DNA of 64,000 bases from Pelodictyon luteolum (lineage in GTDB: Bacteria; Bacteroidota; Chlorobiia; Chlorobiales; Chlorobiaceae): positions 1 through 64,000 of the forward strand of contig DYNE01000008.1 of NCBI GenBank assembly GCA_020721225.1, read 5' to 3'. The notes below the pieces were generated by a model that made no database searches, had not been told where the DNA came from, and saw only the letters and a list, made by a program, of their open reading frames with translations. Both the position numbers and the translations under genes were made by a program. This document shows positions 1 to 64,000 of the stretch, piece by piece; the stretch's first letter is position 1, and each line of letters opens with the position of its first letter.

Positions 1-10
1 TCTTTTTTTC

Positions 11-55
11 ATTGATTTGTGGCGACCATGGTTACATTTTCTCCGGGAATTCAGG
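11..55 (+). repeat. 45 bp direct repeat, copy 1 (ATTGATTTGTGGCGACCATGGTTACATTTTCTCCGGGAATTCAGG)
   Basis: Identical by eye to 17079-17123. Confidence 0.9.
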
Positions 56-311
56 GATGATCTGTTTCCCTGTATGGTCGGCATGGACGGTTTTTTTAGC
101 TTTTGCCGGATATGGCGCGTCTCCGGGTTCGGGAATTGATAATTTCTTCCCGGTGTTATGAGTTCACTATGTGAGTATCGGGAAACAGTAGATTGTTGAG
201 GGCGATCATGCATGAAATGAGAGCCTTTTTTCCGCTGAATCGCAGAAGGATGGAAAGGCGCAGGCCGATTCCGTTTCAGGACGATCGGTTCTGCTGAAGT
301 CGCAAAACGAA

Positions 312-2122
312 GTGCAGCAGCCTGTTTGGGATCCGTCGGGAACGGATGCGCCTTCGCTTGTTTTGCCGCCCGAACGGGTTCAGGACAGCCTTCCCGTTCG
401 CTCTTCCGCAAAGGTCAGCCCGAATGCAGAGCGGCCTGAGACGGATGGAAAAGGGCGTTCTGCAAGGGTTTCGAGGAAAAAACAGGTTCGTGACAGCTTG
501 AGGGTGGCTTCTGTGAAGCGGGCAGAGGTTCTGAAGCAAATGAAGAGAGCTGCTGAAAAGAAACTGCTTGACAGTCTTGAAACCGCGGCCCGGTCACTGC
601 GTACACAGGACAGTCTCAGACGCGAGTCGGCAATGGTACGGTATCGCGACAGCGTGCGTCTTGTTTTGGCGCATGAGCGGACGGTTGACAGCTTGCATGC
701 TCTCCGGATGAAACGGGATCGTTCTTCGGCCATAAACCGTTCGGCGCGCAGGAAGCAGTATCGCGACACTCTTGTACCCTCAGCAACGATTGCAGGAGGT
801 GCAGGGGAGAAGCCCAGGCTGGAGCTTGTTGCTCCGCCTCCCTCGCAGGGGAGGATTTCCGCCGATTTGGTTTCGCAGAAAAGCGGGCCTGCTTCGGGGC
901 AATCGGTTTCGGGGACTTCCCTGCTTCGGCCCGTGCCGCAGCAGGGAGCGGTTTCGAGGGCCGCGAGCGGGCGTGACAGTCTTTTTGCCGAGGCGCTGCT
1001 GCATTATCGTCAGAGGAGTTTCGGTCGGGCTCTTCCGCTTGCCAATCAGGCCCTTCTTCTTTCCCGAAAGATGTCGGGTTTGAATTCGTCAGCGGAATTG
1101 CCGTCGCTTGTTCTGATTGCCGATATATATCTGGCGGAAAAAAAGTACCGGCAGGCGATGCCTTTCTATTTTAGGGCGCTTGCCATCGCGAAAAAATGCC
1201 GGCGCAGAATTATTCGGTTACGGCCGGTATTCTGCATAGTCTTGGTTCGCTTTATGCCGACGAGGGTTCGGAGGCCAGGGCGGATGAGTATTTCCGGAAA
1301 GCTCTTGCGATCAGGGAAAAAACCGAGGGTCCGGAGGGCGAAGGGGTTGCGGGAACGCTTGCGGCCATGGGGTCCCTGTATAATCGTCAGGGGAAGAGCG
1401 ATATAGCCATGATGTATTATACCCGGGCATTGTCGATCCTCGAAAAGCTGGATGATACAGGGGCCTCGTCCGCTCCGATTCTTCTGTACATGGCGGCTTT
1501 GTATCATCAGACCGGATATTACGATTTAGCGGTTCAGCTTTTTCAGCGCGCGCTTATGATCAATGAGAGAGTGAAGGGACGGCTTCATCCCGATGTTGCC
1601 GTTTCGCTCAACGGACTTGCCATGATTTCGCTGATGCAGCAGCGATATACGGAGTCTGAACTGCTTTTTCAGCGCGGTCTCGATATTCAGGAGAAGGCTT
1701 TTGGTCCGGATCATGCGGAGGTTGCCCTTACTCTGCAGAGCCTCGCTTCGGTCAAGCGGCTTTTGCATCGGTTTGACGATGCGGAGCGGCTGATGATACG
1801 ATCTCTGGCCATAACCGGGAAGCGTTTTCCTCCGGGACACCGCAATGTCGGAGCGGCATTGAATTCGCTTGCCCTTATTTATGATGCAAAGGGCGATTAT
1901 GCCGCAGCTGAGCCTCTGTTCAGAAAATCTCTTGCGGTTTCGGAAAAGCGTGTCGGAGGTAATGAAGCCGACGCTGCCCAGGTTCTTGAAAATATGTCGA
2001 ATATGTATCTTAAATCAGGTCGGCAGAAGGAGGCCGAACAGTATGCGAAAAGGGCGATGCGATTCCGGAACCTTATGGGGGAGAGGAGCGATGAAGGGAG
2101 CTCTGTTTTCAGAAAGAAATAA
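312..2122 (+). pseudogene. TPR (kinesin-light-chain-like) protein, interrupted by a frameshift near 1191-1197
   Basis: ORF 312-1406 reads into ...FYFRALAIAKK, then the TPR continues in another frame as MPAQNYSVTAGILHSLGSLYADEGSEARADEYFRKALAIREK (ORF 1196-2122). The break falls at GCGAAAAAATGCC. Confidence 0.7.
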
Positions 2123-2367
2123 CATTCGTTATTGACCGGATTAATTCGTATATATAAATTCGCATTTGACCGCGTGGTGAAGATGCTAAGAAAGATCAGG
2201 TGTCCATATTTCTGCTTTTCTACAGATCGTTACTGTCTACCTGTTTGCAAGGATTTTTTTCCTGACTGGCAAAACTCTCCTTCAGATTATTCCTTTCCTG
2301 CATTGCTGCCACTCCAGTGAATGCTTTTTAAGCATTGTTAATAATTTTATTACAGGAAAAGGACAGT

Positions 2368-4155
2368 ATGATTGAAGAACAGCCATCCGTTTTGAATTTC
2401 AGCAATTTAGAGCTTGCTGAACCTTTGCTCAGAGCCCTTGAAGAGGTCGGGTATGAAAAACCTACACCGATTCAGGCGCAAACCATTCCATTACTTCTCG
2501 ACGGCCGGGATGTTCTCGGTCAGGCACAGACGGGTACCGGCAAGACCGCGGCTTTCGCGCTTCCGGTGCTTTCCAATATTGTGCTTTCGAAAACTGAACC
2601 CCAGGCGCTGGTGCTGACTCCGACAAGAGAGCTTGCCATTCAGGTTGCCGAGGCGTTTCACCGTTATGCCGAATATCTGAAAGGGTTTCATGTGGTGCCG
2701 ATCTATGGCGGTCAGGATTACGGAACGCAGCTGCGCATGCTGAAGAGAGGCGTGCATGTGGTTGTGGGTACTCCGGGTCGTGTTATGGATCATATGCGCC
2801 GCGGTTCACTTTCTCTGAGCTCCTTGCAGTGCCTGGTGCTCGATGAGGCTGACGAGATGCTTCGTATGGGTTTTATCGATGACGTTGAGTGGATACTCGA
2901 TCAGACGCCGGAATCGCGTCAGGTCGCTTTATTCTCGGCAACCATGCCTGCGCCGATTCGTCGTATCGCCCAGAAACATCTCAAGAGCCCCGCTGAAGTC
3001 ATCATTCAGAATAAAACAACCACGGTCGAGACCATCCGTCAACGGTACTGGATTGTCGGTGGAAGCCATAAGCTCGATGTGCTGACCAGAATTCTGGAAT
3101 TCGAGCCGTTTGACGGCATTCTTATTTTCGTTCGCACGAAAACCATGACGCTCGAACTTGCCGAAAAACTGCAGGCAAGGGGATATGCCGCTTCGGCTTT
3201 GAATGGCGATATGGCGCAGAATCAGAGGGAGCGGACGGTCGAACAGCTCAAGGACGGTACGCTGAGCATTGTTATCGCTACCGATGTGGCCGCAAGAGGA
3301 CTGGATGTCGATCGCATCAGTCATGTGATCAATTACGATATACCTTCAGATACGGAGTCGTACGTTCACCGGATAGGGCGTACAGGGCGTGCCGGAAGAA
3401 GCGGTGAAGCTATTCTGTTCGTTTCTCCGAGAGAGAAAAATATGCTCTATGCCATCGAGAAGGCTACCCGTAAACGTATCGAACTGATGGAGCTTCCTTC
3501 GACGGAGATTATCAACGATAAACGGGTTGCAAAGTTCAAGCAGCGTATTACCGATACCATTGCTGCCGAGGATCTGGAGTTTTACACAAGACTTCTCGAA
3601 CAGTATTGCCGTGAGCATGATGTTACGGAGCTCGAGGCCGCGGCAGCTCTCGCTTCGATGTTTCAGGGCGAAACTCCGCTTTTGCTCTCTTCGAAACCTG
3701 AGAGACCGGCTCGCCAGGAGGGGCGTGATCGTCCGGATAGCCGCGATCGTTCGGAAAGGGATCGGGGCGCTTCGAGAAGCCCGAAAAGGGATGGCCTGTA
3801 TTCCGATGAAAGACGGGAGAGCTACCGCATCGAGGTGGGAAGCACGCATGGCGTAAAACCGGGCAATATACTTGGAGCGATTCTCAACGAGGTCGGTCTC
3901 GATCCGGAAGCGGTGGGAAGAATTACCGTTAACGATACCTATAGCACCGTGGAGCTTCCAGCAGGCATGCCGGATGCAGTGTTCCATGAAATGCGCAAGG
4001 TGAGAGTGTGTGGTCGTCAGTTGCGCCTTACGAAGTCGGAAGAGCGTTCACAGAGCGGCTATGCGGGCACAGGCAAGCGGACAGGTTACAAACCGAAATC
4101 GGATTTTAAAAGCGAACCCTCTTATTTTACCGGTCATAAAAAGAAGCGGAAGTAA
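2368..4155 (+). CDS. deaD: DEAD-box ATP-dependent RNA helicase (DeaD/CsdA type, C-terminal DbpA-like RNA-binding domain)
   Basis: AQTGTGKTAAF, PTRELA, DEAD, SAT, HRIGRTGRAGR motifs; C-terminal YRIEVGSTHGVKPGNILGAI. Start taken at MIEEQPS. Confidence 0.92.
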   Translation: MIEEQPSVLNFSNLELAEPLLRALEEVGYEKPTPIQAQTIPLLLDGRDVLGQAQTGTGKTAAFALPVLSNIVLSKTEPQALVLTPTRELAIQVAEAFHRYAEYLKGFHVVPIYGGQDYGTQLRMLKRGVHVVVGTPGRVMDHMRRGSLSLSSLQCLVLDEADEMLRMGFIDDVEWILDQTPESRQVALFSATMPAPIRRIAQKHLKSPAEVIIQNKTTTVETIRQRYWIVGGSHKLDVLTRILEFEPFDGILIFVRTKTMTLELAEKLQARGYAASALNGDMAQNQRERTVEQLKDGTLSIVIATDVAARGLDVDRISHVINYDIPSDTESYVHRIGRTGRAGRSGEAILFVSPREKNMLYAIEKATRKRIELMELPSTEIINDKRVAKFKQRITDTIAAEDLEFYTRLLEQYCREHDVTELEAAAALASMFQGETPLLLSSKPERPARQEGRDRPDSRDRSERDRGASRSPKRDGLYSDERRESYRIEVGSTHGVKPGNILGAILNEVGLDPEAVGRITVNDTYSTVELPAGMPDAVFHEMRKVRVCGRQLRLTKSEERSQSGYAGTGKRTGYKPKSDFKSEPSYFTGHKKKRK

Positions 4156-4177
4156 GAGAACCGGTGTTTTTTTTGAT

Positions 4178-4214
4178 AAGCCTGCAGACGGAATAGTCTG
4201 CAGGCTTTTTTTTT
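4178..4214 (+). terminator. Rho-independent terminator after deaD
   Basis: AAGCCTGCAGAC-GGAATA-GTCTGCAGGCTT followed by a T tract. Confidence 0.93.
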
Positions 4215-4569
4215 GACTGGTTTTGCTGCCGCTGAACGACGTGATACAGTGATTATGAATCAGAAGGGAGCAAGAACAATAACATCCTTGTGTTTCGCCA
4301 AATGGGAGATCGGCTTTTTGTAACCCTATGAGATGGGGGATGTCTCCATGGATTCCTGAATTAATAGATGCGTGCTTTTGTTCTGTATATGATGTTATCG
4401 AGGTAGAATTTCCGGATATACGAACCGTTATCCTTTCCGGGATCAAGGTTTGCTGCGACAGGAACGGATGTCCAGTAACGGAGGATATATTTTACAAGCC
4501 CGAATGTCCGGGTTATGGTTAAACAGTAATGGCTGAAAAGGTACAATGCTTTTTTGAACCGGAGTAATC

Positions 4570-5958
4570 ATGGAACTACAGTTTTACGGAGCTGCGGCGA
4601 GGGTAACCGGAACCTGCCATATGCTGAGAACAGGGGGCTTCACCCTGTTGCTCGATTGCGGTCTCATTCAGGGATCACGTGAGGAGGAGGCGCTTAATGG
4701 CGATCCGTTTTCTTTTGAACCTTCTTCTGTCGATGCCGTGGTGCTCAGCCACGGTCATATCGATCATTCCGGTCGGCTGCCGCTGCTGGTGAAGCGCGGT
4801 TTCAACGGTCCGGTCTATACCCAGCATGCAACCGTCGATCTGTCGAGAGTGCTGCTGCTCGATTCAGCTTCTCTTGCCGAGCGGGATGCGGATTATCGCC
4901 GACGTTATCCGACCGATCCAAAGGAGCGCCATGCCGAGCCGCTTTATACACGCAAAGATGCTCTGAGGGCCATCAGCATGATGAGAGGCATGGAGTATCG
5001 TGAAGAGAGGGAGATTCTTCCGGGCGTCAGGCTGCGCTTTTTCGATGCCGGTCATATTCTCGGTTCTGCGGTGGTTGAACTTGGTATCACTGAAGAGGGA
5101 CAAAAGAGAACGATTGTTTTCAGCGGCGATCTCGGTCAATATGACAGTCCGGTGTTGCGTGATCCGGAGACTCCCGAGCATGCGGATCTGCTTCTGGTTG
5201 AGAGTACCTATGGCGATCGGCTGCATCGCAATTTTCAGGATACCGTCGCAGAGTTGGGTGAGATTTTCCGTACTGCATGCAAGGAGTGCGGTAACATTCT
5301 CATTCCTGCGTTTTCCATCGGGCGAAGCCAGGAACTGCTCTACCTGTTCGCTACCTGTTACGACGAATGGGAGCTTGAAAAGTGGCAGGTCTATCTTGAC
5401 AGCCCCATGGCTATCGATGCCGGAAGGATCTACTGGGACTATCCGGCACTGCTTGACGAGGATGCGCTGAAACTGAGGAACAATCCAGCTCTTTTGCCTC
5501 CGCTCCGGAACCTGCATTTTACCGATCGCGTGGAAGCATCGCGCAAAATTAATGACATCAGACAGGGCGCGATCATCATAGCCGGAAGCGGCATGTGCAA
5601 CGGCGGCAGGATATTGCACCATCTCAAGCACAATATCTCGCGGCCCGAATGCAGGGTGATCATTACGGGTTTTCAGGCACCTGGAACGCTGGGAAGGGAG
5701 ATCGTGAACGGCGCGGGCGAGGTGTTCATACATGGCCGAAGCTATCGGGTCGCTGCAGGCGTTCATACGATAGGAGGGCTTTCGGCTCATGGAGATCGCA
5801 GCGATCTGCTGCGATGGCTGCAGGGTTTCTCGAACAAGCCGGACGTGTATGTGGTGCATGGGGACGCGAGTGCGAAAATCTCGTTCAGGAATGCCATCGA
5901 AGATGAGCTGCAGATGCATGCTTCGATACCGAATCATGGAGATCTGGTTAAATTTTAG
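4570..5958 (+). CDS. MBL-fold/beta-CASP metallo-hydrolase (RNA-processing exonuclease family)
   Basis: SHGHIDHSG metallo-beta-lactamase motif; beta-CASP/RMMBL features (GDLGQYDSP, IIAGSGMCNGGRILHHLKHN, GLSAHGDRSDLL). Confidence 0.9.
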   Translation: MELQFYGAAARVTGTCHMLRTGGFTLLLDCGLIQGSREEEALNGDPFSFEPSSVDAVVLSHGHIDHSGRLPLLVKRGFNGPVYTQHATVDLSRVLLLDSASLAERDADYRRRYPTDPKERHAEPLYTRKDALRAISMMRGMEYREEREILPGVRLRFFDAGHILGSAVVELGITEEGQKRTIVFSGDLGQYDSPVLRDPETPEHADLLLVESTYGDRLHRNFQDTVAELGEIFRTACKECGNILIPAFSIGRSQELLYLFATCYDEWELEKWQVYLDSPMAIDAGRIYWDYPALLDEDALKLRNNPALLPPLRNLHFTDRVEASRKINDIRQGAIIIAGSGMCNGGRILHHLKHNISRPECRVIITGFQAPGTLGREIVNGAGEVFIHGRSYRVAAGVHTIGGLSAHGDRSDLLRWLQGFSNKPDVYVVHGDASAKISFRNAIEDELQMHASIPNHGDLVKF

Positions 5959-6207
5959 TGCGCTGCCACTCGTTTGTTCGGCAATTCTTTCGCGTCGTCG
6001 GTGACGATGAGTCGGGTTCGAAATCATTATTTTCAAGGGTTTCGAACCCTGCACCAAGGGAATGCCGATTTTCTGAGGCTCATGCAGGAACCGTTTACGA
6101 TAATAAATTTAGAGGTGCCCGACAGTAGGTTTATAGCCTGAGAAATGTTATCTCTGCTTTCATTGATAACCGGAATTTACCGAGATGATGTTTTAAAAAG
6201 GAAAATT

Positions 6208-6678
6208 ATGATGATTATTACCATACAGGAGCTTGTTCCGATTCTGCAGACAGCTATCGGTCCGATGATTCTCATTTCAGGTCTCGGCCTTCTTCTGCTG
6301 ACCATGACCAACCGGCTGGGGCGTATTATCGACCGGTCAAGGGCTCTGCTTGACGACCTGGAGTCGGAGTCGGAGTCCTATATACTCAGAATCAACCGTG
6401 AGGTGGATATTCTGTGGAAAAGGGCCCGTTATATCAGGGTGGCGATCCTGCTGGCCTGTCTGACCTGCCTTGGGGCTTCGATGCTGATTATTCTGCTCTT
6501 TCTTTCGGTGCTGGTCGATCTCGATATTCCGTTGATCGTTTCGGGTATTTTTATTGCGAGCATGTTCAGCTTGTCGTTTTCTCTTGTTTTTTTCCTTTTC
6601 GATGTCAATCTGACGCTTGCAGCCTTGAAAATCGAGCGGGAGAGCCATAGCAGGAAACGGCTGATTATGGAGATATAA
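6208..6678 (+). CDS. DUF2721 family membrane protein
   Basis: LLLLTMTNRLGRIIDRSRALLDDL pattern and hydrophobic helices; start at 6145 also possible. Confidence 0.75.
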   Translation: MMIITIQELVPILQTAIGPMILISGLGLLLLTMTNRLGRIIDRSRALLDDLESESESYILRINREVDILWKRARYIRVAILLACLTCLGASMLIILLFLSVLVDLDIPLIVSGIFIASMFSLSFSLVFFLFDVNLTLAALKIERESHSRKRLIMEI

Positions 6679-6697
6679 CAAAAAGTTCGACGAGAGG

Positions 6698-6773
6698 TGG
6701 TGAATGCGGCAGGACTCGAACCTGCGACCCTCTGCTTAAAAGGCAGATGCTCTACCGGCTGAGCTACGCATTC
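6698..6773 (-). tRNA. tRNA-Lys (anticodon TTT), 3' CCA encoded
   Basis: Reverse complement GAATGCGTAGCTCAGCCGGTAGAGCATCTGCCTTTTAAGCAGAGGGTCGCAGGTTCGAGTCCTGCCGCATTCACCA folds as a cloverleaf. Confidence 0.96.
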
Positions 6774-6860
6774 ATGAGGTTGGAGAGCAATATAATGAAA
6801 AAATCGCCGGCAGGTTTGATTCGTTCCGTTGTCTCATAATCTTTAAAGTTGCTGCCCGTT

Positions 6861-7379
6861 ATGAAGCGGTTAATTTTTTTCGTAGTTGTCACATTTGTTT
6901 TTGTTTTTTTCTCCGGGAGGGTCGAAGCCGGTTCGCCGAAAAAAATGGTGAAGCAGGGTGAGGCGTATTATGCTCTTGGTCGTTTCAGTGAGGCTGTTGC
7001 GGAGTTCAATCTGGCTATAGCAGAGGAGAGCGATTATCAGCAGGCTTATTATGCAAGGGGCAAGGCGTTCCATGAACAGCAGAAGTTTCGTGAGGCGATA
7101 GCTGATTACGATAAGGCGATTGAGCTGAAAAAGGATTGTGCGAGAGCGTTTTATCATCGCGGCCTTGCCAGGGAGGCTCTGCAGGAGTATACTGAGGCCG
7201 TGTCCGATTATGACAGCGCAATTGCCGTTCGTAATCAGTACGAAAAGGCGTTGTATGCACGGGGAGCGCTCAGGTTTAAGCTCGATGACCGGAGCGGCGC
7301 GCTCGACGATATGAAAAGAGCTGCAGCTTTGGGCAGTAAAAAGGCTTCGGACTGGCTCGCTGAAAAGGGTTCCCGCTGA
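6861..7379 (+). CDS. TPR-repeat protein with N-terminal signal peptide
   Basis: Hydrophobic N-terminus; repeats such as AYYARGKAFHEQQKFREAIADYDKAIELKKD. Confidence 0.85.
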   Translation: MKRLIFFVVVTFVFVFFSGRVEAGSPKKMVKQGEAYYALGRFSEAVAEFNLAIAEESDYQQAYYARGKAFHEQQKFREAIADYDKAIELKKDCARAFYHRGLAREALQEYTEAVSDYDSAIAVRNQYEKALYARGALRFKLDDRSGALDDMKRAAALGSKKASDWLAEKGSR

Positions 7380-7394
7380 GGTCGAACCGTTTTT

Positions 7395-8315
7395 TCAAGC
7401 TCTCGGATGGAATGTTTTGTGTACTTCCCTGATGAATGAGCGGTCGATGTGGGTGTAGATCTGGGTTGCAAGAATGGAGCTGTGGCCGAGCATTTCCTGA
7501 ACGGCACGCAGGTCGGCTCCTCCTTCGAGAAGATGGGTGGCAAAGGTGTGCCGGAGGGTGTGCGGGCTGATGTTTTTCTGGATTCCGGCAAGGATGGCAT
7601 ACTCTTTTACCATAAGATAGACGGCCATTCTCGACAGCTTTTTACCTCTCGCATTGAGAAAGAGGCAGTCCTCCGACTCTTTTGTGACCATTCCGATTCG
7701 CAGCTGATTCTGATATTGCGTTATCGCTTCTATGGCGGCATTTCCTACCGGTACGAGTCTCTCTTTCGATCCTTTTCCCAATATTCTTACAAATCCGGCA
7801 TCGAAATAGAGGTGCTGCTGCTGCAGGGCGGTCAGTTCGCTGACACGGACTCCCGCAGCATAAAGAAATTCAAGGATGGCTTTGTCGCGCAGCATGAATT
7901 TTCCCGGAGGGTTCTGTTGCAGGGGGGCTTCGAGCAGATTCATGACTTCGCTCAGGCTGAGTACGTCAGGAAGGTTTTTTGCCAGTTTCGGCTGTTGTAT
8001 GGTTTCGGCAGGGTTGGTTTCAAGCGTTCGTTCGATCAGGAGAAATTTGTGGAGCGAACGGATTGCGGAGATGTTTCTGCCCAGAGTGCTTGCTTCGAGT
8101 CCGGTGGCATGCAGTTCCGAGATAAATCTGCGGATATCCTCAGTTTCAACGGTATTGATATTTTTGCTTTCGTCCTGCATGAAGAGCAGATATCGCGTCA
8201 GGTCGTTTCTGTAGGAGTCGCGGGTATTTATCGAGAAGTTTCTCTCTACGGAGAGGTGATTCAGGAAGTTTTCAAGCGTTCTCCTGTAGGGTTCAGCGAG
8301 GTCGTGCGTGTTCAT
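7395..8315 (-). CDS. xerD: Tyrosine recombinase XerC/XerD
   Basis: AAGVRVSELTAL, HTLRHTFATHLLEGGADLRAVQEMLGHSS, IYTHI catalytic motifs; XerC versus XerD not resolved. Confidence 0.85.
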   Translation of the reverse strand: MNTHDLAEPYRRTLENFLNHLSVERNFSINTRDSYRNDLTRYLLFMQDESKNINTVETEDIRRFISELHATGLEASTLGRNISAIRSLHKFLLIERTLETNPAETIQQPKLAKNLPDVLSLSEVMNLLEAPLQQNPPGKFMLRDKAILEFLYAAGVRVSELTALQQQHLYFDAGFVRILGKGSKERLVPVGNAAIEAITQYQNQLRIGMVTKESEDCLFLNARGKKLSRMAVYLMVKEYAILAGIQKNISPHTLRHTFATHLLEGGADLRAVQEMLGHSSILATQIYTHIDRSFIREVHKTFHPRA

Positions 8316-9667
8316 GGAGCGGCTTTTTTCAACCGTTGGGTAAATCCTCCGTCAAAGCCTTCCTGTTCGCCCGGCAGCGTCAGGAGGGTTCCGTTCGGCC
8401 CGGCTTTCGATGCGAAGGGTTCGGGAAGAGATCCGCTTGCCGGGTCCCGCATGAATTCGGGGTGACGTATGAGGAACGCATCTATCTGCTGCTCGTTCTC
8501 TTCAGGTTCTATGGAGCAGGTGGCATAGAGAAGCGTGCCGTTTTCGGCAAGCAGCGATGCGGCATGGTCGAGCAGTTCGACCTGCAGGTGTGCGAGTTCA
8601 GTTATTGTTTCCGGCGTGAGTTTCCAGCGCAGTTCTGCGCGTCTTGCAAGGACGCCGGTGCCGCTGCAGGGTGCATCGAGCAGAATGGCCGCGGGAGGTT
8701 GTTCCGGCAGGTATGTACGGGCATCGGCTTCGGCGGTCGAGATGACGGTGATGCCGAGTTCGCCTGCGTGTTCGGACAGTTTTTGCAGTTTCCGGCTGTA
8801 GAGGTCAACTGAGGTTATGTTTCCCGTGTTTTGCATGAGTTCGCCGCAGAATGTGGATTTGCCTCCGGGTGCAGCGCAGAGGTCAAGGAGGGTGCTTCCG
8901 GGTTGCGGATCGCAGAGCAGGCAGGCAAGGCCCTGCGTCGGGTTCTGTACGGTGAGCAGGCCCTGTTTGATGGCGGATTCATAACAGGAGAACTCCGTTG
9001 AAAGGAAGAAGTTGTCAAGTCCGCTTATTCCGATCCGGGCGTTTTTCTTGCTTTTGGTCGCGAGAAATTCCTGCGGGGTCGTTTTCAGGGGATTGATTCT
9101 GAAGCCGGTGAGCGGCGTGCGGTTGTTGTATTCGAGGATGGCTGTGACGCGTTCTTTTCCATACCTCGCGATCCAGCGTTCCAGCAGCCATTCGGGATGA
9201 GAGGCGGTGATCGAAAGACGCTGGATTTCCTTCATCTTTCCTGAAGGGTCGAGATCGGCCGATATGGTTTCGGGAGTGATGTTTCTGAGGACGGCATTGA
9301 CCAGTTTTGCCATGCGCTCTCCTTTGTATCTGCGTGCCAGCGAAACTGATTCGTTGACCGCTGCCCAGTGGGGAATACGGTCGAGATAGATCAGCTGGTA
9401 AGCACCGATCCGAAGAATGTTTTTCAGTACCGGAGCGGCTTTTTCGTAGCGGTGGTGGTAGTATCTGCCGATGAGGGTGTCGAGAGTCAGGCGGCGGCGC
9501 AGGACGCCGTTGACGAGTTCCGTTGCCAGTGCGCGGTCATTCTGGTTGAGCGTTGTGTGCGAAAGCTGCTCGTGAAGGGCATTTCCCGATTTTTTTTCTT
9601 CGCTTTCGATGTTCTGGAGGACTTTCAGGGCAAGTTCTCTCGATGTCATGGATTCTTTTTTCGTCAT
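8312..9667 (-). CDS. rsmB: 16S rRNA (cytosine-967-C5) methyltransferase (RsmB/Sun)
   Basis: NusB-like N-terminus (RELALKVLQNI); LLDLCAAPGGKSTF, DAPCSGTGVLARRAELRW, YATCSIEPEENE. Confidence 0.92.
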   Translation of the reverse strand: MTKKESMTSRELALKVLQNIESEEKKSGNALHEQLSHTTLNQNDRALATELVNGVLRRRLTLDTLIGRYYHHRYEKAAPVLKNILRIGAYQLIYLDRIPHWAAVNESVSLARRYKGERMAKLVNAVLRNITPETISADLDPSGKMKEIQRLSITASHPEWLLERWIARYGKERVTAILEYNNRTPLTGFRINPLKTTPQEFLATKSKKNARIGISGLDNFFLSTEFSCYESAIKQGLLTVQNPTQGLACLLCDPQPGSTLLDLCAAPGGKSTFCGELMQNTGNITSVDLYSRKLQKLSEHAGELGITVISTAEADARTYLPEQPPAAILLDAPCSGTGVLARRAELRWKLTPETITELAHLQVELLDHAASLLAENGTLLYATCSIEPEENEQQIDAFLIRHPEFMRDPASGSLPEPFASKAGPNGTLLTLPGEQEGFDGGFTQRLKKAAP

Positions 9668-9770
9668 TCGGGAAGCCCGGTATTGTGTTTTTCTTTATCG
9701 ATGCAATTTGTAAAATAACTAATGCCGTTGTAGATTAACTATATGAAATGTTCTTTGTAGCATTTAACGC

Positions 9771-11287
<1,517 letters not shown>

Positions 11288-11292
11288 AACCG

Positions 11293-12369
11293 ATGAGGGA
11301 TTACAGGGAGCTCATTTCAGAGAAGACTCGATATTTTGTATCGCAAAAACCGTTTGCAACAGAGTTTGGCGGCGTGCTGCCTGAACTGCGAATCGCCTAC
11401 AGAACATGGGGAAAACCTGATCAGGAGAAGAGTAACGTTATTCTGATCTGCCATGCTTTGACCGGCTCGGCCGATGCCGATGCCTGGTGGGACGGGATGT
11501 TCGTCAATGGGGGGGCGTTCGACGAGGGAAAGGATTTCATTATCTGCAGCAATGTGCTTGGAAGCTGTTATGGTACTACCGGACCGTTGTCGCTGAATCC
11601 GCTGACAGGCCGTCATTACGGGCCTGATTTTCCCCGGATCACTATCCGCGACATGGTGCATGCCCAGAAACTGCTGCTTGATGAACTCGGTATCGATCGC
11701 ATTCGTCTTGTGGTCGGTGCTTCACTTGGCGGCATGCAGGTGCTCGAATGGGGATTCCTTTATCCGAAGATGGTACAGGCCATGATGCCGATGGGGGTTT
11801 CAGGACGGCATTCGTCATGGTGCATCGCCCAGAGCGAAGCTCAACGCCAGGCTATCCATGCCGATCGCGACTGGAACGGCGGGTGGTATGCGGCAGATTG
11901 TCCGCCGGCTTCAGGTCTGGCGGCAGCGAGGATGATGGCTATGTGCAGCTACCGGAGTTTCGAGAATTTCCAGTCCCGTTTCGGGCGTGATGTTCAGGAT
12001 GACGGATTGTTCCGGGTGGAGAGCTATCTGCACTATCAGGGGCGGAAACTGGTTGACAGGTTTGATGCCAACACCTACGTGACCCTGACGAAAGCGATGG
12101 ATATGCATGATCTTTCGAGGGGAAGAGGTGTTTATGAGGAGGTTCTCGGTTCGTTGCAGATACCGGTGGAGATTCTCTCCATCATCAGCGATGTGCTCTA
12201 TCCAAAAGAGGAGCAGGAGGAGCTCGGACGGCTCATGCGGCATTCACGGGTGATATATCTCGACGAGCCATTCGGTCATGACGCATTTCTCATCGACGTC
12301 GAAAAAGTTGGCCGCATGGTTACGGAGTTCAAGGATGAACGGGCAGTCAAGGCGCACAGCGCAGCCTGA
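11293..12369 (+). CDS. metX: Homoserine O-acetyltransferase
   Basis: NVILICHALTGSADAD, NVLGSCYGTTGP, VVGASLGGMQVLEW. Confidence 0.94.
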   Translation: MRDYRELISEKTRYFVSQKPFATEFGGVLPELRIAYRTWGKPDQEKSNVILICHALTGSADADAWWDGMFVNGGAFDEGKDFIICSNVLGSCYGTTGPLSLNPLTGRHYGPDFPRITIRDMVHAQKLLLDELGIDRIRLVVGASLGGMQVLEWGFLYPKMVQAMMPMGVSGRHSSWCIAQSEAQRQAIHADRDWNGGWYAADCPPASGLAAARMMAMCSYRSFENFQSRFGRDVQDDGLFRVESYLHYQGRKLVDRFDANTYVTLTKAMDMHDLSRGRGVYEEVLGSLQIPVEILSIISDVLYPKEEQEELGRLMRHSRVIYLDEPFGHDAFLIDVEKVGRMVTEFKDERAVKAHSAA

Positions 12370-12504
12370 TCGGGATATTTTTTTTTGATTTTGCAGCCGG
12401 CGACCGCTCTCTTGCAGGGCTCGGGAAAATTTTCGTTTGTTATTCCTGATACAGATATGCGGTTATCTGCCCGCCGATTCGTGTAAATCAGTGGGAATGC
12501 GCGG

Positions 12505-12725
12505 GCATAAAAAAGGAGAATCGCTTCGCGGGAGTATCGCGCGCCGCGCGGCATCGGATTATTTTCTTTCTTCACCTCCCGTCTTCTGCCGCGAAGCGAT
12601 TCTCCAGCAATGCGAAGCGAGCTATACTCCGCGATGCGACAGCGAGCATACTCCCGTTCGTCCCGCGAACGATACTCCTCATCTTCGCCAACAAATTGTT
12701 CACTACCCACAATCCTCTTCTTTCC
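12505..12725 (-). repeat. GAGTAT/hairpin-spacer intergenic element, copy A
   Basis: The reverse complement closely matches 17164-17368 (e.g. GATGAGGAGTATCGTTCGCGGG.CGAACGGGAGTATGCTCGCTGTCGCATCGCGGAGTATAGCTCGCTTCGC). Confidence 0.85.
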
Positions 12726-12782
12726 ATGCCATCGTCACATGGCTTCGGACTCATGGGTGCCTGAGTGAATTGGAATTGGAAT

Positions 12783-12817
12783 AAAAAGAGATGCCTTTTG
12801 TTTGGGCATCTCTTTTT
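12783..12817. terminator. Bidirectional hairpin terminator between metX and serS
   Basis: AAAAAGAGATGCC...GGCATCTCTTTTT, 13 bp perfect arms. Confidence 0.88.
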
Positions 12818-12858
12818 GTTTTTTCGATCCGATCTTTTCCGGAGTCGGGTTTTCGAAA

Positions 12859-14142
12859 TCAGCCGATGATGTCGAATCCGGTGTAGGGTCTGAGAACTTC
12901 GGGAACGATAACCCTGCCTTCAGGAGTCTGGTTGTGTTCGAGCAGCGAGACCATGAGGCGTGAGGTGGCAAGTCCCGAGCCGTTCAGGGTATGCACGAAT
13001 TCCGGTTTCGCCTTGCCTTCCGGACGGTAGCGGATGTTCATGCGCCGCGCCTGGTAGTCCTCGAAGTTGGAACAGCTCGACGCTTCGAGGTATTTGTCTT
13101 CGGCAGGCGACCAGACCTCGATATCGTAGCATTTCGTAGCGTTGGCGCTGATATCTCCACTGCAGAGCAGAAGAACCCGGTAGGGAATCCTGAGCGCCTG
13201 CAGGATAGCTTCCGCATGCCCGAGGATGGCTTCGAGCGCTTCATAGGATGCTTCGGGCCGGGTGAAGCGAACCATTTCGACCTTGTTGAACTGGTGGACC
13301 CGCAGAAACCCCCTGGTGTCTTTTCCGTAGCTTCCGGCTTCCCTTCTGAAACATGCCGAGTATGCAGTATAGGCTACCGGCAGGTCCGCGGCATCGAGCA
13401 TTTCTCCGCGGTGCAGGTTGGTTACCGGAACCTCTGCGGTCGGAATGGCGAAAAGTCCGTCTTCCTCTATGGTATAGACCTGATCGGCGAATTTAGGCCA
13501 TTGCCCGGTACCCCTGAGCGATTCGCGATTGACAAGGAACGGCGGAAAGATTTCGGTATAACCGTGGCAAGAGGTGTGCGTGTCGAGCATGAAATTGATG
13601 AGTGCCCGTTCCAGCCGAGCTCCTTTACCGGTATAGACAGGAAATCCGGCTCCGCTGACTTTGGCGCCTCGTTCGAAGTCAAGGATACCGAGCGATTTTC
13701 CAAGTTCGGTATGATTTTTCAGCGGGAAGTCAAGCGAATAGTCAAATCCACCCTGTTCTTTACAGATAACGTTCTCTTCGGCGCTTTTGCCGACAGGGAC
13801 GGAGTGGTGCAGTCTGTTGGGAAGAGATAGCAGGATCTCTTCGATTGCCGATTCAAGGTTTTTAAGCGAACTGTCGCTTGTTGCAATATCTTCTGCAACT
13901 GCTTTCATTTGCTGTATAAGCTCATTGGCAGGTCCGCTGCCGGATTTTTTCATGTCGGCTATCTCACGGGAGACCCTGTTGCGCAGGGCTTTCATTTCGT
14001 CGGCTTGCTGTACCAGCTCCCGGCGCTGCCGGTCAAGGTCAAGGAGTTCGGAAACCTTTGGTATTTCGTTTTCAAGCAAACGGTTGCCGAGCATGGCGAT
14101 AATGTCGTCCGGATTCTGGCGGATATTGGTAATGTCAAGCAT
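12859..14142 (-). CDS. serS: Seryl-tRNA synthetase
   Basis: [18 protein letters not shown]; class II motifs [38 protein letters not shown]. Confidence 0.95.
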
Positions 14143-14160
14143 TTTTTTTCTTGAAAAGGG

Positions 14161-14619
14161 TTATGCCGGAAGCAGCGATTTGACGACCTGCTGAACTTTG
14201 CCTCCGTCGGCTTTTCCTTTGAGAGCTTTCATGGCTTCGCCCATCACCCGCCCCATGTCTTTCATGGAGGAAGCGCCGGTTCTGGCAATAATAGCCTGTA
14301 CGGTAGCCGTGATCTCTTCATCGGAAACCGGTTCGGGCAGGTATTCTTCGATGACTTTCAGCTCGGACTGTTCCGTTTCGGCAAGATCGGGACGATTTCC
14401 TGCGGTAAACTGCTCGATGGCGTCGCGTCGTTTTTTTGCCAGGCTGACCAGCACTTCAGTTTCCTGATCTTCGGAGAGTGAGGCTGAGCCTCCTACCCGG
14501 ATGGAGACCTCTTTTTCAAGCAGTGCTGCCCGAATGGAGCGGATGGCGTTGAGGCGGTCTTTTTTTCCGCTTTTCAGGGACTCTTTAAGGTCCGCATCTA
14601 TTTTTTCCTTTAAACTCAT
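14161..14619 (-). CDS. GatB/YqeY domain-containing protein
   Basis: MSLKEKIDADLKESLKSGKKDRLNAIRSIRAAL; MGRVMGEAMKALKGKADGGKVQQVVKSLL. Confidence 0.88.
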   Translation of the reverse strand: MSLKEKIDADLKESLKSGKKDRLNAIRSIRAALLEKEVSIRVGGSASLSEDQETEVLVSLAKKRRDAIEQFTAGNRPDLAETEQSELKVIEEYLPEPVSDEEITATVQAIIARTGASSMKDMGRVMGEAMKALKGKADGGKVQQVVKSLLPA

Positions 14620-14710
14620 AATGCTGTTTCGATACGATAGTGTTTTTGGAAAGAAGCACCGGAAAATAAGAGAAAAAACGTTGCTTTCCCACAACTGCTT
14701 TATGCATCGA

Positions 14711-15442
14711 TCATTCGTTGATATCCCCTCCGACCGGACGGATAACCAGTTCCTCCACTGATGTTCTGCCTGGCAGAAAATAGGCTCCTGAAACAGCTGC
14801 AGCAATGTCTTCAGGCATCATCATCATCGCTTCCATCTCTTTGGGAACTTCTCCCCACATAGGGGTATATACCGCTCCCGGCATGACGTTGGTGATGCGT
14901 ACATTGCACTCTCTGGCATAGAGTCGGAGAGCTTCGAGCAGCCCCTTTTGCGCGAATTTCGTCATGCTGTAGATGGAGGATGTCTTGAAGGCTTTTTCGG
15001 CAGCTACGGAGGTGACGAAAAAGATATGTCCTTTTCTCTGTTTTTGCATAACGGGGAAAAGTTTCTGGGTGAGAAAGAAGGTGCCTTTGAGATTGGTTGC
15101 GACGGTGTAGTCGAAATCCTCTTCGGTGAGTTCGGTAAAGGGTTTGAAACGTCCTACGCCAGCGTTGTTAATCAGACAATCGACAGTTCCGTACTGTTCA
15201 ATGACCGTTTCGGCCAGACGCAGGGCATTTGCTGCCTCGGCGATGTCCGTTGTTATACAGTCGGTTTCAGCTCCGTATTTCCGGCACTCGGCCGCTAACG
15301 TTTCAAGGTCTCCCGCGGTTCTCGATGCAAGAACCAGTACCGGCTCGAATGATGGGTTTCTCTCGGCGTGTCGGGCAAATTCAACGGCGATTGCTTTTCC
15401 GATACCCTTGCCGGCGCCGGTGATAAGAATGATATGTCTCAT
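14711..15442 (-). CDS. Short-chain dehydrogenase/reductase
   Basis: TGAGKGIGKAIA, NNAGVGRF, YSMTKFA motifs. Confidence 0.9.
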   Translation of the reverse strand: MRHIILITGAGKGIGKAIAVEFARHAERNPSFEPVLVLASRTAGDLETLAAECRKYGAETDCITTDIAEAANALRLAETVIEQYGTVDCLINNAGVGRFKPFTELTEEDFDYTVATNLKGTFFLTQKLFPVMQKQRKGHIFFVTSVAAEKAFKTSSIYSMTKFAQKGLLEALRLYARECNVRITNVMPGAVYTPMWGEVPKEMEAMMMMPEDIAAAVSGAYFLPGRTSVEELVIRPVGGDINE

Positions 15443-15650
15443 TATTTTTGTCGGGTTTTTTTTGCTTTCATTGGAGAATACAGCATATGTTTTTTTTGGT
15501 TTTCTTTATCGTTCGGTGTGAACGATGCGTGTTAAATGTTGAAAAAGTGAAATAAAAGAGCATAAAAGAGGGAGAAATGCATATATTTATATGGCAAACA
15601 ACAAGCAATCGTAATTGCACCTCAGCTAATGGTAAAGCCCCGCATTTATC

Positions 15651-15908
15651 ATGGAAAGAAGTAAAGTTAAATGGTTTGACGGTAAAAAAGGCTATGGCTT
15701 TATTGTGAATCCGAATGGCGGCGAAGATGTTTTTGTCCATTTTTCCGCGATCGTTTCGGAGCAAACCTTTAAAGTCCTTAACCAGGATTCCGAGGTTGAG
15801 TTCGAGCTTGAAAAAACCCAGAAAGGGTATCAGGCAAAAAATGTCCGGGAACTCAATGTTAACACCGGTACCGAAGTTCCTCAATCCGGACAGTCAGTTG
15901 CCGGCTAA
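15651..15908 (+). CDS. Cold-shock-domain protein
   Basis: [30 protein letters not shown]. Confidence 0.93.
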
Positions 15909-16060
15909 GCCGGCAGTCCTGAATTGTCGGCGGATCATGCAATGCTACTCCTCAGCAGCAGGATCGTTACAACTCCTTTACCGTTAAGGCTCCGTCATTT
16001 TTACTGCAGACGAAGAGCCTTTGCCGCTGGCTTTTTTGTCGAACCTCATTGTATCTGTTC

Positions 16061-16732
16061 TCATCCGAGAAGCGAGTGTTCACGAAAACTGAACCAGTTT
16101 TCTTTTCCTACAATTACATGATCGAGCAGTTCTATCTGCAGTATCCCGCCGGCCTTTTTGAGAATTTCCGTGACCTGCCGGTCGGCATTACTGGGTTCAA
16201 CATCCCCCGATGGGTGGTTGTGTACGAGAATAATTGCGTGAGCGCTCTCTCTGATAGCGGATTTGAAAACCTCTCTCGGATGGATAAGTGATGCGTTCAG
16301 GGTTCCCACCGATACGATGTCGTGACGGATTACCCTGTTTTTGGTATTGAGATGCAGAACAAAGAGGTGTTCTTTTGTTTCATCAGGAACTCGTCCCGCC
16401 ATGTATTCGGACACATCTCTGGCCGAGAGAATCTTTTTGTTATTGTTTTTTCGGAAATGAATCCGCTTGTTCAGTTCGAAAATAGCGCAGATTTGCATGG
16501 CTTTTGCCGGGCCTATTCCCCTGATTTTCTGCAGTTCCGAAAGCGGAAGGTCGGCGAGCCGTTCAAGCCCGTGAGCGGCAATAAGCTCGTGACAGGTGTC
16601 GATGATGTTGAGATTTTTTGAACCTGAACGGAGGATTATTGCCAGAAGTTCCGCCGGGCTGAGCGATGCCGCGCCATAGAGTTGCAATCTTTCCCTTGGC
16701 CTGTTTTCCGGGTCGAGATCGTGAATGCGCAT
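16061..16732 (-). CDS. radC: RadC family (JAB/MPN) protein
   Basis: [35 protein letters not shown]. Confidence 0.93.
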
Positions 16733-16802
16733 GGTGTTCGGGTGCGATAGTAGTATTGAATGTTCTCCGATTGTGGTGACGTGAAGTGAAAAATAATAAA
16801 AA

Positions 16803-16824
16803 AGGCCCGAATTTCAGCGGGCCT
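16803..16824 (-). terminator. Candidate hairpin terminator (minus strand)
   Basis: AGGCCCG-AATTTCAG-CGGGCCT with an A-rich tract on the + strand immediately left. Confidence 0.5.
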
Positions 16825-16874
16825 GATAGCGCGGAGATGGTATTTACCAATTCTATTTGAATAATGCGTTTATA

Positions 16875-17123
16875 CCTGAATTCCCGGAGAATTATAACAA
16901 TACCAGGTCAAGGACGGGAGTATCGTGCCTCGGGGAGGTTTATCCGTAGCAGAAAATACTCTGATGAAGAGGGGGAGTTGCCCACGAATTACACGAATTT
17001 GCACGAAAGGAAATTGGCAGTTGGTTTTCTCTGGCTTCGCCGATAAAAACAACTGCCGGGGTTTCAATTAAGAGACAAATTGATTTGTGGCGACCATGGT
17101 TACATTTTCTCCGGGAATTCAGG
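16875..17123. repeat. Segment bounded by 17 bp perfect inverted repeats (CCTGAATTCCCGGAGAA / TTCTCCGGGAATTCAGG)
   Basis: Arms 16875-16891 and 17107-17123; the right arm is part of the 45 bp repeat. Confidence 0.75.
17079..17123 (+). repeat. 45 bp direct repeat, copy 2
   Basis: Identical by eye to 11-55. Confidence 0.9.
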
Positions 17124-17163
17124 TTTATAATCCAGGGTCAAGCAATGAGGGAAAGGGAAGAAG

Positions 17164-17368
17164 GGGATTGTGGGCTGTGAGCAGTTTGCGGTGGGCGAAG
17201 ATGAGGAGTATCGTTCGCGGGGCGAACGGGAGTATGCTCGCTGTCGCATCGCGGAGTATAGCTCGCTTCGCTTTGCCGGAGTATCGGGCGGCTTGCCGCC
17301 CGGGAGTGAGGAGTTGAAGAAAGAGACGTTCTTCTCCCGCGAAGCGATACTCCTTTTTCTGCCCATGA
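17164..17368 (+). repeat. GAGTAT/hairpin-spacer intergenic element, copy B
   Basis: GAGTAT at 17206, 17230, 17254, 17279 and a degenerate copy at 17304; matches copy A in opposite orientation. Confidence 0.85.
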
Positions 17369-17448
17369 ATGCATATATGTAATGGAAATGGAATCAGGTC
17401 ATGCGGAAGACGCGGCAACGCCCCGTTTGTGACGGGGCGTGCGAGGGG

Positions 17449-18462
17449 TCAGTATTCGAGTTCGGAGTCGGTGGATACCCGCTGGCGGAAAACCCAGTAG
17501 CTCCAGCCCTGATAGACAAGGACAAGCGGTACGAAGATGGCCGCTACGATGGTCATGATGCCGAGGGTATAGTCCGAGGAGGAACTGTTGTAAATGGTGA
17601 GGCTCCAGTCGGGGTTGAGGCTTGAAACGAGCACTCTCGGGAACAGGCCCATGAAGATGGTGATGGTCGAGAAGGCTATGGATATGCCGGTCATGGCAAA
17701 TGCCCAGCCTGATGCGTTTTTTTGCAGCAGCACGATCACCGAGAGCAGCGCGAGCACGCTGAAAACCGGAATGATGCCGGGGTTGACGCCGAGCCGCTGG
17801 TAGAGGTCGGTTTCAATGAAGGAGTATATCATGAAGGCAAGAGAGAGCAGCGTTGCGGGAGCCCACACCTTCTTTGCCAGGCTCATAGCCCGTTTCTGCA
17901 GGCTTCCGGTTGTTTTCAGGGTAAGAAAGACCGCTCCGTGCAGGGTGAAGATCGACAGCGAGGCGAGGCCGCAGACGAGAGCATAGGGGTTGAGGAGGTT
18001 GAAGAAGCCTCCGGCATAATTCATCGACTGGTCGATAGGCACTCCGCGGATGAAGTTTGCAAAGGCGACTCCCCAGAGCAGTGCCGGGATGGCGCTTCCC
18101 GTGAAGATGCTCCAGTCCCAGAAGGCGCGCCATGCAGGGTTGTCGTGCTTGCTGCGGAACTCGAATGCCACGCCTCGCAGAATCAGGGCGACGAGCATGA
18201 GGAGCAGGGCGATATAGAAACCGCTGAAGAGGGTCGCGTACCATTCGGGAAATGCCGCGAACATGGCACCTCCGGCGGTTATGAGCCAGACTTCGTTACC
18301 GTCCCAGAAAGGGCCGATGGTGTTGATGACGGTACGGCGTTCACGGTCGTCCCGACTCATGAAGGGGAGGAGTATGCCTACCCCGAAATCGAATCCTTCA
18401 AGAAAGAAGAATCCTGTAAAAAGTACCGTTATCAGGATGAACCAGATTGTTTGCAGATCCAT
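17449..18462 (-). CDS. cydB: Cytochrome bd ubiquinol oxidase subunit II
   Basis: MDLQTIWFILITVLFTGFFFLEGFDFGVGILLPF; GPFWDGNEVWLITAGGAMFAAFP. Confidence 0.94.
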   Translation of the reverse strand: MDLQTIWFILITVLFTGFFFLEGFDFGVGILLPFMSRDDRERRTVINTIGPFWDGNEVWLITAGGAMFAAFPEWYATLFSGFYIALLLMLVALILRGVAFEFRSKHDNPAWRAFWDWSIFTGSAIPALLWGVAFANFIRGVPIDQSMNYAGGFFNLLNPYALVCGLASLSIFTLHGAVFLTLKTTGSLQKRAMSLAKKVWAPATLLSLAFMIYSFIETDLYQRLGVNPGIIPVFSVLALLSVIVLLQKNASGWAFAMTGISIAFSTITIFMGLFPRVLVSSLNPDWSLTIYNSSSSDYTLGIMTIVAAIFVPLVLVYQGWSYWVFRQRVSTDSELEY

Positions 18463-18480
18463 TGTTTTTTCCTTTAAGGT

Positions 18481-19836
18481 TTATTCGGCAGCTTCAAGGC
18501 CGGCTGCGGCGTGTTTTTTCAGGAGGAAAACATCGACGAGCGTGAGCAGCCCGTAGATGAGGACGAAGACGACAAGTGAGATGAGCAGTTCCGTGCTGCT
18601 GACAACCGATGCCGGAGAGACGGCATCTTCGGTTTTCAGGAGGCCGAAGACGATCCAGGGCTGGCGGCCCATTTCGGCCAGAATCCATCCGGAAGAGTTC
18701 GCTATGTAGGGCAGCAGGAACGACCAGAAAAGGAGCGTTCCCAGCAGCGGGGAGAAGGTGTAGTTTTCCCGGATCACCTTGTAAAGCGCAATGAGCGATA
18801 CAAGAAGCATGAGCGTTCCTGCGCCGACCATGAACCGGAAACTCCAGTAGGCCGTGATGATGGAGGGAATGTAGTTGCCCGGACCGTATTTGATTTCGTA
18901 CTCCTTCTGCAGATCCTTGATGCCCTTGACTTCGCCTTCGAAGGAGTTGTAGGCCAGGAACGAGAGCATGCCGGGGATCCGGACGGCAAAGACGTCTTTG
19001 AGCTCTTTTTCATCGCCGACCGTGAAGAGTGAGAAGCTTGCAGGATTTTCGGTTTCCCAGAGCGCTTCGGCAGCGGCGACTTTCATAGGCTGGGATTCAA
19101 TGAGATCCTGCATCTGGGTGTGCCCGGCAAGGGTGACGAGTATGGTGCCGATAAAGGCGTAGATGGCTCCGAATTTCATCGAAGTCTCGAATTCGCTGCG
19201 CTCTTTCGAATTCCTGACGAGATGCCAGGTGCTGACGGCTATAACGAGAAATCCACCGGTGACAAGGCCGCCGGCAAGTACATGCGGGAACTGTTTCCAG
19301 ACATAGGGGTTGAAGAGCAGTGCGGAAAAGTCGATCATCTCGGCCCTCGAGCCGTCCGCAGCCATTCTGTACCCGACGGGTGACTGCATGAAGGAGTTTG
19401 CCACGAGAATCCAGAGCGCCGAAAGGTTCGAACCGATAGCGACCAGCCAGATCGCTGTGGCGTGGAGGGTTTTGGGGATTTTGTTCCATCCGAATACCCA
19501 TATGCCGAGAAAAACCGATTCGAGGAAAAAGGCGAGCAGCGCTTCGATGGCAAGCGGAACGCCGAAGATGTCGCCGACAAAGCGGGAGTATTCAGACCAG
19601 TTCATGCCGAACTGGAACTCCATGACGATACCGGTTACAACACCGACAGCGAAGTTGATGAGGAAGAGTTTGCCCCAGAATTTTGTCAGCTTCCTGTATT
19701 TTTCGTTACCGGTTCTTACCCAGGCGGTTTCCATGATTGCCGTGAAGATGGAAAGGCCGAGCGTGAGCGGTACGAAGAAGAAGTGAAAAACGGAGGTGAG
19801 CGCGAACTGAAGCCGCGCGAGAAAGAGCGTGTCCAT
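18481..19836 (-). CDS. cydA: Cytochrome bd ubiquinol oxidase subunit I
   Basis: MDTLFLARLQFALTSVFHFFFVPLTLGLSIF; GRQPWIVFGLLKTEDAVSP. Confidence 0.94.
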   Translation of the reverse strand: MDTLFLARLQFALTSVFHFFFVPLTLGLSIFTAIMETAWVRTGNEKYRKLTKFWGKLFLINFAVGVVTGIVMEFQFGMNWSEYSRFVGDIFGVPLAIEALLAFFLESVFLGIWVFGWNKIPKTLHATAIWLVAIGSNLSALWILVANSFMQSPVGYRMAADGSRAEMIDFSALLFNPYVWKQFPHVLAGGLVTGGFLVIAVSTWHLVRNSKERSEFETSMKFGAIYAFIGTILVTLAGHTQMQDLIESQPMKVAAAEALWETENPASFSLFTVGDEKELKDVFAVRIPGMLSFLAYNSFEGEVKGIKDLQKEYEIKYGPGNYIPSIITAYWSFRFMVGAGTLMLLVSLIALYKVIRENYTFSPLLGTLLFWSFLLPYIANSSGWILAEMGRQPWIVFGLLKTEDAVSPASVVSSTELLISLVVFVLIYGLLTLVDVFLLKKHAAAGLEAAE

Positions 19837-20011
19837 AATAATCTCCAAGGCTATAGTTACATGAGGAAAGGTAACACTATGTATTATAACGGAATGCGGT
19901 TCCGGCATAAAACAGGTCAAAATAGTCTTTTTTGGCTGCAATCCAAACACACGTGAAATATTTCCGGATTTGTAACACTGTTTTCCTGAACTCCAACGGG
20001 CAGACCAATGC

Positions 20012-20698
20012 TCAGAACGCAGACAGGGTGAAGTAGGTGCCGGTAAGGATCATGATCGCTCCGGCGATGCGGTAGAGGGTTTTGCGGGACTTTTCGCTGA
20101 AAAGGTGGATGGCCTTGCCGACGACGAGCAAGGATGGTATGGTACCGAGACCGAAGCAGAGCATGATGAGACCGCCCTCAAGCAGTCCGGTGGCATGATT
20201 CTCTGCCTCCATGGCTGTTCGTCCGGCAGTCAGCAGTGCCGTATAGGTGAGGCCGCAGGGCAGAAAGCCGAGCAGCACCCCCATGGGGTAATAGGCTCCG
20301 ATGGAGCGGGATCCCCTGAAAAGGTTCATGAGCTTTCCGATACGGGGCATGATCCAGGAGCAGCTGTTGATGGTTTTACCCGCAGGCAGTATGTCGAGCG
20401 TGGCAAGTCCCATCAGGATGATCGAGAGGCCTGCAAGTACCATGATGACGGTCTGGAACCGTTCGATGGATGCTGTCAGTACGAGAAAAGAGCCGGAAAG
20501 GCCGATAGCGGCGCCGAGCACGGTATAGGTTGTAACCCTTCCTGCGTTGTAGAGCAGGTGGTGCAGCATGCCTTTGCGGGTCTCTCCCAGCGAGTAGGCG
20601 GCCACGACCGGTCCGCACATGCTGATGCAGTGGCCGAATCCCCCGGTCAGCCCGGTGATGAACATGGTGATTGCGGTATTGGAGATGGTACTCATCAT
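20012..20698 (-). CDS. TauE/SafE-type membrane protein (CcoS-adjacent, cbb3 maturation associated)
   Basis: TGGFGHCISMCGPVV, GVLLGFLPCGLTYTALLTA; overlaps ccoS. Confidence 0.82.
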   Translation of the reverse strand: MMSTISNTAITMFITGLTGGFGHCISMCGPVVAAYSLGETRKGMLHHLLYNAGRVTTYTVLGAAIGLSGSFLVLTASIERFQTVIMVLAGLSIILMGLATLDILPAGKTINSCSWIMPRIGKLMNLFRGSRSIGAYYPMGVLLGFLPCGLTYTALLTAGRTAMEAENHATGLLEGGLIMLCFGLGTIPSLLVVGKAIHLFSEKSRKTLYRIAGAIMILTGTYFTLSAF

Positions 20699-20883
20699 TT
20701 GGCTGATTTACGGGTTTTATCTGCCGACGGCGCATGCTCCTGTTCGTCGTCGTCGTCGAGCATGCGGTATTTCGGGGCTTCCGGGTCGTCGAACTGCCCG
20801 CTGCGGACCGCCCAGATGAAGAGCAGCCACGCTGCCGTGCCGAAGACGAACCCGATGATGATGAGGTAGTAGATGCTGTCCAT
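20695..20883 (-). CDS. ccoS: cbb3-type cytochrome oxidase assembly protein CcoS
   Basis: MDSIYYLIIIGFVFGTAAWLLFIWAVRSGQFDDPEAPKYRML. Confidence 0.9.
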   Translation of the reverse strand: MDSIYYLIIIGFVFGTAAWLLFIWAVRSGQFDDPEAPKYRMLDDDDEQEHAPSADKTRKSAK

Positions 20884-20886
20884 AGG

Positions 20887-23319
20887 TCATGTACGGGTTT
20901 TCTGCAGCCGCAGCGAGTTGCCGACCACGATAAGCGAGCTCGATGCCATCAGCAGCGCGGCGACGATGGGGTGAAGCATGCCCGAAACCGCAAGCGGCAC
21001 GGCAGCAAGATTGTAGAGAAACGCCCAGGCAAGGTTCTGGCGGATGACCGAGAAGCACCGTTTCGAGTGTTCTATAAGGGTATCGACAAGGAGCAGCCTG
21101 TCGGTGAGTACGGCGACTCCGGCGCTTTCAAGCGCAATGCCGGTAGCGCTGCCAAGGGTCACCCCGATGTCGGCAGCGGTAAGCGCAGGCGCGTCGTTGA
21201 TGCCGTCGCCTACCATCATGACGGTTTCTCCAGCCGCCTTGAGCTTTTCGATGACCGAAGCCTTTCCTGCAGGAGACAGTCCGGCCTTCAGGTCGGTTAT
21301 GCCGCACCGTGCTGCGATCCGGGACGCCACTCCGGGATTGTCGCCGGTCAGCATCATGATTTTCATTCCTCGCCGCCGGAGGGCGAAGAGCAGTTCCGGC
21401 AGATCGTCGCGGATTTCGTCGATGAGGCCTATCATGCCTGCGGGCCGGGTTCCCCGGGCGAGCATGACCACGGTTTTTCCTTCGTCCTCGATTTTTTGTG
21501 ATTGTGCTTGTTGTTCAGGGGTGATCTCCACCTGGTTCTGCAGCATGAAGGCAGGCGATCCTGCAAGCCATGTTTCATGCTGCAGGGTGCCGGAAACCCC
21601 CTTGCCCGGAAATGCCCGGAATGCTTCCACAGGCAGCAGTTCCCCGCTCCATCCTGCCGCTATGGCTTTTCCTGCCGGATGTTCCGAAGCCGATTCCAGC
21701 GATGCGGCATACCGGAGCAGGTCCGGAGCTGTGCTGAAATCCACGATGTCGGTAATCGAGGGTTTGCCCCGGGTGATGGTGCCGGTTTTATCGAACGCCA
21801 CGAGGGTTGTTTTCGAGACGGTTTCGAAGATATCTCCCCCCTTGATGAGCACCCCCTCTTTTCCCGCAGCAGTAGAACCAACGAGAATGGCAAGGGGAGT
21901 GGCGAGGCCCAGCGCGCAGGGACAGGCGATCACGAGAACCGAGACCGCGTTCATGAGCGCACTGACTGAACTTTGGCCGCCGAAATTCATCCTGTAGAGA
22001 AAGGTCAGAAGCGCGATCAGCAGGATGGCCGGCACGAAGTATCCGGCAACCCTGTCGGCAAGCTGCTGTACGGGGGCCCTGCGCGACTGGGCCTCTTCGA
22101 CGGTTCTGATGATACCGGCAAGCAGTGTCTCTCCGGGACTTCCGCTGACGCGGGCAAGCAGGCGCCCGTTGCCGTTCACCGTTCCTGCAAAGATGTTGTC
22201 TCTGGGACTTTTCATGACGGGAAGCGACTCGCCGGTCAGCATCGATTCGTTGATTTCCGCTTCTCCCCCGATAACCGTGGCGTCGAGGGGAATTTTCGCT
22301 CCGGGAATGATTTCGATGATGCTGCCGGGCGGGACCTGATCGAGGGAGACCGTCCGGCGCTCCCCGTTTTCCTTTGCCAGTACAGCTTCCTGCGGTTGCA
22401 GGCCGGCAAGCGCAACGATGGCGTTGCCTGCCTTGAGACGCGAGCCGGCTTCGAGGAACCGCCCGAGCAGGATGAAGGTGACGATCATGGCGGAGGTGTC
22501 GAAGAAAACCTCCCCGCCCAGCGGGATCATGGCGATGCTGTAGAGATAGGCCGAAAGCGAACCGAGTGCGACGAGCAGGTCCATGTTCGGGTTCAGCGAA
22601 CGGATGGACCGCAGCGCGCCGGCAAGGAACGGGTAGCCGGAATAGAGCACGACCGGCGTTGCCAGCGCCCAGGAGATCAGCTGAAACGCGAGCCTGTACT
22701 CGGTTCCGATACCCTGAAAAAAGCCGGCATAGAGCGCGGCAACAATCAGCATGAGCTGCATCGAGAAGAAACCGGCGGTTCCGAACCGGAGCAGCAGCTC
22801 CTGCTTTTCCCGTGCAAGGCTTTCCGTCGTGCCGCCGCTTCGCACGGGTCGTGCCGTATAACCCAGCGAGTGCAGCGTATCGAGAATGGCGTCGAGCCCG
22901 GTCGCTTCGGGATTCCAGTGGATGGCGGCCCTGTTCGTGGCGTAGTTCACCCTGACGGAATGGACGCCATCCTGTTTAGAGAGGTATTTTTCAATCAGCC
23001 AGACGCATGAAGCACACCGTATGCCGGAAAGCTGCAGGTCTATACGGCAGCCGTCCGCCGTTTTAACGATGGTCGAACCGAACGCATGGGGATCCGTTTT
23101 TTCGAAGGATGGAGTGCCAGGCAGCCACTGGCAGCGTTGTTCGTAGAACGCGTCAAGCGATGCGCCGTGTACAAGCTCGTAGACTCCCAGGCAGCCGTGA
23201 CAGCAGAAATATTTTACCGAACCGTCGATCTCCGCTTTGAGTGCCGCTGACAGAGGTACTTCCCTCAGGCAGTGCTCGCAACGGACTGTTCCGGAGGCAG
23301 GCTCAGTCCCTGACATCAA
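20887..23319 (-). CDS. ccoI: Heavy-metal (copper) P1B-type ATPase CcoI/FixI
   Basis: HMA domain with GIRCASC; CPCALGLATPLA; DKTGTIT; GDGINDAPAL; context between fixH and ccoS. Confidence 0.92.
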   Translation of the reverse strand: MMSGTEPASGTVRCEHCLREVPLSAALKAEIDGSVKYFCCHGCLGVYELVHGASLDAFYEQRCQWLPGTPSFEKTDPHAFGSTIVKTADGCRIDLQLSGIRCASCVWLIEKYLSKQDGVHSVRVNYATNRAAIHWNPEATGLDAILDTLHSLGYTARPVRSGGTTESLAREKQELLLRFGTAGFFSMQLMLIVAALYAGFFQGIGTEYRLAFQLISWALATPVVLYSGYPFLAGALRSIRSLNPNMDLLVALGSLSAYLYSIAMIPLGGEVFFDTSAMIVTFILLGRFLEAGSRLKAGNAIVALAGLQPQEAVLAKENGERRTVSLDQVPPGSIIEIIPGAKIPLDATVIGGEAEINESMLTGESLPVMKSPRDNIFAGTVNGNGRLLARVSGSPGETLLAGIIRTVEEAQSRRAPVQQLADRVAGYFVPAILLIALLTFLYRMNFGGQSSVSALMNAVSVLVIACPCALGLATPLAILVGSTAAGKEGVLIKGGDIFETVSKTTLVAFDKTGTITRGKPSITDIVDFSTAPDLLRYAASLESASEHPAGKAIAAGWSGELLPVEAFRAFPGKGVSGTLQHETWLAGSPAFMLQNQVEITPEQQAQSQKIEDEGKTVVMLARGTRPAGMIGLIDEIRDDLPELLFALRRRGMKIMMLTGDNPGVASRIAARCGITDLKAGLSPAGKASVIEKLKAAGETVMMVGDGINDAPALTAADIGVTLGSATGIALESAGVAVLTDRLLLVDTLIEHSKRCFSVIRQNLAWAFLYNLAAVPLAVSGMLHPIVAALLMASSSLIVVGNSLRLQKTRT

Positions 23320-23731
23320 AGGTGAATGCAGGATTGTTCAGTTTTTCGGAGAGCACGGTGGCTTTCCAGAGCTTGCGACCGCTCATGCATTTGACGATGA
23401 GTCCCTTTCCCTGATAGAGGCAGTTGCTCTTTTTAACGAGCTTGACCTGGTTTTTTCCCATCTCCATACCCGGCATGGAGAGGTCGAGCATGAGGTTTTC
23501 GGGAAGTGACTGACATGGCTTTATCGTGACGCTGAAGAGCAGTTCCTCCATGTGTTTTACGGGACGAGGGCTGATTTCAAGGGTGACGGCGCTGTTTCCG
23601 GCTGTTTTCGTGCAGGGGCCGACATGAATGTCGCAGTCCGGCTTCTGTTCGGCGGGGAACATCCATGCCGAACAGAGGAAGAGTATTGCAAGTGCGGCTC
23701 CGGCGCGTTTCAGTTGAGTTCGATAAACCAT
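23303..23731 (-). CDS. Exported FixH/YtkA-like small protein
   Basis: Signal peptide; LMLDLSMPGMEMGKNQVKL; overlaps both neighbours in the cco accessory cluster. Confidence 0.55.
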   Translation of the reverse strand: MVYRTQLKRAGAALAILFLCSAWMFPAEQKPDCDIHVGPCTKTAGNSAVTLEISPRPVKHMEELLFSVTIKPCQSLPENLMLDLSMPGMEMGKNQVKLVKKSNCLYQGKGLIVKCMSGRKLWKATVLSEKLNNPAFTFDVRD

Positions 23732-24147
23732 TTTCGTGATGTTTGGAGTTGTTCTTTACTGATATCCACCCGGGCAAGCCATACGCCTTCGAAAGGGATT
23801 ACAGCTGTTGTCCGGTAGCTGCCCGGTTCCGTCTCTTTCATGGGCACAGTTTTGTCGTATGTCTTTTTCGACAGGTTTCCTACGAAGAATGTCACATGGG
23901 CATTCCTGAGCGGCTCGCCGTGGGTTGCAATCGTAACATGGACCTCATTGGCTCCTTTTTGCATGGAGTCCGGCAGGACGACGGAGAGTCCGCTTGACGA
24001 TTCGGCGGATTTCGTGCTGAAGTAAGCACTCGCTTTTTCATAGTAGTCGGGTTCCACAAGCCCCTCTGCCTGTCGGTAGGCTATGGTGATCCCGCTTGCC
24101 ATAGCCAGGATAAAAAGAGAGTAGAGCGCGATGAGAAAGAGTTTCAT
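23710..24147 (-). CDS. fixH: FixH family protein
   Basis: GITIAYRQAEGLVEPDYYEKASAYF typical of FixH; context. Confidence 0.8.
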   Translation of the reverse strand: MKLFLIALYSLFILAMASGITIAYRQAEGLVEPDYYEKASAYFSTKSAESSSGLSVVLPDSMQKGANEVHVTIATHGEPLRNAHVTFFVGNLSKKTYDKTVPMKETEPGSYRTTAVIPFEGVWLARVDISKEQLQTSRKWFIELN

Positions 24148-25247
24148 AGAAAACCTGTATCCTTATGGATTGATATGCCGCTGCCGATGAGCGTGAACCG
24201 GACTTTTTGAACGCTTCCGGAGGCTTTAAGCAAAACCTTGCCGCGCGCCACTTCGTACGCTTTGAGCGTTACGGAGTGCTCTCCGATAACAGTAACGTCC
24301 GGAGCCGCAGAAAGTTCAAGGTCGAGCGTTTTCCCGCTGTTGTTGTAGACCGTCCAGGAGTAACGGTTCAGTCCTTCCGGAAGCTGTTCCTGGTCCCGGG
24401 TAATGAGAAAATCCACGGGGGGACGCAAGGTTATGATAAGGATCAGCAGCATGCCGGCTGCTGCGGTAATGCCTCCCATCCAGAATGTTTTCGCTCTCAA
24501 TATCTTTCCCTTGTAGTTCGGGAAAGGCGCAAGACCGCGAGGTTCGCTCTTTGCGCTGCATGCATCGATGCACTCGGCGCATGCAATGCACCTTGTACTG
24601 AGTCCCGCCTTGATGTCGATGCCGACCGGACAGACTTTTACGCAGGAGTCGCATTTCATGCAGGTATCATCGCGCGATTTGTCGTATTCGATGACGAGGG
24701 TATCCTTGTCGAACAGCGCATTCTGCATCATGGCGTAAGGGCAGATCGACATGCAGAATTTTCTTCCGAGAAAGGCGAGTTCAAGGTAAACCAGCATCCA
24801 GAGGACAAGAAAAAAAGCGGTAACCGGCAGGGAGACGAAGAGGCCCTTCATCGTTTCCGGCGGGGGCACGAAGTACCAGATCATCGTAAGCGATACAAGC
24901 GCCGCGACGGGGAGCAGCAGGATGTTCCTTACGGTTTTGCTGTTTTTTATGCCGAACCGGGCGGCAAGGCTTTCGGAGAGATCGAGCAGTACCGTTTGGG
25001 GGCATAGCCAGCCGCACCAGATTCGCCCGAATACAGCCGTTACAAAGGTAATGAAGAGCAGCATGAAGAGAATGGCCGCAAGCAGCAGGTAGAACTCCCG
25101 TATCCAGATGACCGTACCGAAAAAGTAGAGTTTAAGTTCGCCGATATCGAAACGCAGGGCGCTCTGGCCATTGATTCTTATAAAAGGAAGCCCTGTGATG
25201 AGCAGGGCTTGCAGTAGTTGAACCGTTCTTCTGTATTTTTTCCACAC
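24144..25247 (-). CDS. ccoG: Cytochrome c oxidase accessory protein CcoG (FixG/RdxA)
   Basis: GRIWCGWLCPQTVLLDL; ferredoxin Cys motifs CMKCDSCVKVCPVGIDIKAGLSTRCIACAECIDAC. Confidence 0.93.
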   Translation of the reverse strand: MWKKYRRTVQLLQALLITGLPFIRINGQSALRFDIGELKLYFFGTVIWIREFYLLLAAILFMLLFITFVTAVFGRIWCGWLCPQTVLLDLSESLAARFGIKNSKTVRNILLLPVAALVSLTMIWYFVPPPETMKGLFVSLPVTAFFLVLWMLVYLELAFLGRKFCMSICPYAMMQNALFDKDTLVIEYDKSRDDTCMKCDSCVKVCPVGIDIKAGLSTRCIACAECIDACSAKSEPRGLAPFPNYKGKILRAKTFWMGGITAAAGMLLILIITLRPPVDFLITRDQEQLPEGLNRYSWTVYNNSGKTLDLELSAAPDVTVIGEHSVTLKAYEVARGKVLLKASGSVQKVRFTLIGSGISIHKDTGFL

Positions 25248-25300
25248 AGGCCGCTGTTGTTTGGATTGCTTCCCGCTTGCCGTATCATGAGCCGCAAGCC

Positions 25301-25762
25301 CTATTTTTTCACACTTTCCAGAAAGGCTGCAAGCTTGTAGATCCGCTCTTTTCCAAGCTGCTGCATGAATGGAGGCATGCCGTTCGGTCTTCCGTTGGCC
25401 ACCGATTCATAGATATCCTGAGCGGTCGAGCCGTATTTCAGTGCGACCGTGAGGTTCGGGCCGATACCGCCCGTTGCGTCGGCATTGTGGCATGCTGCGC
25501 AGCTTTCGGCATATATTGCCTTGCCTTCTGCAATGGCTGCCGGCTGGCCGCTGTACTTGTCGGGAGTCCCTGGGCTCTGGCTCGCCGCGGGAACGGCTTT
25601 TGCCATCTCTTCTTCGAATCCCCTGTAAAAAGACCAGCCGGAAATCGCCGGCGTATAGGAAACGATGTACCAGACCAGAAAGATGATGACGCCGAAAAAG
25701 AAGAGCAGCCATCCCTTCGGGATGCTGTTATGGCCCTCTCCGGGTTCTCCTGTATCGTGCAT
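25301..25762 (-). CDS. ccoP: cbb3 oxidase CcoP-like subunit with a single haem c motif
   Basis: CcoP-type N-terminus (IPKGWLLFFFGVIIFLVWYIVSYTPAISGWS) and one CAACH motif. Confidence 0.82.
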   Translation of the reverse strand: MHDTGEPGEGHNSIPKGWLLFFFGVIIFLVWYIVSYTPAISGWSFYRGFEEEMAKAVPAASQSPGTPDKYSGQPAAIAEGKAIYAESCAACHNADATGGIGPNLTVALKYGSTAQDIYESVANGRPNGMPPFMQQLGKERIYKLAAFLESVKK

Positions 25763-25828
25763 GTGAGCCTCCTGTTGATTTAGTGCGATTTGGTTGCCTT
25801 GCGGATCTTCTCCGGTCTGAGGCAGTTG

Positions 25829-25972
25829 CTATTCATCATGTTCCAGCATGGAATGCTTTGGCTGTTCAACCACCTGTTTCCTCCTGGGGTTGTAATAGTA
25901 GGCAATGATGCCTGCGAACACGGCTGCAAGCGATATGGTGAAGAAGAGGTACGCGAGCTGTGAGAAGTTCAT
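25829..25972 (-). CDS. ccoQ: cbb3 oxidase small subunit CcoQ (47 aa, absent from supplied ORF track)
   Basis: Manual translation MNFSQLAYLFFTISLAAVFAGIIAYYYNPRRKQVVEQPKHSMLEHDE*; between ccoO and ccoP. Confidence 0.85.
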   Translation of the reverse strand: MNFSQLAYLFFTISLAAVFAGIIAYYYNPRRKQVVEQPKHSMLEHDE

Positions 25973-26640
25973 TTCGTTGCCTCCAGATTTTTGACGTCCT
26001 GGCCGAGTTTCTGCAGATAGGCGATCATGGCATCCATTTCGGTGAGATCGTTGCGAAGCTTTTCGGGAGTTACCTGATCGCGGGTCTCTTTCGAGTCGTA
26101 GTCGGCTGCGGTGACCTTTGCCTTGTAGTCCGCAATCTGCCGCTCCACCTCAGCAGCACTGTACCCATACCCCAGCACCGATATTTTTTTGATAGAATAT
26201 CTTGTGTCGAGCGGGTTTTCGGCAAGCCATCCGTATGGAGGCATATTGGATTTTTCGAACATGCCCTGCGGACTCTGCATGTGGCGGTAGTGCCACGAGT
26301 CGGGGTACTTTCCGCCAATCCTGTTCAGATCCGGTCCGGTACGGCGGGAACCCCAGAGGAAGGGGCGGTCGTAAGCGAACTCTTCGGGTTTGGAATACTC
26401 GCCGTAACGCAGAACTTCGGTTCTCAGCGGGCGAACGGTCTGGGTATGGCAGTTGTTGCAGCCCTCCCGGATGTACAGATCCCGGCCTTCAAGTTCGATT
26501 GCGGTGTATGGTTTTATGAGCGGGCTTACCGGCTGTGTCGATGGCATGAAAAGCGGAATGAACACCGTTACGATGGTTCCGACAAGAATCACCAATGCCG
26601 ACAGCACAGCAAAAACAACCGGTTTCGAATAGATCCCCAT
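25969..26640 (-). CDS. ccoO: cbb3 oxidase subunit II CcoO
   Basis: EGRDLYIREGCNNCHTQTVRPLRTEVLRYGEYS; WGSRRTGPDLNRIGGKYPDSWHYRHM. Confidence 0.95.
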   Translation of the reverse strand: MGIYSKPVVFAVLSALVILVGTIVTVFIPLFMPSTQPVSPLIKPYTAIELEGRDLYIREGCNNCHTQTVRPLRTEVLRYGEYSKPEEFAYDRPFLWGSRRTGPDLNRIGGKYPDSWHYRHMQSPQGMFEKSNMPPYGWLAENPLDTRYSIKKISVLGYGYSAAEVERQIADYKAKVTAADYDSKETRDQVTPEKLRNDLTEMDAMIAYLQKLGQDVKNLEATK

Positions 26641-26668
26641 GATACATGCTCCTTTTAGGGTTGGTTGA

Positions 26669-28054
26669 TTATGCTTCCGCTGGCCGTTTTCTGACGGTCA
26701 TGACAAGGTTGTAGACGAAAATCAGGATACCGACAAAGTAGACCAGGCCCGCAGCGAAACGCAGCTTGTAGTAAGGATAGAGCGAGGTGACCGAGTCGAG
26801 GAAATTGTACATCAGAGACCCGTCCGGGTTGGTTGCTTTCCACATGGCTCCCTGCTGGATGCCTCCGATCCACATGGTGATGGTCCAGGTGAGCTGGCCT
26901 CCGAGAATGAGCCAGAAATGCATGTTGGCGAGTTTGACGCTGTGCAGTTCGTTTCCGGTGATACGCGGGATCATGTAATAGAATGAGGCCGATATTACCA
27001 TGGCGACCCATCCCATGGTTCCCATGTGTACATGGCCGACAACCCAGTCGGTGTAGTGGAAGAATGCATTGAGCGTGCGCAGACCCTGCAGAGGCCCCTG
27101 GAGTGTCTGCAGGCCGTAGAAGGTTATGCCGAGTATGAAGAACTTCACGAGATAGTTCGAGCGCATCTGGTCCCAGTTGCCCTGCAGGGTGTAGTAACCG
27201 TTTACGACCGAACCCCATGAGGGTGCGATCAGGAAGATGCTGAAAGCGATTGCCACGGTCTGTATCCATTCGGGAAGCGGGGTGAGCATGAGGTGGTGCG
27301 CACCGGTCCAGAGATAGGCGAAGATGAGCGCCCAGAAAGAAATGATGGAAAGCCGGTGGCTGTAGATCGGCAGTCCTGTGGCTTTTGGCAGAAAGTAATA
27401 GAACATGGCCAGAACCGGTACGGTAAAGATGAATCCCACGATGTTATGGCCGTACCACCACTCCACGTTGGCGTCGTTGGCTCCGGCGTAAAGGCTGTAG
27501 GACTTGAAGAGGGTGACCGGAACTGCGAGGTTGTTGACGATGTAGAGGACGGCGATGGTGACGGTCATGGCGATGATGTACCAGAGGGAAATGTACATCT
27601 GTTTTTCCTGACGTTTAAGGAGCGTGCCGAAAACGTTGATCGCGTACATGACCCAGAGGATAACTACGCCCACATCGAGAGGCCACTCCAGTTCGGCATA
27701 CTCCCTTGTGGTGTTCATGCCCATGAAGAGGCTCAGGGCGGCAAGGGCGATGGCTGCATTGAAGAGGTAGAGGTGGGCAAGTGCAAGCTTTGGAAAAGCA
27801 AGAGGAGCCCGGGTAAGGCGCTGCAGAATGTAATAGGATGTTGCAAAGATGCCGGCAAGACCGAAGCCGAGGCCAAGGCCGTTCGTGTGCACGACCCGCA
27901 GCCTGCCGAAACTGAGCCAGGGGGTGAGGTTAAGCGCCGGATTGAACATCTCGAAAGCAATCCACAACCCGACTACAAGACCGATAACCAGCCAGAACAG
28001 GGCTGAAAATGCGAATCCGCGCACAACCCTGTACTCATACCCCGTTTCGCTCAT
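26669..28054 (-). CDS. ccoN: cbb3 oxidase subunit I CcoN
   Basis: VEWWYGHNIVGF, DWVVGHVHMGTMGWVAMV; start taken at MSETGYEYR. Confidence 0.94.
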   Translation of the reverse strand: MSETGYEYRVVRGFAFSALFWLVIGLVVGLWIAFEMFNPALNLTPWLSFGRLRVVHTNGLGLGFGLAGIFATSYYILQRLTRAPLAFPKLALAHLYLFNAAIALAALSLFMGMNTTREYAELEWPLDVGVVILWVMYAINVFGTLLKRQEKQMYISLWYIIAMTVTIAVLYIVNNLAVPVTLFKSYSLYAGANDANVEWWYGHNIVGFIFTVPVLAMFYYFLPKATGLPIYSHRLSIISFWALIFAYLWTGAHHLMLTPLPEWIQTVAIAFSIFLIAPSWGSVVNGYYTLQGNWDQMRSNYLVKFFILGITFYGLQTLQGPLQGLRTLNAFFHYTDWVVGHVHMGTMGWVAMVISASFYYMIPRITGNELHSVKLANMHFWLILGGQLTWTITMWIGGIQQGAMWKATNPDGSLMYNFLDSVTSLYPYYKLRFAAGLVYFVGILIFVYNLVMTVRKRPAEA

Positions 28055-28208
28055 TTGGCGTTCTCCGGATAGTTGTTGTTCTGGAATATGGACACGACAA
28101 CGTACCCGTGCAGGTATCAAAAAAATGAATACCCCCAAAAACGCCGTGTGCCATTCAGCGTAACTACTCCAAAATGTAAGCAGAAAAAACCGGATAACTA
28201 TGATTTTT

Positions 28209-28254
28209 AATAAAAAAAAGACCGGAATTGTCTGAAATCCCGGTCTTTTTTTTA
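28209..28254 (-). terminator. Terminator following mtnA (minus strand)
   Basis: AAAAAAAAGACCGG...CCCGGTCTTTTTTTT hairpin. Confidence 0.8.
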
Positions 28255-28275
28255 AAAGAAATAGTGCAGATACTC

Positions 28276-29340
28276 TCAGTTTTCGAAGAGTTCCGCGAGG
28301 CCTTTCACGTAGTCGCCGACGACGGCTTTTTTCTCCGTGATGATGCCGCGAATGAGGGTTCCGGGTGTAACGTCGAAAGCGTAGTTCACCACCGGTGTGG
28401 TTGGCGTAGCGACCTGTGTGCCGAAAATCGTGCGCAGTTCGTCGGCATTGCGCTCCTCGATAGGTATCTGTGATCCTTCGGAGAGGGTGATGTCGATCGT
28501 GGAGACCGGAGCTGCGATGTAAAACGGGATACAGTGGTGGTTCGCGCTGATGGAATGGGCATAGGTGCCGATTTTGTTGGCCGTATCGCCGTTGGCCGTG
28601 ATGCGGTCGGCACCGACCACGGCAAAGTCGATCATGCCCCGCTGCATGAGGATTGCCGATGAAGAATCGGAGATCGAAACGAACGGAATACCGTCATGCT
28701 CGAGCTCCCATGCGGTCAGGCGCAGTCCCTGCAGAAGCGGACGGCTTTCCGAGGAGATCACCCTTTCAATAAGCCCTTCCTGCCAGGCGAGACGGATCAC
28801 GCCAAGCGCCGTACCGATGCCGCAGCAGGCGAGCGTGCCGGTGTTGCAATGTGTCAGCACGTTAAGCTTGCGGGTTTTCAGCACATCAGCCAGATCCCGT
28901 TTCAGCTGCTCGACACCGTGGCGTGCGATCCGGTCGCAGTTATCGACTTCGTCGGAGTAGATTTTTTGCGCCTCGTCTGTCATTTTGGCGAAGAGCGCTT
29001 CGAGTGAATCTGCTTCGAAGTTAGCGTCATACACAGCCTGCATTTTCTTCGTTGCGAAGAAGAGGTTGACGGCTGTCGGGCGGGATGCGTTGACCTCGGC
29101 GATCAGCTTGTCGAAGTAGGCCGGGAAGTCAGCCTTGTCTCCCTGATATGCGTTGAGGCCGAGCACAACCGTATAGCCGGCCGATGCGCCGATGAGCGGA
29201 GCGCCCCTTACGGCGAGAGTCTTGATGGCCTCGATGGCCTCCTTGTAATCACGGGTTTCGACGTGAAGCTCCTGCAGTGGCAGGAAACGCTGGTCGAGGT
29301 AGCGGAATGTTCCGTTGGAAAAGGAAATTGCGTCTATCAT
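28276..29340 (-). CDS. mtnA: S-methyl-5-thioribose-1-phosphate isomerase
   Basis: TLAVRGAPLIGASAGY; THCNTGTLACCGIGTALGV; VVGADRITANGDTANKIGTY. Confidence 0.93.
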   Translation of the reverse strand: MIDAISFSNGTFRYLDQRFLPLQELHVETRDYKEAIEAIKTLAVRGAPLIGASAGYTVVLGLNAYQGDKADFPAYFDKLIAEVNASRPTAVNLFFATKKMQAVYDANFEADSLEALFAKMTDEAQKIYSDEVDNCDRIARHGVEQLKRDLADVLKTRKLNVLTHCNTGTLACCGIGTALGVIRLAWQEGLIERVISSESRPLLQGLRLTAWELEHDGIPFVSISDSSSAILMQRGMIDFAVVGADRITANGDTANKIGTYAHSISANHHCIPFYIAAPVSTIDITLSEGSQIPIEERNADELRTIFGTQVATPTTPVVNYAFDVTPGTLIRGIITEKKAVVGDYVKGLAELFEN

Positions 29341-29361
29341 GCTTACGGCTGTTTCTACTGG

Positions 29362-30183
29362 TTAAAGTTTTGCGACAACGGCTTTGAAGATGGCGGTCAT
29401 TTTCGGTTCCGCATGGTTTGATACTTCGATGATCTCCTCGATGCTGACCGGCTGCAGACTGTCGGGGAAGCATTCGTCGGTGACAATGGACATGCCGAAC
29501 ACTTCGGTGCCCTGATGGACGGCGGCGATGACTTCCGGAACGGTTGACATGCCTACGACATCGGCTCCGAGCATTCTCAGCATGCGGTATTCGGCACGGG
29601 TTTCGAGGCAGGGTCCTGAGAGGGCTATATAGACGCCTCGCTGTACCCTGATTTTCTCTTCGAGCGCAACCTGTTCGGCTATATCGAGGATGCGTTTCGA
29701 GTAGGGTTCGCACATGTCGGGGAAGCGTGAACCGGTTTCGGGATCGTTCGGCCCGATGAGCGGATTGCCGCCGAGAAGATTGATGTGGTCGTCGATCAGC
29801 ATGATATCACCTTTGCTGAAGGCGGGATTGAGACCTCCGCAGGCATTGGTGATGCCGAGGGTTTTTACGCCGAGATGTTTCATGACCCTGACAGGAAAGA
29901 CAATCTGCTGCATCGAGTAGCCTTCATAGAAATGGAAGCGTCCCTGCATGGCAACAACTTTTTTTCCGGCCAGCGTGCCGAAAATGAGTTTGCCTTGATG
30001 GGTTTCGACGGTGGATATAGGGAAGTTGGGAATATCGCCGTAGTCAAGGGCAAGTTCAACGTCGATCTCTTTGGCAAGAGCTCCGAGACCGGTTCCGAGA
30101 ACGATGCCTACAGGGTATTCTCCCTGGACTTTTTTGCGGATAAAGGTGACAGCTTCCTGAATTTTTGCCTGCTGAGCGATCAT
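29362..30183 (-). CDS. Purine nucleoside phosphorylase family (candidate methylthioadenosine phosphorylase)
   Basis: VGIVLGTGLGALAKEI, QGRFHFYEGY, ITNACGGLNP, GMSTVPEVIAAVHQG; beside mtnA. Confidence 0.9.
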   Translation of the reverse strand: MIAQQAKIQEAVTFIRKKVQGEYPVGIVLGTGLGALAKEIDVELALDYGDIPNFPISTVETHQGKLIFGTLAGKKVVAMQGRFHFYEGYSMQQIVFPVRVMKHLGVKTLGITNACGGLNPAFSKGDIMLIDDHINLLGGNPLIGPNDPETGSRFPDMCEPYSKRILDIAEQVALEEKIRVQRGVYIALSGPCLETRAEYRMLRMLGADVVGMSTVPEVIAAVHQGTEVFGMSIVTDECFPDSLQPVSIEEIIEVSNHAEPKMTAIFKAVVAKL

Positions 30184-30198
30184 GATCGGGTTGTTGTT

Positions 30199-31449
30199 TT
30201 AGAGTTGTTGACGAATAGAGCCGGAGTGGTGCCGGCAGTGGAGCAAAAAATCGTACAGGTCATGGTAAACCATGTCAAGCGTAAGGGGATCGGGCAGGTA
30301 AACTATCCTGAAGTATCCTTCACGGGGTTGCATGCCGAATCCTGAACCGTGAACAAACAATATCCGTTTTTTCCTGAGCAGTTCAACAATAAATTCTTCA
30401 TCCGAGGCAAATGGATAGAGGCTCATATCGAGTTTTGCCATGACGTAGAATGCCCCTTCGGGATTGCTGCAGGAGAGTCCCTCGATACCGTTGATCATCC
30501 TGACGGTGAGGTCACGACGCACCCTGAGTTTTTCAAGGACAGGGAGAAGATAGTCATTTCCGAGCGAAAGCGCTTCGGGAATGGCGAACTGTGGTGCAGC
30601 GGGAGCGCAGACTCTCGCATCGGCAAGTTTCCGCAACGCCCGGCGGATGTCGGGAATCAGGCGGCTGTTGGTCATGGTCATCCATCCGGTTCGCCATCCC
30701 GGAACCATGAAATTTTTCGAAAGGCTCTCAAGCGTGCATACCGGGAGGTCGTTGCCGGCAAAAGAGGCGAACGGATGGTGCGAGCCGCTGTAGAGCAGCT
30801 TCCGGTAAACCTCGTCGGCAAGGCAGACAAGATTGTTTCGTCGGGCTGTTTCGGCGATCGAAGCGAGCAGTTCCGGAGGATAGAGCGCGCCTGTAGGGTT
30901 ATTGGGGTTGATGACGATGAGCAGTTTCGTTCTCGGGGTAATCAGCCGCTCGATCTCTTCCGGGTCCGGAAGCCAGTTGTTGCCTGGATCGAGGCGGTAT
31001 GGTACGCTTACCGCCTCCTGTCGGGCGACAAGTGCGGTGTAGAGCGGATAACCGGGAGAGGGGCAGAGTACCTCATCGCCGGGATTCAGGATAGCCGTAC
31101 AGAGAAGATCGGCAGCCTCGGTAGCTCCGGATGTGATGATGATCTCTTCTGCGGATGTCACGATCCGCCGTTCCGAGGCCTCGCGCGATATCGCTTCGCG
31201 AGCTGTGGCGATGCCGCATGACGATGTATAGCTGTTGCATCCTTCCCTGAGGGCCGTAATGCAGGCTTCGGTAAGAGCGGGCGGCGGATGGAATCCGTAA
31301 AGGGTCGGGTCGCCGATATTGAGCGAGGTGACCGGTTTGCCGGCGGCAGCGCTCTCTTCTGCAAGAGCGGCGAGGTTGAGAATTGCGTAGTGGTAGTTCT
31401 GAACACGTCTTGCGGCATGATTTCCAGGGGTGTTCGGTTGTACCGGCAT
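30199..31449 (-). CDS. Class I/II PLP aminotransferase
   Basis: LNIGDPTLYGF, CPSPGYPLYTALV, INPNNPTGALY, SLSKNFMVPGWRTGW. Confidence 0.9.
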   Translation of the reverse strand: MPVQPNTPGNHAARRVQNYHYAILNLAALAEESAAAGKPVTSLNIGDPTLYGFHPPPALTEACITALREGCNSYTSSCGIATAREAISREASERRIVTSAEEIIITSGATEAADLLCTAILNPGDEVLCPSPGYPLYTALVARQEAVSVPYRLDPGNNWLPDPEEIERLITPRTKLLIVINPNNPTGALYPPELLASIAETARRNNLVCLADEVYRKLLYSGSHHPFASFAGNDLPVCTLESLSKNFMVPGWRTGWMTMTNSRLIPDIRRALRKLADARVCAPAAPQFAIPEALSLGNDYLLPVLEKLRVRRDLTVRMINGIEGLSCSNPEGAFYVMAKLDMSLYPFASDEEFIVELLRKKRILFVHGSGFGMQPREGYFRIVYLPDPLTLDMVYHDLYDFLLHCRHHSGSIRQQL

Positions 31450-31486
31450 CGTTCTGTACGGCAGATGGTCTGGTGATGAAGATGGC

Positions 31487-32176
31487 TCAGCGCCAGCCGA
31501 ATATTGCCGTTCCGACGCGGATAAGTGTGGCTCCCTCCGCTATGGCAGCTTCGAAATCCTGGCTCATGCCCATGGAAAGCTCCGTCAGTGTCGACGGATC
31601 GGGCGCGATTTTTTTGAGATCGTCGAGAAGACGGCTCAGACTGCGGAATTCGTAACGGGCAAGAGCCGGATCGGGGGATGCTATGGTCATGAGTCCCCGC
31701 AGCGTGCAGTTCGGGAGCATGAAGAACGACGGCGCCTGCCGGAGAAGCTCTTCGGGTTTAAGTCCGTATTTCGAGGTTTCTCCCGAGGTGTTCACTTCAA
31801 GCAGGTAATCGGCCTGAAGATTTTGCCGGACGGCCCTTCCGGAGAGTTCCTCTGCGGTTGAGAGCTTGTCTATGCCGTGAATCAGCACCACTTTGCCGAT
31901 AATCGAGCGTACCTTGTTCGATTGCAGGTGCCCGATGAAATGCCAGCGGATAGGCTGGTTTTCAAGAAGAGGATCTGATTCCTTATCGAGAAATTCCTGC
32001 ATGTAACTTTCCCCGAAATCAATCTGCCCGGCATCGAACGCCTCTCTGATGCGGGATGCCGATTTGGTTTTTGAGACAGCAAGCAGCGTTACCGTTGCCG
32101 GGTCTCTGCGAGCTTTCAGGCAGGCATGGGCGATGCGCTGCCTGATCGCATCAAGATTTTCGGTGATTGATTCCAT
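31487..32176 (-). CDS. YggS family PLP-binding protein
   Basis: LLAVSKTKSASRIREAFDAGQIDFGESYMQE; HFIGHLQSNK; LSMGMSQDFEAAIAEGATLIRVGTAIFG. Confidence 0.92.
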   Translation of the reverse strand: MESITENLDAIRQRIAHACLKARRDPATVTLLAVSKTKSASRIREAFDAGQIDFGESYMQEFLDKESDPLLENQPIRWHFIGHLQSNKVRSIIGKVVLIHGIDKLSTAEELSGRAVRQNLQADYLLEVNTSGETSKYGLKPEELLRQAPSFFMLPNCTLRGLMTIASPDPALARYEFRSLSRLLDDLKKIAPDPSTLTELSMGMSQDFEAAIAEGATLIRVGTAIFGWR

Positions 32177-32189
32177 GTGAGGCGGGCTC

Positions 32190-32681
32190 CTATGGCTGTA
32201 CCGTGGCTGTGATGGATTTGATGATCACCGGTTGCAGCGGATTGTCGTTGAAGTCTGTTTCGACGACGGCAATCGCATCGACCACATCCAGACCGGTTTC
32301 TACGATACCGAAAACCGTGTATTGACCGTCAAGAAATGCGTTGTCGGTGTGGTTGATGTAGAACTGACTGCCGGATGAGGCTTTTTCAGGATTGTTGTCG
32401 CGCGCTGCGGCGAGTGTGCCTTTTTTGTTGGCATGCCTGATTTCGGCAGGAATGCGGTATGATGGTCCGCCGGTGCCGTGGAGCATCCGCTTTTCGTCAT
32501 GGCGGGAGAGCGGGTCGCCGGTCTGGATCATGAAATCCTCTATGACTCGGTGAAAGCGTATGCCGTCGTAATAGTTTTCAGCGACAAGTTTTTTGAAGTT
32601 GTCCCGGTGCAGCGGGGTATCGTCGAAGAGGCTTACGGTGATATTGCCGAGTGTCGTTTCGATAAGGAAGGTTTCTGGCAT
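32190..32681 (-). CDS. Cyclophilin-type peptidyl-prolyl isomerase
   Basis: YYDGIRFHRVIEDFMIQTGDP; SSGSQFYINHTDNAFLDGQYTVFG. Confidence 0.93.
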   Translation of the reverse strand: MPETFLIETTLGNITVSLFDDTPLHRDNFKKLVAENYYDGIRFHRVIEDFMIQTGDPLSRHDEKRMLHGTGGPSYRIPAEIRHANKKGTLAAARDNNPEKASSGSQFYINHTDNAFLDGQYTVFGIVETGLDVVDAIAVVETDFNDNPLQPVIIKSITATVQP

Positions 32682-32715
32682 GGTTTCGTTTTTTTACGTG
32701 TTGATCGGTAAATGG

Positions 32716-33399
32716 TCAGCGGCTTCCCGACAGCTGCCAGAGGGTTCTCTGGGCAAGTGCCGCTCCGGTTGATCCGGGGTAGTCTGCAACGATTTTTTTA
32801 TAGAGTTCAAGCGCTTTTTCACGCTTTCCGCTATCGAGATAGTTGTCGGCGGCATTGAAGGCGTATTGAGCTTTAAGTGCTTTGTTTTCGGCTTTTTCCG
32901 CAGCTTTTTCATACGCTGCAGCTGCTTGAGCAAACGCTTTCTTTTTCGCGTGGCAAGCTCCGGTACCGGCAAGGACAGCGGCTGAAAGATCCTTGTTTTT
33001 TATCGAAATACCGTCGTAAACTGCGAGTGCGGAGTCGGGTTGACCGAGCAGGTAGTATGCGTTTGCCAGCAGCAGTGATGCCATGCTGCCGCTTGGAGTG
33101 CTTCCATGTTTTCCGGAGATGCTTTTCAGGCCTGCATTGCCGGATGTCCCGTCAATAGCCTTGCGGTACTCTCCGCGGTCGAGAAGCGGAGCTATTTTTG
33201 AAAGCTGCATCGAGGCTTCCTGCTCTGCTGCTTTCTGCTGGTTCAGCCAGAAGGCGGTTCCTCCGCCGAGTGCAATGATGAGAACCAGGGCGCCGATCAG
33301 TACGTTTTTATATTTGATGATAATATAGAGGAGATTATCGGCGGCATCAGGTTTCATCGGTTCCTGGTTAGACTCTTTTTGCATCTGGTTCATGTTCAT
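32716..33399 (-). CDS. Membrane-anchored TPR protein (YfgM-like)
   Basis: One N-terminal TM helix and TPR region; start taken at MNMNQMQKE. Confidence 0.7.
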   Translation of the reverse strand: MNMNQMQKESNQEPMKPDAADNLLYIIIKYKNVLIGALVLIIALGGGTAFWLNQQKAAEQEASMQLSKIAPLLDRGEYRKAIDGTSGNAGLKSISGKHGSTPSGSMASLLLANAYYLLGQPDSALAVYDGISIKNKDLSAAVLAGTGACHAKKKAFAQAAAAYEKAAEKAENKALKAQYAFNAADNYLDSGKREKALELYKKIVADYPGSTGAALAQRTLWQLSGSR

Positions 33400-33555
33400 G
33401 GTGTAAGTTGCAATCCGGCTTTCTGCCGGCAATTGGTTTAATGGCAAGGTTGCGCTGTCTGAAAAAAAACAGAGTACAACGGTTTGGAACCTACGCAAGT
33501 TTGCATGAATTTCAAAATAGTTGCATCTCCCCACAGATGCCCGCATCGAAAGCGG

Positions 33556-34329
33556 TTAGAACCGTTCAAGCCTGAACATCGCTGAAGCGTTTTCTGCAAT
33601 GCGGTTTGCGGTCTCTTTCAGACCGGTTTTTTTTATTTCGGCAATTGCTTCCGTTACCAGCCGCACGTTGGACGGATTGTTTCTTTTTCCTCTGAAGGGT
33701 ACCGGACTCAGGTATGGAGAGTCGGTTTCGGTCAGGAGATGTTCAATGGGTACTTCCCTGATTACATCGGGCAGAAGCGAGCGTTTGTAGGTAACCGTGC
33801 CGGGAATGGAAAGCATGAACCCGAGCCTTATGCAGCGCCCGGCAATTGCGCAGTCGCCCGAAAAACAGTGCATGACTCCTCGTTGCGACGAGTGTTTCTC
33901 CTCTTCGAGAATGGCCAGCAGATCATCCCATGCATCGCGGCAGTGGATGACGACCGGCAGGTCGAGTTTTTCCGAGATCTGCAGCATTGCGCGGAAAGCT
34001 TCCTGCTGGCGCGCGCGGTCGCAATCGGGGTAGTGGTAATCGAGTCCGGTTTCGCCTATCGCTACCACTTTTGGAGATGAGGCAAGTTCAGCGAGTTCAT
34101 CGAAAATGGTTTCGGGAAGAGGATGGGAGGTTTCGTGCGGGTGAAGGCCGACATTGGCATGGATCATCGGATGTGCAGCAGCAAGGGCGATAGATTTTCT
34201 GCTTGTTTCGAGATCGATTCCCGGATCCACGAGCAGCGAAATGTCCTCACGGATCATCTGCCGGATGACGGCGTCACGGTCTCCGTCAAATTCCGGAAAC
34301 GAGAGATGACAGTGGACATCAACGTACAT
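33556..34329 (-). CDS. TatD family metal-dependent hydrolase
   Basis: [53 protein letters not shown]. Confidence 0.93.
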
Positions 34330-34825
34330 GGTTTTCGGCTTTCGCATCGGGTTCGGGGAAAATCCTGTTATGCAGGAGGATAAGCATGCATGCGCCGATG
34401 GTGATGGCGGAGTCGGCTACATTGAATATCGGCCAGAGCGATACCCACGATCCCATGATGGTACCCTGATAAAGGTCGAAATGGATGAAGTCGATAACCC
34501 TGCCGACCGTGAGCCGGTCGATAAGGTTGCCGATGCCTCCCCCGAAAATGAGCGAAAAGGGAAGCAGAAAGAGGGTCTTGCGGTTTCCTGATTTCAGTAC
34601 GTAGAGGGCTATCATGAGCGATATGCTCCCTACCAGCAGGATCATGATCGCCTGGGAGGCGAATTCGACTCCGAACGCTATGCCGTTGTTTTCGGCATAG
34701 GTGAGTTTCAGCCAGTCCGGGATAATGGTGACGGTGCCGCGGTCGCGGAGAAACAGGACGGCAAGTTTTTTTGTGAACTGGTCAAGAAGCACAACTACGG
34801 AGGCAAAGGTGAAAAACCATTTCAT
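34319..34825 (-). CDS. lspA: Signal peptidase II
   Basis: [38 protein letters not shown]. Confidence 0.94.
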
Positions 34826-34890
34826 GAGCTGCGGAAAATTATCGTAAGGTTGCTGAAGTTGCGGTTAACGCTTTCGGAAGAAAAAAGGTT

Positions 34891-35778
34891 TTATGTTCCC
34901 GTTTCAATGTGACGGATCAGCTGTGTTCTGACCTCCTCAACCGGCATGATTTCGCCAGTCCAGAGTGTAAAGGAGCGGGCAGCCTGCCCGATCAGCATTT
35001 CGATGCCCGTTATCGTTTTCGCTCCGGCGAGCTCTGCTGCACGGAGCAGCGGAGTGCGGAGGGGATTGTACACCATATCGTAAACGATCTGGCTGTCGTG
35101 CAGCAGATTCTTTTCAAGCGGTACGATGCAGCTGACGTCGTCGTCGGTTCTTCCCCGGGTTCCGATTGGAGTGGCATTGACAATGACGCGGCTGCTTCCG
35201 AAGTGCTCTCTTGTGCTGTTTTTCCCTGTATGGAGGTCGTCGAGGAGGCAGATCGAAATGGTCTCTTTGTGGTCGTAGCTTTCAAGCATGCGAATTGCCT
35301 TGAAAAGGTCTCTGACAAAAAGATAGATGATCGAGGGCTTAAAATAACGCCTGAATGCTTCGATGGCCGCCAGAGATGCTCCTCCCGATCCGAAAACGGA
35401 GACAGGCATGCCTGCAATGCTGTCGCGGCAAGAAAGCAGGGGAGCGGCAAAGCCTTCGATGTCGGTGTTGTATCCGGTCAATTTTCCGTCGACGTTGACA
35501 ATGGTGTTAACCGCCCGGATGGAGGCGGCTTCCTCTGCCAGATGGTCAAGCAGGGGCACGACATCCTGTTTATAGGGAATGGTAACGTTGAAACCGGCAA
35601 TGCCGAGAGCCCTCGCTCCCCGCAGGGCATCGTCGAGCCGTTGCGGTTCGGCGATATTGAAAATGGTATAGATAAACGGAAGCCCGAGCAACTCGCATGC
35701 GGTGTTGTGGATAAGCGGTGACCACGAGTATCCGACATTTCTGCCGATAAGGCCGAGGATTTGCTTTGAGGGCTTCAT
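34891..35778 (-). CDS. aroE: Shikimate dehydrogenase
   Basis: [51 protein letters not shown]. Confidence 0.92.
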
Positions 35779-35804
35779 GCCGCGTGTATTCAGAAGGGTC
35801 GCGT

Positions 35805-37202
35805 TCAGGAAATACCGAGCATTTTTCTTACCGCATCCTGCTGGTAAAGTTCCGGAAACGTGCTCTGGAAGAGCTGCTTTTTGTCAGGGTCTATCTTGAA
35901 CGCTTTGCTGAGAGCCTTGAGCGTACTGAGTTTGTCGCCCATGGCAAAATATGCCGCCGCGATTTCAAAGTGCGCATCGGCCGAGTAAGGCTGCAGCTTG
36001 AGCGACTGATGGAGCGCTTCGATGGATTCATTGAGCATGTCGTTTTCGCGCAGGACCATGGCGTAGTCGAGCCAGATCTGCGGGTTGTCGGGTTCGAGGC
36101 GGATAATCTCCTTATAGGTTTCCAGAGAATCGGGAAGCTTGTCGAGATTGTAGGCAATTTCCGCTTTCAGCAGAAGAAATTCTATACTGTCAGGCAGGGT
36201 GCGGAGGGCTTCTTCAATAGCCGTAGCCGCTTCTTCGTACTGTTCAAGGGCTTCATAACAGCAGGAGAGCGCAAACCAGGCATCGCAGAAATCGCTGCTG
36301 ATTTCAAGAGCGCGCAGGTAGTAGATTATGGCTTCGCCGTACTCTTCAAGTTCTTCATAGGCAATGCCGAGATTGTAGAGTGCGTTGAGATCGTCAGGTT
36401 CGTATTCAAGGGTTTTCAGGTAGCTTTCTGCCGCTTCCTCTATTTTTCCGGTGATGGCCAGTACATTTGCCCGGTTGTACCATGCGGAACTGAAGTCGTC
36501 GGCGATTGCCAGCGACATGTCGTAGGATTCGAGCGCTTCGTCGTACCGTTTCAGTTTGCTGAATACGAGACCCCGGTTGTACCAGGCATTGATATTGTAT
36601 GGATCGATGTCGAGTGTTTTGTCGTAGCAGTCGATACTCTCCTCGAGTTTGCCGAGAATGTCCTTGCAGTAGGCAAGCTCATACCAGGCATCGGAAAATT
36701 CGGGATCGATCAGGAGGCAGCGTTCAAAATCGGATTGCGCTTCGGAGAACCGATCCTTGCGCTGCAGGACTATGCCCCGATAGTAATGAAATTCCCGTTC
36801 TATCGACGAATCAACGAATACCTGTTCGAAAATTTCAAGCGCTTCGTCGAATTCACCGGTATTGAAATAGGCAAGGGCCAGATTGAGCTGCATTTCGCCG
36901 TCTGCAGGACTGAGCAGGACGGCTTCCTGAAAGGCCTCGAGGGCCTCTGCAAAAAGTCCGTTGAGCGTTCGGCAGTTTCCGAGATGAAACCACGTTTCCG
37001 CATTATAGGGCGCAATGATTTCTATACGGCAGGCAACAAGGAGGGCTTCCTGAATGAATCCTTCCTCATTGAGCTGTATGACGAGCTCTATAAGTTCATC
37101 GGCATCGTAACGGGTATCGAGATCGTCGAGATCGGGCGGCTCTTTACGCGACAACCCAGATGCATCGTGACGGTCATCATCGAAAAAATCGGGCAGATTC
37201 AT
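35805..37202 (-). CDS. Acidic TPR-repeat protein
   Basis: Many canonical TPR units (e.g. [30 protein letters not shown]). Confidence 0.88.
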
Positions 37203-37310
37203 AAACTGTCGAAAAGAGTTTCAATTATCATCATGCATATCATTCGATAAATATAACAGAATTTTTTAAAGAACAACATCCGCACGTTCCTGCCGCCTGC
37301 CCCTTCAGTG

Positions 37311-39170
37311 TCAGGGGTGATAAAAGCGGTGGATTTTTTCGGCTGTATTTCTGCCTGAAGCCGAAACGAGATCCTCCAGTGAGGCTTCGGAGATGCGTTT
37401 CACGGAACCGAAGTGCTGCAGCAGTTTCCGGGCTGTTTTTTCCCCTATTCCGGCGATAGCGGTAAGTTCGGTCTGCAGGGTTCGCTCTGAACGAAGCTTT
37501 CGGTGATAGGTAACGGCAAAACGATGGGCTTCGTCGCGCAGCTGCTGCAGCATCCTGAGCGCCGGAGAGGTTTTGGGAAGATTGAACGGATCGCTGACAT
37601 GGGGGAGAAATATCTCTTCAAGACGTTTTGCCAGTCCGATGACCGGTATGTTCAGACCTGATTCGGCCAGTATGCGGTGGGCGATATTGACCTGCCCCTT
37701 TCCTCCGTCGACCACAATGAGGTCCGGAAACGGGAGTTCTTTTGAAAGGGAGCCGGTGTAGCGTCGGTTCAGCACCTCTTCCATTGCGGCATAGTCGTCC
37801 GAACCTTCAATGGTTCTGAGCCTGAATTTGCGGTATTCGGATTTTTTCGGTTTGCCGTGTACAAAACAGACCATGGAGCTGACGTAGTCCGTACCCTGAA
37901 AATGGGAGTTATCGAAGCATTCGATCCGTTCCGGCGGCTTTTCCAGGTGGAGCAGCTCCCGGAGATCGTTCAGTCCGGCATGCTCTCTTGCCGCTTCTCC
38001 CCGTTTCTGTTTCTGGATCAGATACTCTTCGAGATGATGGCGGGCGTTCCGGTGGCACATGTCGAGCAGATGGGCTTTTTCGCCGATCTGCGGCACGACG
38101 ATCCGTATTGCGGTTTTGCGTCCCGGTTCCGCCTGTTTTTTTGCCGCGACAACGCTTTTCAGCGTTTCCTCGTTTTCGGCCAGAAGCGTATGCTGCAGAA
38201 GTATTTCGTCGGGAATGGTGTCAATCGTTTCGAGATAGTAATTTTCCGCAGCTTTGGCCAGCAGCCCGGTTTCGGTTTCGCCTCCGGTATTGTTCATGTA
38301 GATACGCTGCGATCCGAGCAGCTTGCCTTCGCGGATTTTGAAGATCACGGCACAGGCGTCGTCTGCTCCGGCAGCAAGGGCAAGTACGTCGCGATCGGCA
38401 CCGTCGGGGCTGACGACCTTCTGCCGTTCGGCGTAGCGTTTCAGGCTGTCAAGCTGAGAGCGGATTTCGGCGGCGGCTTCAAATTTCAGCTCGGCGGCAT
38501 GTTCGTGCATTTTTTCCGTGAGGGATCGGATGAGAGCGGACGTTCTGCCTTTCAGAAGCCTGACGACCTCCTCGATCATCTGCCGATAGTCAGCTTCGCT
38601 CTGAAGCCCTTCGCAGGGGCCCTTGCATTTATGAATGTGATAGTCGAGGCAGACCCTGAATTTACCTGCCGCGATGCTCTCTGCGGTGAACCGATGTTTG
38701 CAGCTTCTGAGGGGAAAAATGGAGCCGATGAGATCGAGAATGAGGCGGAGCTGCCCCGCTTCGGTATAAGGACCGAACCAGATCGACCCGTCCCGTTTTA
38801 CGTACCGGCTGAGAAAAATCCGGGGGAACAGCTCATTGGTTATGACCAGATAGGGGTAGGTTTTGTCGTCCTTGAGGTTGACGTTGTAACGGGGTTTAAG
38901 CTCCTTGATAAGATTGTTTTCAAGGATGAGCGCCTCGACTTCCGAAGAGGTGATAATGACCTCCAGATCGGCGATGTGGCCAACCATAACCAGGGTTTTG
39001 CCGTAGAGCTGCCGGGAGTCGCGGAAATAGGAGCGGACCCTGTTTCTGAGATTTTTTGCCTTGCCTACATAGATCACTTTTCCGGAAGCGTTCCGGAACT
39101 GGTACACCCCGGGGGAGGTCGGCAGGGTTGCGATTTTTTCAGTGACGGAGCTGTTTTCTCTCTCTGGCAC
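37311..39170 (-). CDS. uvrC: Excinuclease ABC subunit C
   Basis: LPTSPGVYQFRNASGKVIYVGKAKNLRNRVRSYF; ECFDNSHFQGTDYVSSMVCF; C-terminal HhH. Confidence 0.95.
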   Translation of the reverse strand: MPERENSSVTEKIATLPTSPGVYQFRNASGKVIYVGKAKNLRNRVRSYFRDSRQLYGKTLVMVGHIADLEVIITSSEVEALILENNLIKELKPRYNVNLKDDKTYPYLVITNELFPRIFLSRYVKRDGSIWFGPYTEAGQLRLILDLIGSIFPLRSCKHRFTAESIAAGKFRVCLDYHIHKCKGPCEGLQSEADYRQMIEEVVRLLKGRTSALIRSLTEKMHEHAAELKFEAAAEIRSQLDSLKRYAERQKVVSPDGADRDVLALAAGADDACAVIFKIREGKLLGSQRIYMNNTGGETETGLLAKAAENYYLETIDTIPDEILLQHTLLAENEETLKSVVAAKKQAEPGRKTAIRIVVPQIGEKAHLLDMCHRNARHHLEEYLIQKQKRGEAAREHAGLNDLRELLHLEKPPERIECFDNSHFQGTDYVSSMVCFVHGKPKKSEYRKFRLRTIEGSDDYAAMEEVLNRRYTGSLSKELPFPDLIVVDGGKGQVNIAHRILAESGLNIPVIGLAKRLEEIFLPHVSDPFNLPKTSPALRMLQQLRDEAHRFAVTYHRKLRSERTLQTELTAIAGIGEKTARKLLQHFGSVKRISEASLEDLVSASGRNTAEKIHRFYHP

Positions 39171-39230
39171 GGTATTGCTGGCCTTCTTTTTATCGGTTGA
39201 CAGAGGTTTTTCTTCCGGAAAGGTAACAAT

Positions 39231-39262
39231 AAAAAAGGCGCGGTTGGTTCCGCGCCTTTTTT
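39231..39262 (-). terminator. Terminator downstream of symporter operon
   Basis: AAAAAAGGCGCGG-TTGGTT-CCGCGCCTTTTTT. Confidence 0.9.
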
Positions 39263-39284
39263 ATGCAATAAACAGAAGCAGTTC

Positions 39285-41069
39285 TCAGTGGGCAGAAGCT
39301 TCTCCGGCTCCTTTCGGGTACCTCAGGCTGTCGACCAGCTCCTGGATCTCCTGGGGAGGTGCAGGGGTGATGCGCGAAACGACAAAGCTCACGGCAACGT
39401 TTATCAGCATGCCGAGAGTTCCGATGCCTTCCGGCGACATCCCGAACCACCAGAATTCCGGCTTGTTCATGTCGGGGTTGATGAACTTGAAGTAGACGAT
39501 GTAGGCCGCAGTGAATATCAGGCCGGAGAGCATGCCCGAGATGGCTCCCTCCTTGTTCATTCTCTTGGAGAAGATGCCGAGAATGATGACCGGGAAGAAA
39601 GAGGCAGCGGCAAGACCGAAGGCGAAGGCCACCACTTCGGCCACGAAGCCCGGAGGGTTGATGCCGAAGTATCCGGCAACCACGATGGCAACGCCGACCG
39701 CGATGCGGGCGTACATCAGTTCGCCTTTTTCGCTGATGTTCGGATTGATCTGCTTTTTGATGAGATCGTGCGAAATCGAGGTCGAAATGACCAGCAGGAG
39801 GCCCGCTGCCGTCGAGAGCGCCGCGGCAAGGCCGCCGGCGGCCACCAGAGCGATCACCCAGTTAGGCAGGTTGCCGATTTCCGGGTTGGCGAGCACCATG
39901 ATGTCCTTGTCGATGAAGAGCTCGTTGGTGTTGTCCGTGGGCTTGTTCGACATGAGAAGTTCTCCGTGCTGCCCTTTTTCCTTGGTGAATTCCGGTTTTT
40001 TGCCTTCAAACGGATCTCCGCCGCCGGCGTTTTTACCGGTGTACTGGATTTTGCCGTCGTTGTTTTTGTCCATCCAGGCAAGCAGGCCGGTTTTTTCCCA
40101 CTTTTTGAACCAGCCGGGCATGTCGGTGTAGCTGTTGTTGCTGACGGTCTGGATCAGGTTGAGGCGGGCGAAGGTTGCGATTGCAGGCGCCGTGGTGTAG
40201 AGCAGGGCGATGAAGATAAGCGCCCATCCGGCAGAGATGCGTGCGTCACGGACTCTCGGCACGGTGAAGAAGCGGACGATAACGTGCGGCAGACCTGCTG
40301 TACCGACCATAAGGGCAACGGTAATGGCAAACACGTCGATCATGGGTTTAGAGCCGGTTGTGTAGGCCGCAAACCCGAGTTCGTTATGAAGATTGTCAAG
40401 CTTGTCGAGCAGGTAAACGCCGTCAGTGCCTGCGCCGCCCATGCCGAACTGAGGAATGGGATTGCCGGCGATCATGATGGAAAGGAAGATGGCGGGAACC
40501 ATGTACGCGAAAATCAGTACCCAGTACTGGGCAACCTGGGTGTAGGTGATGCCTTTCATGCCTCCGAGCACCGCATAGAAGAAGACGATGCCCATGCCGA
40601 GCAGGATGCCGGTGTTGATATCGACTTCGAGAAAGCGGGAGAACACCACGCCGACGCCGCGCATCTGGCCGGCGACATAGGTGAAGGAGACGAAGATCGC
40701 GCAGATAACGGCCACCGTACGCGCTACGTTGGAGTAGTAGCGGTCGCCGACGAAGTCGGGAACGGTGAATTTGCCGAACTTTCTCAGGTAAGGAGCGAGC
40801 AGAAGCGCGAGCAGCACGTAACCGCCTGTCCAGCCCATCAGGTAAACAGAACCGTCGTAACCCATGAAGGAGATAAGACCGGCCATCGAGATGAAGGACG
40901 CCGCCGACATCCAGTCCGCAGCGGTTGCCATGCCGTTGATGATAGGCGGAACGCCTGCGCCGGCAACGTAGAATTCCTTTGTAGAGCCCGCTTTTGCCCA
41001 TATCGCAATTGCGATATAGATCAGAAACGTAGCGCCTACGATGATATACGTCCACGTTTGTACATCCAT
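39285..41069 (-). CDS. Sodium:solute symporter (VC_2705-like, acetate-permease-like)
   Basis: Multi-TM SSS family; MATAADWMSAASFISMAGLISFMGYDG; paired with a DUF4212-like ORF. Confidence 0.87.
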   Translation of the reverse strand: MDVQTWTYIIVGATFLIYIAIAIWAKAGSTKEFYVAGAGVPPIINGMATAADWMSAASFISMAGLISFMGYDGSVYLMGWTGGYVLLALLLAPYLRKFGKFTVPDFVGDRYYSNVARTVAVICAIFVSFTYVAGQMRGVGVVFSRFLEVDINTGILLGMGIVFFYAVLGGMKGITYTQVAQYWVLIFAYMVPAIFLSIMIAGNPIPQFGMGGAGTDGVYLLDKLDNLHNELGFAAYTTGSKPMIDVFAITVALMVGTAGLPHVIVRFFTVPRVRDARISAGWALIFIALLYTTAPAIATFARLNLIQTVSNNSYTDMPGWFKKWEKTGLLAWMDKNNDGKIQYTGKNAGGGDPFEGKKPEFTKEKGQHGELLMSNKPTDNTNELFIDKDIMVLANPEIGNLPNWVIALVAAGGLAAALSTAAGLLLVISTSISHDLIKKQINPNISEKGELMYARIAVGVAIVVAGYFGINPPGFVAEVVAFAFGLAAASFFPVIILGIFSKRMNKEGAISGMLSGLIFTAAYIVYFKFINPDMNKPEFWWFGMSPEGIGTLGMLINVAVSFVVSRITPAPPQEIQELVDSLRYPKGAGEASAH

Positions 41070-41121
41070 AGTCGTAATACTGTTAAGGTTGAAGAAAATT
41101 GGTGAAAACGGTTCAGGAAAA

Positions 41122-41379
41122 TCACTCCTCGCGGACGTCGAATTTCCTGTCGAGACTGTTCATCAGGCCTACATAGACGAAGATGAGCAGGACGAAAATG
41201 TAGATCGATCCCTGCTGGGCAAACCAGAATCCGAGCTTGAATCCGAAGATCTTGATGGCGTTGAGCGGCTCGACGAGCAGGATGCCGAACCCGTAGGATA
41301 CCACAAACCAGGCGATGAGCAGGCCGATCAGGTACCCGAGGTTGATTTTCCAGTACTCCTGGAGTTTTCCTTTTTCCAT
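41122..41379 (-). CDS. DUF4212-like symporter small subunit
   Basis: YWKINLGYLIGLLIAWFVVSYGFGILLVEPLN; immediately upstream of the symporter. Confidence 0.85.
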   Translation of the reverse strand: MEKGKLQEYWKINLGYLIGLLIAWFVVSYGFGILLVEPLNAIKIFGFKLGFWFAQQGSIYIFVLLIFVYVGLMNSLDRKFDVREE

Positions 41380-41584
41380 GGTTTGAAATGTTTAATTGTT
41401 GTGCGTTGGCAAGAATGAGAAATCTGACATTATAAATGAAAGTTACGGAAAAGATTTGCAGTATAATAGTTCATAATTGTTACGTATTTCTGCGCAGCCG
41501 ATGCATTCCGTCGTGTATCCATGTCGTTCATCTCATGTCGTTCCGGCTCAGGCCGAAAAAACATGTATTATTTTCGGGGGGGTG

Positions 41585-41617
41585 AAAAAAAAGCCGCAGT
41601 CGCCTGCGGCTTTTTTT
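41585..41617 (-). terminator. Terminator of porin gene
   Basis: AAAAAAAGCCGCAG...CTGCGGCTTTTTTT. Confidence 0.9.
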
Positions 41618-41635
41618 GTTCAGGCAAGCTGCGGT

Positions 41636-42793
41636 TTAGAAGCTGACCGTAGCTACGAGTTCGGTACGGAGTCTGCTGTAGTTGTCTTCGCAACAGCCAA
41701 AGTCACCACCAAGAGCCCAGTAACGGACAATCGGGGTCAGGCTGAAGCTGCCCATAGCGGAATCGTACACCTTGTAGTTGTACTGCGCCCAGACGAAGAG
41801 GTTGTCGTAATCGTCATCGTATCCGTCTGTTTTGTCGTCGGTGTGGTTGTAGTCAACCCAGGCCGTGAACGGACCATATTCGCCTTTCAGGCGGAGCAGA
41901 TAGCCGCTATAATCCACATCGGCGCCAACCAGATAAGAAGTTTCGGTTACTCCTGGTGTTGCTGGATTATCACCATAAACAACTGCATCAGCATCGTCAT
42001 CATCAGCAGCGGTATAGAAGCCGCTTACGCCGATTTTGGCTTTGCCGGCAGGTATGGTTACGTTAGCACCAAAGACGTACGGAGTTACGTTATGATATAC
42101 AAGACCGTCGAGGTTGGTGAGACCGATGATCGCCTGAGGTTCGACGGTGACATTGCCGATGTTTGTTTTGTAGCTCAAATGCAGCGCGTAGCCGTCGTTA
42201 AAGAGGCCATCGCCTTCATTGTAAGAGTCATCCTTGATGTCGTTATCGAGTACGATAAGCGTACCGTTCAGTTCACCGGGGCCGATTTTCGTGCCATAGT
42301 TCAGGCCGAAGATGCGGTCCATGTTGTAGGTGCCTATCGGCTGATCGCCTATGCCGATGGCTCCGAGACCGACAGTGGTCGGGATCGGGTACATCGCAAG
42401 ATCGAAAATCGGATTGTTTGCTGCGTTAAGCGGAAGGCGGCCAACCATGTAGTGGCTGTCCTCCATCATACGTCCAAAGTAGAAGTTGGAGATGTCGATT
42501 TCGCCATCTTCTGTGTTGTTCTCGGATACCGTGTTCCATCCGCCGGCAGCATTGTCGCTGGTGAGCATGGCTTTGAAGAAGTAGCCGCTGCCGAGGTCTG
42601 CCGAAGCTTTCAGGCGAACGCGGTAAGCGAAGTTGAGGTCATCTTCATTGTTTTCATAGCTGCCGTACTCTACGTCTTCGAACTGGCCTCTCAGGCGAAT
42701 CGAAGCGTCACCGCCGAATTTCACTTCTGCAGTTGCAGGCGATGCGTAGCCCAGTACCGCAAACATCGCGGCAAGCGATAGCATTTTTTTCAT
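41636..42793 (-). CDS. Outer-membrane beta-barrel/porin-like protein
   Basis: Signal peptide MKKMLSLAAMFAVLGYASPATA; alternating amphipathic strands, C-terminal ELVATVSF. Confidence 0.72.
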   Translation of the reverse strand: MKKMLSLAAMFAVLGYASPATAEVKFGGDASIRLRGQFEDVEYGSYENNEDDLNFAYRVRLKASADLGSGYFFKAMLTSDNAAGGWNTVSENNTEDGEIDISNFYFGRMMEDSHYMVGRLPLNAANNPIFDLAMYPIPTTVGLGAIGIGDQPIGTYNMDRIFGLNYGTKIGPGELNGTLIVLDNDIKDDSYNEGDGLFNDGYALHLSYKTNIGNVTVEPQAIIGLTNLDGLVYHNVTPYVFGANVTIPAGKAKIGVSGFYTAADDDDADAVVYGDNPATPGVTETSYLVGADVDYSGYLLRLKGEYGPFTAWVDYNHTDDKTDGYDDDYDNLFVWAQYNYKVYDSAMGSFSLTPIVRYWALGGDFGCCEDNYSRLRTELVATVSF

Positions 42794-43026
42794 AATGTTT
42801 TTCTCTGTTAGGTTATGTGTGCTTTGTCGGTGAAAAAAATCCGAAAAAAGACTCTCTGCCTGGTCAGGGCAGCTTCTTTATTATGAGAAAAAAGAACAAG
42901 TGTGGTTTTTGTAAAGCTTTAAGTTAAAAAAATACAAGCAAAAACGCAAAAAGTTATTATTTGCCCATAAGTGATATCTTTAACTATATGGTTATATAAT
43001 AATTGTTAATACGGAACAATGCAAAT

Positions 43027-44277
43027 TTATTTTTCACTGTGGGGGGGCAGATCGTCGAAATTGGTAACGTTGTACAGTTTCACGAGATGCCGTATGTGCT
43101 CGGGTACGAGGACGTCGAGTCGTTCAGGGGTGTAATGTCTGACGAAGAAGTAGTTTCTCAGTGCGTGGATGTCGATGGAGTATCGGGCGAATTCGATGCC
43201 TCTGGGTCCTTTTTTTGCCTTGAGCGCGCTGAGCAGCTTGCCGAAAAAGAGCGGCATGGAGCGCCTGTCGCCAAGCAGGTGCGGCTGCAGGATGGGCCCG
43301 ATGGTCGGTTGTATCGATGCCTTGACGGCTCCGAAGCTGTCGCCGCTTCCGGTTTCGGGTCTGACGGAGATATCGTTTTTTACCAGATCGAACAGTTTTT
43401 TTCCTTTATCGGTACGAATCAGAATCCACTGCTCTTTGCCGTCAGCGGTATAGGGCGCTCCGAAATATCCTACGGTAATGTCCGCGAGGCTGTTGATGTA
43501 GTCGAAGCAGCTCATGCAGCTGTTCGAGAAGACGCCGACTTTGAGTACTGCGGCGGGAAGACTGAAAAACGGAATCTTTTCGACTTTTCCGGTCGAGTGC
43601 ACGATGTGCACCTTGTAGTCCTGCATGAATTCGAAGTTCAGCACGGTATCGGGAGAGCGGCTGATATGGCGGAATACCCATTTCAGGTGGGCCGGTTCGA
43701 GGTTGTCCGTGCAGGGTATGCCGACGACAAGCAGTTCGATGCCGTCGAGCCAGGGGTGCGTTGCGGCAAAGTCTCTCAGAACATGCACATGGCATGATGC
43801 GCCGACAACCAGCAGTTTTTTCGCCTTATTTTTCCAGGCCGTATGCAGTGCCTGAAGCACCGGAGAGAGCACCGGTTTATTGCCCCTTGCGGCATGAATC
43901 TCTTCCGCAGTTGTTGCCAGAACCGCTTTCGGCTGAAAGGTCGTGCCCTGGAGGGTTACGACCCCGTCAACAAGACCTGTCTGAAGCGCTTTCGTTGAAA
44001 TAGCGGTAATTATGCCGCTCCATTGAGCGCCTTCGAGCGGTTTTTTCATGACTGCGTTAAAGCGTTCACGAGAGATGCCGAAGCGCAGTTCATCGGCATT
44101 GTGCATGTTTCTGGTTCTGCCGAACAGCCTCTCTTCATGAGCTCCAAGCCATCCGGTATTGAATACGCAGCTTTTCAGGCTCTCTGCTGTTGCCCATGCA
44201 TTGCCCATGCAGAGCCCGCAGCGGCTGCACAACGGCTCGTCAAATCTCGGATTTTCAAGTTTCGGTGGTGGATTCAT
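43027..44277 (-). CDS. bciB: Ferredoxin-dependent (divinyl)chlorophyllide 8-vinyl reductase BciB (FrhB-domain family)
   Basis: LCSRCGLC, VHGRSRN-like LFGRTRN, NKPVLSPVL, SRSPDTVLNFEFMQDYKVH, SCMSCFDYINSLADITVGYFGAP, recalled as resembling cyanobacterial BciB (Slr1923-type). Confidence 0.82.
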   Translation of the reverse strand: MNPPPKLENPRFDEPLCSRCGLCMGNAWATAESLKSCVFNTGWLGAHEERLFGRTRNMHNADELRFGISRERFNAVMKKPLEGAQWSGIITAISTKALQTGLVDGVVTLQGTTFQPKAVLATTAEEIHAARGNKPVLSPVLQALHTAWKNKAKKLLVVGASCHVHVLRDFAATHPWLDGIELLVVGIPCTDNLEPAHLKWVFRHISRSPDTVLNFEFMQDYKVHIVHSTGKVEKIPFFSLPAAVLKVGVFSNSCMSCFDYINSLADITVGYFGAPYTADGKEQWILIRTDKGKKLFDLVKNDISVRPETGSGDSFGAVKASIQPTIGPILQPHLLGDRRSMPLFFGKLLSALKAKKGPRGIEFARYSIDIHALRNYFFVRHYTPERLDVLVPEHIRHLVKLYNVTNFDDLPPHSEK

Positions 44278-44461
44278 AGAAGAGTAGGCATACTGAAAAA
44301 AATAAAGGGCAAAATAGGGATTCTCAAGCGACACTCCAACAGAATAGGTTTTTCGTGCCTTGTTTATTTTGTTTATTGAATCTGCCTCGTGAACGATTTG
44401 GAGATCGTTATCCGTTCATTTGCGCATTAATTCAGGGTTCATTCATCATTGTCAGTCTCGT

Positions 44462-44968
44462 ATGTCAAAGGTTACACTCAGAGTCAGCGCTCTTTGCGTT
44501 CAGCATGATCGAGTGCTGCTTATCGAGCATAAAAGTTTCGCTCCGGACGATCCGGCCCTGCCCGACCGGTACTGGATTCTTCCCGGCGGAGGCGTCGAGC
44601 GGGGTGAAACTGTCGATGAAGCGCTTAAACGGGAGATGATGGAGGAGACCGGGCTCGAATGCGAGGTTGGCCCGCTTTTGTTCATCAAAGAACTGCTCTA
44701 TCCTTTCCCTGGTTCATGCCGGCCGGGAGGCAGGCATCATTCGGTTTCGCTCGGATTTCATTGCAGGGTTACGGGAGGAGAGCTGATAACGGGCAGAGAT
44801 CCCGAATATGGCGACGATGAACAGATGATCATAGAGGTGAAGTGGGTTCCATTCGATGAGCTGCATGGGTTCGAACTCTATCCGCCGTTTTTGAAGGAGT
44901 ATCTTTTTGCTCATCGCAACGGCAGTTTCAGCGATACGGTACCGGAGTTTTATGATTCAAGCCGTTGA
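44462..44968 (+). CDS. NUDIX hydrolase
   Basis: Nudix box GGGVERGETVDEALKREMMEETGLECEVG. Confidence 0.92.
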   Translation: MSKVTLRVSALCVQHDRVLLIEHKSFAPDDPALPDRYWILPGGGVERGETVDEALKREMMEETGLECEVGPLLFIKELLYPFPGSCRPGGRHHSVSLGFHCRVTGGELITGRDPEYGDDEQMIIEVKWVPFDELHGFELYPPFLKEYLFAHRNGSFSDTVPEFYDSSR

Positions 44969-44992
44969 AATTGAAGATGTTGGCCGTGTGCG

Positions 44993-45034
44993 GTGAGCGG
45001 TGAGCTGCTTTCCGGCACACCGCTCACCGCTCAC
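44993..45034. terminator. Perfect 13 bp hairpin between convergent genes
   Basis: GTGAGCGGTGAGC / GCTCACCGCTCAC, then AATTCTTTT. Confidence 0.65.
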
Positions 45035-45041
45035 AATTCTT

Positions 45042-45914
45042 TTATAAATCCACGATCATGCCGATGGTGCTGTAGCTTTCGGGGCGGTAGAAGTACATGC
45101 CGTGACGGCTCATGCCTGAAAAATAGTTATAGGCAACTCTTACCCGGTCCATACCGAGAGCGGTGAGGCGCATGCCTGCCTGCAGATTCCAGGTTCCGCG
45201 GTATCCTTTGGTTTCTCCGTCCGCATCTCCTCTCCAGATCGGCAGCAGTTTGAAGTCGGCTGCAAGGTAGGTGTTGCCAGGCGTGGACACTTCGGCTCCG
45301 GCCTGGAAGGAGTGCGGGCTGATGTTGTCGGGAATGGTGTGCCAGAGGTACTGGTAGCCGGCATAAACGCGGTGTTCGGGCGAACTGAGCGCTATGGTGA
45401 GGTTGACGAACTCTCTGCTGAAGGTGAACGGCACCACGAAAGGACCTTCCTGAATCCACTCTCCGTTTTCATCGGTATGGCCATCCTCGAAGTGCGAGGA
45501 GATATGGCTCAGCCGCAGTCTTGCGCTGAGTTCATCGAAGGGCAGGGTACCGGTTTCGACGGTTTTTTTCCAGGTGGCATTGATACCGAAAAGGTAGTCG
45601 ATGGTATCGACGGGAAATTTGAAGTTATCGGACGTGTTCAGCCGGGAGAACGTTCCGAAATCAACGCCGACGGCAAAAGTCCTGTTATCGTTCTGGTAAA
45701 TATCGGCAGAGGTGCCGATGTCGAGCTGCAGCGCATCTTCGGAGAGCATGGGCATGACGGCGATTCGCGGCTCTGTCGGGTCGGCAAGCAGCGGTTTGAA
45801 GAGCGTATTGAGGGTCGGGTTGAGCAGGGGTTCGGCCGATGCCGTTCCGCAGGCTGCGGCACAGATTGCCGCCGTGATGAAGCATACCTTTTTAAGGAAA
45901 TTTTTCTGTTTCAT
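45042..45914 (-). CDS. Exported DUF1207-like protein
   Basis: Signal peptide; FKPLLADPTEPRIAVMPM; SHISSHFEDGH; outer-membrane-like strands. Confidence 0.68.
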   Translation of the reverse strand: MKQKNFLKKVCFITAAICAAACGTASAEPLLNPTLNTLFKPLLADPTEPRIAVMPMLSEDALQLDIGTSADIYQNDNRTFAVGVDFGTFSRLNTSDNFKFPVDTIDYLFGINATWKKTVETGTLPFDELSARLRLSHISSHFEDGHTDENGEWIQEGPFVVPFTFSREFVNLTIALSSPEHRVYAGYQYLWHTIPDNISPHSFQAGAEVSTPGNTYLAADFKLLPIWRGDADGETKGYRGTWNLQAGMRLTALGMDRVRVAYNYFSGMSRHGMYFYRPESYSTIGMIVDL

Positions 45915-45969
45915 GGCGCTCGATGATGGTTTATGGTTCAGGTTGAGAGTATTGTTCATGATATCGGTG

Positions 45970-46896
45970 TTATCCGGCAAGCAGCGTCTGCAGGACAGCC
46001 ATGCGAACGGCGACACCGTTCGTGACCTGTTCAAGCAGCATGCTTTTCGAGTACCCGGGAGGTTGTATCCGGTCGGCTACGTTGTTGGATATTTCGATCT
46101 CCCTGTTGATGGGACCCGGATGGAGAACCAGAAGATGTTTGCGTACTCTTTCGAGGCGTTCGTCGTTGAGCCCGAAGTGCGTGGAGTACTCTTCAAGCGA
46201 TGGGAGGTACCCTCCGGTTGCCCGTTCAAGCTGCAGCCGGAGTACAAGAGCGGCATCCGCCCATTCGATGGCCTTGTCGAGATCGGTGAATATGCTGACT
46301 CCGAGGTGCGAGGTATCGGAAAAAAGCAGGGTGGCCGGGCCGCAGACAGCGACATTGGCGCCAAGAGTTTTCAGACCGAAAATATTTGAGCGGGCTACCC
46401 GGCTGTGCAGTACATCGCCGAGAATGACGATGTTGAGTCCCTTTACCGCACCGAAGTGTTCGCGAAGCGTGAAAATGTCGAGCAGTGCCTGCGTCGGGTG
46501 TTCGTGAGAGCCGTCGCCTGCGTTGATGACGGTTTTTGCGGTAATGCCGGCGATGAAATCTGCGGCTCCTGACGATGCATGCCTCAGTACGAAGGCGTCA
46601 ACCTGCATGGCTTCAAGGTTTCTGATGGTGTCGCCGAGAGATTCTCCTTTGCTGACACTGCTTCCGGATGCACTGAAGCTCAGGGTGCTTCCGCCGAGAT
46701 GGCGGGCGGCTATATCAAAAGAGAAACGGGTACGAGTGGAGTTCTCGAAAAAAACCAGTGCGATGCGTTTGTTCTGCAGCGTGACGGAAAATGATGGATC
46801 GGGGGTAACCAGTCTCTTTTTGAATACAGCTGCCAGGTCGAGCAGCGTATGGATGTCACCGGCCGGAAGGTTGCATAATCCGGTAAGGTTTTTCAA
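45970..46896 (-). CDS. pyrB: Aspartate carbamoyltransferase catalytic subunit
   Basis: FFENSTRTRFSFDIAARHLGG; INAGDGSHEHPTQALLDIFTL; HPGPINREIEI. Confidence 0.95.
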   Translation of the reverse strand: MKNLTGLCNLPAGDIHTLLDLAAVFKKRLVTPDPSFSVTLQNKRIALVFFENSTRTRFSFDIAARHLGGSTLSFSASGSSVSKGESLGDTIRNLEAMQVDAFVLRHASSGAADFIAGITAKTVINAGDGSHEHPTQALLDIFTLREHFGAVKGLNIVILGDVLHSRVARSNIFGLKTLGANVAVCGPATLLFSDTSHLGVSIFTDLDKAIEWADAALVLRLQLERATGGYLPSLEEYSTHFGLNDERLERVRKHLLVLHPGPINREIEISNNVADRIQPPGYSKSMLLEQVTNGVAVRMAVLQTLLAG

Positions 46897-47023
46897 TTTT
46901 TCAGTGCTTTGTATGGTTGGTTTCAGAATTTTATCGAAGTTACAAAAAAAATGTTGATCGGTAATAGCCGGAGTCTTATGATATGAAAAGCTGTATAGAA
47001 ACGATTGTTAACGGTTTTCGGTT

Positions 47024-47374
47024 ATGCATGAAATGTCGATAGCCCTCTCCATTGTCGATGCTGTTGATGCGCAAGCCCGTGTCGAGGGCGCGGGGAGAAT
47101 TTCGAGGGTGGAACTCGTTATCGGTCGTCTGGCCGGTATCGAGCCTGAGTCGCTGCGGTTCTGTTTTCCTGCCGCGGCGACGGGTACTCTTGCCGAGGGT
47201 GCCGAGCTGGATATCGAGGAGATTGCCGCCGTTGCCGTTTGCGGAGCGTGCGGATTCCGGTTTTCCGTCACGTTTCCGGTGGCGGAGTGTCCTGAGTGCA
47301 GGTCGCTGAGGATAAGTGTGGTTTCGGGAGAGGAGTTCGTTATTCGGTCAATCACTATTGAAGAGGGAGATTAA
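47024..47374 (+). CDS. hypA: Hydrogenase nickel insertion protein HypA
   Basis: MHEMSIALSIVDAV; zinc-site cysteines CGACG...CPEC. Confidence 0.93.
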   Translation: MHEMSIALSIVDAVDAQARVEGAGRISRVELVIGRLAGIEPESLRFCFPAAATGTLAEGAELDIEEIAAVAVCGACGFRFSVTFPVAECPECRSLRISVVSGEEFVIRSITIEEGD

Positions 47375-47378
47375 AAAA

Positions 47379-48188
47379 ATGTGCGATACATGCGGATGCG
47401 GGTCGGATGCTGATGCCGTAATACGCAGACCCGGTCAGGGGAGCGGACATCATCATGATCATGACGGGCATGATCATCACCACGGGCATGATCACGATCG
47501 CGGACATGACCACGATCACCATCATGAGCGCAGGGAGAGAAAGATCGGAATGGAGCAGGATGTGCTTCAGCAGAACAACCTTCTTGCCGAAAGAAATCGC
47601 GGCTATTTTGAGGCAAAAAATATTGTAGCCCTGAATTTTCTGAGTTCGCCGGGTTCAGGGAAGACTTCCCTGCTCGAGAAAACCATTCCGCAGTGCAAGG
47701 GGAAGTTTTCTGTGGCGGTGATAGAAGGCGACCAGCAGACCACCAACGATGCCGATCGCATCCATGCGCTCGGCGTGCCGGTTGTTCAGGTCAATACGGG
47801 CACCGGCTGCCATCTCGATGCCCTCATGATAAACCGTGCTCTGAAAGAGCTCGCTCCCGAGGCGAACTCGCTGCTTTGTATCGAGAACGTAGGCAATCTT
47901 GTCTGTCCGGCCCTTTTTGATCTGGGAGAGGCGATGAAAGTTGTCGTTATCAGCGTTACGGAAGGCGACGACAAGCCGCTGAAGTATCCATATATGTTTC
48001 ATGAGGCGGATGTCTGCATTCTCAACAAAATCGATCTGCTCCCTTATGTGGAGTTTGATGCCGCAGTGTGCCGGGAAAACGCCATGCGGGTAAGCCACGA
48101 TATCGAGTGGTTCGATCTGTCTGTAAGAACCGGTGAGGGCCTGGATGCCTGGCTGGCCTGGCTTGAACGAAAAATGGCGAAGCGCTGA
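47379..48188 (+). CDS. hypB: Hydrogenase nickel incorporation GTPase HypB (His-rich N-terminus)
   Basis: MCDTCGCG; His/Asp-rich stretch; FLSSPGSGKTSLLEKT. Confidence 0.95.
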   Translation: MCDTCGCGSDADAVIRRPGQGSGHHHDHDGHDHHHGHDHDRGHDHDHHHERRERKIGMEQDVLQQNNLLAERNRGYFEAKNIVALNFLSSPGSGKTSLLEKTIPQCKGKFSVAVIEGDQQTTNDADRIHALGVPVVQVNTGTGCHLDALMINRALKELAPEANSLLCIENVGNLVCPALFDLGEAMKVVVISVTEGDDKPLKYPYMFHEADVCILNKIDLLPYVEFDAAVCRENAMRVSHDIEWFDLSVRTGEGLDAWLAWLERKMAKR

Positions 48189-48193
48189 AGGAG

Positions 48194-50485
48194 ATGTATC
48201 CTGATGGTACCCGTCGTATCAGGATTACGGTAAACGGTATCGTGCAGGGGGTGGGGTTTCGTCCTTTTGTTTACCGTCTTGCCTGTACGCGATCGATACA
48301 GGGGTTTATCAGGAACACCCCTTCGGGAGTCGTGATCGAGGCTCAGGGAGCGGGGGAGACGCTCGAAGGGTTTCTCACGGAAATTGAGCGCCATCCGCCT
48401 CCGCTTGCAAGAATCACGGCTCTGGAGACCGTTTCCGTTTCCTGTGAGCCGTGCTCCTGTTTTGAGATCGATCTCTCTGTTCATGGTCACGAGGTTGAAA
48501 CGTTGATCCCGCCGGATATAGCGCTTTGCGAAAGCTGCCGCAGTGAGCTTTTCGACTCGCGGAACCGGCGGTTCCGTTATCCGTTCATCAATTGCACTGA
48601 TTGCGGACCGCGATACACGATCGTCGAGAGCATTCCCTATGATCGTCCGTTTACCTCCATGAAGGGGTTTCCCTTATGTCCGGATTGCGCGGAGGAATAT
48701 CGGGATCCCCTTGACAGGCGTTTTCACGCTCAGCCCAATGCATGCCCCGTATGCGGTCCGGCAGTTATGCTTCTGGACTCTTCCGGAAATCGCCTTGCTG
48801 CCGACAGGGTTATACGGGAGGCTTCTGCCATGCTCAAGGCGGGAAAGATTGTTGCCGTGAAAGGTGTGGGGGGGTTTCATCTCGCTGTCGATGCCCGTAA
48901 CGGGAGTGCAGTTCAGCGCCTCAGGGATCGGAAGGCGAGGGAGGAGAAGCCTTTTGCCGTGATGATGCGCGATCTTGCATCGGTGCGGCAGATCTGCGTT
49001 GTCGGAAGCGATGAGGCGGCGGCACTCCGTTCTGCGGAAGCGCCCATAATGCTGCTTGAAAAGAGTGCCGGATTCCCTCTGCCGGAGATAATCGCTCCCG
49101 GAAACGACCGTCTTGGCGTGATGCTTCCCTATTCGCCGCTTCACGCCCTGCTGCTCGAAGAGGGACCTGACATGGTGGTGATGACAAGCGCCAATTGCAG
49201 CGATGAACCGGTGCTGCATGACGATGCCGATGCGGTTCTGAGGCTTGTTGGCATTGCGGATGCTTTTCTGGTGCATAACCGTCCGATTCTGCAGAAGTGC
49301 GATGATTCGGTTGCGATTCACCTTTCGGGAGCGCTTCGCCTTTTCAGGCGCAGCAGGGGCTATGTACCCGCTCCGGTTTTGCTCGATGAGGATGGTCCGC
49401 CACTGCTTGCGACAGGAGGAGAGCTGAAAAATACCCTTTGTCTCCTGCACGGCCGAAACGCGATTCTGAGTCAGCATCTCGGCGATATGAAGAATTTCGA
49501 AACGTGGCAGTTTTTCACGGATGCGGCACGGCATCTGCAGGAGCTGTTCCGTACCAGTCCGGAGCTTGTCGTGCATGATCTGCACCCGGATTATCTTACT
49601 ACCCGATGGGCATCGATGCAGCCTCTTCCGCTGCTTGGCGTACAGCATCATCATGCCCATCTTGCCGCCTGTCTGGCCGAGAACGGGGAGCACTCTCCGG
49701 TTATCGGCCTTGTGCTTGACGGTACGGGATATGGCCCGGACGGCACCATATGGGGAGGCGAAGTGCTGATTGGCGATTGTGCCGGAGTCGAGCGCTTTGC
49801 TTCGCTGGAAGCGATGCCGCTTCCCGGTGGAGATGCCGCGATTCTCGAACCCTGGCGAGCAGCTCTGGGTTATCTTTACAGAAGTTGTCCTGAAATTCCG
49901 GACCTCCCTTTTCTTCGCGATGTCATGAGCGACGAGGTGACGGAACTGCTTGTGCGAAACCTTCATTGTCCGGAAACTTCAAGTTGCGGACGGTTGTTCG
50001 ATGTCGTGGCCGCAGTCGCAGGGCTTCGGAACAGGGTTTTTTACGAGGGCCAGTCGGCGGTCGAGCTTATGCAGGCGGCCGGCGGCCGGTTGGGTTCCGG
50101 TCGTTTCAGCAGCGGCGTGGAGGTGCGCGATGGACGGCTGGTGATGCTTGTGGCTCCGTTGGTGCGCGACGTAGCTTCTGCTGTTGGAGACGGGATGCTG
50201 CCAGGGGAGATCAGCAGGCGTTTCCATCGTACGCTGTGCGATATGCTGCTCGACGTAACCCGAAGGGCATCATCCGCTTCGGGGATATGTACGGTTGCGC
50301 TCAGCGGTGGCGTGTTCCAGAATTCGCTGCTTTTTGAAACGCTTGTCGCCGAATTGCAGGCTTCGGGGTACATGGTGCTGACCCATACGGCGGTGCCGTG
50401 CAACGATGGAGGACTTTCGTTGGGACAGGCGGTTATCGGCAGGGAATATCTGAAAGGGAGGTATGGGGGGGTAATTTATAATTGA
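48194..50485 (+). CDS. hypF: Carbamoyltransferase HypF
   Basis: Acylphosphatase N-terminus GIVQGVGFRPFVYRLA; paired Cys zinc motifs; VQHHHAHLAACLAENG; LSGGVFQN. Confidence 0.95.
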   Translation: MYPDGTRRIRITVNGIVQGVGFRPFVYRLACTRSIQGFIRNTPSGVVIEAQGAGETLEGFLTEIERHPPPLARITALETVSVSCEPCSCFEIDLSVHGHEVETLIPPDIALCESCRSELFDSRNRRFRYPFINCTDCGPRYTIVESIPYDRPFTSMKGFPLCPDCAEEYRDPLDRRFHAQPNACPVCGPAVMLLDSSGNRLAADRVIREASAMLKAGKIVAVKGVGGFHLAVDARNGSAVQRLRDRKAREEKPFAVMMRDLASVRQICVVGSDEAAALRSAEAPIMLLEKSAGFPLPEIIAPGNDRLGVMLPYSPLHALLLEEGPDMVVMTSANCSDEPVLHDDADAVLRLVGIADAFLVHNRPILQKCDDSVAIHLSGALRLFRRSRGYVPAPVLLDEDGPPLLATGGELKNTLCLLHGRNAILSQHLGDMKNFETWQFFTDAARHLQELFRTSPELVVHDLHPDYLTTRWASMQPLPLLGVQHHHAHLAACLAENGEHSPVIGLVLDGTGYGPDGTIWGGEVLIGDCAGVERFASLEAMPLPGGDAAILEPWRAALGYLYRSCPEIPDLPFLRDVMSDEVTELLVRNLHCPETSSCGRLFDVVAAVAGLRNRVFYEGQSAVELMQAAGGRLGSGRFSSGVEVRDGRLVMLVAPLVRDVASAVGDGMLPGEISRRFHRTLCDMLLDVTRRASSASGICTVALSGGVFQNSLLFETLVAELQASGYMVLTHTAVPCNDGGLSLGQAVIGREYLKGRYGGVIYN

Positions 50486-50571
50486 TAATGGATAATTGAT
50501 AATTGATAATGGATAATTGATAATGGATAATGGATAATGGAGAGTGGGGAATTGATAATGGGGAAGGGGGA
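50481..50571 (+). repeat. Degenerate heptamer satellite (ATTGATA/ATGGATA), 13 units
   Basis: Read in 7-nt phase: ATTGATA ATGGATA ATTGATA ATTGATA ATGGATA ATTGATA ATGGATA ATGGATA ATGGAGA GTGGGGA ATTGATA ATGGGGA AGGGGGA. Confidence 0.92.
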
Positions 50572-50932
50572 AAACAGGGTTAAGGAGCTTTCTTTTGCAT
50601 TTGCGCTTCGTATAATCAAACTTGCTCAGTTTCTGGAGCAGGAGAAAAAAGCTTATGTGCTGAGCAAACAGCTTCTGAGGTCTGGTACTTCCATTGGCGC
50701 GCTTGTTCGTGAGGCAGAGCATGCCGAAAGCAGGTCGGATTTTATTCATAAAATGGCGATAGCTCTTAAAGAAGCTAATGAAACTGACTATTGGATCGAG
50801 CTTCTTTATCAGTTACAAATCCTTGAAAGGGAGGGTTTTGATTCAATAAAATCCGACGTCGTAGAATTACTGAAACTCCTGACAGCCATAATCAAATCAT
50901 CTAAAAAGAAATTGATAATTGATAATGGGTAA
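50537..50932 (+). CDS. Four-helix-bundle protein (S23 / 23S rRNA intervening-sequence protein family)
   Basis: ELSFAFALRIIKLAQFLE...LSKQLLRSGTSIGALVREAEHAESRSDFIHKMAIALKEANETDYWIELL; alternate start 50558. Confidence 0.85.
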   Translation: MESGELIMGKGENRVKELSFAFALRIIKLAQFLEQEKKAYVLSKQLLRSGTSIGALVREAEHAESRSDFIHKMAIALKEANETDYWIELLYQLQILEREGFDSIKSDVVELLKLLTAIIKSSKKKLIIDNG

Positions 50933-50938
50933 TGGAAG
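50911..50938 (+). repeat. Downstream heptamer satellite block
   Basis: ATTGATA ATTGATA ATGGGTA ATGGAAG; contains the S23 stop codon. Confidence 0.85.
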
Positions 50939-51040
50939 AGTGGAGAGTGGAAGAATAAGAGGATTAACAGGGTTAATGTGCACTATAAGTCATAATCAGC
51001 ATAAGGAATTCACCCGTAAGCGATTGAGTTCAATCGTTGT

Positions 51041-51062
51041 CAATTATCAACTGTCCATTATC
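51041..51062 (-). repeat. Inverted heptamer remnant upstream of hypC
   Basis: Reverse complement GATAATG GACAGTT GATAATT G keeps the 7-nt phase. Confidence 0.65.
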
Positions 51063-51074
51063 TAATTAATAAAC

Positions 51075-51359
51075 ATGTGTTTAGCCATACCGGGCAGAGT
51101 GATCGAAATAACCGAAGAAAACGGTTTGAAAATGGGAACGGTCGATGTTAACGGAAGCCGTACGAAGGCGTGCCTTGAATATGTGCCTGATATCGTTCCT
51201 GGTCAGTTTACGATCGTTCATGCGGGTTTTGCCCTGAAAATCATCGATGAAGAGGAGGTTGCCGAGAGCCTCAAGCTTTGGCAGGAGCTGATCGAGAGCG
51301 GAGCTTTCGAGAGGGACGACGAGCTTCCTCCTCAGGAGGATTTCATAGGGTTGCCATGA
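51075..51359 (+). CDS. hypC: Hydrogenase maturation chaperone HypC
   Basis: [32 protein letters not shown]. Confidence 0.95.
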
Positions 51360-52453
51360 AGTTCATAGACGAATACCGGGATCCGCAGATCGCGCTCCGT
51401 CTTGCGGATGAGATAAAGCGCAGGGCAACCAGGCGGTGGACCATCATGGAGATCTGCGGGGGGCAGACCCATTCGATCATGCGAAACGGCATCGACCAAC
51501 TGCTTGGCGATACCGTCGAGATGGTTCACGGTCCGGGATGTCCGGTTTGCGTCACGCCGCTTGAAGTTATCGATCAGGCGCATTCGATCGCATCGATGCC
51601 GGGGGTGATTTTCGCTTCGTTCGGGGATATGCTGCGGGTTCCAGGCAGTGTCAGCGATCTTTTCACGGTTCGCAGCAGGGGCGGCGACGTAAGAATTGTC
51701 TATTCGCCGCTCGAAGCGTTGCAGTTCGCGCGTGACAATCCGCAGAAAGAGGTTGTATTTCTTGCCGTGGGCTTCGAGACGACTGCGCCGGCCAATGCCA
51801 TGGCCGTTCATCAGGCGGCCCGTGAGGGAATCGACAATTTCACCGTGCTCTGCAGTCAGGCGCTGGTTCCGCCTGCAATGCGCGCGATTCTCTCGTCACA
51901 GGAGAACTGCGTGGAGGGTTTTCTTGCTGCCGGCCACGTCTGTGCGGTGACCGGTTATGAAGAGTACCGGCAGATAGCCCGGGATTTTCATGTGCCGATC
52001 GTTCCTACAGGTTTTGAGCCGGTGGATCTGCTGGCCGGAATTCTTGAAACGGTCGGATTGCTCGAAGATGGGCGAGCCGAGGTCGTCAACCGTTATGGCA
52101 GGGTGGTCTCTTCCGACGGCAATATACGGGCAAGAGAGCTTGTCTCGACCGTTTTCGAGGTCGCTGACCGTCAGTGGCGGGGTATCGGGCTTATTCCGGA
52201 GAGCGGTCTCTCTCTGCGCCGGGAGTTTTTACGCTTCGATGCAGCCCGGAAGTTCGCCGTGGTTCATATCCGCACGGAAGAGTCACCTCTGTGCAGAAGC
52301 GGTCAGGTTTTGCAGGGGAATCTGAAACCCGATGCCTGTGAGGCGTTCGGTAAGGAGTGCACCCCTTTACATCCGCTTGGCGCGACGATGGTTTCTTCCG
52401 AAGGTGCCTGTGCGGCATATTACCGTTATCATCGAAATTCCGAACTCTTATGA
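51356..52453 (+). CDS. hypD: Hydrogenase maturation protein HypD
   Basis: [38 protein letters not shown]; overlaps hypC end. Confidence 0.95.
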
Positions 52454-53493
52454 TGCAGTCGTTCAATTGTCCTCTTCCTCTGATGCGCCACGAAACGGTT
52501 CAGATGGGTCATGGTGCGGGAGGAAAGCTTTCCCGGGAACTGATGCAGGCGGTTTTCATGCCTCATCTCGGCAACGTTTTTCTCGATATGCTCGACGATC
52601 AGGCAAAACTGTCGCTTCCGTCCGGTCATGTGGCGTTTACGACGGATACCTACGTAATAAGCCCTGTTTTTTTCCCCGGCGGAACCATCGGGTCTCTTGC
52701 CGTTAACGGAACCGTCAATGATCTTGCCGTCGGCGGAGCGAAGCCGTTATACCTCAGTGCCGGCTTTGTGCTGGAGGAGGGGTTTCCTCTGGCTGATCTT
52801 GTGCGTATCGTTGCGGATATGGCCGATGCCGCTCGTAAGGCAGGAGTGCTTATCGTGACCGGTGATACCAAGGTTGTGCAGAGAGGTTCGTGTGACGGTA
52901 TTTTTATCAATACTTCAGGTATCGGTCTGCTTCGTGACGACGTTTCGCTATCCTGCCGGAATCTGAAGCCGGGCGACCGGATACTGCTTTCCGGTACGGC
53001 AGGAGATCACGGCATGTCGATCATGACGGCAAGGGAAGCCCTGTCGTTTCAGGCGGATATAGCGAGCGACTGTGCTTCGCTGAACCGCATGATTGAATCG
53101 GTGCTCGATGCCGTTCCGCAAGTGCACGCCATGCGTGATCCTACAAGGGGAGGGGTAGCTGCGGTGCTCAATGAGCTTGCCTCGGCCTCTGCTGCAGGAA
53201 TCGAGCTTCAGGAGCATGCGGTTCCTGTCAGGGCGGAAGTGAGGGGGGCCTGTGAATTGCTTGGTATCGATCCGCTTCATGTGGCCAATGAAGGTAAAGT
53301 GGTTGTTGTTGTTCCTGAACCGTATGCGTCAACGGCGCTCGATGTGATGCGATCCTTTGACGAGGGCAGGGATGCGGCGGTAATCGGTTCGGTAACCGCC
53401 GAACATCCGGGTATGGTGGTTACGCGCACTTCGCTCGGCAGCCGCAGGATCGTTGATCTGCCTGCCGGAGAATTGCTTCCGAGAATTTGCTGA
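52453..53493 (+). CDS. hypE: Hydrogenase maturation protein HypE
   Basis: MGHGAGGKLSRELM; DPTRGGVAAVLNELA; C-terminal PRIC. Confidence 0.95.
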   Translation: MQSFNCPLPLMRHETVQMGHGAGGKLSRELMQAVFMPHLGNVFLDMLDDQAKLSLPSGHVAFTTDTYVISPVFFPGGTIGSLAVNGTVNDLAVGGAKPLYLSAGFVLEEGFPLADLVRIVADMADAARKAGVLIVTGDTKVVQRGSCDGIFINTSGIGLLRDDVSLSCRNLKPGDRILLSGTAGDHGMSIMTAREALSFQADIASDCASLNRMIESVLDAVPQVHAMRDPTRGGVAAVLNELASASAAGIELQEHAVPVRAEVRGACELLGIDPLHVANEGKVVVVVPEPYASTALDVMRSFDEGRDAAVIGSVTAEHPGMVVTRTSLGSRRIVDLPAGELLPRIC

Positions 53494-53642
53494 CTACCTT
53501 ATCGGGTCGTTGTTTTTTTTGAGTGCATGCCGCTGAAAAAAGGGGAATTATTTTGCAATCTCCCTCTGCATGGGTTATTCTTGGGTTACACATCGGATAG
53601 CCTCCAGCTATACAAATTGACATCAATAAGCGACTTGCCGTT

Positions 53643-54539
53643 ATGAAAGGTATCATTCTTGCGGGCGGTTCAGGGTCCCGGCTTTATCCTATAACGAAGG
53701 GAATATCGAAGCAGCTGCTTCCCATATACGATAAACCGATGATTTACTATCCGTTGAGCACGTTGCTGCTTGCGGGCATCAAGGATATTCTTGTGATCTC
53801 GACTCCCGAAGACCTGCCGTTGTTTTCCCGTCTGCTGGGAGACGGATCTGCCTGGGGTATACGGTTCTCTTATATTCTGCAGCCATCTCCAGACGGTCTC
53901 GCACAGGCTTTTCTGCTTGGCAGGGAGTTCATCGGCAATGACGATGTCTGCCTGATACTCGGAGATAACATTTTTTTCGGTTACGGTTTCAGCGCTATGC
54001 TCGAACGTGCGGTGCAACGTGTTCGTGAGGAGCGGATCGCCAATATTTTCGGCTATTATGTCAAAGATCCCGAGCGGTATGGAGTTGCGGAATTCGATAG
54101 TTCCGGCAAGGTGCTCTCCATCGAGGAAAAGCCTGAAATTCCGAAATCGAATTATGCGGTCGTCGGACTTTATTTTTATACGAACGACGTTGTTTCCATT
54201 GCGGAAAGCATCAGACCATCCGCACGCGGTGAGCTTGAAATCACTTCTGTAAACGAAGAGTACCTCAAGCTCGAACGTTTAAGGTTGTCGCTGCTGGGTC
54301 GGGGTTTTGCCTGGCTCGATACCGGTACCCATGATTCGTTTCAGGAAGCAGGTAATTTTATTGAAACGGTCGAGAAGCGTCAGGGATTGAAAGTCGCCTG
54401 TCCAGAGGAAATTGTCTGGCGGAAGGGGTGGATAGACGATACGCGGCTTGAAACGCTTGCCATTCCGCTTTTGAAAAGTCGGTATGGCGAATATCTTCTC
54501 CAGCTTCTGAACAATAAACAGGACGGGTTCGATATGTAA
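53643..54539 (+). CDS. rfbA: Glucose-1-phosphate thymidylyltransferase
   Basis: [41 protein letters not shown]. Confidence 0.96.
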
Positions 54540-54611
54540 ACTGTGCGAGGAGAGCGGGCCTGAGCTTTGTGGGTTAAAGCTGCGGCCGGCCTGTCATGTA
54601 AATATATTTTT

Positions 54612-55160
54612 ATGAAAGTAATTGCCACATCAATACCTGATGTCCTGATTTTCGAGCCGAAGATTTTCGGGGATGAGAGGGGCTATTTTCTTGAAACGTA
54701 TCGGCAGGATATTTTTGAGCAGCATGCAGGAAAAGTGAATTTTCTGCAGGACAACGAATCGAAGTCCTCTTACGGAGTGCTTCGGGGTCTGCATTTTCAG
54801 AAACCGCCGTTTACCCAGTCGAAACTGGTTCGTGCCGTTTCTGGCAGGGTGCTCGATGTAGCTGTTGATCTTCGCAGAGGGTCGCCGTGGTACGGCTCAC
54901 ATGTGGCTATAGAGCTGAGTGCGGAAAGGAAGAATATGCTGTGGATTCCCAAAGGATTTGCGCATGGTTTTGCGGTGCTTTCCGAAGAGGCCGTATTTGC
55001 CTATAAGTGCGATAACTATTATGCGCCGGATCATGATGCTGGCATTCTTTGGAATGATTCTGAGCTTGGTATAGACTGGTTGATTCCGGAAAAGGATATG
55101 AAGGTTTCTGAAAAGGACGCAAAGCAGGGTTTGTTTCGCGAGGTCGATTGTTTTGAATAA
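54612..55160 (+). CDS. rfbC: dTDP-4-dehydrorhamnose 3,5-epimerase
   Basis: FGDERGYFLETY; QDNESKSSYGVLRGLHFQ; IPKGFAHGFAVLSE. Confidence 0.95.
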   Translation: MKVIATSIPDVLIFEPKIFGDERGYFLETYRQDIFEQHAGKVNFLQDNESKSSYGVLRGLHFQKPPFTQSKLVRAVSGRVLDVAVDLRRGSPWYGSHVAIELSAERKNMLWIPKGFAHGFAVLSEEAVFAYKCDNYYAPDHDAGILWNDSELGIDWLIPEKDMKVSEKDAKQGLFREVDCFE

Positions 55161-55237
55161 GCAGTGTTCCACAGAGAGTTCCGACTGCCTGCGGGAGGTA
55201 TCTGCACTTTTCAACAAATTTTGAAGGGTTTGCTCAG

Positions 55238-56089
55238 ATGAAGATTCTTGTGACCGGCAGCAGGGGGCAACTCGGTACGGCTATTCAAGAGCTGTCGTTC
55301 CGGTATCCGGAGTGGCTGTTTTCTTTTCTCGATTTGCCTGAACTTGACATTACCGATGCCGATCAGGTGGCGGAGGCAATGCGCGGGTGCGATGCCGTCG
55401 TCAATTGTGCGGCCTATACGGCGGTGGATAAAGCTGAAAGCGAAGCGGACGCAGCATACCGCGTAAACCGTGACGGAGCGGGAGTTCTTGCCGTATGTGC
55501 GAAAGCCTGCGGTGCTTTGCTTGTGCATATTTCGACCGATTATGTTTTTGACGGCGGCTCATGTCGGCCGTACAGGGAGTCCGATACGCCTGCTCCCCTT
55601 GGCGTATACGGACATTCAAAACTTGAAGGCGAACGGCTGATAGGGAAGATCGCTCCATCGTACCTGATCGTGCGGACTTCATGGCTGTATTCCCTCTATG
55701 GGCAGAATTTTCTGAAGACCATGCTGCGTCTCGGTGCTGAGCGGGAACAGCTCGACGTTGTGTTTGACCAGGTTGGAACGCCGACCTGTGCGGACGATCT
55801 GGCCGCAGCCCTTCTTGCGATGCTTGCGAAGGCGGAACCGGGAAGACTGTATGCGGGAGTGTATCACTACTCGAACGAAGGGGTCTGCTCCTGGTACGAT
55901 TTCGCAACCGCCATCATGCGGCTGAAAAAGTTTCCATGCAAGGTTCGCCCCATCGAAAGCAGCGGTTATCCGACCCCGGCCCCCCGGCCGGCTTACAGTG
56001 TATTCAACAAGGGTGCGATCAAAACCGACTGGGGACTCGATATTCCCCACTGGTACGACACTCTTGCCGACCAGTTGATAACCCATTAA
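55238..56089 (+). CDS. rfbD: dTDP-4-dehydrorhamnose reductase
   Basis: MKILVTGSRGQLGTAI; NCAAYTAVDKAE; HISTDYVFDG. Confidence 0.95.
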   Translation: MKILVTGSRGQLGTAIQELSFRYPEWLFSFLDLPELDITDADQVAEAMRGCDAVVNCAAYTAVDKAESEADAAYRVNRDGAGVLAVCAKACGALLVHISTDYVFDGGSCRPYRESDTPAPLGVYGHSKLEGERLIGKIAPSYLIVRTSWLYSLYGQNFLKTMLRLGAEREQLDVVFDQVGTPTCADDLAAALLAMLAKAEPGRLYAGVYHYSNEGVCSWYDFATAIMRLKKFPCKVRPIESSGYPTPAPRPAYSVFNKGAIKTDWGLDIPHWYDTLADQLITH

Positions 56090-56124
56090 GCCAACCAGCC
56101 ATCAAGCTAACCAGCAAAACAACC

Positions 56125-57183
56125 ATGCATATACTGATCACGGGCGGAGCCGGATTTATTGGATCTCATGTAGTCCGGCATTTTTTGAGAACCTATCCTG
56201 ACTACACGGTCACCAATCTCGACAGTCTGACCTATGCCGGTAATCTTGCAAATCTCCGGGATGTCGAACACCAGCCGAACTATCGTTTCGTTAAAGGCGA
56301 TATTACCGATGCTCCCTTTCTTGAGGGGCTTTTCGAAGAGCACCTGTTTGACGGGGTGATCCATCTGGCGGCGGAGTCGCATGTGGACCGCTCGATAGCC
56401 AGTCCGGTTGAGTTTGTGATGGCCAATGTGCTTGGAACGGTGAATCTGCTCAATGCAGCTCGCCGCTGTTGGGCAGGAGGCTACGAGGGAAAGCGCTTTT
56501 ATCATATTTCGACCGATGAAGTTTACGGTTCGCTTGGCAGCGAAGGGATATTTACCGAAGAGAGCGCTTATGATCCGCACAGTCCGTATTCGGCATCGAA
56601 AGCGTCGTCGGATCATTTTGTCAGGGCCTGGCATGATACGTACGGACTGCCAGTAGTGATCAGCAATTGCTCGAACAACTACGGTTCATACCAGTTTCCC
56701 GAGAAACTGATTCCGCTTTTTATCAACAACATCCGCATGAAAAAGCCCTTACCGGTATATGGAAAGGGTGAAAATGTGCGCGACTGGTTGTGGGTGGTCG
56801 ACCACGCTTCAGCTATCGACGTGATCTTTCATGAGGGCGTTGATGGCGAAACATATAATATCGGAGGACACAACGAGTGGAAGAACATCGATCTGATTCT
56901 CCTGTTGTGCAGGATCATGGATGAAAAACTCGGAAGGGAATCGGGCGAGTCGGCAGAGCTGATAACCTATGTGACGGATCGTGCAGGACACGATCTGCGT
57001 TATGCAATCGATTCTTCGAAACTGCAGCGTGAGCTCGGATGGCAACCCTCCATCCGTTTTGAGGAGGGGCTGGAGAAAACCGTTGCCTGGTATCTCGATA
57101 ATCAGGGGTGGCTCGATCAGGTCACTTCCGGAGATTACCGTGATTATTACGACAAAATGTATGTTGCATCTTCAGGAGTCTGA
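56125..57183 (+). CDS. rfbB: dTDP-glucose 4,6-dehydratase
   Basis: MHILITGGAGFIGSHVVRHF; HLAAESHVDRSI; FYHISTDEVYGSL. Confidence 0.96.
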   Translation: MHILITGGAGFIGSHVVRHFLRTYPDYTVTNLDSLTYAGNLANLRDVEHQPNYRFVKGDITDAPFLEGLFEEHLFDGVIHLAAESHVDRSIASPVEFVMANVLGTVNLLNAARRCWAGGYEGKRFYHISTDEVYGSLGSEGIFTEESAYDPHSPYSASKASSDHFVRAWHDTYGLPVVISNCSNNYGSYQFPEKLIPLFINNIRMKKPLPVYGKGENVRDWLWVVDHASAIDVIFHEGVDGETYNIGGHNEWKNIDLILLLCRIMDEKLGRESGESAELITYVTDRAGHDLRYAIDSSKLQRELGWQPSIRFEEGLEKTVAWYLDNQGWLDQVTSGDYRDYYDKMYVASSGV

Positions 57184-57300
57184 GGCATGGAAAATATCGT
57201 TTTCCAATCGTTATATTTTACAGGTGTTTACGATTAAACGCCGAACAGCGTTGTTTGCCGGCAGCGATGCCGTCTTGTATTGATAGCTGAATAACAGTTC

Positions 57301-57443
57301 AGGGTACCTCTATATATATTGTCGTGAGAAGCACGAGTGCAAGGCGGACGGAGTCCCTAAAGCTATCGAAATGAGGATTTCGATACCGACTTGTCGGGAC
57401 AACGCAACAATAGAGCTTCGGAACAAATATATAGTGGTACCCT
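57301..57443. repeat. Inverted-repeat-bounded, hairpin-rich segment (structured RNA or MITE-like)
   Basis: AGGGTACCTCTATATATATTG (57301-57321) versus reverse complement of CAAATATATAGTGGTACCCT (57424-57443); internal hairpins TATCGAAAT-GAGG-ATTTCGATA and CCGAC-TT-GTCGG. Confidence 0.75.
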
Positions 57444-57464
57444 TCATTCATGGAGGTATATAAC

Positions 57465-57908
57465 ATGGACATGCAAAAAGATATTGCTTACCGGTTTCTG
57501 CTTGCCGAGGGCTTTCTCGATGAGGCTGAAAAAGATCTGAGCCTGAAGCGCTGGCGCGCATGTGTTTACGGTTCTATTCTGTGTATAGAAAACTGCGGCG
57601 TAGCCGTGCTTATGCTGTTCGGGGTTTCCCGCACAACCCATCATCCTGAAAAGCATCTGCCCCAGCTTCTTGCCGAGGGTACGATTTCAGATGAGGTCGC
57701 CGCTCTCATCAGGGAGCTGCTGCCGGAACTGGAACAGCATGATTCACATGAAAAGATGCTTGCCAAGTACGGGCGGGAGACGGCATATATGTCTCCCTGG
57801 GATATTTTTTCGGAACAGGAAGCGATGATCGCCTTGAACGGCGCATCAAAAAGTGTCGCCGTAAGCCTGAAACTCAGGAGTTTGCTTGAAATCGCTCCTG
57901 CAGGATGA
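57465..57908 (+). CDS. HEPN-domain protein
   Basis: FLLAEGFLDEAEKDLSLKRWRACVYGSILCIENCGVAVLMLFGVSRTTHHPEKHL; strong SD GGAGG upstream. Confidence 0.75.
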   Translation: MDMQKDIAYRFLLAEGFLDEAEKDLSLKRWRACVYGSILCIENCGVAVLMLFGVSRTTHHPEKHLPQLLAEGTISDEVAALIRELLPELEQHDSHEKMLAKYGRETAYMSPWDIFSEQEAMIALNGASKSVAVSLKLRSLLEIAPAG

Positions 57909-57949
57909 TGTGCCTTTCAGTCAATAGGTAACCAATATCGGATTCTACT

Positions 57950-58969
57950 ATGCGTATTCTTGTTATCGGAGGTGCGGGCTATATCGGCAGTCATGTTGTA
58001 AAGGCTTTTCTTGAAAGTGGTTATCAGGTAACGGTTTTCGATAATCTTTCAACCGGAACACGAGAGAACCTGTTTGATGAGGCGGCGTTCGTTCATGGAG
58101 ATATCATGCGACCCGAACAGCTTGCCGGAGTTATGTCGGCGGAGTTTGATGGATGCGTGCATCTTGCTGCCCTGAAAGCCGCGGGTCAGTCAATGCTCTA
58201 TCCTGAACAGTACACCCAGGCAAATCTGGTCGGTACTATCAACATTCTTAATGCCGCTGCAGCAGTTTCTCTCAAAGCGCTGATTTTTTCATCCTCTGCA
58301 GCGGTTTTCGGGAACCCCGTCTATCTTCCGATCGATGAAGAGCATCCGAAGGAACCCGAGAATTTTTATGGTTTTACGAAACTTGAAATTGAGCGCCTTC
58401 TGGCCTGGTATGATAGGCTCAAAGGTCTCAGATATGCAGCGATCCGCTACTTTAATGCTGCCGGATATGATGTGGACGGACGCATCAGGGGTCTTGAGAG
58501 AAATCCTGAAAATCTCTTGCCGGTTGTCATGGAGGTTGCAGTAGGGCTTCGTGAGCAGCTTTCGATTTTCGGTAACGATTATCCTACACGGGATGGTTCG
58601 TGTATCAGGGATTATGTCCATGTCAGCGATCTTGCCGATGCCCATGTCCGGGCATTCGATTATATCGTCAGTCATGAAAAAAGTCTTGCCGTCAATCTCG
58701 GCAGTGAATCTGGCATCAGTGTGCTTGAAATGGTCGATCGCGCCCGTCTGATAACAGGAATGCCGATTCCGGCAGTCGTTACCGGGCGGCGTGCGGGGGA
58801 TCCTTCGGAGCTTGTGGCTTCTTCCGCAAAAGCGCGGGAACTACTGCGCTGGGAGCCTGGATACAGCGATATCGATACGCTGATCGCTTCGACCTGGGAG
58901 GTTTACCGGAACAGATATCTGCAGAGTTGTTCACGGAGCGGAGAGAAAGGTCCAGTAGGTATTTTATAA
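57950..58969 (+). CDS. galE: UDP-glucose 4-epimerase
   Basis: MRILVIGGAGYIGSHVVKAFLESGY; VFDNLSTG; AIRYFNAAGYD; RDGSCIRDYVHVSDLADAH. Confidence 0.94.
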   Translation: MRILVIGGAGYIGSHVVKAFLESGYQVTVFDNLSTGTRENLFDEAAFVHGDIMRPEQLAGVMSAEFDGCVHLAALKAAGQSMLYPEQYTQANLVGTINILNAAAAVSLKALIFSSSAAVFGNPVYLPIDEEHPKEPENFYGFTKLEIERLLAWYDRLKGLRYAAIRYFNAAGYDVDGRIRGLERNPENLLPVVMEVAVGLREQLSIFGNDYPTRDGSCIRDYVHVSDLADAHVRAFDYIVSHEKSLAVNLGSESGISVLEMVDRARLITGMPIPAVVTGRRAGDPSELVASSAKARELLRWEPGYSDIDTLIASTWEVYRNRYLQSCSRSGEKGPVGIL

Positions 58970-58988
58970 CCATATCATTTTCCCTCAG

Positions 58989-60443
58989 ATGATTTTACCG
59001 GTAATTTTAAGCGGAGGCTCAGGTACCCGCCTCTGGCCGCTTTCACGCGCGCTCTATCCAAAACAGCTTTTGCCGCTGGTGAGCGAACGCACCATGCTTC
59101 AGGAAACCGTCCTGCGGCTCGATACGCTCGACGATCTCGGGCCAGTTTGCTGTATCTGCAACGAGCAGCACCGTTTTCTCGTGGCAGAACAGATGCACGA
59201 AGTCTGCAAATCCACAGGGGGCATCATTCTCGAGCCAATGGGGCGGAATACCGCTCCGGCTGCTGCAGTGGCGGCCATACATGCGCTTTCTCGTTTTGAT
59301 AATCCGCTTTTGCTCATTCTTCCCGCCGATCATGTAATCCGGGATGAAGCGGCCTTCGCCAGAGCGGTTGCTGTCGGTACTGAGTCGGCAGTTTCGGGGG
59401 CGCTCGTGACTTTCGGTATCGTACCGACAGGTCCGGAGACTGGTTATGGTTATATCAGGGCGCAGAAGGAGGGTTTGGTAAGAGAGCCTTGTTATCCGGT
59501 TATCGAGTTCGTCGAGAAGCCCGATCTCGTACATGCAGAACAGTATGTCCGGTCAGGGGCTTATTTCTGGAACAGCGGTATGTTTCTGTTCAGGGCGGAG
59601 CGTTACCTCGAAGAGCTCGATCGCACAAATCCGGCAATGCTTGCATTATGTCGGGAGGCTTATGAGAAGGCATCCTCCGACCTTGATTTTCTCAGGCTCG
59701 ACCGGGATGCTTTCGGCGCCTGTCCCGGTGATTCAATCGATTATGCGGTAATGGAAAAAACTTCCCATGCCGTTGTCGTACCGCTTGATGCCGGCTGGAA
59801 CGATGTTGGTGCATGGTCGGCTCTCTGGGAACTGCAGGAGCATGACGATGCCGCAAACGTGGTTAAAGGTGATGTGCTGCTTCACGATGTACGGAACAGT
59901 TATATTCATGCTGCAAGCCGCCTCGTTGCTGTTGTCGGTCTTGATGACCAGATTGTTGTCGAGACGCCCGATGCGGTGCTCGTGGCTTCACGCGACAGGG
60001 TACAGGATGTTAAGGTTATTGTAAGGCAGTTGACCGAATCGGGAAGAGGCGAGGCGGAGAATCATCGAAGGGTGTATCGTCCCTGGGGTTCGTACGAGAC
60101 GGTCGATCTGGCCGACCGTTTTCAGGTTAAGCGGATCGTCGTGAAACCAGGAGCAGCGCTTTCCCTTCAGAAGCATTACCATAGGGCGGAACACTGGATC
60201 GTCGTGAAAGGCACCGCACTCATAACGGTTGGAGAACGGGAAATTACCCTTGGTGAGGATCAGTCCACCTATATTCCTCTCGGTACCATCCACCGACTTG
60301 AAAATCCGGGAAAAATTCCGCTTGAACTGATCGAGGTGCAGACCGGAAGCTATCTTGGAGAAGACGATATTGTCCGAGTTGAAGACCGGTATGGCAGAAG
60401 TGCCAAAGAAGATGGTTCGGGGTTGCCCGGTAAAGTGTTGTGA
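58989..60443 (+). CDS. manC: Mannose-1-phosphate guanylyltransferase / mannose-6-phosphate isomerase
   Basis: PVILSGGSGTRLWPLSRALYPKQ; EPMGRNTAPAAA; C-terminal cupin RPWGSYETVD...GAALSLQKHYHRAEHWIVV. Confidence 0.95.
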   Translation: MILPVILSGGSGTRLWPLSRALYPKQLLPLVSERTMLQETVLRLDTLDDLGPVCCICNEQHRFLVAEQMHEVCKSTGGIILEPMGRNTAPAAAVAAIHALSRFDNPLLLILPADHVIRDEAAFARAVAVGTESAVSGALVTFGIVPTGPETGYGYIRAQKEGLVREPCYPVIEFVEKPDLVHAEQYVRSGAYFWNSGMFLFRAERYLEELDRTNPAMLALCREAYEKASSDLDFLRLDRDAFGACPGDSIDYAVMEKTSHAVVVPLDAGWNDVGAWSALWELQEHDDAANVVKGDVLLHDVRNSYIHAASRLVAVVGLDDQIVVETPDAVLVASRDRVQDVKVIVRQLTESGRGEAENHRRVYRPWGSYETVDLADRFQVKRIVVKPGAALSLQKHYHRAEHWIVVKGTALITVGEREITLGEDQSTYIPLGTIHRLENPGKIPLELIEVQTGSYLGEDDIVRVEDRYGRSAKEDGSGLPGKVL

Positions 60444-60581
60444 ACGAATGTTCTCATGTCCCGTTCATTTATCGGATTTTGAACACGGATAAACCCGTTG
60501 TCCCGCTTTGATAGCTTGATGAAATATATTACATTGAAAACAGTATCCAGAAATAACGCGATAATTTAAACCGAATGTACC

Positions 60582-60797
60582 ATGGCTGAAGAAATGAAAA
60601 AGTCCGGTCAGGGCCAGCAAAGCGGCGGTGATGTGGTAAAAGGCGATTTTTCAACCATACTTGTCGGTGTGGGCACTCTTCTCGATAATACCATCACTCC
60701 GATAAGCAAGATGGTTGCTCAGGCTCTTGACTCCCTGACTGTTGTTGCAAAACAGATTCTTGAGGGAGTAAGCTCCTCGCTTGGTGATAAAAAGTGA
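60582..60797 (+). CDS. Chlorosome envelope protein, CsmB/CsmF-like
   Basis: Small (71 aa) protein with ...AKQILEGVSSSLGDKK tail resembling CsmB; recalled similarity only. Confidence 0.55.
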   Translation: MAEEMKKSGQGQQSGGDVVKGDFSTILVGVGTLLDNTITPISKMVAQALDSLTVVAKQILEGVSSSLGDKK

Positions 60798-60854
60798 CGG
60801 ATTGATCTTCAGCCACAGTTGTTGTTTTTCTTTTTTTTAGTCACATAGCGGTAT

Positions 60855-60900
60855 AACAGGCAGGTTTTTCCTTTTACAGAAAAGCCTGCCTGTTCTGTTT
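60855..60900 (+). terminator. Terminator downstream of the CsmB-like gene
   Basis: AACAGGCAGG...CCTGCCTGTT then CTGTTTTT. Confidence 0.82.
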
Positions 60901-60964
60901 TTACTCCCGTTTCTTGTATATTATGTGTTTTCCTGTTTTTGACCCTATGTTTCGCTTATAAATT

Positions 60965-63900
60965 ATGCCGCAAAAATTTCCCGAATATTCCACCGGTATC
61001 TCTTACAGCTCTGTTGAGTCGGAGGTGCTGACGTACTGGAATGACCATCAGATTTTCAGAAAAACTCTCGAAGATCGTTCTGCCGCAAAGGTTTTTTCGT
61101 TTTATGAAGGCCCTCCGACGGTTAACGGCAAACCTGGCGTGCATCATGTATTCAGTCGTACGATCAAGGATGTCGTCTGCCGTTACAAGACCATGCAGGG
61201 TTACCAGGTTCCCCGGAAAGCGGGATGGGATACGCATGGGCTTCCGGTGGAAATTGCCGTTGAGAAAAAACTCGGCCTGAAGAACAAGTCGCAGGTCGTG
61301 GAGTACGGAGAAGGGGAGTTCAACACCGAAGCGAGGGGGCTGGTCTATCATCATATCGACGACAACCGCGAAGGGTGGGGAAAGCTGACCGAGCAGATGG
61401 GGTACTGGGTAGATATGGATGACCCGTATATTACCTGTACGAACAATTATATCGAATCGGTCTGGTGGGCGTTAAAAACTATTTTCGACAAAGGACTGAT
61501 CTATAAAGACTACAAGATCGTCCCGCAGGATCCCAAATCGGAGACGGTGCTGAGTTCCCATGAACTCGCCCTCGGTTACAAGGAGGTGAGTGATCCGAGC
61601 ATCTACGTGAAATTCCGAATCAGTGGCTCTCAGGAGAGCTTTCTGGTCTGGACAACCACGCCGTGGACTCTTATTTCAAACGTCGCACTTTGTATCGGCG
61701 CTGATATCGATTATGTCAAAGTCCGTCACAGCGTGACCGGCGAAGTGCTCATTCTTGCTCAGTCGCGTCTTCAGGTGCTGACGGAAAAGGATGAAAACGG
61801 AGAATCGCTCTGGCAGGTAACCGGAAGGGTGAAAGGCAGGGAGCTGGAGGGGATCGGGTACGAACCTCTTTTTACCTATCAGCAGCCGGAAAAACGGTGC
61901 TGGTACGTTACAACGGGTTCGTTCGTCTCTACCGAAGACGGTACAGGCATCGTGCATATCGCACCGGCATTCGGCGCTGACGACTACGAGCTTGCCCGGC
62001 AGTACGATCTGCCGATGCTGCAGCCGGTTGCCCGGAATGGCTGCTTCACCGCCGAGATTCCGGATTACGACGGCATGTTTTTCAAGGATGCCGATCCGCT
62101 GATCATAAGGCAGCTCAAGGACGCCGGCAAACTGTATCGCCGCGAGACCATCACGCACACCTATCCCTTCTCCTGGCGCTACGATGTGCCCGTCATCTAT
62201 TATGCAAGGGAGTCGTGGTATATCAGAACCACCGCGCTTGCCGGGCGGATGGTGGAGTTGAACAAAACCATCAACTGGTGCCCGCCGGAAATCGGCTCGG
62301 GCCGTTTCGGTAACTGGCTCGAAGAGAACAAGGATTGGGCTCTTTCGCGGGAGCGGTTCTGGGGTACTCCGCTCCCCTTATGGGTAGCTGAGGATTTCGC
62401 CATCGGTGACGACCTCTCTTCGGGCAGGATGTTCGCCGTCGGTTCGGTTGCCGAACTTCGCGAAGGGTTCATCGATATCGGCGACGAGCGCCACCTTCTC
62501 GGAGATGCGCTCGATCGTGGCCTTGTGGATCTCGACCTGCACAAGCCATTTGTGGACCGGATCTATTTTATCAGGGAGGGCAAGCGGTTCAACCGCACCC
62601 CCGAACTGGTGGATGTGTGGTTCGACAGCGGTTCCATGCCTTTTGCGCAGCTGCACTACCCGTTCGAGAACAGGGATGTTTTCGAAAAAACCTTTCCGGC
62701 GGATTTCATTGCTGAAGGGGTCGATCAGACCAGGGGCTGGTTCTACACCATGCACGCCATCGCAACCCTGATTTTCGATACGGTCGCCTATAAGAATCTG
62801 ATCGTGAACGGTCATATTCTTGATCGTGAAGGTCAGAAAATGTCGAAGTCGAAGGGCAATGTGGTCGATCCGTTCGAGACGATGCAGCGTTACGGCGCCG
62901 ATGCACTCCGGTGGTATCTGATGGTTTCAAGTCCTCCCTGGAGGCCGAAATCGTTCAATACGGCAGAGATCGAAGAGGAGCAGCGCAGGTTTTTCAGGGC
63001 ATTCATCAACAGTTACAATTTTTTTGTGCTCTACTCCAATGTGGACGGCTTTACCTATGCAGAGCCGGATATTGTCGTTCAGGAGCGTTCGGAGCTGGAT
63101 CGCTGGGTGCTTTCGTGCCTCAACACCCTTGTCGACAGCGTTACCAGGCGCATGGAACAGTATGACCTTACCGGAGCCGTCCGACTGATCAATGATTTTA
63201 CCGTTGACGATCTGTCGAACTGGTATATCAGGCGTTCCCGCAAGCGGTTCTGGAAGAGCGAAATGGGTACCGACAAGCTTGCCGCCTATCAGACGCTCTA
63301 TACCGCTCTTATGACGGTCGCCGAGCTGCTGGCCCCGTTCACTCCGTTTATCGCTGAAAAAATATATCAGAATCTTAATGGAATAAGCAGGAAAGCACCC
63401 TGGGAGTCGGTGCATCTTGCAACTTTTCCTGTCGCAGTCGGAACGCTGACCGATCTTCCGCTTGAGCGGCGCATGAAAAAAGCCCAGACCGTGACCTCCC
63501 TGGTGCGAACCATGCGCGAAAAAGCTTCGATCAAGGTGCGTCAGCCGCTCAAACGCATTCTTCTGGCGGTTTCCGATGAAGCCATGCGCCGGGAGTATGA
63601 GCTGGTGGCCGATATTATTGTCGATGAAGTCAATGTTCAGAAGATCGAGTATATCGAGGATGAGGGAACGGTGATCAGCAAGAAGGTGAAGCCTAATTTC
63701 AAGACGCTCGGCCCCCGTTACGGCAAGGATATGAAAGTTCTGGCCGATGCGATCAGACTGATGACTCACCGGCAGATCGCCCGGATCGAAAAAGAGGGGA
63801 AACTATCTCTTGAGTTCGATGGGCGGGTATTCGAGATTGAACGGCAGGATGTCGAGATCATGCATGAGGATATCGAGGGGTGGCTGGTAGCTTCCGACGA

Positions 63901-64000
63901 AGCCCAGGGTATTATGGTTGCGCTCGATACGGAAATGAACGAAGAGCTTGAAATGCTGGGTCTTGCGCGTGAACTGGTCAGCAGGATTCAATCTCTTCGG
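60965..64000 (+). CDS. ileS: Isoleucyl-tRNA synthetase, 3' end beyond window
   Basis: Manual translation [31 protein letters not shown]...[18 protein letters not shown]...GLPVEI...[12 protein letters not shown]; open to the window edge, so absent from the ORF track. Confidence 0.94.

Follow-up and report, generated by a model that had tools for sequence, protein, structure and literature searches.

The window analysed here, a stretch of 64,000 nucleotides of Pelodictyon luteolum DNA, contains two related elements built with the heptamer GGAGTAT, which we call copies A and B (Table 1). Copy A lies between two convergent genes, metX (ending at 12369) and serS (ending at 12859). A SAM riboswitch (Rfam RF00162) is present at positions 9770–9877, upstream of an O-acetylhomoserine sulfhydrylase-like gene and of metX. 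In copy B, GGAGTAT is found on the + strand at 17205, 17229, 17253 and 17278, with spacings of 24, 24 and 25, and the shorter GAGTAT therefore starts at 17206, 17230, 17254 and 17279, followed by a degenerate GAGTGA at 17304. The spacers CGTTCGC-GGG-GCGAACG and CGGGCGGC-TT-GCCGCCCG are read directly in the window. The inverted motif ATACTCC, which is GGAGTAT on the – strand, occupies 17347–17353 and belongs to an inverted form, GCGATACTCC, that ends at 17353. GGAGTAT is present 19 times in the window; 100 dinucleotide-preserving shuffles gave 4.5 on average and never more than 8.

Table 1. Features of copies A and B (window coordinates; MITE, miniature inverted-repeat transposable element)
Feature	Position	Strand	Remarks
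Copy A, sibling MITE	12443..12781	-	Contains three GGAGTAT units and an inverted one; flanked by TTA and TAA
Copy B, whole MITE with array	16845..17393	+	Ends match the 25-copy family
Copy B left terminal repeat TACCAATTCTATTTGAATAATGC	16845..16867	+	Related to the right end of the IS630-like element
Second small element nested in copy B, 249 bp	16875..17123	.	17-bp terminal inverted repeats CCTGAATTCCCGGAGAA
Left array	17205..17309	+	GGAGTAT x4 and degenerate GAGTGA, alternating with 17-18-nt units, some of them perfect palindromes
Inverted unit CCCGCGAAGCGATACTCC (on +)	17335..17353	-	Predicted to pair with the first left unit when the whole array folds
Copy B right terminal repeat TGCATATATGTAATGGAAATGGAA (on +)	17370..17393	-	

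An earlier note on this DNA had described the array from its sequence, and the GAGTAT and GAGTGA positions, the hairpin spacers and the inverted right-end form that it gave were all located as written. The limits that it set, 17164–17368, fall short of the unit carrying the array, which is the whole of copy B, nested 249-bp insert included. Its statement that the layout is not that of a MITE was mistaken, as the MITE ends lie just beyond these limits. The genome-wide search for GGAGTAT–spacer–GGAGTAT that it proposed did reveal further copies. The pattern GGAGTATN{15,20}GGAGTAT has 71+99 = 170 matches in the genome from which the window comes (hereafter the host genome; 2.62 Mb in 144 contigs), versus 0 for the reversed control; copies were examined in stretches fetched around the listed matches, together with genome counts. 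The regular 24–25-bp spacing of a constant motif could evoke a degenerate CRISPR made of GAGTAT repeats and unique spacers, but this reading is as good as excluded, because the constant part is only 7 bp long and the ‘spacers’ recur, a limited set of units being reused at many loci (one of them 20 times in the sample). Many of these spacers are moreover palindromic, and both array orientations occur within one element.

Alignment of the flanks of 38 fetched stretches and of the two window copies places most arrays inside a larger element whose outer sequences are constant; it starts with TTCCAATTCTATTTCAATAATGC and ends with TGCATATTTGTATTGGAAATGGAA. Full-length MITEs delimited by both ends number 25, with lengths of 312–1033 bp, and 23 of them are flanked by an exact 3-bp target duplication, TNA (14 TAA, 7 TTA and 2 TCA). 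Since no TA is present in the TCA/TCA copies, a simple TA duplication is excluded and the duplication is TNA; a G precedes the left duplication in 17 of the 23 cases. The MITE ends are 23 bp long and, when the consensus ends are compared, form imperfect inverted repeats of each other. About 40 copies of each end are present in the host genome, and almost none in other genomes of the genus. In 6 of the 25 MITEs the insertion coincides precisely with the codon that ends a long reading frame, and the duplication restores this stop. Six MITEs among the 25 have these ends and no GGAGTAT array, and about six arrays located away from contig edges have no recognizable MITE ends, which shows that array and MITE are not strictly coupled. 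In three of the array-less copies (L069, L085 and L090) other repeats (GGTATTCAGTAGCCGG, CACGGATTTTCACGGATT) fill the interior, making the MITE body a patchwork of repeats of several types.

Neither window copy is flanked by a perfect target duplication. Copy B, with ATT and TCA as flanks and no intact duplication, is an old or degraded copy of the MITE. The small element nested in it is flanked by duplicated TTTATA (16869–16874 and 17124–17129), and the uninterrupted MITE copies supply the empty site for this insertion. A second inverted repeat of the CCTGAATTCCCGGAGAA type, at positions 39–55, is one end of a further copy of this small element at the very start of the window. By BLAST, copy A is absent from the related genomes G059 and G004, in which metX and serS are separated by no more than a few tens of bases. 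This empty site is not base-precise, because these relatives differ by about 20% and the entire intergenic region differs.

When the genus was searched under relaxed conditions for the right end of the MITE, one such end proved to be followed by an IS630-type reading frame. A protein search with this frame gave matches in 16 of the 65 genomes of the genus, and no match in the assembly of the host genome. Intact copies of this IS in same-genus genomes are about 1118 bp long and comprise two overlapping frames, the first matching HTH_23 and HTH_33, the second DDE_3 and the NCBIfam IS630 model; several copies are flanked by TAA/TAA or TTA/TTA duplications. The left end of the MITE matches the right end of the IS over 57 bp without gaps, including the end of the transposase gene, with a score of 59, whereas none of 1000 shuffles scored above 22. 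The match between the right end of the MITE and the left end of the IS is weaker (18 bp, score 26 versus a shuffle maximum of 24). The IS itself carries no GGAGTAT array. The direct conclusion from these alignments is that the MITE ends and the IS ends share descent. That the MITE was moved in trans by an IS630-like transposase can only be inferred, because the matching transposase was not found in the host genome and the MITE ends were not found at the IS630/DDE_3 genes examined there. The candidate parent resembles IS630-family IS in its DDE_3 transposase encoded in two overlapping frames, and its terminal repeats are related to those of the MITE; the latter differs from such IS in lacking a transposase gene and in its 3-bp TNA duplication, whereas TA is the duplication generally given for the IS630 family. 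Other transposases of the host genome, of the PF01609 type (IS4-, IS1182- and IS1634-like by appearance), were also considered, and the MITE ends are absent from the parts read. Short IS630 derivatives that retain the left end but nothing of the transposase gene beyond its first 28 or so codons are present in several copies per genome (L226, L233 and L240 in genome G075; L232, L239 and L241); they are probably simple MITEs of the same parent IS.

The possibility of a REP-like mobile repeat, raised in the earlier note, was right as to the mobile repeat and wrong as to REP, the DDE-type IS630 ends and TNA duplications being those of a MITE. A stronger form of this idea is that the units themselves are REP-like, with GGAGTAT as the 5' tag of a palindrome spread by a RAYT (a Y1 tyrosine transposase) and piled up inside the MITE, which we consider very improbable. 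The units do look like REPs, with a short constant tag and then a palindrome, some arrays lack MITE ends, and the host genome contains five Y1_Tnp genes; the four that were scanned all match the NCBIfam model of REP-associated transposases, one of them above the cut-off. As in REP and BIME sequences with their RAYTs, high-copy extragenic palindromes stand beside a short constant tag, but known REP tags are GTAG or CGTC and not the heptamer GGAGTAT, no RAYT is linked, and the carrier is a terminal-repeat transposon with target duplications (PMC2817692, PMC3733652). The search for an associated RAYT, also proposed previously, found no GGAGTAT array in the fetched flanks of the five Y1/RAYT-like genes, and the palindrome flanking the RAYT above the cut-off is another one, GCGGAGC..GCTCCGC. 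Furthermore, many units, the commonest one included, are not palindromes. Finally, whole elements have target duplications and terminal repeats, and Y1 transposition is not known to make either. A REP-associated tyrosine transposase gene (L113, 337–1020) has GCGGAGC..GCTCCGC palindromes at its start and within its reading frame.

The 109 units sampled represent 54 distinct sequences. At some positions the units are perfect palindromes unlike each other in sequence (CGTTCGC..GCGAACG, CGAGCAC..GTGCTCG, CGGATGC..GCATCCG and CATTCGC..GCGAATG); the commonest unit, GCTCGCTGTCGCATCGC, is not palindromic, nor are many others. Among 21 distinct palindromic units, 95.9% of the cells are paired versus 75.9% in shuffles, a percentage that is partly due to selection, as these units were picked as being of the palindromic kind. 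The two-sided sequence change is not affected by this choice, and the covariation score of the same 21 units is 0.61; shuffles give 0.24, and slid structures no more than 0.13. The covariance check suggested for the spacers thus gives a positive answer, palindromic spacers covarying across copies, and this covariation results from the exchange of entire modules as much as from compensatory point changes.

These properties bear on the idea that the array is a functional structure selected at gene ends, for which the MITE is only a carrier. It could be a binding array for a protein or a structured RNA, both raised in the earlier note, or else a terminating RNA. Palindromic units stay paired despite changed sequences, some insertions lie directly at stop codons, and the array of copy B is predicted to fold better than shuffles (z –3.5 as RNA, z –4.5 as DNA), mainly because the first unit on the left pairs with the inverted one on the right. 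Nevertheless, we regard this idea as unlikely: swapping of whole palindromic modules yields equal covariation with no need for selection on each copy, MITEs with the same ends and no array exist, a simple scan revealed no promoter-like or terminator-like site in the array, and the array and element have no Rfam match at the gathering score. At a permissive threshold, the sole Rfam match was just outside the element and far below its cut-off. Any cellular function of the array is hypothetical.

A difference in module number is seen at an insertion shared by the host genome and G059, where flanks and arrays are largely identical and one 16-bp module is missing in the host genome, the cut falling between CGATACTCC repeats. 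The two copies thus provide direct evidence of a one-module difference in place. Loss in the host genome is the simpler direction, because this module is standard in other copies. At the same insertion, the MITE of the host genome carries a separate insert of about 150 bp; this insert (L048 against L186) contains palindromes of the CCCGACAAGTCGGGAT type.

Our preferred reading, which we hold to be highly probable, is that the array is the interior of an IS630-type MITE moved in trans, in which an internal cassette gains and loses hairpin modules. As a MITE the element is of an ordinary kind; its unusual traits are the cassette of hairpin modules and the TNA duplication. The MITE would be moved in trans into TNA sites by an IS630-like transposase, which was not found in the host assembly. 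Some insertions coincide with a TAA or TGA stop codon, and there the duplication restores the stop. Within the element, tandem modules composed of the heptamer GGAGTAT and a unit of about 17 bp would be gained, lost and swapped. Slippage or recombination between GGAGTAT repeats is the likely route for these changes, given the one-module loss seen at the shared insertion. The opposed left and right arrays and the small palindromes may let the element fold on itself, and such self-folding is probably tolerated beside gene ends. A further step would be that the modules form a second, smaller mobile or self-exchanging unit that spreads between arrays, and also beyond MITEs, through cutting or recombination at the heptamer. 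We judge this extension unlikely; if true, the MITE would be a platform that collects and shuffles hairpin cassettes.

Triple arrays number 84 in the host genome and 5 in each of two other genomes of the genus. A distant member of the phylum has a single match, which looks unrelated, and the other genomes searched, about 390, have none. In public species genomes, one exact unit is present only in Chlorobi metagenome assemblies; viral contigs gave no match to a unit, and plasmid and phage records gave none to the MITE. Many arrays are located at contig ends (L003, L005, L032, L043, L046, L062, L066 and others), and the repeat family therefore probably fragments the host assembly, accounting for part of its breaks, and its true copy number is probably higher than counted.

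The closest parallels in architecture are found in Streptococcus pneumoniae. BOX elements have the composition boxA-(boxB)n-boxC, in which fixed ends surround a variable number of boxB modules; like the MITE described here, BOX is a small dispersed MITE-like repeat, its ends are proposed to be recognized by a resident IS, and module number at one locus differs between strains (PMC3049150). The host is different, and here the modules are about 24 bp long, combine a constant heptamer with interchangeable palindromes and form two opposed arrays; in addition, BOX ends resemble ISSpn2, whereas those of the Chlorobi MITE are of the IS630 type (PMC3049150). RUP is a MITE with ends like those of IS630-Spn1, which is its proposed mover, and shares with the present family IS630-family-like terminal repeats, an intergenic location and a high copy number; however, RUP is a simple 107-bp element with TA targets, whereas here targets are 3-bp TNA and the body is longer, variable and provided with a hairpin-module cassette (PMC2229807, PMC3049150). 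The Chlorobi MITE can be likened to BOX built on IS630-type ends, by architecture alone and with no claim of sequence membership in BOX or RUP.

For green sulfur bacteria, we found no description of this repeat in the open-access literature, subscription papers and ISfinder being outside the search. This work adds a well-delimited MITE family and its likely parental IS in a Chlorobi genus, for which the open-access papers searched describe none. The family brings to light a modular design like that of BOX in an unrelated phylum, and with it an IS630-type element that has a TNA rather than a TA duplication. The interchangeable palindromic modules offer a tractable case for studying the expansion of hairpin cassettes inside transposons. 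Elsewhere in the window, a tandem array of 7/21-bp units (TAATTGATAATTGATAATGGA) is present at positions 50472–50572.
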